Virus record (IMG/VR): IMGVR_UViG_3300030108_000756 | Span: 1 to 25,142 of that record | DNA length: 25,142 nucleotides | Strand: one strand, 5' to 3' | Origin: a virus | Shown here: positions 1-25,142 of the stretch, in pieces | Layout: every line of letters starts with the position of its first letter | Position numbering within the stretch: position 1 is the first letter of the stretch | The notes under the pieces: generated by a model | The model's database searches: none | Told to the model about the DNA's origin: nothing | What the model saw: the letters and a program-made list of their open reading frames with translations, nothing else | Program-made: the position numbers and the translations under genes

Positions 1-118
1 TGTTACTACAACAAATCCAAACAGAACACAACTTGCAACAGTAGGCAACTGGTCGAAAGTCTACGAGACAAAGAACATCGGTATCGTTAGAGCAACTAAC
101 GTATCTACTCAAGACTAG
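1..118 (+). CDS. C-terminal end of a probable major capsid protein (partial)
   Basis: The left edge cuts an open frame that starts at base 2 and gives 38 residues ending in RATNVSTQD before the TAG at 116-118. No domain can be judged from such a fragment. I call it the major capsid protein only from position: it lies directly upstream of a decoration-like protein and the head-tail connector genes, where siphoviruses usually place the capsid gene. The codons used (AAC, ATC, TAC, CTT) include more C-ending codons than the tail genes, which fits a highly expressed protein. The frame is certain; the identity is an inference. Confidence 0.5.
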   Translation, partial: VTTTNPNRTQLATVGNWSKVYETKNIGIVRATNVSTQD

Positions 119-130
119 AGGTAAACTATT

Positions 131-496
131 ATGCCATCTTTATTTGAGGTTGCTGCTGGTAAACTTACTGGACCAACAACTGGTGGAACAGTAACACAGG
201 CAACTAATAAATCTACAGGTGTAACTCTTAATACAGAGTCAGGACAAATCACCATGAACAACGCAGCTTTAGCTGCTGCTGCTGAAGTGACATTCACAGT
301 AACAAACGACAAGATCGCTGCTACTGATTGTGTTGTTGTAAACCATGGTTCTGGCGGTACTGCTGGTTCTTATCTTGTAGGTGTATCCACAATCGCTGCT
401 GGATCATTCAAGGTAACAGTAACCAATGCGTCTGCTGGTTCTTTAAGTGAAGCTATTGTCATCAACTTTGTTGCATTGAAAGGTGCTTCCAGTTAA
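131..496 (+). CDS. Capsid decoration / head fibre-like protein
   Basis: A 121-residue Ala/Gly/Thr/Val-rich protein with no charged core. The middle and C-terminal part (about residues 34-118) has the pattern SGxITMNNAAL, then VTFTVTND, then VVVNHGSGGTAGSY, then SLSEAIVINF. I recognise this as a small beta-sandwich module common in phage head regions, either free or fused to capsid proteins. It probably sits on the capsid surface and stabilises or decorates it. The start follows an AGAGG-like ribosome site at about 117-121. It lies 12 bases after the upstream gene and shares its stop with the next start (TAATG at 494-498). Codon use is richer in C-ending codons than in most of the window, as expected for an abundant virion protein. 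The exact role is an inference. Confidence 0.6.
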   Translation: MPSLFEVAAGKLTGPTTGGTVTQATNKSTGVTLNTESGQITMNNAALAAAAEVTFTVTNDKIAATDCVVVNHGSGGTAGSYLVGVSTIAAGSFKVTVTNASAGSLSEAIVINFVALKGASS

Positions 497-648
497 TGGG
501 AATATTCGCTTTTAGACGAATGAGAGAACAAGAGGCTGCCAATGAGGTAGCCCCTGTTCTTTTAACACCAAAGAAAAAACCAAAACGCAAGCCAAAATCT
601 AATGGCAATAACAATTCACACAACAGTCGGAAGCAGCATAGCGAATAG
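496..648 (+). CDS. Small basic protein of the head region (50 aa, hypothetical)
   Basis: A 50-residue frame opens at an ATG that overlaps the previous stop codon (TAATG) and closes with TAG at 646-648, running 47 bases into the next gene in another frame. The N-terminus MGIFAFRRMREQEAANE is followed by a Lys/Pro/Arg tract (residues 25-34, PKKKPKRKPK) and an Asn/Ser-rich end. The tight coupling and the otherwise empty 105-base gap support a real gene. Small, basic, intrinsically disordered proteins are common between capsid and connector genes, but I do not recognise a family and assign no function. Confidence 0.5.
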   Translation: MGIFAFRRMREQEAANEVAPVLLTPKKKPKRKPKSNGNNNSHNSRKQHSE

Positions 649-1162
649 CTATATCAGCCTTCAGGAAGCCCAAGATATTATTGATGGGTTGATTGAAGAT
701 GATGATGTAGTCGCATGGGCTAGTTCTACAACCGATCAAAAAAACAGAGCATTATTTACTTCTACACAAAGAATTGATAGAGAAAGATTTTTGGGGGCTA
801 GGGTAACTGATACACAAGCATTGCAATGGCCGAGAACTGGTGTTAGAAAACCTGATACTTATATCAATACTTATTCAGTTGGCTTTCCTTTTCGTATCAC
901 AACAGATTATTACACCGATACTGAGATTCCAGATCAAGTAAAAAAAGCAGAGGCTGTACTAGCGGTATATCTTAATAACAACAAATCAGGATTAGGTTTA
1001 TCTGGTTTAGAGGATTTTAAAAGAGTAAAAGTAGGTACACTAGAAGCAGAGCCAAACTTTTATGGTTCTGTTGGTGCTGATAGAGTACCACCACTATTTG
1101 AACGCTATTTTACTGGCTTACGAATAAGTGGACCAGGAAACGTAGCAATCAAAAGGAGTTAA
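602..1162 (+). CDS. Head-tail connector / DnaT-like phage protein
   Basis: A 186-residue protein that resembles the phage family often annotated as putative DnaT-like ssDNA-binding protein. Visible hallmarks are the N-terminal SYISLQEAQDIID segment, a central alpha-helical stretch with RALFTSTQRIDR, the motif LQWPRTGV (about residues 77-84) and a C-terminal helix DQVKKAEAVLAVYL. Proteins of this type sit between the capsid and neck genes and are thought to act as head-completion adaptors; the DnaT name is historical and not evidence of replication function. It is the first of five closely packed connector genes. The ATG is inside the end of the upstream small basic gene. Confidence 0.65.
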   Translation: MAITIHTTVGSSIANSYISLQEAQDIIDGLIEDDDVVAWASSTTDQKNRALFTSTQRIDRERFLGARVTDTQALQWPRTGVRKPDTYINTYSVGFPFRITTDYYTDTEIPDQVKKAEAVLAVYLNNNKSGLGLSGLEDFKRVKVGTLEAEPNFYGSVGADRVPPLFERYFTGLRISGPGNVAIKRS

Positions 1163-1163
1163 A

Positions 1164-1385
1164 ATGACTTACTACCCAGCAGCAAAAATTATTAATGACA
1201 CAGCAGCACATACTGGTCGTTTTGGCTGCATAAAAGCATTACAAGATTCAGTTATCAATACTCTTGTAGCTGAAAACATAACAGGAGATTTAACTGGTTT
1301 ACAGTTCAAATCAAACACTGCTATTGAAGGAGTTATTACAAGTGTAAAACTTGATAGCGGTACTGTTATTGCTTATCTGATCTGA
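1164..1385 (+). CDS. Small conserved-type head/neck protein (73 aa, hypothetical)
   Basis: A 73-residue protein starting at an ATG preceded by a strong AAGGAG ribosome site (about 1153-1158). It has the pattern TAAHTGRFGCIKAL, then alternating hydrophobic residues typical of short beta strands (TGLQFKSNTAIEGVITSV, then SGTVIAYLI). The size and strand content suggest a small beta-rich structural protein, perhaps a decoration or spike component. Its stop overlaps the next start (TGATG), so it is co-translated with the neck genes. I do not recognise a named family. Confidence 0.55.
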   Translation: MTYYPAAKIINDTAAHTGRFGCIKALQDSVINTLVAENITGDLTGLQFKSNTAIEGVITSVKLDSGTVIAYLI

Positions 1386-1744
1386 TGCCAAGTTTAGGAA
1401 ACGCACTAAAAAAAGCAGTTCCAGGGATATTAAAGGCCACTGGCAGCAACGTAATAATAAGATTTGTAACAGTTGGAAGTTACAATACATCTACTGGTGC
1501 GGTTTCTGAAAGTAATACTGATGTCACAATAAAGGCACTAGTCGAAGCTGTAACAAGATCAGAAGTTAATGATTTAATAAATCAAGAAGATAAAAGAGTT
1601 TTAATTGCAGCAAAAGATGTCAATACAACACCAACAACAAAAGATAAAGTTTTAATCAATAGTATAGTTCACCAAATAATAACAGTAGACACTACTGAAG
1701 CTGCTGGTGTTGCTGTAACTTTTTCTTTAATCGTGAGGTCTTAA
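1385..1744 (+). CDS. Head-tail joining / head-closure protein
   Basis: A 119-residue protein with the layout of small siphovirus neck proteins (head closure or stopper class). A helical N-terminus (NALKKAVPGILKAT) is followed by a run of beta strands: VIIRFVTVGSYNTSTG, then DVTIKALVEAVT, then KRVLIAAKDV, then KDKVLINSIVHQIITVDT. The pattern KVLI(N/D)...I..V close to the C-terminus is typical of this group. It is coupled by single-base overlaps to both neighbours and lies in the position expected between the connector and the tail-completion protein. Function is inferred from fold pattern and order. Confidence 0.6.
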   Translation: MPSLGNALKKAVPGILKATGSNVIIRFVTVGSYNTSTGAVSESNTDVTIKALVEAVTRSEVNDLINQEDKRVLIAAKDVNTTPTTKDKVLINSIVHQIITVDTTEAAGVAVTFSLIVRS

Positions 1745-2100
1745 TGGCTTTTGTAAATTTACGACTAGATAAAATTGGTAACTTTGCCGAAGATAAAGTT
1801 GAAGAACTTGTGCAATTTGGTGCTGCCAGATTACAACAAAAACTAAAAGGTCAAGAAGTTCCAGTTAACGAAGGAACTATGAGAACTGAATGGTTTCAAA
1901 GACCTGTTTCTAACTTAGAAATAGACTTAATAAATAAACTTGAATATGCAGAACCAGTTACTTTCGGTACTAATATTCCACCCTCTTGGAAAAATGGCTA
2001 TCAACTTTCAACTGCATCTGGAAAACCTATTTCCAAAGATTGGGCTAAAAGATTTATTGAACAGACTATTAGAGATGTACAAAAAAAGGCTGGCAACTAA
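1744..2100 (+). CDS. HK97 gp10-like neck / tail completion protein
   Basis: A 118-residue protein beginning with an amphipathic helix (LDKIGNFAEDKVEELVQFGA, residues 8-27) followed by KLKGQEVPVNEGTMRTEWF. The combination of a basic N-terminal helix, a PV(N/D)xGxxR turn and a short domain containing YAEPVTFG is characteristic of the HK97 gp10 family, which helps join the tail to the head. A Trp/Gly-rich segment (PPSWKNGY) and a C-terminal helix (DWAKRFIEQTIRDVQKK) complete it. The start and stop each overlap the neighbouring genes by one base. Confidence 0.65.
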   Translation: MAFVNLRLDKIGNFAEDKVEELVQFGAARLQQKLKGQEVPVNEGTMRTEWFQRPVSNLEIDLINKLEYAEPVTFGTNIPPSWKNGYQLSTASGKPISKDWAKRFIEQTIRDVQKKAGN

Positions 2101-2516
2101 TGAATACTATTAACGACATAAGAACTGCAATAGAAAGTAGACTTGCTACTGAAATGGCAACTTCACCTGCATACACTGTTGCTTTTCAAAATGTGCCTTT
2201 TACCCCACCAAATAATTCAAGTTGGGTTCAGTCATCAATTACATTTGGAATACACGAAGCAATAACTTTACAGGCACCTACAACAGGTTATAACAAGCAT
2301 AATGGTGAATTATTGATAAATGTGTTCACACCTCAAGGACTTGGTACAGGGGCAAATTACACAATAGCTGAAAGAATAAAAGACTTGTATCATAGACAAA
2401 CTGTAAATAAAATCATTTTTGGTGATACAGTAGGACCAAGCCAAGTTTCACCAGCAAGTCCTCAACCGTTTTTTCAAACTGAATTGAGCTTTATTTTTGA
2501 AGCATGGTTACAATAG
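2100..2516 (+). CDS. Tail terminator protein (gpU / DUF4128-like)
   Basis: A 138-residue protein starting at an ATG overlapped with the preceding stop (TAATG). It has the usual order of tail terminators: an N-terminal helix (INDIRTAIESRLATEMA), a strand with the VAFQNVPFTPP motif, a strand ending in WVQSSITF, a long strand GELLINVFTPQGLGTG followed by a helix (YTIAERIKDLYHR), and a C-terminal strand ELSFIFEAWL. The VPFTPP and LLINVF...G.G..N features fit the DUF4128/terminator group that caps the growing tail tube. It immediately precedes the tube protein gene, which is the expected position. Confidence 0.7.
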   Translation: MNTINDIRTAIESRLATEMATSPAYTVAFQNVPFTPPNNSSWVQSSITFGIHEAITLQAPTTGYNKHNGELLINVFTPQGLGTGANYTIAERIKDLYHRQTVNKIIFGDTVGPSQVSPASPQPFFQTELSFIFEAWLQ

Positions 2517-2541
2517 AATAAAATCTGTTTAATTTAAAAAA

Positions 2542-3297
2542 ATGGCTACTGTTTTATCTGGTACTAGCGGAGCACTTTATTACAAACCAGCAGGTACTAA
2601 AGGCACTTTTACTTCTTCAAATGTAACTATTGGAACTGAAACTATTATTGTTGAACCAAATCTTAATTTCAAAGTTGGTGACGGAGTAAAGTTTTCTGTT
2701 ATCAATGCCCAGACAGGTGGTAGCGGTACAGGTACTTTACCAGCAGGTTTAAATAACAGTGATACTTTTTTCATCATTGCCTATACAGCATCTACTGGGG
2801 CTTTACAAGTTTCTGCAACTTTAGGTGGTTCTGCTGTTGATATTACAAATACAGGAACAGCAGCTACACCAAACGAATTTCAAGTAGCTTATGCAGATTT
2901 TGCTGCTGTTGGTGAAGTTCAATCTTGGAGCTTTTCGATTTCTAGAGAACAGATAGATACCACAACAATCGGCCAAACAAGTGGACAATCAGTGCCTTTT
3001 AGAACTTCAATCGCTGGATTTGCTGATGGAGAAGGAACTGCAACTGTATTTGTCACAGATGAGGATTCTGCATTAGCCAATAGAATGGTTCAAGATGTTA
3101 CTCAAAGAAACCAAGTTGGTGCAGCGTTCAAACTTTATATTGATAAGAAACCAACAGAATCCGCTAGTAGAAGCATTGCCTTAGACGCTATGCTTTCTGA
3201 AGCTGAATTTAATGTAAACCCAGATGACGCACAATCTGTAGAAATTACATTTAAACCAACTGAAGCACCTACTTTTGACTTCAGCACTAGCTCTTGA
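2542..3297 (+). CDS. Major tail (tube) protein
   Basis: A 251-residue protein. A short N-terminal strand (LSGTSGALYYK, residues 5-15) is followed by an inserted beta domain (about 27-118) with a FKVGDGVKF...LPAGL pattern, then the tube core. The core runs EVQSWSFSISREQIDTTTIG (125-144), the loop SIAGFADGEGTATVFV (156-171), a helix at 175-188 and a last strand pair SVEITFKPTEAP (232-243). This is the usual gpV-like tube architecture; subunits stack as hexamers round the tape measure. The 25-base leader is AT-rich with no clear ribosome site. Two later genes (11407 and 11862) share the same core pattern. Confidence 0.75.
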   Translation: MATVLSGTSGALYYKPAGTKGTFTSSNVTIGTETIIVEPNLNFKVGDGVKFSVINAQTGGSGTGTLPAGLNNSDTFFIIAYTASTGALQVSATLGGSAVDITNTGTAATPNEFQVAYADFAAVGEVQSWSFSISREQIDTTTIGQTSGQSVPFRTSIAGFADGEGTATVFVTDEDSALANRMVQDVTQRNQVGAAFKLYIDKKPTESASRSIALDAMLSEAEFNVNPDDAQSVEITFKPTEAPTFDFSTSS

Positions 3298-3322
3298 TAC
3301 ATTAAATTAGTTAAAACAATTT

Positions 3323-3679
3323 ATGGCAACCCCAAAACCTCGTCTTTCTCCATTAGAGAAATTAAAAAAAGCTGCAAATCTTCAACCCATCAAAAGAGAG
3401 GTTGAACTTACTAACGGTGAAGTGTTGGAATTTTGGTCAACACCTCTAACCATGGCTGAAAGAGAAAGAGCACAGAAAGGTACAAAAGATGACCTTAATG
3501 CTTTTGCTTTGCAACTCTTAATTCATAAAGCACTGGATGAAAATGGTGTCAGGTTATTCCAAGCTGGTCATGCTGCTGAACTTAAAAATGAATGTAGAGA
3601 TGCAGATTTACAGGCATTAATGCTTGCTGTAATTACAGAACCAGAATATACGGAGGCCGAATCCGACCCAAAAAAATAA
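3323..3679 (+). CDS. Tail assembly chaperone, short form (gpG-like)
   Basis: A 118-residue protein, the zero-frame product of a G/GT-type tail chaperone pair. It begins with a Pro/Lys-rich segment (PKPRLSPLEKLKKAA), continues with a strand pair around REVELTNGEVLEFWSTPLT (26-44), then helices (MAERERAQKG, then NAFALQLLIHKALDENG). It ends in an acidic, Pro-rich stretch just before the stop. The last sense codons lie in the slippery run at 3667-3676. Such proteins bind the tape measure and load tube subunits during tail assembly and are absent from the finished virion. It sits between tube and tape measure genes, as in lambda. Confidence 0.75.
   Translation: MATPKPRLSPLEKLKKAANLQPIKREVELTNGEVLEFWSTPLTMAERERAQKGTKDDLNAFALQLLIHKALDENGVRLFQAGHAAELKNECRDADLQALMLAVITEPEYTEAESDPKK
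3667..3676 (+). other. Programmed -1 frameshift site (tandem slippery heptamers)
   Basis: The sequence CCCAAAAAAA lies immediately before the zero-frame TAA (3677-3679). In the zero frame it reads GAC CCA AAA AAA TAA, so two canonical X_XXY_YYZ heptamers overlap: C_CCA_AAA (3667-3673) and A_AAA_AAA (3670-3676). Slippage back by one base at either one enters the frame that runs to 3861 and gives the same total length. Lambda-type tails use this arrangement to make gpGT. I see no convincing downstream stem-loop or upstream stimulatory site. Confidence 0.8.
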
Positions 3680-3861
3680 AGCTGGAGCTAAAAAAGGATA
3701 ATTATTTATTGCTTCAGTTAGGTGTTGCAAGAGAGTTAAAGTACTCTTTATTTGAATTGCAGCAAAAAATGACTATTGAAGAATTATTTATTTGGTCTGC
3801 TTATTTTGATTTGCTTAATGACGAGCAAGAAAAAATGTTGAAAAAAACCAAATTAAGGTAA
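3676..3861 (+). CDS. -1 frame extension of the tail chaperone (gpT-like; made as a G-T fusion)
   Basis: After the -1 shift the frame adds 61 residues, giving a fusion of about 179 residues encoded by 3323-3861. The added part reads KKDNYLLLQLGVARELKYSL, then FELQQKMTIEELFIWSAYFD, and ends in a Lys-rich tail. The pattern (V/L)ARELGYSLxELxx.MTxEELxxWxAYF is a hallmark of the T domain in phage tail chaperones, so the frame is clearly coding despite having no start of its own. Without it bases 3680-3885 would be empty. The T domain is expected to recruit tail tube subunits to the tape measure complex. Stop TAA is at 3859-3861. Confidence 0.8.
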   Translation: MKLELKKDNYLLLQLGVARELKYSLFELQQKMTIEELFIWSAYFDLLNDEQEKMLKKTKLR

Positions 3862-3885
3862 ACTTAAAACAGTTATTTTTTTATT

Positions 3886-6150
3886 GTGGCTAACGGCGAA
3901 GTTGGAATAAAAATTAAAGTATCAGCGAGGGACGCTGTTAATAACTTAAATAGATTAAAAACTGTAAGTTCACAGTTAAACATAGCATTTAAAAAAGTTG
4001 AATTAGCTGCATCACGTTTGCAAAATAATGCGAGTAGATCATTCCAAAAGTTTGGTGCAAATGTACAAAGAATAAGACAAAAAATAACCAAAGATATGCA
4101 AAAGGTTAAAGGTAGTTTTAATGCTGCTGGACAACTAGGAAGTTTAATAACTGGTGCTGGTTTAGGTTTATTTGCAAAGGCATCATTAGAAACCTCTGTA
4201 AATGCACAAGAATTAGAACTAAGATTAAAGTTGCTTACTGGTAGTTTAATTGGTTATGAAAAGGCTCAAAACATAGCATCAAAAGCGGCTCGTACTTTTG
4301 GAATGTCATCATTAGAGGCATTGGAGGGGGTAACTAATATTGTTGGCAGACTAAAACCTTTAGGACAATCATTAGAAAATATTGAGGACGTATTTTTTGG
4401 TTTTAATACTGCTGCAAAAACTGCTGGTGTATCAACTGTTGAAGCATCAAACGCATTTAGACAATTAGCACAGGCTTTAGGTTCTGGTCGATTAGCTGGT
4501 GATGAATTTAGAAGTGTGTCTGAACAAGTACCAACAATACTAAAACCAATAGCTGAAGAATTGGGTGTTACTCAAGGTGCTTTAAAAGAATTAGCTGCTG
4601 AAGGAAGACTTACTTCAAATGTTGTATTAAGGTCTTTAAGAAAAATAAGAGCAGATGGAAGCGGTCTTATAGCAGATATTGTTAAAGAATCAGATAAGCA
4701 AGTATTAAAAGATTTAAGTAATGCTTTTGAAGATTTGAAAAGATCTGTAGGTGATGCTTTAAAACCTGTAATACTTCCATTGGTCAAAGATATTACAGCG
4801 TTAATGAAACAATTTACTTTACTAAGTCCAAATGTTCAAAAGGTTGTTGTTACTTTTGGTGCTTTGGTAGGTGTTGCTGCTTTAGCCGCCCCTGCAATCG
4901 CTGGTGTAGGACTAGCTATTTCAGCCGTTGGAAGTTTCTTAGCTAGTGGACCTGGAGTAGCTTTACTCGCCTTTTTAGGTGCAAAAACTTTACCTATTAT
5001 TGCTGTACTTGGAGGTTTAGGATTTGCTTTAAGTAAGTTGGCTGGTCATTTTAGAAAAAATCAGGAAACACAGCAAAAATTTCAAGAATTACTTGATACT
5101 GGTTCTCTAAAAGTTTTAAAAGACGCACGTAAAACAGAAGATAATACTCTTTCTCAATTAGCCAATACTAGTGCAAGGGAAGGTGCATCAAATGCTATAA
5201 GAAAACAAATGAAAGAAACTGAGGAAAGAATAAAACAACTAGATAATGAAATTTTAAAATTAGAGCTTTTAAATAAAGAAATGGGAGGAATAACAGTTGG
5301 AGGCATTGAATATAAAATGGATAAAAAAGGATTAATACCAGTTGGGTCTGCAGGTACTGACCCTGAAACAGGTGACGTAGCAAAAACACCACTTTTAGAT
5401 TCTTTACAAAAAGAACAAGAGTTTATGAAAAATGCTTTAAGTATGGGTACAGAAAGAGCAAAAATGGAACAAAGAATAGTAGATCTAGCAAAAGAAAAAA
5501 ATAATTTAAATGAAACTCAAGCACGACAAGCTGTAGAGCAATTAAATGCAGACCAAAAAAGATTAGAAATGAATGAACAGATAAGAGATGTATTGGCTAC
5601 TGGTATGTCCAATGCAGTAATGGGTCTCATAGAAGGTACAAAAACTTTAGGTGAATCATTAGCTGGTATTGCAAAAAATCTTGCCAGTATGTTTTTAAAC
5701 AATGCATTTTCTCAAATGTTTAGTGGTTTTAATTTCTTTGGAGGTGAACAGGGTGGTTATTTAAGGTCTGGTGGTTTTAAGGCTTTTCAATATGGCGGTG
5801 TAGTTAATTCACCTACTCTTGGAATGATTGGTGAAGGCGGTGAGTCTGAATATGTTATTCCCTCCTCTAAGATGGCTGGTGCGATGCAAAGATATTCTTC
5901 TGGTGCAAGAGGTGGTGCAGTTATTCCAGGCGGTTCAGGTGATGCTGGTACACCTTCAGGTTCTTCAGGTAGTGCAGTAGTTGAATATACTGGACCTGTT
6001 TTAAACTTTAATGGTGATGATTATTTGCCAAGGTCAGCAGTACCAGATTTAATTAATACAGCAGCAAAAAGAGGTGCTGATGCTGGACAGTCAAAAATGA
6101 TGAAAACATTTAAAAATTCTAGAAGTCAAAGGGCAAGTATAGGATTATGA
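3886..6150 (+). CDS. Tape measure protein
   Basis: A 754-residue protein starting at GTG, 24 bases after the chaperone fusion ends. A basic coiled N-terminus (1-100) precedes a clear tape-measure N-terminal domain (about 107-250) containing LELRLKLLTGS, ASKAARTFGMSSLEALEGV, LGSGRLAGDEFRSVSEQVP and AEGRLTSNVV. A long hydrophobic Ala/Gly-rich stretch (about 317-387) could insert in the host membrane during DNA delivery. A charged coiled-coil region follows (about 435-560), and a Gly-rich C-terminus carries GGVVNSPTLGMIGEGGESE, typical of these proteins. At about 1.5 angstroms per residue the predicted tail is near 110 nm, on the short side. Its end overlaps the next start (ATGA). Confidence 0.85.
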   Translation: MANGEVGIKIKVSARDAVNNLNRLKTVSSQLNIAFKKVELAASRLQNNASRSFQKFGANVQRIRQKITKDMQKVKGSFNAAGQLGSLITGAGLGLFAKASLETSVNAQELELRLKLLTGSLIGYEKAQNIASKAARTFGMSSLEALEGVTNIVGRLKPLGQSLENIEDVFFGFNTAAKTAGVSTVEASNAFRQLAQALGSGRLAGDEFRSVSEQVPTILKPIAEELGVTQGALKELAAEGRLTSNVVLRSLRKIRADGSGLIADIVKESDKQVLKDLSNAFEDLKRSVGDALKPVILPLVKDITALMKQFTLLSPNVQKVVVTFGALVGVAALAAPAIAGVGLAISAVGSFLASGPGVALLAFLGAKTLPIIAVLGGLGFALSKLAGHFRKNQETQQKFQELLDTGSLKVLKDARKTEDNTLSQLANTSAREGASNAIRKQMKETEERIKQLDNEILKLELLNKEMGGITVGGIEYKMDKKGLIPVGSAGTDPETGDVAKTPLLDSLQKEQEFMKNALSMGTERAKMEQRIVDLAKEKNNLNETQARQAVEQLNADQKRLEMNEQIRDVLATGMSNAVMGLIEGTKTLGESLAGIAKNLASMFLNNAFSQMFSGFNFFGGEQGGYLRSGGFKAFQYGGVVNSPTLGMIGEGGESEYVIPSSKMAGAMQRYSSGARGGAVIPGGSGDAGTPSGSSGSAVVEYTGPVLNFNGDDYLPRSAVPDLINTAAKRGADAGQSKMMKTFKNSRSQRASIGL

Positions 6151-6659
6151 GTATTACAACCATTTGTACATTTCTTGAAATTTATGAAATGGATGAAGAT
6201 GAAAAAACAACAAAGCATAGATTACAAAATGCCAAATTAAATTTAACTGACGAAGATTATCAAAACGCTGGAAACACAATAGAATTTAATGATGAAGATT
6301 TTCATTACATGCCTTTTATTTATGCTGGAACAACAATTAATAAAAGTGGAGATAATATTGAATCTAATATAATCATGGGCAATTCTCCGATATCAATGGC
6401 TAGAGCACAAGAAGCTGTAGCAAATCAATACTTTGCTGAAGTGACTGTTTGTATTGTTGATAATAGTGATCTAGACAGTGTTCAAAGAACTTTAACTTCA
6501 GATGTATGGTTAATTTCTAGTCTTGCTTATGATGCAGAACGACTTGAATTAACTTTAAGTAGTGCGATTGATTCTGTTGGATCTAACATGCCCAATCTAG
6601 TCTTAACTTCCGATTGTGTTGGTGCGTTACCTACTTCAAGTGATATACAAAATAGATGA
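6147..6659 (+). CDS. Minor tail protein, tail-tip (gpL-like position)
   Basis: A 170-residue protein coupled by ATGA overlaps to the tape measure upstream and the NlpC/P60-like gene downstream. It is acidic and beta-rich, with FLEIYEMDED at the start, FHYMPFIYAG (about residues 52-61), SNIIMGNSPISMARAQEAV (73-91), VTVCIVDNSD and TLTSDVWLISSLAYD. It ends in a short segment with a single Cys (LTSDCVGALPT), which recalls the Cys-bearing end of gpL-type tail-tip proteins. Position between tape measure and NlpC/P60 protein matches gpM/gpL of lambda. The family match is weak, so the role is mainly from context. Confidence 0.55.
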   Translation: MSITTICTFLEIYEMDEDEKTTKHRLQNAKLNLTDEDYQNAGNTIEFNDEDFHYMPFIYAGTTINKSGDNIESNIIMGNSPISMARAQEAVANQYFAEVTVCIVDNSDLDSVQRTLTSDVWLISSLAYDAERLELTLSSAIDSVGSNMPNLVLTSDCVGALPTSSDIQNR

Positions 6660-7051
6660 AACCACATCAATTAATTGGTTTACCTTATAGATTAGGCGCT
6701 GACCCTGAAAAACATCATGCAGTAGATTGTTTAACACTAACAATTTCAGTATTAAATTTTTATGGAATAAAATTTTTAAAACGTGAAAAAGAATGGTATA
6801 GACGTTATTTACGAAAAGATTTTTCTATTTTTAAAGAAGTTTTTGATAAGTGGGGAAACGAGACAAAAGATATTAATATAGGTACAGTAGCAATAGTTAA
6901 CAAAGAAGAGGGTTTTGCTCTTGCTGTTTACTACGAAGGAGGATTTTTAATTTGTCAAGAACCAATCGTAAGGTGGACTCCTCAAGACACTTTGGCGGTA
7001 GAAAAATATTATTGCCCGCAGAAATCGAATTATGTAAAACTGTTGGAATAA
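6656..7051 (+). CDS. NlpC/P60-like tail-tip protein, possibly catalytically altered
   Basis: A 131-residue protein with the frame of an NlpC/P60 cysteine peptidase, as in the C-terminal half of lambda gpK. The N-terminal LIGLPYRLGAD...HAVDCLTLT holds the expected nucleophile Cys25 in a DC motif. The second half, INIGTVAIV followed by GFALAVYYEGGFLI, matches the usual GD(V/L)...HVGIYVGGGxLLH region. The catalytic His expected before the LAV segment is Ala here (about residue 88). Either the enzyme is dead and structural, or another residue such as His20 or His21 does the job. The start ATG lies in an ATGA overlap. The end overlaps the next gene by 40-100 bases depending on that gene's start. 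Confidence 0.6.
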   Translation: MKPHQLIGLPYRLGADPEKHHAVDCLTLTISVLNFYGIKFLKREKEWYRRYLRKDFSIFKEVFDKWGNETKDINIGTVAIVNKEEGFALAVYYEGGFLICQEPIVRWTPQDTLAVEKYYCPQKSNYVKLLE

Positions 7052-10000
7052 CTGAAGAAGAATATTGGCTATTTCTAGAATTAACTGACGCTTATAACGG
7101 AAAAAGACCTAAAGAATATGATGAACTCCCTTATGTAACCAATGCTTTTATTGGAACTGCTGTTAGTTGGTTAACAGGTGGCGGTATTCTTGCAAATTTA
7201 GCTTTAGGTGTAATTTTAACGGTTGTTGCCAATTTTTTAACACCAAAACCTAAAGCACCAAAATTACCAGGAAGTTTAACAACTGGAGGGGTAACTGGTA
7301 ATAAAAGATTTGCTCCACAAGAAAATTTTAATTCTGTTCAAGAACTAGCAAAATTAGGTGAAACTGTCCCTTTAATTTTTGCTAAACAAATAAAAAAACA
7401 AAGTGACGGCTACCCAAGTGTTTATGGCGGTGTAAGAGTTTCGACAAGACTTTTGTGGTCACAAATGATTACACACAAAAACGCACAACAACTTAAAGCT
7501 CAATTCATGATAGGGTTAGGAACTTTACCTCAAAGACCTGATTATGAAGGCTATGCTATCGGTGATTTATTACTTAAAAATTATGTATCAAGAAAAATAG
7601 CTTTATATGTTGATAGAAATGGTGGAAGAATAAGTGAAAAACATCATAGATATTCAGAATCAAAACTTGAACCAGATCAAAGAGACAGGCATGGAGGAAA
7701 AATGGATGATGTCATGTCTGTTGATTGGGACCAAGCAGATGATGGAGACGGTGCAGCAACTAACAGCATTGTAAGCGGAACGAGAGCACCAAGTACTCAG
7801 GTACAATTTGGCTCCTATGTTCCCATGCCAAATGCAATGAGGTTTAGATTGCCCTATGAACTAATAATGGTGCAAAAAGATATGAAAAGTGACGTTAAAA
7901 AAGATCAGCGTAGAAAAAGAAAAAAAATTAGAACAAGTTATCCACATTACGCAGCATTTCAACAAGTCGGCACAAAGTCAGGTAGTAATAAATTTGAGAA
8001 AAATGCTGATGTAGATGCTGGAGATAGAATAAGATATAAAGTTTATGATTATGATATATTAGATAAATTTGATGAAGATGACTTTAAGCCTTGGGGTTTA
8101 ACAGATGTAGCAAGTGCAATTAATTCACGTAGAGATTTAATAAATGATAATTTAACAGTTGGAGAATTATATTTATGTGGTTCTGCTTTAGCTGTTTTAT
8201 ATAAAAGAGAATTACCTTTAATTGAAGTTGATGGTGGTCATTGCAATTTTTATTTTAAAGCCGAAACTGATGGTAAGTTAGATACAGAATTTAATCATAA
8301 GCGTTCTGAAAAAGTTAATTTTGTATATGAACGCCTTACCTTACAAAAAGCATCAGTAGGAACAATAAGCAACAATAGAGCTTGTGACGTTACAGAAATC
8401 GGTCTTAAATCTAAAGTTTTTAAACAAATTACATCCTTTCCTAATGTAAACTCTCATCCTGGTGCAGTAGGAGTAAAGGGTGTAAATGCAGATACTAAAA
8501 AGGGTGTTGTTAAAGATTATCAAGATGACAATGCAAGTATAGCTTTAGGCAACATGAGTAAATATATTAACAGATTTAGTTTTTTTAGACTACAAGCAAG
8601 AATAGCTGGAACGGATGACGAATTTGCTTTTATTGATGAAGGAGTGCCATTTTGTATCAAAGGTAATTCACCTACTTTTGTTTATAATTTTATAAGAATT
8701 AATCATATTTGTAGTCCTCCAAAACAATTTGAATTTAGATTTATTCCTTATCCTGGCAATCTTGTAAAAAGAAATTTTATTGATAAAAGAGACGTACGAA
8801 TATTAGATTCAACTATTGATAATTTAGAAAATTATTCAGTAAAAAAACATGGACAAGAGTTTGAGGTTTATTTTAGTGGAGAAGAACGTATTTTATCCAG
8901 AGGTGAAGTTTCTAACAAAGAATGGTATTTAGGTGATGTTGAAAAAAAATCTTCGGGTAAAGTAAAAAAAATTACAAAATCTGGTACAGGTACAGTTCCT
9001 AAAAAGAAAAAATGGGTAAAAGTAGATGAAAGAGATATGGGTAGTGCTCAAGTTGCTAACACTCATTTAAATGATAGACCAACTAATAAAGAGGGGAAAA
9101 TATTTTCTCCCTCAAGAGGTTTTACACGCAATTCATGGTGGTATTGGGGTGATTATAGAAAAGGTGGTTGGAGAAAATCATTCAGAACAGGCAGATTAAC
9201 TCAGTTTTCAGTTAGTGGTGAGAATAAAGTTGAGGTTAAATATAAAGGATATAAATGGAAAAATGGTCCTTTTTTAGGTAGAAAAACTACTGGTGGTAAT
9301 AACGAGAGAGGTAGTTATTATGGTATTAATAAATTTGAATATAAAGCTGTCCCTATAGATCCAGCACAAGTTTATAAAAATGTTTCAGTTAGTGGTGGTT
9401 CTGGATCAGGTTTAAAAGTTCAAATAAAAGTTTATAAAAATAGTAAAAATAAATTTGCTGCTGCAAGATGGAAAATTACAAGTAAAGGAGAAGGGTACAA
9501 ACCAAGAGACAAAGTTAATATTCCAGCTAGAGGACTTTTTAAGGGTTTAAAAAATGTAAGGATAATAAGTGATTTTAACGATTTTGTAACTGATCCTTGG
9601 TATGAAGGCAGAAACTTAAATCCTTATGATGCTATTGCTGATTTTTACCAGTACGATTCAGAACGAAGTAGTCATCAAGATGGTCCTGAACATCAGATAG
9701 TTTATGTAAATGAACAAAGTGATATGGGTAAAAATAATGTGCCAAATTATAGATTTGATGGAATTGCAGGTTTATCAACTGTTGGGATTAGATTAAACAG
9801 TTCAAAAGAATGGAATAATTTTTCTGCCTTATCTGTTTATATTAGAAAAGGCATTGAAATTAAAAGACTAATTAATGATAAAGGTCAAACTGTAACTGAT
9901 GACAATAAAGGGTCTCATGGGGTTACAAGTAAAGGTTTAGGTCCGACTAATAATTTTGCAGAAATAGTACATGCTTTGCTTACTGAGAAAAAATTTGGTT

Positions 10001-10962
10001 TGGCTGGTTTGATTGGTGTAACGTCAGTTGATAAAGACAGATTAATAACTGCTGCAAAGTTTTGTGAAGCTAATGGATTTTATTGGGATGGAGTTATAGC
10101 GGACAAGTTTAATATAAGAGATTTCATTTATCAAAATGCTGTATTTAATCTTTTAGATTTTAGTATTATAGGTGGTAAATTTAGCTTGTTCCCATCTGTA
10201 CCTTTTAACAGTAATTTTGAAATTGATGAGGATGCAGAGCCAACAATAAGAGCTTTATTTACTGATGGTAATACAAGAAATTTAAAAGTAACTTTTCTTT
10301 CACCAGAGGAGAGAGAAAATTTTATTGGTGTTGCTTTGTATAGAGTTGAAACAACAAATGGTTTTCCAGAAACACAATCTATTTCTTTAACAAGTAAAGC
10401 TGCAAACAAAAAAAATAGTGTTATGGAAAAAAGACCGATAGAGACTTATGACATGAGTTCTTTTTGTACAAATGACCAACACGCAAGAATTTTTTTACAG
10501 CACGTTATAAAATTAAGAGAACTTGTAGATCATGGCATTATGTTTGAAACTACACCACAGTCTGCTTTAGGTTTGCAGCCAGGTGAATATATAAGATTTA
10601 TAAGTGAATCAACACACACTCAAAGATTTGAAAATGGCTGTATTACAGAGGATGGATTTGTTCAAAGTGTTGGTGACATTGATCTAAATGGTAAAGAAAT
10701 TTATTTTTGGCAACCTGGAACTGAGGAAGTACAAACTGAAACTGATTTCGAAGTTGAAAATAACAAAACCACACAAAGTAGATTATTTGGAAGTGTTTTC
10801 ACAATAAGGGATACAGAGGAACAAAACAGAATTTATAAAATAGAAAGTCTTACATATACTGAAGAAGGATTTATTCAAGTTTCGGCTTCACATGTTCCTT
10901 TGTTAGATGATGGAAGTATTGCTACAATAAATTATGATGCTAATGATTTTGAGGTAGTCTAA
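6952..10962 (+). CDS. Tail tip / central fibre protein, gpI-gpJ-like fusion
   Basis: A 1336-residue protein, the largest in the window. Residues 21-60 (LPAEIELCKTVGITEEEYW) lead into a hydrophobic Gly/Ala/Leu stretch (66-96) ending in TPKPKAPKLPG. Next comes a segment with LGETVPLIFAKQIK and VYGGVRVSTRLLWSQM, recalling the end of lambda gpI and the start of gpJ. The rest is a long beta-rich tail-tip protein with a Lys/Gly/Trp-rich section (about 660-850) and a C-terminal hub-like part. It should contact the host receptor and close the tail. The TTG at 6952 has a strong AAGGAGG site 9 bases upstream; a second TTG at 7012 would start just before the conserved LPAEIEL segment and is an alternative. 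It ends in TAATG with the next gene. Confidence 0.7.
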   Translation: MSRTNRKVDSSRHFGGRKILLPAEIELCKTVGITEEEYWLFLELTDAYNGKRPKEYDELPYVTNAFIGTAVSWLTGGGILANLALGVILTVVANFLTPKPKAPKLPGSLTTGGVTGNKRFAPQENFNSVQELAKLGETVPLIFAKQIKKQSDGYPSVYGGVRVSTRLLWSQMITHKNAQQLKAQFMIGLGTLPQRPDYEGYAIGDLLLKNYVSRKIALYVDRNGGRISEKHHRYSESKLEPDQRDRHGGKMDDVMSVDWDQADDGDGAATNSIVSGTRAPSTQVQFGSYVPMPNAMRFRLPYELIMVQKDMKSDVKKDQRRKRKKIRTSYPHYAAFQQVGTKSGSNKFEKNADVDAGDRIRYKVYDYDILDKFDEDDFKPWGLTDVASAINSRRDLINDNLTVGELYLCGSALAVLYKRELPLIEVDGGHCNFYFKAETDGKLDTEFNHKRSEKVNFVYERLTLQKASVGTISNNRACDVTEIGLKSKVFKQITSFPNVNSHPGAVGVKGVNADTKKGVVKDYQDDNASIALGNMSKYINRFSFFRLQARIAGTDDEFAFIDEGVPFCIKGNSPTFVYNFIRINHICSPPKQFEFRFIPYPGNLVKRNFIDKRDVRILDSTIDNLENYSVKKHGQEFEVYFSGEERILSRGEVSNKEWYLGDVEKKSSGKVKKITKSGTGTVPKKKKWVKVDERDMGSAQVANTHLNDRPTNKEGKIFSPSRGFTRNSWWYWGDYRKGGWRKSFRTGRLTQFSVSGENKVEVKYKGYKWKNGPFLGRKTTGGNNERGSYYGINKFEYKAVPIDPAQVYKNVSVSGGSGSGLKVQIKVYKNSKNKFAAARWKITSKGEGYKPRDKVNIPARGLFKGLKNVRIISDFNDFVTDPWYEGRNLNPYDAIADFYQYDSERSSHQDGPEHQIVYVNEQSDMGKNNVPNYRFDGIAGLSTVGIRLNSSKEWNNFSALSVYIRKGIEIKRLINDKGQTVTDDNKGSHGVTSKGLGPTNNFAEIVHALLTEKKFGLAGLIGVTSVDKDRLITAAKFCEANGFYWDGVIADKFNIRDFIYQNAVFNLLDFSIIGGKFSLFPSVPFNSNFEIDEDAEPTIRALFTDGNTRNLKVTFLSPEERENFIGVALYRVETTNGFPETQSISLTSKAANKKNSVMEKRPIETYDMSSFCTNDQHARIFLQHVIKLRELVDHGIMFETTPQSALGLQPGEYIRFISESTHTQRFENGCITEDGFVQSVGDIDLNGKEIYFWQPGTEEVQTETDFEVENNKTTQSRLFGSVFTIRDTEEQNRIYKIESLTYTEEGFIQVSASHVPLLDDGSIATINYDANDFEVV

Positions 10963-11381
10963 TGGCAGAAAAAAACTTTCCTAATATTAGAAACGGTCCT
11001 TCGACAAGAACATATACTCCTGGTGAATACCCACAAGCGGTTTTTACAGCGCAAAATGGTGCAGTTTCAGTTATTAGATATGGTATTTTAAAAAGTAATA
11101 CAAGATTAACTTTAGGTTTTAATAATATAGAGGATACAGATGTACTTGAAATTCTTAATTTTTATGAAGAAGTTAATTCTGATTATGACCACATTTATTT
11201 TAGTAAGACCGAACTAAGAGGCATTACGAGTGGAGATTTAAGAAATGTCTATAGAGAAATAGATAGTGATAAAAACCATAAAGTATATTATAGATTTGAA
11301 ACACCACCAGTTGTGACTAGCGTTCAACCAAATAGATCAAATGTTCAATGTAAATTTGTCGGTTTACTAGATGGCCAGTAG
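10962..11381 (+). CDS. Minor tail protein (139 aa, hypothetical)
   Basis: A 139-residue beta-rich protein coupled by a one-base overlap to the tail-tip gene. Visible segments are NGPSTRTYTPGEYPQAVFTA (residues 11-30), VIRYGILKSNTRLTLGFNNI, a short helix VLEILNFYEEVNSDYDHIYF, then a strand-rich C-terminus VYYRFETPPVVTSVQPNRSN. The SNTRLTLGFNNI...F...N...D pattern fits small minor tail proteins that measure a loop against a receptor or hub, but I cannot assign a named family. It leads the set that continues with two tube-like proteins. Confidence 0.5.
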   Translation: MAEKNFPNIRNGPSTRTYTPGEYPQAVFTAQNGAVSVIRYGILKSNTRLTLGFNNIEDTDVLEILNFYEEVNSDYDHIYFSKTELRGITSGDLRNVYREIDSDKNHKVYYRFETPPVVTSVQPNRSNVQCKFVGLLDGQ

Positions 11382-11382
11382 A

Positions 11383-11392
11383 ATGTATTTAA
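11383..11392 (+). promoter_or_regulatory. ATGTNNTTAA element, copy 1
   Basis: ATGTATTTAA ends 14 bases before the ATG at 11407; its first base is 24 bases upstream of the start. Together with the following GTTTTATTTAG it closely resembles the gap before 12758. Whether it is a promoter or a translation signal is unknown. Confidence 0.3.
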
Positions 11393-11406
11393 GTTTTATT
11401 TAGAGC

Positions 11407-11862
11407 ATGGCTAATTATTATTCTGGAACAAAAGGTTCATTATTTGTAGGTGATGCAGATTCAAGTATAGATACGGCGGCTGATGAAGTAGCAAAGGTTC
11501 GATCTTGGTCTTTCTCAGCATCAACAAGCACCTTAGAAACAGTATCTTTAGGAGATCACGATAGAACAATAATTTCAGGAATTTCAAGTGCCTCTGGATC
11601 GGCAAGTATTTATTATTATGCAACGTCAACAACAGGCAATAATAATAGCGGAGTTTTATCAAGCAAAATTATAGATACCATAATACCTTCAACATCTGGT
11701 GAAAGACCAAAAGTAAGATTTAGACTACAATCTGATGCAAACCATAGAATTGACTTTGATGCAGTAATTACAAATTTCAGCATGACTAATGCTGTTGGTG
11801 AAGTTATGTCTGCTAACGTAGAATTTGATGTTGATGGAATACCTTTAAACAATGATTTCTAA
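11407..11862 (+). CDS. Tail-tube-like protein, second copy (compact)
   Basis: A 151-residue protein that repeats the tube-protein plan without the inserted domain. It has an N-terminal strand YSGTKGSLFVGD (5-16; compare LSGTSGALYYK of the major tail protein), then VRSWSFSASTSTLETVSLGD (31-50), the loop TIISGISSASGSASIYYY, a helix around 82-93, and a final pair AVITNFSMTNAVGEVMSANV (119-138) then EFDVDGIPL. The likeness of SWSFS...TVSLG and the final strand pair to the major tail protein is clear by eye. It could form an alternative ring at the tail tip or a decoration. It has no ribosome site and is followed by a one-base overlap with the next tube-like gene. Confidence 0.6.
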   Translation: MANYYSGTKGSLFVGDADSSIDTAADEVAKVRSWSFSASTSTLETVSLGDHDRTIISGISSASGSASIYYYATSTTGNNNSGVLSSKIIDTIIPSTSGERPKVRFRLQSDANHRIDFDAVITNFSMTNAVGEVMSANVEFDVDGIPLNNDF

Positions 11863-12722
11863 TGTCTGTATATTTTGGTTCTACAGGTTTTATAGAATTA
11901 AAGCGTGATGCTTTAAATTCTGATATAGAAACTACACTTGAGCCTGCGGATGTAAATACAAATAGAAAAAGATTTTCAGTAGATAAAGTTTTAGGATCAC
12001 TTATAACAGGAGACCAAGTTGAAATTGAAACTGTAGATGGCAGTAATTTAGAACTTGTTTCAGGCCATAATTTTCCTGATGTAAGAAGATACATTCATAT
12101 TGATGATGTAGGTGGTATAAGACTTTTTAATACTTTTGCAACTGCACTAGCTGGTGAAATTACAGATGCAATTACATTAACTGCACCTTCTTCTTCAAAA
12201 AATATTTTAATTAGGACAAGAAATAATAGATTTAGACCTTTAGCGAAGGTAACTGAATTTGAAATAACTACTAGTAGAGATACTGTAGATATTACAAATT
12301 TAGGAGAAGAGTTTAAAAAGCAATATGAAAATGGTCTTATTTCTGGTCAAGGTACAATTCAAACAATTTGGCAGCATAGGGTTTTTCAAAATGACACAAG
12401 AGATTTTAGCAGTCCTGATTTTCCTGTTTATTTAAGTCAGTTATTAGTTCGTATGCAACAAGGTGCTGATTTTGAAGGAAGGTTTTATATTTATCACGAC
12501 CCAACGCAATCTACAAACAGCGTATGGTATCAGTCAATGTGTGTGATTACAAATGTTGCAGTTAATGTACCAGCCACAGGATTAGTTGAGGCAAGAATAG
12601 AATTTGTCACTAATAGTGAAATCAGACTTCATAACGGAACTTTACCTTCATTTCTATTACAAGAAAATACTGATAGAATATTGCAAGAAGATGGTGAGGG
12701 GATTTTACTTGAAGAAACTTAA
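11862..12722 (+). CDS. Tail-tube-like protein, third copy (with inserted domain)
   Basis: A 286-residue protein starting with the same N-terminal plan (FGSTGFIELKRD, residues 5-16). An inserted beta domain follows (about 35-115) with the LITGDQVEIET and IDDVGGIRLFNTF segments. The tube-like core then comes: KVTEFEITTSRDTVDITNLG (129-148), the loop YENGLISGQGTIQTIW (155-170), a helix near 188-200, strand VITNVAVNVPATGLVEARI (228-246). The inserted domain sits where the major tail protein has one, though the sequences differ. A C-terminal tail has a short internal repeat of the type LLQENTDRILQEDGEGILLE. The ATG overlaps the preceding stop (TAATG). The protein probably joins the tail tip or its attachment to the fibres. 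Confidence 0.55.
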   Translation: MSVYFGSTGFIELKRDALNSDIETTLEPADVNTNRKRFSVDKVLGSLITGDQVEIETVDGSNLELVSGHNFPDVRRYIHIDDVGGIRLFNTFATALAGEITDAITLTAPSSSKNILIRTRNNRFRPLAKVTEFEITTSRDTVDITNLGEEFKKQYENGLISGQGTIQTIWQHRVFQNDTRDFSSPDFPVYLSQLLVRMQQGADFEGRFYIYHDPTQSTNSVWYQSMCVITNVAVNVPATGLVEARIEFVTNSEIRLHNGTLPSFLLQENTDRILQEDGEGILLEET

Positions 12723-12735
12723 AATATTATTTATG

Positions 12736-12745
12736 ATGTTCTTAA
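12736..12745 (+). promoter_or_regulatory. ATGTNNTTAA element, copy 2
   Basis: ATGTTCTTAA, its first base 22 bases before the fibre gene start at 12758, followed by AAGTTATTTAGC. The gap of 35 bases has no ribosome-binding site. Confidence 0.3.
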
Positions 12746-12757
12746 AAGTTATTTAGC

Positions 12758-14866
12758 ATGGCTGATCTACAAATTACACAGTTACCAGAATTGGGATCAG
12801 CATCTTTACAAGCAACTGACCCGATAGCACTTGCGGATGTAAGTGCATCTGAAACTAAAAAAATAACAGCTAAAAATTTTGTACAAGGTGCTATTGCTCT
12901 GGTAGATAACGCAACAGTACCAGCAACTAAATTACAATATCCATTATCAGCAGGGCAGATAGTAACAGCTTCACTAGCTGATGAAGCCGTAACAAATGAA
13001 AAAATTACAGACGCAACAATTACAGGTTCAAAGTTAGTTTCAAATACTATAACCGCAACTCAAATTGGACCTGCGGCGATTGGTGCTAGTGAACTCGGAG
13101 ACAATTCTGTAGATACAGCTTCAATAATAGACTTAAATGTTACTGCAAATAAGTTAGCAGCAAATGCCGTAACGACTAATAAAATTTCCAACAGTGCCGT
13201 AACTTTTGCAAAAACCAATTTTTCTGACGGAGATATTCCTGGTGCAAAACTTACAGCTAATTCTGTGACCGCAACACAAATAGCCCCAAATGCTATTACC
13301 GCAAGTGAATTGGCTAATAATGCTGTCGATACTGCTGCTGTGGCTAATCTTGCGATAACAGCTTCTAAAATAGCCAGCAATACAATAACCGCAAGTCAAA
13401 TAGCTGCAAATGCTATAGGAGCTTCTGAGCTGGCAAATAATGCGGTTGATGCTGCCTCTATAGCAAGTAATGCTGTAACAACTTCTAAAATTTTAAACTT
13501 AAATATAACAACAGACAAATTGGCCGCAGGTTCCGTAATCGCTTCTAAAATAGCTAGTGATACAATTACTGCTTCTCAGATAGCCCCAAATGCTATAGGA
13601 GCTAGTGAATTAGCTAATGATGCAGTTGACACTGCTGCTGTAGCTAATTCTGCTATAACAGATGCTAAAATTTCAACTGTTTCTGGCACAAAAATTACCG
13701 ATGGAACTATAACAGCTACAAAATTAAATACATCAAATATTGATAGATCATTAAATGTAGCTTCAGGTAATTTAGGTATTAATAATGCAGTTACAGGAGG
13801 TGCTTCTGCAATAAGTGGCATAACTTACAATGCAGAAGGATTAATTACTGCGACAACTGCACTTGTTGGGACAGATTTACCTAAAGCAACAGCTTCAGTT
13901 ATTGGTGCTGTAAGTGTACCTAGTACTGGTGGTTTAGCTGTATCTGGGACTGGTGCTTTAACAATAAATAATACAATTACTGCTGCAACAATATCTGGAA
14001 TATCTTATAACGCTTTAGGACTAATCACACAAACTACAGCTTTAGTAGCTGGAGATTTGCCTGTAGCAACAACAACAGCTATAGGCGCAATGTCTGTACC
14101 AACTGCTTCTGCACCTCTTGAAGTAGATGGTGCTGGTGTTTTAACTCTTGCTGACAGTGGAGTTGCTGCTGGTGAATATACAAAAGTAACTGTTTCTACT
14201 CAGGGAATAATTACTGATGCAACAACTTTAGATGCGGCTGATATTCCAAGTTTACCTACCAGCACAATTACCACTGGTACTTTTGGAACTTCTTTTATTG
14301 CTAATGATTCCATAACAATGGATAAAATAGCAAATTTATCCACTGGTTTTATACAAGAAGCATCACCAGATATTTCTGATTTACCAACAGGAGTTTTTTG
14401 GTTACAAGAATCAACAGGTCAATTAAGAATATTTAATGGCAACAGCTTTTTCTCTGTTGGTTTTGGTAGGTTAGCGGAAGAAAACCTTAGATTTTGCGGT
14501 ACATTTAATGCTTCAAATGGAACAATCGTCACACTTACAGCATTTGGAACGTCAGCAGGTTTTACCGTAAGTAATGCTATCCCAGCAGGTACATCAACAT
14601 TAACTGGTGCTTACTTTGTTTGTGTTACTCCAGGAAACGGCACAGCAGTTGTGTCAGCAACCAGCTTTGATGCTGGTGACTGGTGCTTATGTATGGGTGC
14701 TGATAATTGGGATCGAATTGATACTTTATCAGGGCCTGGAAGCGTTTCAGCTTTAAATGATTTATCAGATGTAACAGTATCAAGTCCAACAACAGGTCAA
14801 ATATTAGTACTGCAATCAGGTGGTCAGTTTGCGAATGTTTCGGTAATAAGTGGAGGAACTTACTAA
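12758..14866 (+). CDS. Tail fibre with decapeptide-repeat shaft
   Basis: A 702-residue, Ala/Thr/Ile/Ser-rich fibre protein. The N-terminus (LQITQLPELGSASLQATDPI) is of a type I recall at the start of cyanophage fibres and should attach to the virion. Residues 77-308 are 23 decapeptide repeats of the form A(I/V)xASxIAxN. Residues about 352-500 carry three looser 60-residue modules (ISGITYNAEGLIT, ISGISYNALGLIT and TKVTVSTQGIIT at about 352, 412 and 475). The C-terminal part holds RFCGTFNASNGTIVTLTAFG and a Cys/Trp-containing AGDWCLCMGADNWDRIDT, then LNDLSDVTVSSPTTGQIL. The fold is probably a trimeric beta-structure. There is no chaperone domain or autocleavage motif that I can see. The receptor-binding part is likely C-terminal. 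Confidence 0.75.
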   Translation: MADLQITQLPELGSASLQATDPIALADVSASETKKITAKNFVQGAIALVDNATVPATKLQYPLSAGQIVTASLADEAVTNEKITDATITGSKLVSNTITATQIGPAAIGASELGDNSVDTASIIDLNVTANKLAANAVTTNKISNSAVTFAKTNFSDGDIPGAKLTANSVTATQIAPNAITASELANNAVDTAAVANLAITASKIASNTITASQIAANAIGASELANNAVDAASIASNAVTTSKILNLNITTDKLAAGSVIASKIASDTITASQIAPNAIGASELANDAVDTAAVANSAITDAKISTVSGTKITDGTITATKLNTSNIDRSLNVASGNLGINNAVTGGASAISGITYNAEGLITATTALVGTDLPKATASVIGAVSVPSTGGLAVSGTGALTINNTITAATISGISYNALGLITQTTALVAGDLPVATTTAIGAMSVPTASAPLEVDGAGVLTLADSGVAAGEYTKVTVSTQGIITDATTLDAADIPSLPTSTITTGTFGTSFIANDSITMDKIANLSTGFIQEASPDISDLPTGVFWLQESTGQLRIFNGNSFFSVGFGRLAEENLRFCGTFNASNGTIVTLTAFGTSAGFTVSNAIPAGTSTLTGAYFVCVTPGNGTAVVSATSFDAGDWCLCMGADNWDRIDTLSGPGSVSALNDLSDVTVSSPTTGQILVLQSGGQFANVSVISGGTY
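12986..13681 (+). repeat. Decapeptide (30-bp period) repeat tract within the fibre gene
   Basis: About 232 codons made of 23 units of consensus A(I/V)xASxIAxN, all ten residues long except one 12-residue unit (about residues 157-168, at the phase change near 13226-13261). Units fall into a higher-order set of four (TITASQIAPN, AIGASELANN, AVDTAAVANL, AITASKIASN) that recurs. The 17-mer ATAGCCCCAAATGCTAT occurs twice, 300 bp apart, equal to ten units, which points to past slippage or unequal exchange. Elsewhere synonymous changes are many, so the tract is old. Confidence 0.85.
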
Positions 14867-14900
14867 ATTAATGTATCCTTTAATTAAGCAAAGGTAAATT

Positions 14901-17816
14901 ATGTCGATTCAAATTAAATTAAAGAATAGTGTTGTACAGGATAGCACTCCTAGCACTTCAGATTTACCTGCGGTTGGCGAGATAGCACTAAATGCAAATA
15001 TAAATAGTATTGGTGGCTTTATGCGAGCCAGTGATAACAGTATTGTAAAAATATTTGGGCCTGGATCTTTAAGTACACCGACTGCTACAACTACAGTTTC
15101 AGGTATTTCTGAATTAGCTACAAACAGCGAAACAACAACTGGAACTGCTACTAATAGAGTTGTAACCCCTGCTGGCTTAAATGCAGTAACAGTAGCAGAA
15201 CGTACCACATCAAATAATAATTATTTAGCAAAAGCTGGTGATACTTTGACAGGAGTATTGGCTGCAACTGCTGGAAGTAATTCTGCACCTGCCATACATT
15301 TTGGAGATAGTGATAGTGGAATATTTGGCGGAACAAATACTGTAAGCCTTTCTGCTGGTGGTACAACAAGATTAACTGCTGATACTGGAGTAAGTGTTGT
15401 TGGTACGTTAGCTGTAACAGGTGCTATTACATCTACAGGCGATTTAACTATTGCGGAAAAAATTATTCATTCTGGCGATACAGATACATTCTTTTCATTC
15501 CCTGCCGATAATATTGCTGCTATAGATACTGCTGGTAGCGAAAGATTAAGAGTTGACGGTTCAGGCCGTCTACTTATAGGAATTACTACCCCTAGATCAC
15601 CTGCCGATACAACTCCACAATTACAGGTTGAGGGTACAAATGCACCTTCAAGTTCACTTTCTCTTACAAGAAACTCTGCTAGTACTGGTGGACCTAAATT
15701 AATTCTTAACAAAACAAGAGGTACTGCTGTTGGGGCAGATACTGTTGTAGTTTCGGGAGATACTTTAGGAAGTATTATATGGGCAGGAAATGATGGAACA
15801 GATTCAGATAATCTTGCGGCAGAAATTCGAACCACAGTAGATGGCACACCTGGAAGTAATGATATGCCAGGTCGTTTGACATTTAGAACAACAGCAGATG
15901 GTGCTAATACAACTACAGAACGTATGAGAATTGATAGCGCGGGGCGTGTCGGTATAAACGAAACTTCATTATCTTCTTTTAATTCTATTGGTGATGATTT
16001 AGTTATATCTCAAGCTAGTGGTAGTGCTGGAATAACTATTAGAAGTGGTACTACAAACACAGGTGTACTTGCTTTTAATGATGGTGCAAATACTAACTTT
16101 AGAGGAGATCTTAGATATGATCACAATGGTGATTATATGCGTTTGTCAACAAATGGTGCTGAGAGATTAAGAATAGATAGTTCTGGTCAAGTAGGTATAG
16201 GAACCACTCCATCAGTTAATTTACATGTTAAAGACACAGCTAATGTTGAAATTAGGTTAGATGACAGTGGCCAATCTTATGGAAATATTATTTACAATAA
16301 TGGATCTAATTCAGATGATGCTTTAATTATTGGGGTTGATGGCGGTAATACACAAAATAATAGTCACATAAGATTTTATGTTGATAATAGTGAAAAGGCA
16401 CGTGTAGATTCTTCTGGTCTTGATGTCACAGGCGGTATAACTGCGTCAAACACAGGCAACGCATCATTAATATTAGATGCTGGTACAGGTGGTGCTAGTG
16501 GCGATCAACTTTCTTTTGTTGATTTTAAAATTAATGGTACATTAAAAGGTAATATTGCAATACATGAAGGAGTTTCTGGTACTCCCTTAGAACTAAATTC
16601 TGCTGGTGGGACTGGACCAGTTAAATTATATAATTCTGGATCAGAAAAATTAGCCACAACAAGTGATGGAATACACATAACAGGTCGCTTAGGTGTAGGC
16701 ACTAGCTCACCAGATACGACTGCACATATTTTTAAAGCAAGTGCTGGTACTGTTAATTCAGATTCAAACTCTGTTCTTACTTTAGAAAATAATACTCATT
16801 GTATTTTGCAAATGCTTGCGCCAGCAGCAAATAGCGCCAGAATTATGTTTGGTGATCCTGATGATAATAATGTTGGTGAAATTAATTATGACCACAATAT
16901 TAACTCTTTACTAATTAAAACAAATGGTAGTGAACAGGTACGATTAAATTCTTCGGGAAATTGTGGTTTTGGCAGTAGCTCACCAACAGCTAAAGTTCAT
17001 GCAAATTCAGCAACTAATACAGCAACATTTTTAGCTGAAGGTGATGTCTCTAACCCAGATTACCCTGCATACGGCTTTGCAGGTCAAAATCATAATAATG
17101 GTGAAAGGGGGACAGGGATGTATTTAGCTGGCGATGGTCAACTTGCTTTTGCAACTGTAGCCACTGAGAGACTCAGGATAGACGCTAGTGGGAATTACGA
17201 TTTTAATAATGGTGCTTTAATGGCATCTTATGCTGATGATAGTAATATAGATGCAATCCACCACATTGACGGTGAAAATTGCTGGGTATTTAATTCTGAT
17301 ACAACATTAAAAGCGTCAACAGGAACATCAACTTTAAGATGTGCTGCTGTAGATTTTGGTGACAGTAATAATGCCGCTGACAAATTGGATGAGTATGAAG
17401 AAGGCTCATGGACGCCTACATTGAAATTTGGAGGAGGTACAACTGGCATAACCTATAGTACAATAAGAGGAGGAACATATACAAAAATAGGTCGTCAAGT
17501 AACACTTAATTTTGGAATCAAACTTTCAAGTAAAGGTAGCTCTACTGGTCATGCAGAAATTCATGGAATACCTTTTGCGGCTGCTGACCTTATCACAGGT
17601 ACAACTGTAGAAAATAATGGTGTCTGTGCTTTTTGGGATAATGTAGACCCAAATTTATATGCAATGTTTTTTCATACAAATGGCAGTCATATCGAAATTA
17701 AAGTTGTTCATGATGGCACAGATGCAGTAGATAAGATTGTAGATGCAGAAAATAATTTAATTTTTCAAAATGATACTTCATTTAGAGGATCAGTTACATA
17801 TTTTACAGCAACTTAG
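14901..17816 (+). CDS. Large tail fibre / receptor-binding protein
   Basis: A 971-residue fibre. The start follows AAAGG at 14890-14894. The N-terminus (SIQIKLKNSVVQDSTPS, then GEIALNANINSIGGFMRASD) is a virion-attachment module. Next come a T4-fibre-like segment (GISELATNSETTTG...VTPAGLN), a DTLTG knot-like turn (113-117) and DSGIFGG. Seven modules each built on E(R/K)xR(I/V)DSSG followed by a xxGIG turn start near residues 214, 340, 421, 498, 582, 678 and 756, 77-126 residues apart. The C-terminus has DEYEEGSWTPTLKFGGG and YTKIGRQVTLNFGI, a domain I recall at the end of many cyanophage fibres. It likely carries host specificity. Confidence 0.75.
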   Translation: MSIQIKLKNSVVQDSTPSTSDLPAVGEIALNANINSIGGFMRASDNSIVKIFGPGSLSTPTATTTVSGISELATNSETTTGTATNRVVTPAGLNAVTVAERTTSNNNYLAKAGDTLTGVLAATAGSNSAPAIHFGDSDSGIFGGTNTVSLSAGGTTRLTADTGVSVVGTLAVTGAITSTGDLTIAEKIIHSGDTDTFFSFPADNIAAIDTAGSERLRVDGSGRLLIGITTPRSPADTTPQLQVEGTNAPSSSLSLTRNSASTGGPKLILNKTRGTAVGADTVVVSGDTLGSIIWAGNDGTDSDNLAAEIRTTVDGTPGSNDMPGRLTFRTTADGANTTTERMRIDSAGRVGINETSLSSFNSIGDDLVISQASGSAGITIRSGTTNTGVLAFNDGANTNFRGDLRYDHNGDYMRLSTNGAERLRIDSSGQVGIGTTPSVNLHVKDTANVEIRLDDSGQSYGNIIYNNGSNSDDALIIGVDGGNTQNNSHIRFYVDNSEKARVDSSGLDVTGGITASNTGNASLILDAGTGGASGDQLSFVDFKINGTLKGNIAIHEGVSGTPLELNSAGGTGPVKLYNSGSEKLATTSDGIHITGRLGVGTSSPDTTAHIFKASAGTVNSDSNSVLTLENNTHCILQMLAPAANSARIMFGDPDDNNVGEINYDHNINSLLIKTNGSEQVRLNSSGNCGFGSSSPTAKVHANSATNTATFLAEGDVSNPDYPAYGFAGQNHNNGERGTGMYLAGDGQLAFATVATERLRIDASGNYDFNNGALMASYADDSNIDAIHHIDGENCWVFNSDTTLKASTGTSTLRCAAVDFGDSNNAADKLDEYEEGSWTPTLKFGGGTTGITYSTIRGGTYTKIGRQVTLNFGIKLSSKGSSTGHAEIHGIPFAAADLITGTTVENNGVCAFWDNVDPNLYAMFFHTNGSHIEIKVVHDGTDAVDKIVDAENNLIFQNDTSFRGSVTYFTAT

Positions 17817-17829
17817 ACCGAAGCTAAGT
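17811..17829 (+). terminator. Possible weak terminator hairpin after the fibre genes
   Basis: ACTTAG (17811-17816) and CTAAGT (17824-17829) form a six-base-pair, AT-rich stem with a seven-base loop that includes the fibre stop codon, followed by CTTTAAAC. The stem is short and the T-run poor, so this is only a candidate for attenuation. Confidence 0.3.
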
Positions 17830-17873
17830 CTTTAAACTAAGCCTAAACCTGTTTTAATCGGAGATTAATCCTA

Positions 17874-18188
17874 ATGGCATTAACTGAAGCAACTGAATAC
17901 GACAAAATTGAAGTCATAGGTATATATAAAACTGTGCAGGTAAGAAAAGCACTGGTTATAAAAAAAGACGGAGTAGAAATTCCTGGTTCTAGATCTTACC
18001 AAAGGTATGTTTTAAATTGTGGAACTTTAGACTCTTCTGATAATTTTGTAGATAATCCACTCACTACTGAACCAGATGAAAGTACAGCAATACCAGATGA
18101 GGTTAAAGCAATCTGCACTGCTTCATGGACTACTGATGTAAAAAATCTTTATAAAGCAAAATTATTAGCAGACAAATCTCTTGATTAA
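17874..18188 (+). CDS. Conserved-type small phage protein (104 aa, hypothetical)
   Basis: A 104-residue soluble protein in the first position after the fibre genes, starting at an ATG with GGAG at 17860-17863 (11 bases upstream). Its strand-rich middle (DKIEVIGIYKTVQVRKALVI, residues 9-28, then RSYQRYVLNCGTLDSS) and a C-terminal helix (VKAICTASWTTDVKNLYKAK) make a compact domain. I recall similar proteins next to cyanophage fibre genes, but no function is known to me. The position would suit a fibre assembly factor or a small virion protein; this is speculation. Confidence 0.55.
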   Translation: MALTEATEYDKIEVIGIYKTVQVRKALVIKKDGVEIPGSRSYQRYVLNCGTLDSSDNFVDNPLTTEPDESTAIPDEVKAICTASWTTDVKNLYKAKLLADKSLD

Positions 18189-18254
18189 CATGTATTAACC
18201 GTATTGCTGCTATATCATTTAACAGTTACACTTTAAAATAATTACAAAAAATTT

Positions 18255-18491
18255 ATGTCTAAACTTTCTGACAGATGCGAAGAGCGTAAAAACGAAGCAC
18301 AAGCTCTTGCTGATAAATTTAATGCTGCAAAAGCAGAAATTGATAAATTAAGAGGTGAAGCAAATGAAAAAGAAAAAGAAAATGCTATTGTTTACGAACA
18401 ATTTATGGTAAAAAATTCTCAATATGCAGAATTACTTGGATTAGTAAAAGATGAAGAAGGTGTTGAAACTACAAGTGAAGTTGTAGACTAA
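18255..18491 (+). CDS. Small coiled-coil protein (78 aa, hypothetical)
   Basis: A 78-residue, highly charged and almost entirely helical protein. Residues 5-45 (DRCEERKNEAQALADKF, then AAKAEIDKLRGEANEKEKE) have a heptad-like spacing of Ala, Leu and Ile, and the end is acidic (KDEEGVETTSEVVD). It has no membrane segment and no signal peptide. Its leader (18189-18254) is AT-rich with no clear ribosome site. A coiled-coil partner or small chaperone is possible, but no family is recognised. Confidence 0.55.
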   Translation: MSKLSDRCEERKNEAQALADKFNAAKAEIDKLRGEANEKEKENAIVYEQFMVKNSQYAELLGLVKDEEGVETTSEVVD

Positions 18492-18557
18492 TTAGTTTTT
18501 TCAGTTAGTTGTCTAGTTAATATCCCCATAGTTAGATATAGTGGGCATAAGGCCATT

Positions 18558-18839
18558 ATGGTCATAAAACAAATTAAAGTTAATGGTGTTGCCATTTTCA
18601 GCAAAATTTCTTTAATCATGCTTAATAAAATCTCATCTATTCTATCCATTTTATCATTTGTAATTTCATTAACAACTATTGGAGCAGGGTACGCTACTTA
18701 CAAATGGGTTAGCAGTCCACAATTTGAAGCAATGATGTTAGAAAAAATTATGGGTTCTGTGAATCAAATTTTACCTAGTCAAATAGATAAAAAATTACCA
18801 ACTCAAACTAGCGAAGCAATACCAAAAATAAAATTATGA
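18558..18839 (+). CDS. Single-pass membrane protein A (93 aa)
   Basis: A 93-residue protein with one strong membrane segment (about residues 25-47, SSILSILSFVISLTTIGAG then YATYKWV). The part after the membrane has SSPQFEAMMLEKIMGSVNQI. The internal ATG at 18618 (residue 21, MLNKISSILS) is a credible alternative start. If it is the true start, the leader is 126 bases and holds an imperfect hairpin around 18520-18550 (TATCCCCATA against TATAGTGGGCATA). The gene is coupled by ATGA to the next, which has the same plan (membrane segment, then (S/T)(S/T)PxFE). The membrane-first, amphipathic-tail layout would suit membrane remodelling or holin-related roles, unproven. Confidence 0.55.
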   Translation: MVIKQIKVNGVAIFSKISLIMLNKISSILSILSFVISLTTIGAGYATYKWVSSPQFEAMMLEKIMGSVNQILPSQIDKKLPTQTSEAIPKIKL

Positions 18840-19126
18840 GTAAATTTATTGCCTATACAGCTTTACTTATTAGTTCAGTAAATTTTGTATCTATATTTGT
18901 AGTATCAATTTATATGACAACACCTAGTTTTGAAAATTTAGTGTCTGAGCAAGTTATGAAAAATATAGATTGGATAGTTGCTAATGAGCTAGAAAAACAA
19001 ATAAAAAAATTAAAACCAAGACCTGTTGTAGATGTTAACGATCCAAATAAATGGTTTTGGGATTATTTAGAGCGAAGGAATAAAGAACACATAGAATGGG
19101 AAACAAAAGGTAAGTGGGAACAATAA
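18836..19126 (+). CDS. Single-pass membrane protein B (96 aa), paralogue-like of A
   Basis: A 96-residue protein beginning with a membrane helix (residues 5-27, IAYTALLISSVNFVSIFVVS) followed by TTPSFENLVSEQVMKNIDWI, then a basic ELEKQIKKLKPRP segment and a Trp-rich C-terminus (PNKWFWDYLERRNKE). Its post-membrane TTPSFENLVSEQVM lines up with SSPQFEAMMLEKIM in the preceding gene, so the two look like ancient tandem duplicates. The start is inside an ATGA overlap with gene A, and the stop TAA at 19124-19126 directly abuts the GTG of the next gene, so the three are co-translated. Confidence 0.55.
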   Translation: MSKFIAYTALLISSVNFVSIFVVSIYMTTPSFENLVSEQVMKNIDWIVANELEKQIKKLKPRPVVDVNDPNKWFWDYLERRNKEHIEWETKGKWEQ

Positions 19127-19360
19127 GTGATATTTGGGTTTTTTAAAAAACTAATTCAACATTACATAGATAAGTTTGTTGATTGGATGCGGATGGTTAA
19201 ATTTGATTTAGAACTAGAAAATGAAATAAAAAAATATCACGATAGTTATTTGAAAGAAGTTGCAAAAGATGAACCTAAGATAATAGAAAAAGGTACGTTT
19301 GGGGAAGATGGCTGGTCTATTTCTATTGGAGATGTAGATGACAAAGATACCAAAGATTGA
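19127..19360 (+). CDS. Small amphipathic protein (77 aa, hypothetical)
   Basis: A 77-residue protein starting at GTG, directly after the preceding stop. Its first 30 residues (IFGFFKKLIQHYIDKFVDWM) form an aromatic, basic amphipathic helix that could bind membranes. The rest is charged (DLELENEIKKYHDSYLKEVA) and ends acidic (DVDDKDTKD). It runs 23 bases into the next gene in another frame. No family is recognised. Context links it to the two membrane proteins before it. Confidence 0.45.
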   Translation: MIFGFFKKLIQHYIDKFVDWMRMVKFDLELENEIKKYHDSYLKEVAKDEPKIIEKGTFGEDGWSISIGDVDDKDTKD

Positions 19361-19973
19361 AATAAAAGAAGTTTACGTTCCAAAAATTAGATTATGGGAA
19401 GTACAGCCACCGATATTAGATTTAATCACTAAACCAGTTGTAGATATTCCAGGATGCGTTGATGCTCATAGAAATAACCTTACAGGACTTATTAACGAAG
19501 ATGAACTAGGAACATATCAAGCTTGTGGTACTTTTAGTATTCCTAGCTTTGAACCGCTTGAATATAACCCTGCAAATTTCATTTATACTGCCCCAGCACA
19601 ACAGCCACAACAAAAACAAGAGCAACCGCAACAACAAGAACGCAAGACAACAAAAAAGAAAAAAAAAGAAGAACTAGAAATAGATCCATGCCCTCCAAAA
19701 AATCCACAATATAGACCTGGCGATTACAGAAATGATAAAAAAATTGAAAGATTGGTAAAATGGGAAAGATCCTCCTCAGATGGTATTAGTTGTGTCGGAG
19801 TCTGGGAAAAAGTACCATTCAGAGAAAGCTTTATTGGTACGCCTCAAGTTCTTATTTCAACTACTGTGTTGGGTGTGGTTGCTGGTGGGTCTGCATTATT
19901 GGCTCCTCTGATAAAAAAAGCAATTTCTGAAATATTTAAAAAGATAAAAAAGAAACTGACAAAGAAAAAGTAA
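19338..19973 (+). CDS. Pro/Gln/Lys-rich membrane-anchored protein (211 aa)
   Basis: A 211-residue protein with distinct parts. The Pro/Ile/Val-rich N-terminus (1-85) has EVYVPKIRLWEVQPPILDLI and Cys40 and Cys63. A low-complexity linker follows (88-111, Gln/Pro then poly-Lys), then a small domain (116-165) with Cys118 and Cys152 and SSSDGISCVGVWEKVPF. A C-terminal hydrophobic segment (about 171-192, VLISTTVLGVVAGGSALLAP) is followed by a very basic end. I recall this type of protein in cyanophages but not a function. The C-terminal anchor with a Lys-rich tail suggests an inner-membrane protein, or a virion component inserted on entry. Confidence 0.55.
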   Translation: MTKIPKIEIKEVYVPKIRLWEVQPPILDLITKPVVDIPGCVDAHRNNLTGLINEDELGTYQACGTFSIPSFEPLEYNPANFIYTAPAQQPQQKQEQPQQQERKTTKKKKKEELEIDPCPPKNPQYRPGDYRNDKKIERLVKWERSSSDGISCVGVWEKVPFRESFIGTPQVLISTTVLGVVAGGSALLAPLIKKAISEIFKKIKKKLTKKK

Positions 19974-20054
19974 CATTGTTACGGTTTAAAAACATATACA
20001 AAGTGATGATATTCTAATGATAAACTATGAAGGCAATAACATTTATGAGGTTTT

Positions 20055-20366
20055 ATGAAACTTACAATGGAAAACAAAACAGGTCATCATCTTGAAGATA
20101 ATGATGAATTTTATTTTGACAATGATATTTTGAATGATAAAGTTCATATATTTTTTAAATCGAGTCGAAACAGCCTTGATGAATATTCAATGTCAGGTCA
20201 TCAATTTTTAAATTCTTTTGAACTTTCTATTAATACTTTAGGTATTGAACATGACACAATGCTAAAAAAAATTGGCAATATTATCTTTGCAAGAATCAAG
20301 CAACTTGAAAAAGAATATGAGATGATTCGTTCATACGAAGATTCTCATAAAAAGGAGGCAGTATGA
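20055..20366 (+). CDS. Small acidic protein (103 aa, hypothetical)
   Basis: A 103-residue acidic protein. The N-terminus (residues 11-40) is rich in Asp, Glu and His (GHHLEDNDEFYFDNDILNDK), followed by HIFFKSSRNSLDEYSMSGHQ and a helical C-terminus (MLKKIGNIIFARIKQLEKEY). GAGG lies at 20047-20050, a short spacing from the ATG. It is coupled by ATGA to the ParB-like gene and so is likely co-made with it, which suggests a partner. No family is recognised. Confidence 0.5.
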   Translation: MKLTMENKTGHHLEDNDEFYFDNDILNDKVHIFFKSSRNSLDEYSMSGHQFLNSFELSINTLGIEHDTMLKKIGNIIFARIKQLEKEYEMIRSYEDSHKKEAV

Positions 20367-21319
20367 CCTCTCAAGTACAAGATGCCCTTTCAACTATCTA
20401 TGAGGACATAGAATATTCTCTTGAATTTATTACACCAGAAAAAGCACAATTTTATTTAACAAAAAACTTTGAAAATAATCGCAAGATTAGCAGAAATAAT
20501 CTTGAAGAATTAAAAAGAGAGATGAAAAATAGTCGTTTCATCTTATCTGACTCTGCCATTTGTTTTGATACAGATGGCACTCTTGTCAATGGTCAACATA
20601 GATTGATGGCTGTTGTTCAAACAGGAATGACTCAACCATTTCTTGTTGTCAAAAATATGCCTAGCAAATCCAAGCAAATAATGGATGTTGGTAAATCCAG
20701 GTGTATGTCTGATCGTATTACTGTTAGTGGTGTCAAGATCAGCAGAAGAGATTGTGCAACTATAAGACACGCTATGGCTGCAATAAATAGTACAACTGGT
20801 ACTGAGCAGTATTCAAGACCATGCCATGATGCCATAGTTGCTGAAACTTATTTAAAACATAATCAGTTTCTTTATCTTATGAGTAAAGTCTGTCCTACTA
20901 ATACAACTAGGGTTAGATCATTTTTTCTTGGAGCAGGGTTGAAAATTTATGCTGAAATGACTTATAACAGTCAAATCACAAGAAACAAAAAATACAACCA
21001 TACGATGAATCCTAAAGAAAGGGCATTACATTGGTTAAATATTGTCACTACAGGCATGGCGAGTCCTATTGATGGTGTTGATAGAGATATTAAACCATGT
21101 GATAGAGCAGCACAGATTATTTTTACCAAGTCTTGTGACAGCAGCATAAAAAGATCATATTGGAATAGTGCTGAAGCCTTTGCTCTTACTGTTAGAGCAG
21201 CCCATAATTTTATGATTGGTTTAGATACTCAGTTTCTTAAAGTTCCTAAAGATGATCCCTTCAGGGATTTCATTGAGTTGCCATCAACCAACAAAATAAT
21301 GACTATGGCATCAAATTGA
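20363..21319 (+). CDS. ParB-like nuclease-domain phage protein
   Basis: A 318-residue protein whose first 105 residues look like a ParB/Srx-type domain: FITPEKAQFYLTKNFENNR (22-40), RNNLEELKREMKNSRFI, CFDTDGTLVNGQHRLMAVVQ (67-86) and LVVKNMPSKSKQIMDVGKSR. The NGQHRL motif is the signature of a group of phage proteins usually annotated as ParB-like nuclease domain proteins. The C-terminal two thirds are helical with DRAAQIIFTKSCDSS and no known domain I can name. ParB-like domains bind or cleave DNA or act on nucleotides; which applies is unknown. A strong AAGGAGG site (20352-20358) precedes the ATG. No partner ParA is visible. Confidence 0.65.
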   Translation: MTSQVQDALSTIYEDIEYSLEFITPEKAQFYLTKNFENNRKISRNNLEELKREMKNSRFILSDSAICFDTDGTLVNGQHRLMAVVQTGMTQPFLVVKNMPSKSKQIMDVGKSRCMSDRITVSGVKISRRDCATIRHAMAAINSTTGTEQYSRPCHDAIVAETYLKHNQFLYLMSKVCPTNTTRVRSFFLGAGLKIYAEMTYNSQITRNKKYNHTMNPKERALHWLNIVTTGMASPIDGVDRDIKPCDRAAQIIFTKSCDSSIKRSYWNSAEAFALTVRAAHNFMIGLDTQFLKVPKDDPFRDFIELPSTNKIMTMASN

Positions 21320-21326
21320 CGTTACA

Positions 21327-21336
21327 ATGTTCTTAA
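21327..21336 (+). promoter_or_regulatory. ATGTNNTTAA element, copy 3
   Basis: ATGTTCTTAA, identical to copy 2, its first base 23 bases before the ATG at 21350. The following TTACTTTTTTCTA is AT-rich with no ribosome-binding site. Confidence 0.3.
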
Positions 21337-21349
21337 TTACTTTTTTCTA

Positions 21350-21595
21350 ATGAATGAAAATTTATCACGATTAACAGTTCAGATAACAAAACATCAGCAT
21401 AAATTATTGAAGTATCATGCCAAGCCTGGTACATCAATTTCTTCTCTTGTAAGACAAGCACTTGATAGTCACTTTGCTGACGCTGAAGAAGCTCTCAGAG
21501 AAAAATACTTTGAGGAAGTAAAGTATGAGGAGTACGAAAAATACATGGCTGAACAACAAGAACCAGTAATGGCTGATGCAAGTTCTTTGTTATAA
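21350..21595 (+). CDS. Ribbon-helix-helix (CopG/Arc-like) DNA-binding protein
   Basis: An 81-residue protein whose first 43 residues have the ribbon-helix-helix pattern: a short strand LSRLTVQITKHQ (5-16), helix HKLLKYHAKPG, a second helix SISSLVRQALDSHFADAE (29-46). The rest is a charged coil (LREKYFEEVKYEEYEKYMAE). Proteins of this type form dimers that bind operators through the paired strands. It follows the ParB-like gene by 30 bases and ends the + strand run before the convergent hairpin. No partner toxin gene is adjacent, so it more likely regulates phage genes or copies a host regulator. Confidence 0.65.
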   Translation: MNENLSRLTVQITKHQHKLLKYHAKPGTSISSLVRQALDSHFADAEEALREKYFEEVKYEEYEKYMAEQQEPVMADASSLL

Positions 21596-21603
21596 AATAA
21601 TCG

Positions 21604-21634
21604 GTAGGCAAGTTAAAAGCCGTAACTTGTCTAC
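21604..21634. terminator. Bidirectional terminator hairpin at the convergent junction
   Basis: GTAGGCAAGTT (21604-21614) pairs with AACTTGTCTAC (21624-21634) over 11 base pairs with one G-T wobble and a nine-base loop. It lies between the + strand RHH gene (stop 21595) and the - strand gene whose stop codon, 21631-21633, is inside the stem. On the - strand it is followed by a T-rich stretch (GATTATTTT), on the + strand by CTAATTT. It probably ends transcripts from both sides. Confidence 0.65.
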
Positions 21635-22413
21635 TCTAATTTATGAGTGTGCGGTAATACTTGATTTTTGGGTGGGCTAACTATTACATCCTCACATAAT
21701 TTGTGGTAAATACTGGTGCTGGCGTATTCAATGCCCCGAATTTTTAACTCTCCACAATTTTTCAATCTCGCCAATTCGTAGTTCAATCTTTCCTTAGATA
21801 ATATTTGCTGCTGAATCTTTTCTTGTGTTGTAGCAGATTTTAAACACGCATCTTGAAACCTGTTATCTAATGGGAAAGTAAAGGTTAATGCTGCACCAAA
21901 ATTAATTCCTAAAGAGTCTTTGTTACCGCTGTAGTTTTGCTGATAATAAAGAATTTTACCAGGATTAATTAAATTTCCTGAATCATCAACGCTTTGGTCA
22001 TATACTGGCGTTTCATATATATAATCCATAGGCCGCTTTTGATTAAATGCAGTAGTTACAAAAGGGCTGAATGACATTTGTGGGCCAGAACATCTAATAC
22101 CGTTTCCATAATGATTTTCTACAAATGGTCCTCCCAAGACCTGGGTTGCAAAATTCGATACGCTTGAACTACTTTGAGCTACAGGGGCTGCTGTGGAGGA
22201 AGTATTGGCAAATGCTGGACTGCTAAATAATAGACTTATTACTGGGAGAAAATTGTAGTTGTATCGGTTACGCTTGAGCTTTCTATGGTTCTGGTGACAT
22301 CTGAAATTGAAGAAACCCCACTTGGAGTATATGTTTCTACAAATTGAAAGGCTCCATTTCCTGAGTCTGTTTGTCTCCAGTTTGGTTTTTTCTTTAAATC
22401 TAAATCTGTCCAA
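21631..22413 (-). CDS. Secreted protein with signal-like N-terminus; start unclear
   Basis: The open frame reads 260 residues from a TTG at 22413, but about 58 of these overlap the upstream gene and look like antisense-type noise (many Arg, Lys, Asn). A signal peptide follows at residues 55-69 (FLPVISLLFSSPAFA, cleavage after AFA), then NTSSTAAPVAQSSSSV, then a soluble domain with Cys92 (IRCSGPQ) and DYIYETPVYDQSVDD, a FGAALTFTFPLD segment, and a coiled coil (ATTQEKIQQQILSKERLNYE) with Cys residues near the end. I recall the family from cyanophages. The true start should lie near 22237-22260, but only an ATA sits in the expected place (22239-22237). The TTG at 22137 is too far downstream to keep the signal peptide. 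Probably exported to the periplasm or the virion. Confidence 0.55.
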   Translation of the reverse strand: MDRFRFKEKTKLETNRLRKWSLSICRNIYSKWGFFNFRCHQNHRKLKRNRYNYNFLPVISLLFSSPAFANTSSTAAPVAQSSSSVSNFATQVLGGPFVENHYGNGIRCSGPQMSFSPFVTTAFNQKRPMDYIYETPVYDQSVDDSGNLINPGKILYYQQNYSGNKDSLGINFGAALTFTFPLDNRFQDACLKSATTQEKIQQQILSKERLNYELARLKNCGELKIRGIEYASTSIYHKLCEDVIVSPPKNQVLPHTHKLE

Positions 22414-22664
22414 GTGTATGTTGTTCCGTTTATTTTTTGATTACTAGTAGTGACTGGTGGTGTAATAGAATCTCCATCCATTTCAATTCCAGAACCTGAG
22501 ACACTATATTGAAACCCAGAATAGTTTGTTGTTTGGATACGTTCTGTGATAATTGTGCTTGTTTCTGTTCGAGACACAGAACTCCCAGTTTGAAAATTTG
22601 GGACCACTGGTACTCCATAAACAGGGCTAAATACAAATAAAACAAACGGTAGCGTCCTCCACAT
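22239..22664 (-). CDS. Secreted protein (141 aa)
   Basis: A 141-residue protein with a signal peptide (residues 1-18, MWRTLPFVLFVFSPVYG) followed by PVVPNFQTGSSVSRTETSTI. The mature part is Thr/Ser-rich, strand-like and contains QYSVSGSGIEMDGDSITPP, a Trp pair (YTWTDLDLKKKPNWRQ) and a Thr/Ser-rich end. It shares the (Q/S)YS(V/I)SGSG motif with the upstream 164-residue protein, hinting at common origin. Its ATG overlaps the upstream stop (TGATG). The stop TAA at 22241-22239 is where the next signal-peptide gene should begin. Confidence 0.6.
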   Translation of the reverse strand: MWRTLPFVLFVFSPVYGVPVVPNFQTGSSVSRTETSTIITERIQTTNYSGFQYSVSGSGIEMDGDSITPPVTTSNQKINGTTYTWTDLDLKKKPNWRQTDSGNGAFQFVETYTPSGVSSISDVTRTIESSSVTDTTTIFSQ

Positions 22665-23158
22665 CAGTCAATGGTTAGGTCGGTAACAAACGATCCAGTA
22701 AGGGTAACACCTGTACCAGTTCCAGGAGTTAAAGTAATTGTATGGTTATCTAAACCAATATCTGCTGTGCCAACACTTGCTGCCTCAGTTGATGTGATAT
22801 TTGAGAAGTTTGGTATCTCACCTACTGTAGCTGCTGCGGAAGGTGTGGCATCTCCTTCTATGTAGCTAGTAGTGTAGTTGAAGGCTTCACCTGCTGTGGT
22901 TTGTGCAACTGAATCTGGAAAAGTAATTGATGGTACTCCATCTGTTGCACCTCCAAAACCACCAATACTGTTTGCATCATCAGAATCCAGCGTGGTTACA
23001 CCGCTACCTGAGATACTGTATGAACTGGAAACTTTTTCGGCAATACTACCAGCCGATACTGCCTCAAGTTGTACTGAAGAAGAAATTGAATGACTTATGC
23101 CTCCAGCATAAGAAGCTGGAATACCAGCAACTAGCAAAAGTGGGAGAATTTTTTTCAT
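22664..23158 (-). CDS. Secreted protein (164 aa)
   Basis: A 164-residue protein with a classical signal peptide (MKKILPLLLVAGIPASYAGG, cleavage likely after SYA at residue 18). The mature protein is small-residue-rich (Ser, Thr, Ala, Gly, Asp) and strand-like, with SISSSVQLEAVSAGS, SSSYSISGSGVTTLDSDD and a Gly/Thr-rich end (TPGTGTGVTLTGSFVTD). It resembles small secreted proteins of cyanophages that I recall, function unknown. It is coupled by ATGA to the upstream holin-like gene and by TGATG to the next gene, so the operon is translated as a unit. No Cys, so it cannot be a lipoprotein. Confidence 0.6.
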   Translation of the reverse strand: MKKILPLLLVAGIPASYAGGISHSISSSVQLEAVSAGSIAEKVSSSYSISGSGVTTLDSDDANSIGGFGGATDGVPSITFPDSVAQTTAGEAFNYTTSYIEGDATPSAAATVGEIPNFSNITSTEAASVGTADIGLDNHTITLTPGTGTGVTLTGSFVTDLTID

Positions 23159-23439
23159 TTACTTGAAGGATCTTTACCTGATGTTACATTATTAGGCCGC
23201 TTCTTGCCATTACTGCTGTTTTTCACTTGGAGACCCATATTTGACATTACTGCTGACAACAATCCAGCAGCGAATGTCGTGTCAATTTGTTTGGTTGAAT
23301 TTCCGAAATACGCAAAAGAAATTACGGATAAACTCCAAAAAAGTATAATCATTTGAGTAATGTTTGATAAAAAGGATGGACCATCCTTCTCTTCTTTTTC
23401 TTCTATTATTGGTTCGGTTTTTGGGTCTTTTGTTGTCAT
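23155..23439 (-). CDS. Holin-like small membrane protein (94 aa)
   Basis: A 94-residue protein with an acidic, Lys/Glu-rich N-terminus (DPKTEPIIEEKEEKDGP), one clear membrane helix (about 27-46, ITQMIILFWSLSVISFAYFG), a second weaker one (54-71, TTFAAGLLSAVMSNMGLQ) and a basic, Asn/Ser/Lys-rich end. That size and arrangement fit a phage holin or other small inner-membrane protein. It is the first gene of a - strand operon whose other members carry signal peptides. No endolysin is seen in the window, so the lysis reading is only a suggestion. Confidence 0.5.
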   Translation of the reverse strand: MTTKDPKTEPIIEEKEEKDGPSFLSNITQMIILFWSLSVISFAYFGNSTKQIDTTFAAGLLSAVMSNMGLQVKNSSNGKKRPNNVTSGKDPSSK

Positions 23440-23453
23440 AATCCTAGTGATAT

Positions 23454-23479
23454 ACTATAAATATAAAGATTGAGGCCAA
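23454..23479 (-). promoter_or_regulatory. Candidate promoter for the secreted-protein operon
   Basis: Read on the - strand, TTGGCC (23479-23474) and TATAGT (23459-23454) are separated by 14 bases in the 83-base divergent gap before the holin-like ATG at 23439. That spacing is shorter than ideal, so it is only a candidate. On the + strand TTGGCA (23482-23487) and TAGATA (23507-23512) could serve the divergent gene at 23523. Confidence 0.25.
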
Positions 23480-23522
23480 GATTGGCAATAAGCGTTAAGG
23501 TAGAAATAGATATACATAAGTC

Positions 23523-23684
23523 ATGTCAAAATTTTTAATCGGAATGTTTATCAAGTTTGGTAAATCAGAATCTTTGCGTAAGGCTGCTTTGTCGCTCTGT
23601 AAAAGCTTAGTGGCAAAAACTGATAATGACCTTGATGACAAATTAGTTGAGCTTCTTGAAGCTAAATTATTTCCTGTAAAATGA
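23523..23684 (+). CDS. Small protein (53 aa, hypothetical)
   Basis: A 53-residue frame starting at ATG 23523 and ending in an ATGA overlap with the next gene. The N-terminal half is hydrophobic and basic (MSKFLIGMFIKFGKSESLRK), followed by AALSLCKSLVAKTDNDLDDK and LVELLEAKLFPVK, so it is a likely helical, amphipathic protein. The tight coupling, the sensible composition and the divergent position support a real gene. No family is recognised. Confidence 0.5.
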   Translation: MSKFLIGMFIKFGKSESLRKAALSLCKSLVAKTDNDLDDKLVELLEAKLFPVK

Positions 23685-23962
23685 AAGTTACTAAATTTCT
23701 CAACATAGATATTGAACCAGCACCTCCAGAGTTGGAACTGCAAATTGAAATGCAATGTAGAGAAATTATGAAAAGTGATGATTTAGATAATATTAAAAGA
23801 TATTGCACTCACATGGTTAGAAAAAAGTTTGATCAAGATATATTTATGGCTTCATTATTAAATAGACTTATAGAATTAGAAGCTAATCGTGTAGTAGCAG
23901 AAATGAGACAAAGAAAACCTAAATCTAGGAATCCTTTGAAAAAGTTTTTTCGTATTCCTTAA
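23681..23962 (+). CDS. Small helical protein (93 aa, hypothetical)
   Basis: A 93-residue protein starting inside an ATGA overlap. It is helical and charged: PPELELQIEMQCREIMKSDD (15-34), LDNIKRYCTHMVRKKFDQDI, FMASLLNRLIELEANRVVAE and a basic tail (MRQRKPKSRNPLKKFFRIP). The PELELQIEMQCREI motif is one I associate with small cyanophage proteins of unknown function. Its last 38 bases overlap the convergent - strand gene ending at 23925. Confidence 0.55.
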   Translation: MKVTKFLNIDIEPAPPELELQIEMQCREIMKSDDLDNIKRYCTHMVRKKFDQDIFMASLLNRLIELEANRVVAEMRQRKPKSRNPLKKFFRIP

Positions 23963-24209
23963 GTTCTTCTTTTGTAAAATCTTTTACCAACAATTTATCA
24001 ATTTTATCAATTTCGAAATTAAACTTCAAAATTGAAGTTCTGATGTGCTCAGTAACCCATTCACCATCTTTATTCACAACCTGTGCTTTATTCCTTTCAT
24101 TAATAAACACATAATGATCCTGTCCTTTTAGCTGTACATCTAGTAGGTTTTTTTCTAAGTTTTTACGTCTAATCTCTTTCAACTTCCTAAGTTTTTTAGA
24201 ATCACTCAT
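23925..24209 (-). CDS. Small basic protein (94 aa, hypothetical)
   Basis: A 94-residue protein with a Lys/Arg-rich N-terminus (SKKLRKLKEIRRKNLEKN), a strand-like middle (HYVFINERNKAQVVNKDGEW), and a charged helical end (ELKEYEKTFSKDS). It overlaps the upstream 48-residue gene by eight bases and the convergent + strand gene by 38. It is the last gene of the right-hand - strand run. No family is recognised. Confidence 0.5.
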   Translation of the reverse strand: MSDSKKLRKLKEIRRKNLEKNLLDVQLKGQDHYVFINERNKAQVVNKDGEWVTEHIRTSILKFNFEIDKIDKLLVKDFTKEELKEYEKTFSKDS

Positions 24210-24348
24210 TCTCCAGTTCCTGTATCCTTTTATTTATAGCATCATATCTTACACAATATTCCTTAATTTTCATATTTTCAAACCAGTATTGTTTCTGTAA
24301 TTCTGCAAGCTGGTCATAATAATTTTTTATCAGGTCTTTATTTTTCAT
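24202..24348 (-). CDS. Very small coiled protein (48 aa, hypothetical)
   Basis: A 48-residue frame starting at ATG 24348 and ending at TGA 24204-24202. The sequence is helical and charged (KDLIKNYYDQLAELQKQYWF, then RYDAINKRIQELENE). It overlaps the upstream 68-residue gene by 11 bases and the downstream gene by eight, and without it 128 bases would be empty. Phages often encode such peptides in early runs. No family is recognised. Confidence 0.45.
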   Translation of the reverse strand: MKNKDLIKNYYDQLAELQKQYWFENMKIKEYCVRYDAINKRIQELENE

Positions 24349-24544
24349 TTAATTGATACTTGGTAATTAAAGCTTCAATAACATCTTCTGGTAAGTGTTC
24401 TTTTAATAATGGATCAGACCAACCAAGTGGAGGTAACATAATCATTTGACTAAACATATCCTCACCTTTGCGTTGCCATGTGACCTCCCACAAGATAGCT
24501 CCACTAAGCATTATTTCAGTATTAGGAGATGCAAAGACTTTCAT
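24338..24544 (-). CDS. Small protein (68 aa, hypothetical)
   Basis: A 68-residue protein with a strand-rich first half (VFASPNTEIMLSGAILWEVT, residues 3-22) then WQRKGEDMFSQMIMLPPLGW and a helical end (EDVIEALITKYQLNEK). It starts inside the preceding 33-residue gene, with a 23-base overlap. The hydrophobic MIMLPPLGW segment could be a binding loop. No family is recognised. Confidence 0.5.
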   Translation of the reverse strand: MKVFASPNTEIMLSGAILWEVTWQRKGEDMFSQMIMLPPLGWSDPLLKEHLPEDVIEALITKYQLNEK

Positions 24545-24623
24545 TTTTGCTCCATAATTTTATGAGAAGTTCAAGTTCAGCAATTCTTTTCTTTGCTGCT
24601 GCGATTTTTTGTTCTGTTGTCAT
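24522..24623 (-). CDS. Very small protein (33 aa, hypothetical)
   Basis: A 33-residue frame with a basic helical first part (TTEQKIAAAKKRIAELELLI) and a short end (SKNESLCIS). The ATG at 24623-24621 overlaps the upstream stop as ATGA, which favours real translation. It overlaps the next gene by 23 bases. Confidence is limited by its size. Confidence 0.4.
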   Translation of the reverse strand: MTTEQKIAAAKKRIAELELLIKLWSKNESLCIS

Positions 24624-24775
24624 GGCAATCTTTTATGATCCCAGTCTATTTCCATCCATACTCCATCATTAGGTTTGTTTGAGTAAGGAAACCACTCAAA
24701 AGATTTAGCGTTCCTTCTGTCATAGTAAACCTGCCCACCATAAGGATTAATAGGAAAGTTAATTTTTTTCTCCAT
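24620..24775 (-). CDS. Very small aromatic-rich protein (51 aa, hypothetical)
   Basis: A 51-residue frame from ATG 24775 to TGA 24622-24620. It is rich in Tyr, Trp, Phe, Asn and Pro (INFPINPYGGQVYYDRRNAK, then SFEWFPYSNKPNDGVWMEI), which suggests a compact, aromatic-packed fold. It begins right after the terminator following the SSB gene and ends in an ATGA overlap with the next gene. No family is recognised. Confidence 0.5.
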   Translation of the reverse strand: MEKKINFPINPYGGQVYYDRRNAKSFEWFPYSNKPNDGVWMEIDWDHKRLP

Positions 24776-24779
24776 AAAT

Positions 24780-24801
24780 AAAAAAGGGGCATAATGCCCC
24801 T
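24780..24801 (-). terminator. Rho-independent-type terminator after the SSB gene
   Basis: AGGGGC (24801-24796 on the - strand) pairs with GCCCCT (24790-24785) around a short AT loop, and the - strand then runs TTTTT. The GC stem with a T-run directly downstream of the SSB stop fits an intrinsic terminator. The next gene starts five bases later, so some read-through or a separate promoter is needed. Confidence 0.7.
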
Positions 24802-24806
24802 AAAAA

Positions 24807-25127
24807 CTAAGCTGGGATTGCTTCTGATTCTCTACTCTTCACAGGTAATGTAAAATCATTTACCCTTACCTGAATAGATGCTCCAGGTGTGCCATCTCTT
24901 TTCTCAAAAGTATTTAGGTTGCCAGATCCTGTAACGGTAATCTGACTGCCTTTCTTGATATAGTCCATGACAACATCTCCTCGATTGCCCCATACAGTGC
25001 AATCAACTTGAACAGTCACATCTTGGATGTCTGTTAGTAATCTAAAATTAGTAACTTTAGTACCTTGAGAAGTTTCCTTCTGTACTGGGTCTGAGGCTAG
25101 GTTGCCAACGGCTGTAATGCTTAACAT
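24807..25127 (-). CDS. ssb: Single-stranded DNA-binding protein (OB-fold)
   Basis: A 106-residue protein with the SSB/OB-fold pattern: LSITAVGNLASDPVQKETSQ (2-21), VTNFRLLTDI (25-34), then VQVDCTVWGNRGDVVMDYIK (39-58), KGSQITVTGSGNLNTFEKRD (59-78) and ASIQVRVNDFTLPVK (83-97). This is the usual strand order of the family, with a Trp at position 46. The C-terminus (SRESEAIPA) lacks the typical DDDIPF acidic tail, although a weak IP remains, so partner recruitment may differ. It binds ssDNA during phage replication. The start is 15 bases from the right edge. The gene probably belongs to an early module that extends beyond the window. Confidence 0.8.
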   Translation of the reverse strand: MLSITAVGNLASDPVQKETSQGTKVTNFRLLTDIQDVTVQVDCTVWGNRGDVVMDYIKKGSQITVTGSGNLNTFEKRDGTPGASIQVRVNDFTLPVKSRESEAIPA

Positions 25128-25142
25128 GATAATTTAATTAGT

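Follow-up and report, generated by a model that had tools for sequence, protein, structure and literature searches.

Two tail-tube paralogs encoded between the tip and fibre genes of marine phages are candidate tip rings

A tail module with a major tail protein in its usual place encodes two further tube-like proteins behind its tail-tip gene, raising the question of what these proteins do there. The module lies in IMG/VR record IMGVR_UViG_3300030108_000756, the 25,142 bases of which were analysed as a whole and are called the window here. It runs in the order tail terminator, A (the major tail protein), a small gene in the chaperone position, tape measure, M170, an NlpC-like gene, J (the tip/hub protein), D139, B, C and tail fibre (Table 1). 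J matches a tail protein family (PHROG 27845, 1.8e-20) and is kin to the tail proteins of S-CBS1, S-CBS3 and S-LBS1. The first-pass annotation had proposed by eye that A, B and C share one plan, that B and C are duplicated tube subunits, and that they may form special rings at the tip or a collar on which fibres dock. All three genes were found where it had placed them, and the core motifs that it quotes lie at the positions given in Table 1.

Table 1. Features of the tail module in the window.
Feature	Position	Strand	Description	Basis
Tail terminator	2100-2516			PF13554, 8e-12
A, major tail (tube) protein	2542..3297	+	251 aa; tube core plus insert of ~105 residues	
A insert	2590..2904	+	residues 17-121, between first strand and core	alignment and hhalign boundaries
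A core motif	2923..2973	+	SWSFSISREQIDTTTIG	
Small gene, chaperone position	3323-3679			
Tape measure	3886-6150			
M170	6147-6659			
NlpC-like protein	6656-7051			weak Pfam match
J-like tail tip/hub protein	6952..10962	+	start uncertain, 6952-7012 or later	
D139, small minor tail protein	10962..11381	+		PHROG 15525 minor tail protein, 2e-10
B, tail-tube paralog	11407..11862	+	151 aa; no insert	hhalign to A and C; AF2 model
B core motif	11503..11556	+	SWSFSASTSTLETVSLGD	
C, tail-tube paralog	11862..12722	+	286 aa; carries an insert and a C-terminal tail	hhalign to A and B; AF2 model
C insert	11910..12233	+	residues 17-124	AF2 pLDDT mostly 83-90, residues 21-120
C core motif	12255..12305	+	EFEITTSRDTVDITNLG	
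C C-terminal tail	12648..12722	+	short acidic/hydrophobic repeats, LLQE..ILQEDG.GILLE	
Tail fibre	12758..14866	+	702 aa, 35 nt behind C	PHROG 892 tail fiber, 8.5e-31

Direct BLASTP comparison gave short matches only for all three pairs: A and B are identical at 10/23 positions over VGEVQSWSFSISREQIDTTTIGQ / VAKVRSWSFSASTSTLETVSLGD (E 2e-4), and the E values of A with C and of B with C were 0.005 and 0.08. Families of A, B and C were built from marine IMG/VR relatives and their profiles were compared by hhalign. A matched B with 97.6% probability (E 2.7e-12, score 79.9) and C with 96.5% (E 8.4e-10, score 70.7), and B matched C with 96.4% (E 1.3e-9, score 65.7). These scores lie far above those of the controls, which were at most 21.2 for 30 column shuffles per pair, 19.4 for reversed profiles and 18.0 for 52 further pairings drawn from 11 families of neck and tail proteins in these phages, confirming the likeness first seen by eye. 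Among the PHROGs, 'major tail protein' families were matched by A (PHROG 1407/158, 1.8e-6) and by B (5e-11 for PHROG 10528, and 4e-4). C reached no such family below 0.01 when searched alone, and 8 of its 36 relatives did reach one. Searching the PDB sequences with the profiles gave the PBSX tube-like protein XkdM as the best match of B (E 0.049) and none for C, and tblastn of the window B and C against isolate phages gave no match; the isolate records contained no cultured member of the group. Judged by their profiles, A, B and C share tail-tube kinship, and B and C are each related in sequence to a recognised major tail protein.

The AlphaFold (AF2) models of B and C, both of modest confidence (pLDDT 67 each), have the β-sandwich fold of a tube domain, with one tube core per chain. 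In Foldseek the B model had 32 PDB matches at E<1e-3, with tail tubes first and related tail and injection-system tubes besides; its VIA Z scores were 11.1 for monocin, 10.9 for GTA and 10.2 for lambda V. The best Foldseek match of the C model was the T1 tail tube (6.6e-4). Its top VIA matches were all tube or tube-like proteins, led by the R4C tail tube protein (Z 11.4) and followed at about 10 by monocin, the SaPI1 neck, 80alpha (10.0) and GTA, and against the viral library it had few significant matches, mostly to unnamed phage proteins. The fold comparison suggested in the first-pass annotation returned tail tubes for both models, including lambda V for B.

As that annotation had also noted, A and C each have an insert that B lacks; in both it follows the first strand and measures about 105 residues. 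The two inserts occupy the same point of the fold. A common origin of the inserts was unsupported, with a score of 14.0 against 14.1 for the best shuffle. The model of C falls under pLDDT 50 from residue 262, suggesting a flexible C-terminal tail. Repeats of the LLQEDG.ILLE type end 119 of 150 C relatives and occur in no other ORF of the compared loci. Neither the insert nor the tail of C was matched to a docking domain.

We then surveyed related loci; these were selected for resembling A, B or C, and the counts given here are not population frequencies. B and C are present in 100 marine loci with this type of J and at least 2.6 kb behind it (75 distinct J ends), where the pair directly follows J or D139 and lies ahead of the fibre gene. 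Four loci were exceptions: one is truncated, and the other three, S-CBS1, S-CBS3 and S-LBS1, have a distant J. Both genes are complete in 125 loci with 104 distinct B-C sequences, the gap from B to C being -4 to +3 nt; D139 is usually followed by B after 26 nt, and C by the fibre gene after 24-35 nt. When IMG/VR loci holding A plus 11 kb downstream were taken instead, 34/34 (28 distinct A) held both B and C. A is the gene flanked by the tail terminator and the small gene in the assembly-chaperone position, whereas B and C come after J and D139 in every locus compared. A large group of marine phages thus consistently encodes two additional tube paralogs behind the tip gene, and the arrangement is no oddity of this locus.

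Synechococcus phage KBS-S-2A has an A 70% identical to that of the window, with a related terminator and chaperone-position gene, but a different tip of more lambda-like gene order and no B, C or other extra tube paralog. Likewise, S-2L has a distant A-type tube (32%), a different tip and no B or C. Profile tests of the genes behind J in S-CBS3 and KBS-S-2A found no hidden B or C. The A-type tube is therefore shared where tip and B-C pair are not, and the pair travels with the tip. B and C are accessory tube paralogs encoded in the tip module, apart from the tube gene, and the pair is part of the tip/fibre module.

Selection and co-variation separate the two paralogs. Median dN/dS rose from A (0.083) through C (0.109), the fibre (0.172), B (0.385) and D139 (0.395) to M170 (0.419); all six are constrained, C like the tube protein A and B like the tip proteins. 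Fibre identity between loci correlated best with C (r 0.91), followed by D139 (0.81), J (0.69) and B (0.52). The correlation of fibre and C stays at 0.75 given D139 and J, and that of fibre and B drops to 0.04 given D139, J and C. In the set selected by B only, C was still the best correlate of the fibre, less clearly so (0.77 vs 0.71 for D139). Linkage of neighbouring genes alone may explain the co-variation of C and fibre.

The claim that B and C are duplicated tube subunits is well supported as to the tube fold and needs refinement as to age. In a tree of the core, A, B and C form separate long-stem clades (100/98, 91/83 and 100/99), although its 149 columns cannot give their branching order. 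A recent duplication of A within this lineage is unsupported; the three clades are old. The profile closest to B comes from S-H1 and related marine contigs and represents their tube proteins (99.5%, 1.8e-22), and C matches the same profile at 8e-11. S-H1 (19606-20447) and most of 80 IMG/VR loci (L224-L303) carry two tandem tube proteins of ~140 aa between terminator and chaperone, and both genes of S-H1 are a 'hypothetical protein' in GenBank. We rejected the reading of this adjacent pair as one frameshifted gene, the proteins being full-length (138 and 140 aa) and found in many contigs. With tandem copies at the ordinary tube position in so many relatives, duplication of the tube gene is recurrent in these phages. 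S-H1 is like the window in having a second tube paralog in one genome, but both of its copies are at the ordinary tube position and no B-C pair follows J in the stretches compared. The siphophage SPP1 reportedly also has a tail with two kinds of major tail protein, gp17.1 and gp17.1*. Unlike the paralogs here, these come from one gene by a frameshift and are both in the tube.

The closest known counterpart is p140 of phage T5, a duplicate of the tube protein with 9% identity to it, which lies between the tube and the distal tail protein and contacts with its C-terminus the p132 collar that bears the fibres (PMC10038345). In phage DT57C, the N-termini of the fibres lie in a groove between the ring of TTMP, as p140 is called there, and the collar, p132/LtfC (PMC10713586). 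B and C resemble p140 in being tube duplicates encoded as separate tip genes. The p140 ring lies inside the collar, at the level of lateral-fibre attachment, and B and C may share that level. T5 has a single trimeric, pseudo-hexameric p140 ring without a decoration domain, and its fibres are on a separate p132 dodecamer; the window has two single-domain paralogs, one with an insert, and a tip with a J-like hub. p140 has two tube domains per chain, and B and C have one core each; we therefore describe them as p140-like in plan and do not file them as members of the p140 family. The T5 authors regard p140/p132 as a landmark restricted to T5-like phages. An extra tube-like ring between the tip and the first tube ring is also described for T4 gp54/gp48, as cited in PMC10038345, and would correspond to the rings proposed for B and C; unlike them, it belongs to a contractile tail and has a proposed role in sheath initiation.

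The first-pass annotation had also stated that one would not expect a further tube protein behind the tip gene. This holds for lambda-like gene order but is not universal. In Microcystis phage Mic1, ORF20, a tail tube protein abundant in the virion, is encoded after the tip genes (PMC7156551). The J of Mic1 is distantly related to that of the window, and ORF20 (L174:8975-9613) lies at the end of the tail cluster, far from the tape measure; profile comparison did not detect it as a relative of B or C. A position behind the tip genes is therefore no proof against a main tube protein. We keep A as the tube protein because its gene has the canonical position and because no other tube gene was found in KBS-S-2A.

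We lean towards the view, as somewhat better than an even chance, that B and C are ancient tube paralogs turned tip parts, forming tube-like rings that join the A tube to the tip, with the fibre at C. The long tube would be built from A. B and C would each form a ring with six tube domains round the channel, and both rings would sit below the last ring of A, on top of the tip of D139, M170 and J. By analogy, C might face A and the fibre and B the tip, so that the gene order J-D139-B-C-fibre would run from the tip upwards. The fibre may attach on the outer face of the C ring, or to a collar surrounding it, perhaps through the flexible C-terminal tail of C. C is the likelier fibre anchor of the two because its constraint is that of a tube protein and its evolution tracks that of the fibre. 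The dedicated tip rings or fibre-docking collar proposed earlier fit the fixed place between J/D139 and fibre, the absence of the pair from KBS-S-2A and the precedent of T5 p140; the earlier interpretation is partly supported. More tentatively, and at somewhat less than an even chance, the pair might be a two-storey adaptor of two different tube-derived rings, through which one type of tube is fitted to exchangeable tips and to which the fibres are fixed; B would face the fast-evolving tip, and C the conserved tube and the fibre. Such a structure would be a second fibre-anchoring collar of the p140 kind, built independently and outside the T5-like phages.

B and C could instead serve in the long tube, mixed in with A or taking its place under some conditions, and have nothing special to do at the tip. 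That some tubes consist of two paralogs is possible, as the tandem proteins of S-H1 and most of the 80 loci suggest; B is closest to just this group, and Mic1 encodes its abundant tube protein after the tip genes. We nevertheless consider mixed tubes quite unlikely, since B and C are absent where A joins another tip, B evolves at the rate of the tip proteins and not of A, and the pair always lies between tip and fibre genes.

The constraint on C, which equals that on A, would be expected if C must dock on A, and this is equally what assembly factors or tube-initiation rings that start A polymerisation on the tip, and make no contact with the fibre, would require. Such a role seems unlikely to us, as it leaves the adjacency of C to the fibre gene and its co-variation with the fibre unexplained. 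Tube-like folds also occur in many tail proteins, C has an extra domain and a flexible tail, and B is variable (median identity 51% among all loci with B and fibre), all of which would suit proteins that have given up ring formation and act outside the tube in decoration or receptor binding, or as chaperones of the fibre. That B and C keep the whole core, including the conserved strand motifs, argues against this and makes it improbable. Rings of B and C between tube and tip would add a case to a narrow record: rings of tube duplicates that hold fibres at the tip are known so far mainly from T5. How side fibres are fixed on siphophage tails outside the T5-like phages is largely open, and the B-C pair is a concrete candidate, in which tube proteins would be re-used as adaptors. 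For annotation, a match to a 'major tail protein' family after the tip gene should not be called the tube.

Three minor observations concern other parts of the module and its host. About 200 nt (3679-3886) separate the chaperone-position gene from the tape measure, which starts with GTG; a second chaperone product made by frameshifting would be expected in this gap. One contig in a Flavobacteriaceae MAG, L175 (PANU01000102.1), is this same tip module (K131-J-D139-B-C-fibre); it is probably a mis-binned phage contig, or else a hint of the host. It was the single match in a host scan of genomes and is not taken as a host call. D139 had no tail-related match among solved structures, so its label as a lambda-M-like tip ring, which is probable, rests on its PHROG match and gene position. 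It lies behind J in most relatives and before M170, where lambda M would be, in some loci selected by A. It has moved as a single tip gene, the order of its neighbours being unchanged and B and C still following J, and it is present in two copies in L223 and in S-CBS1/3.
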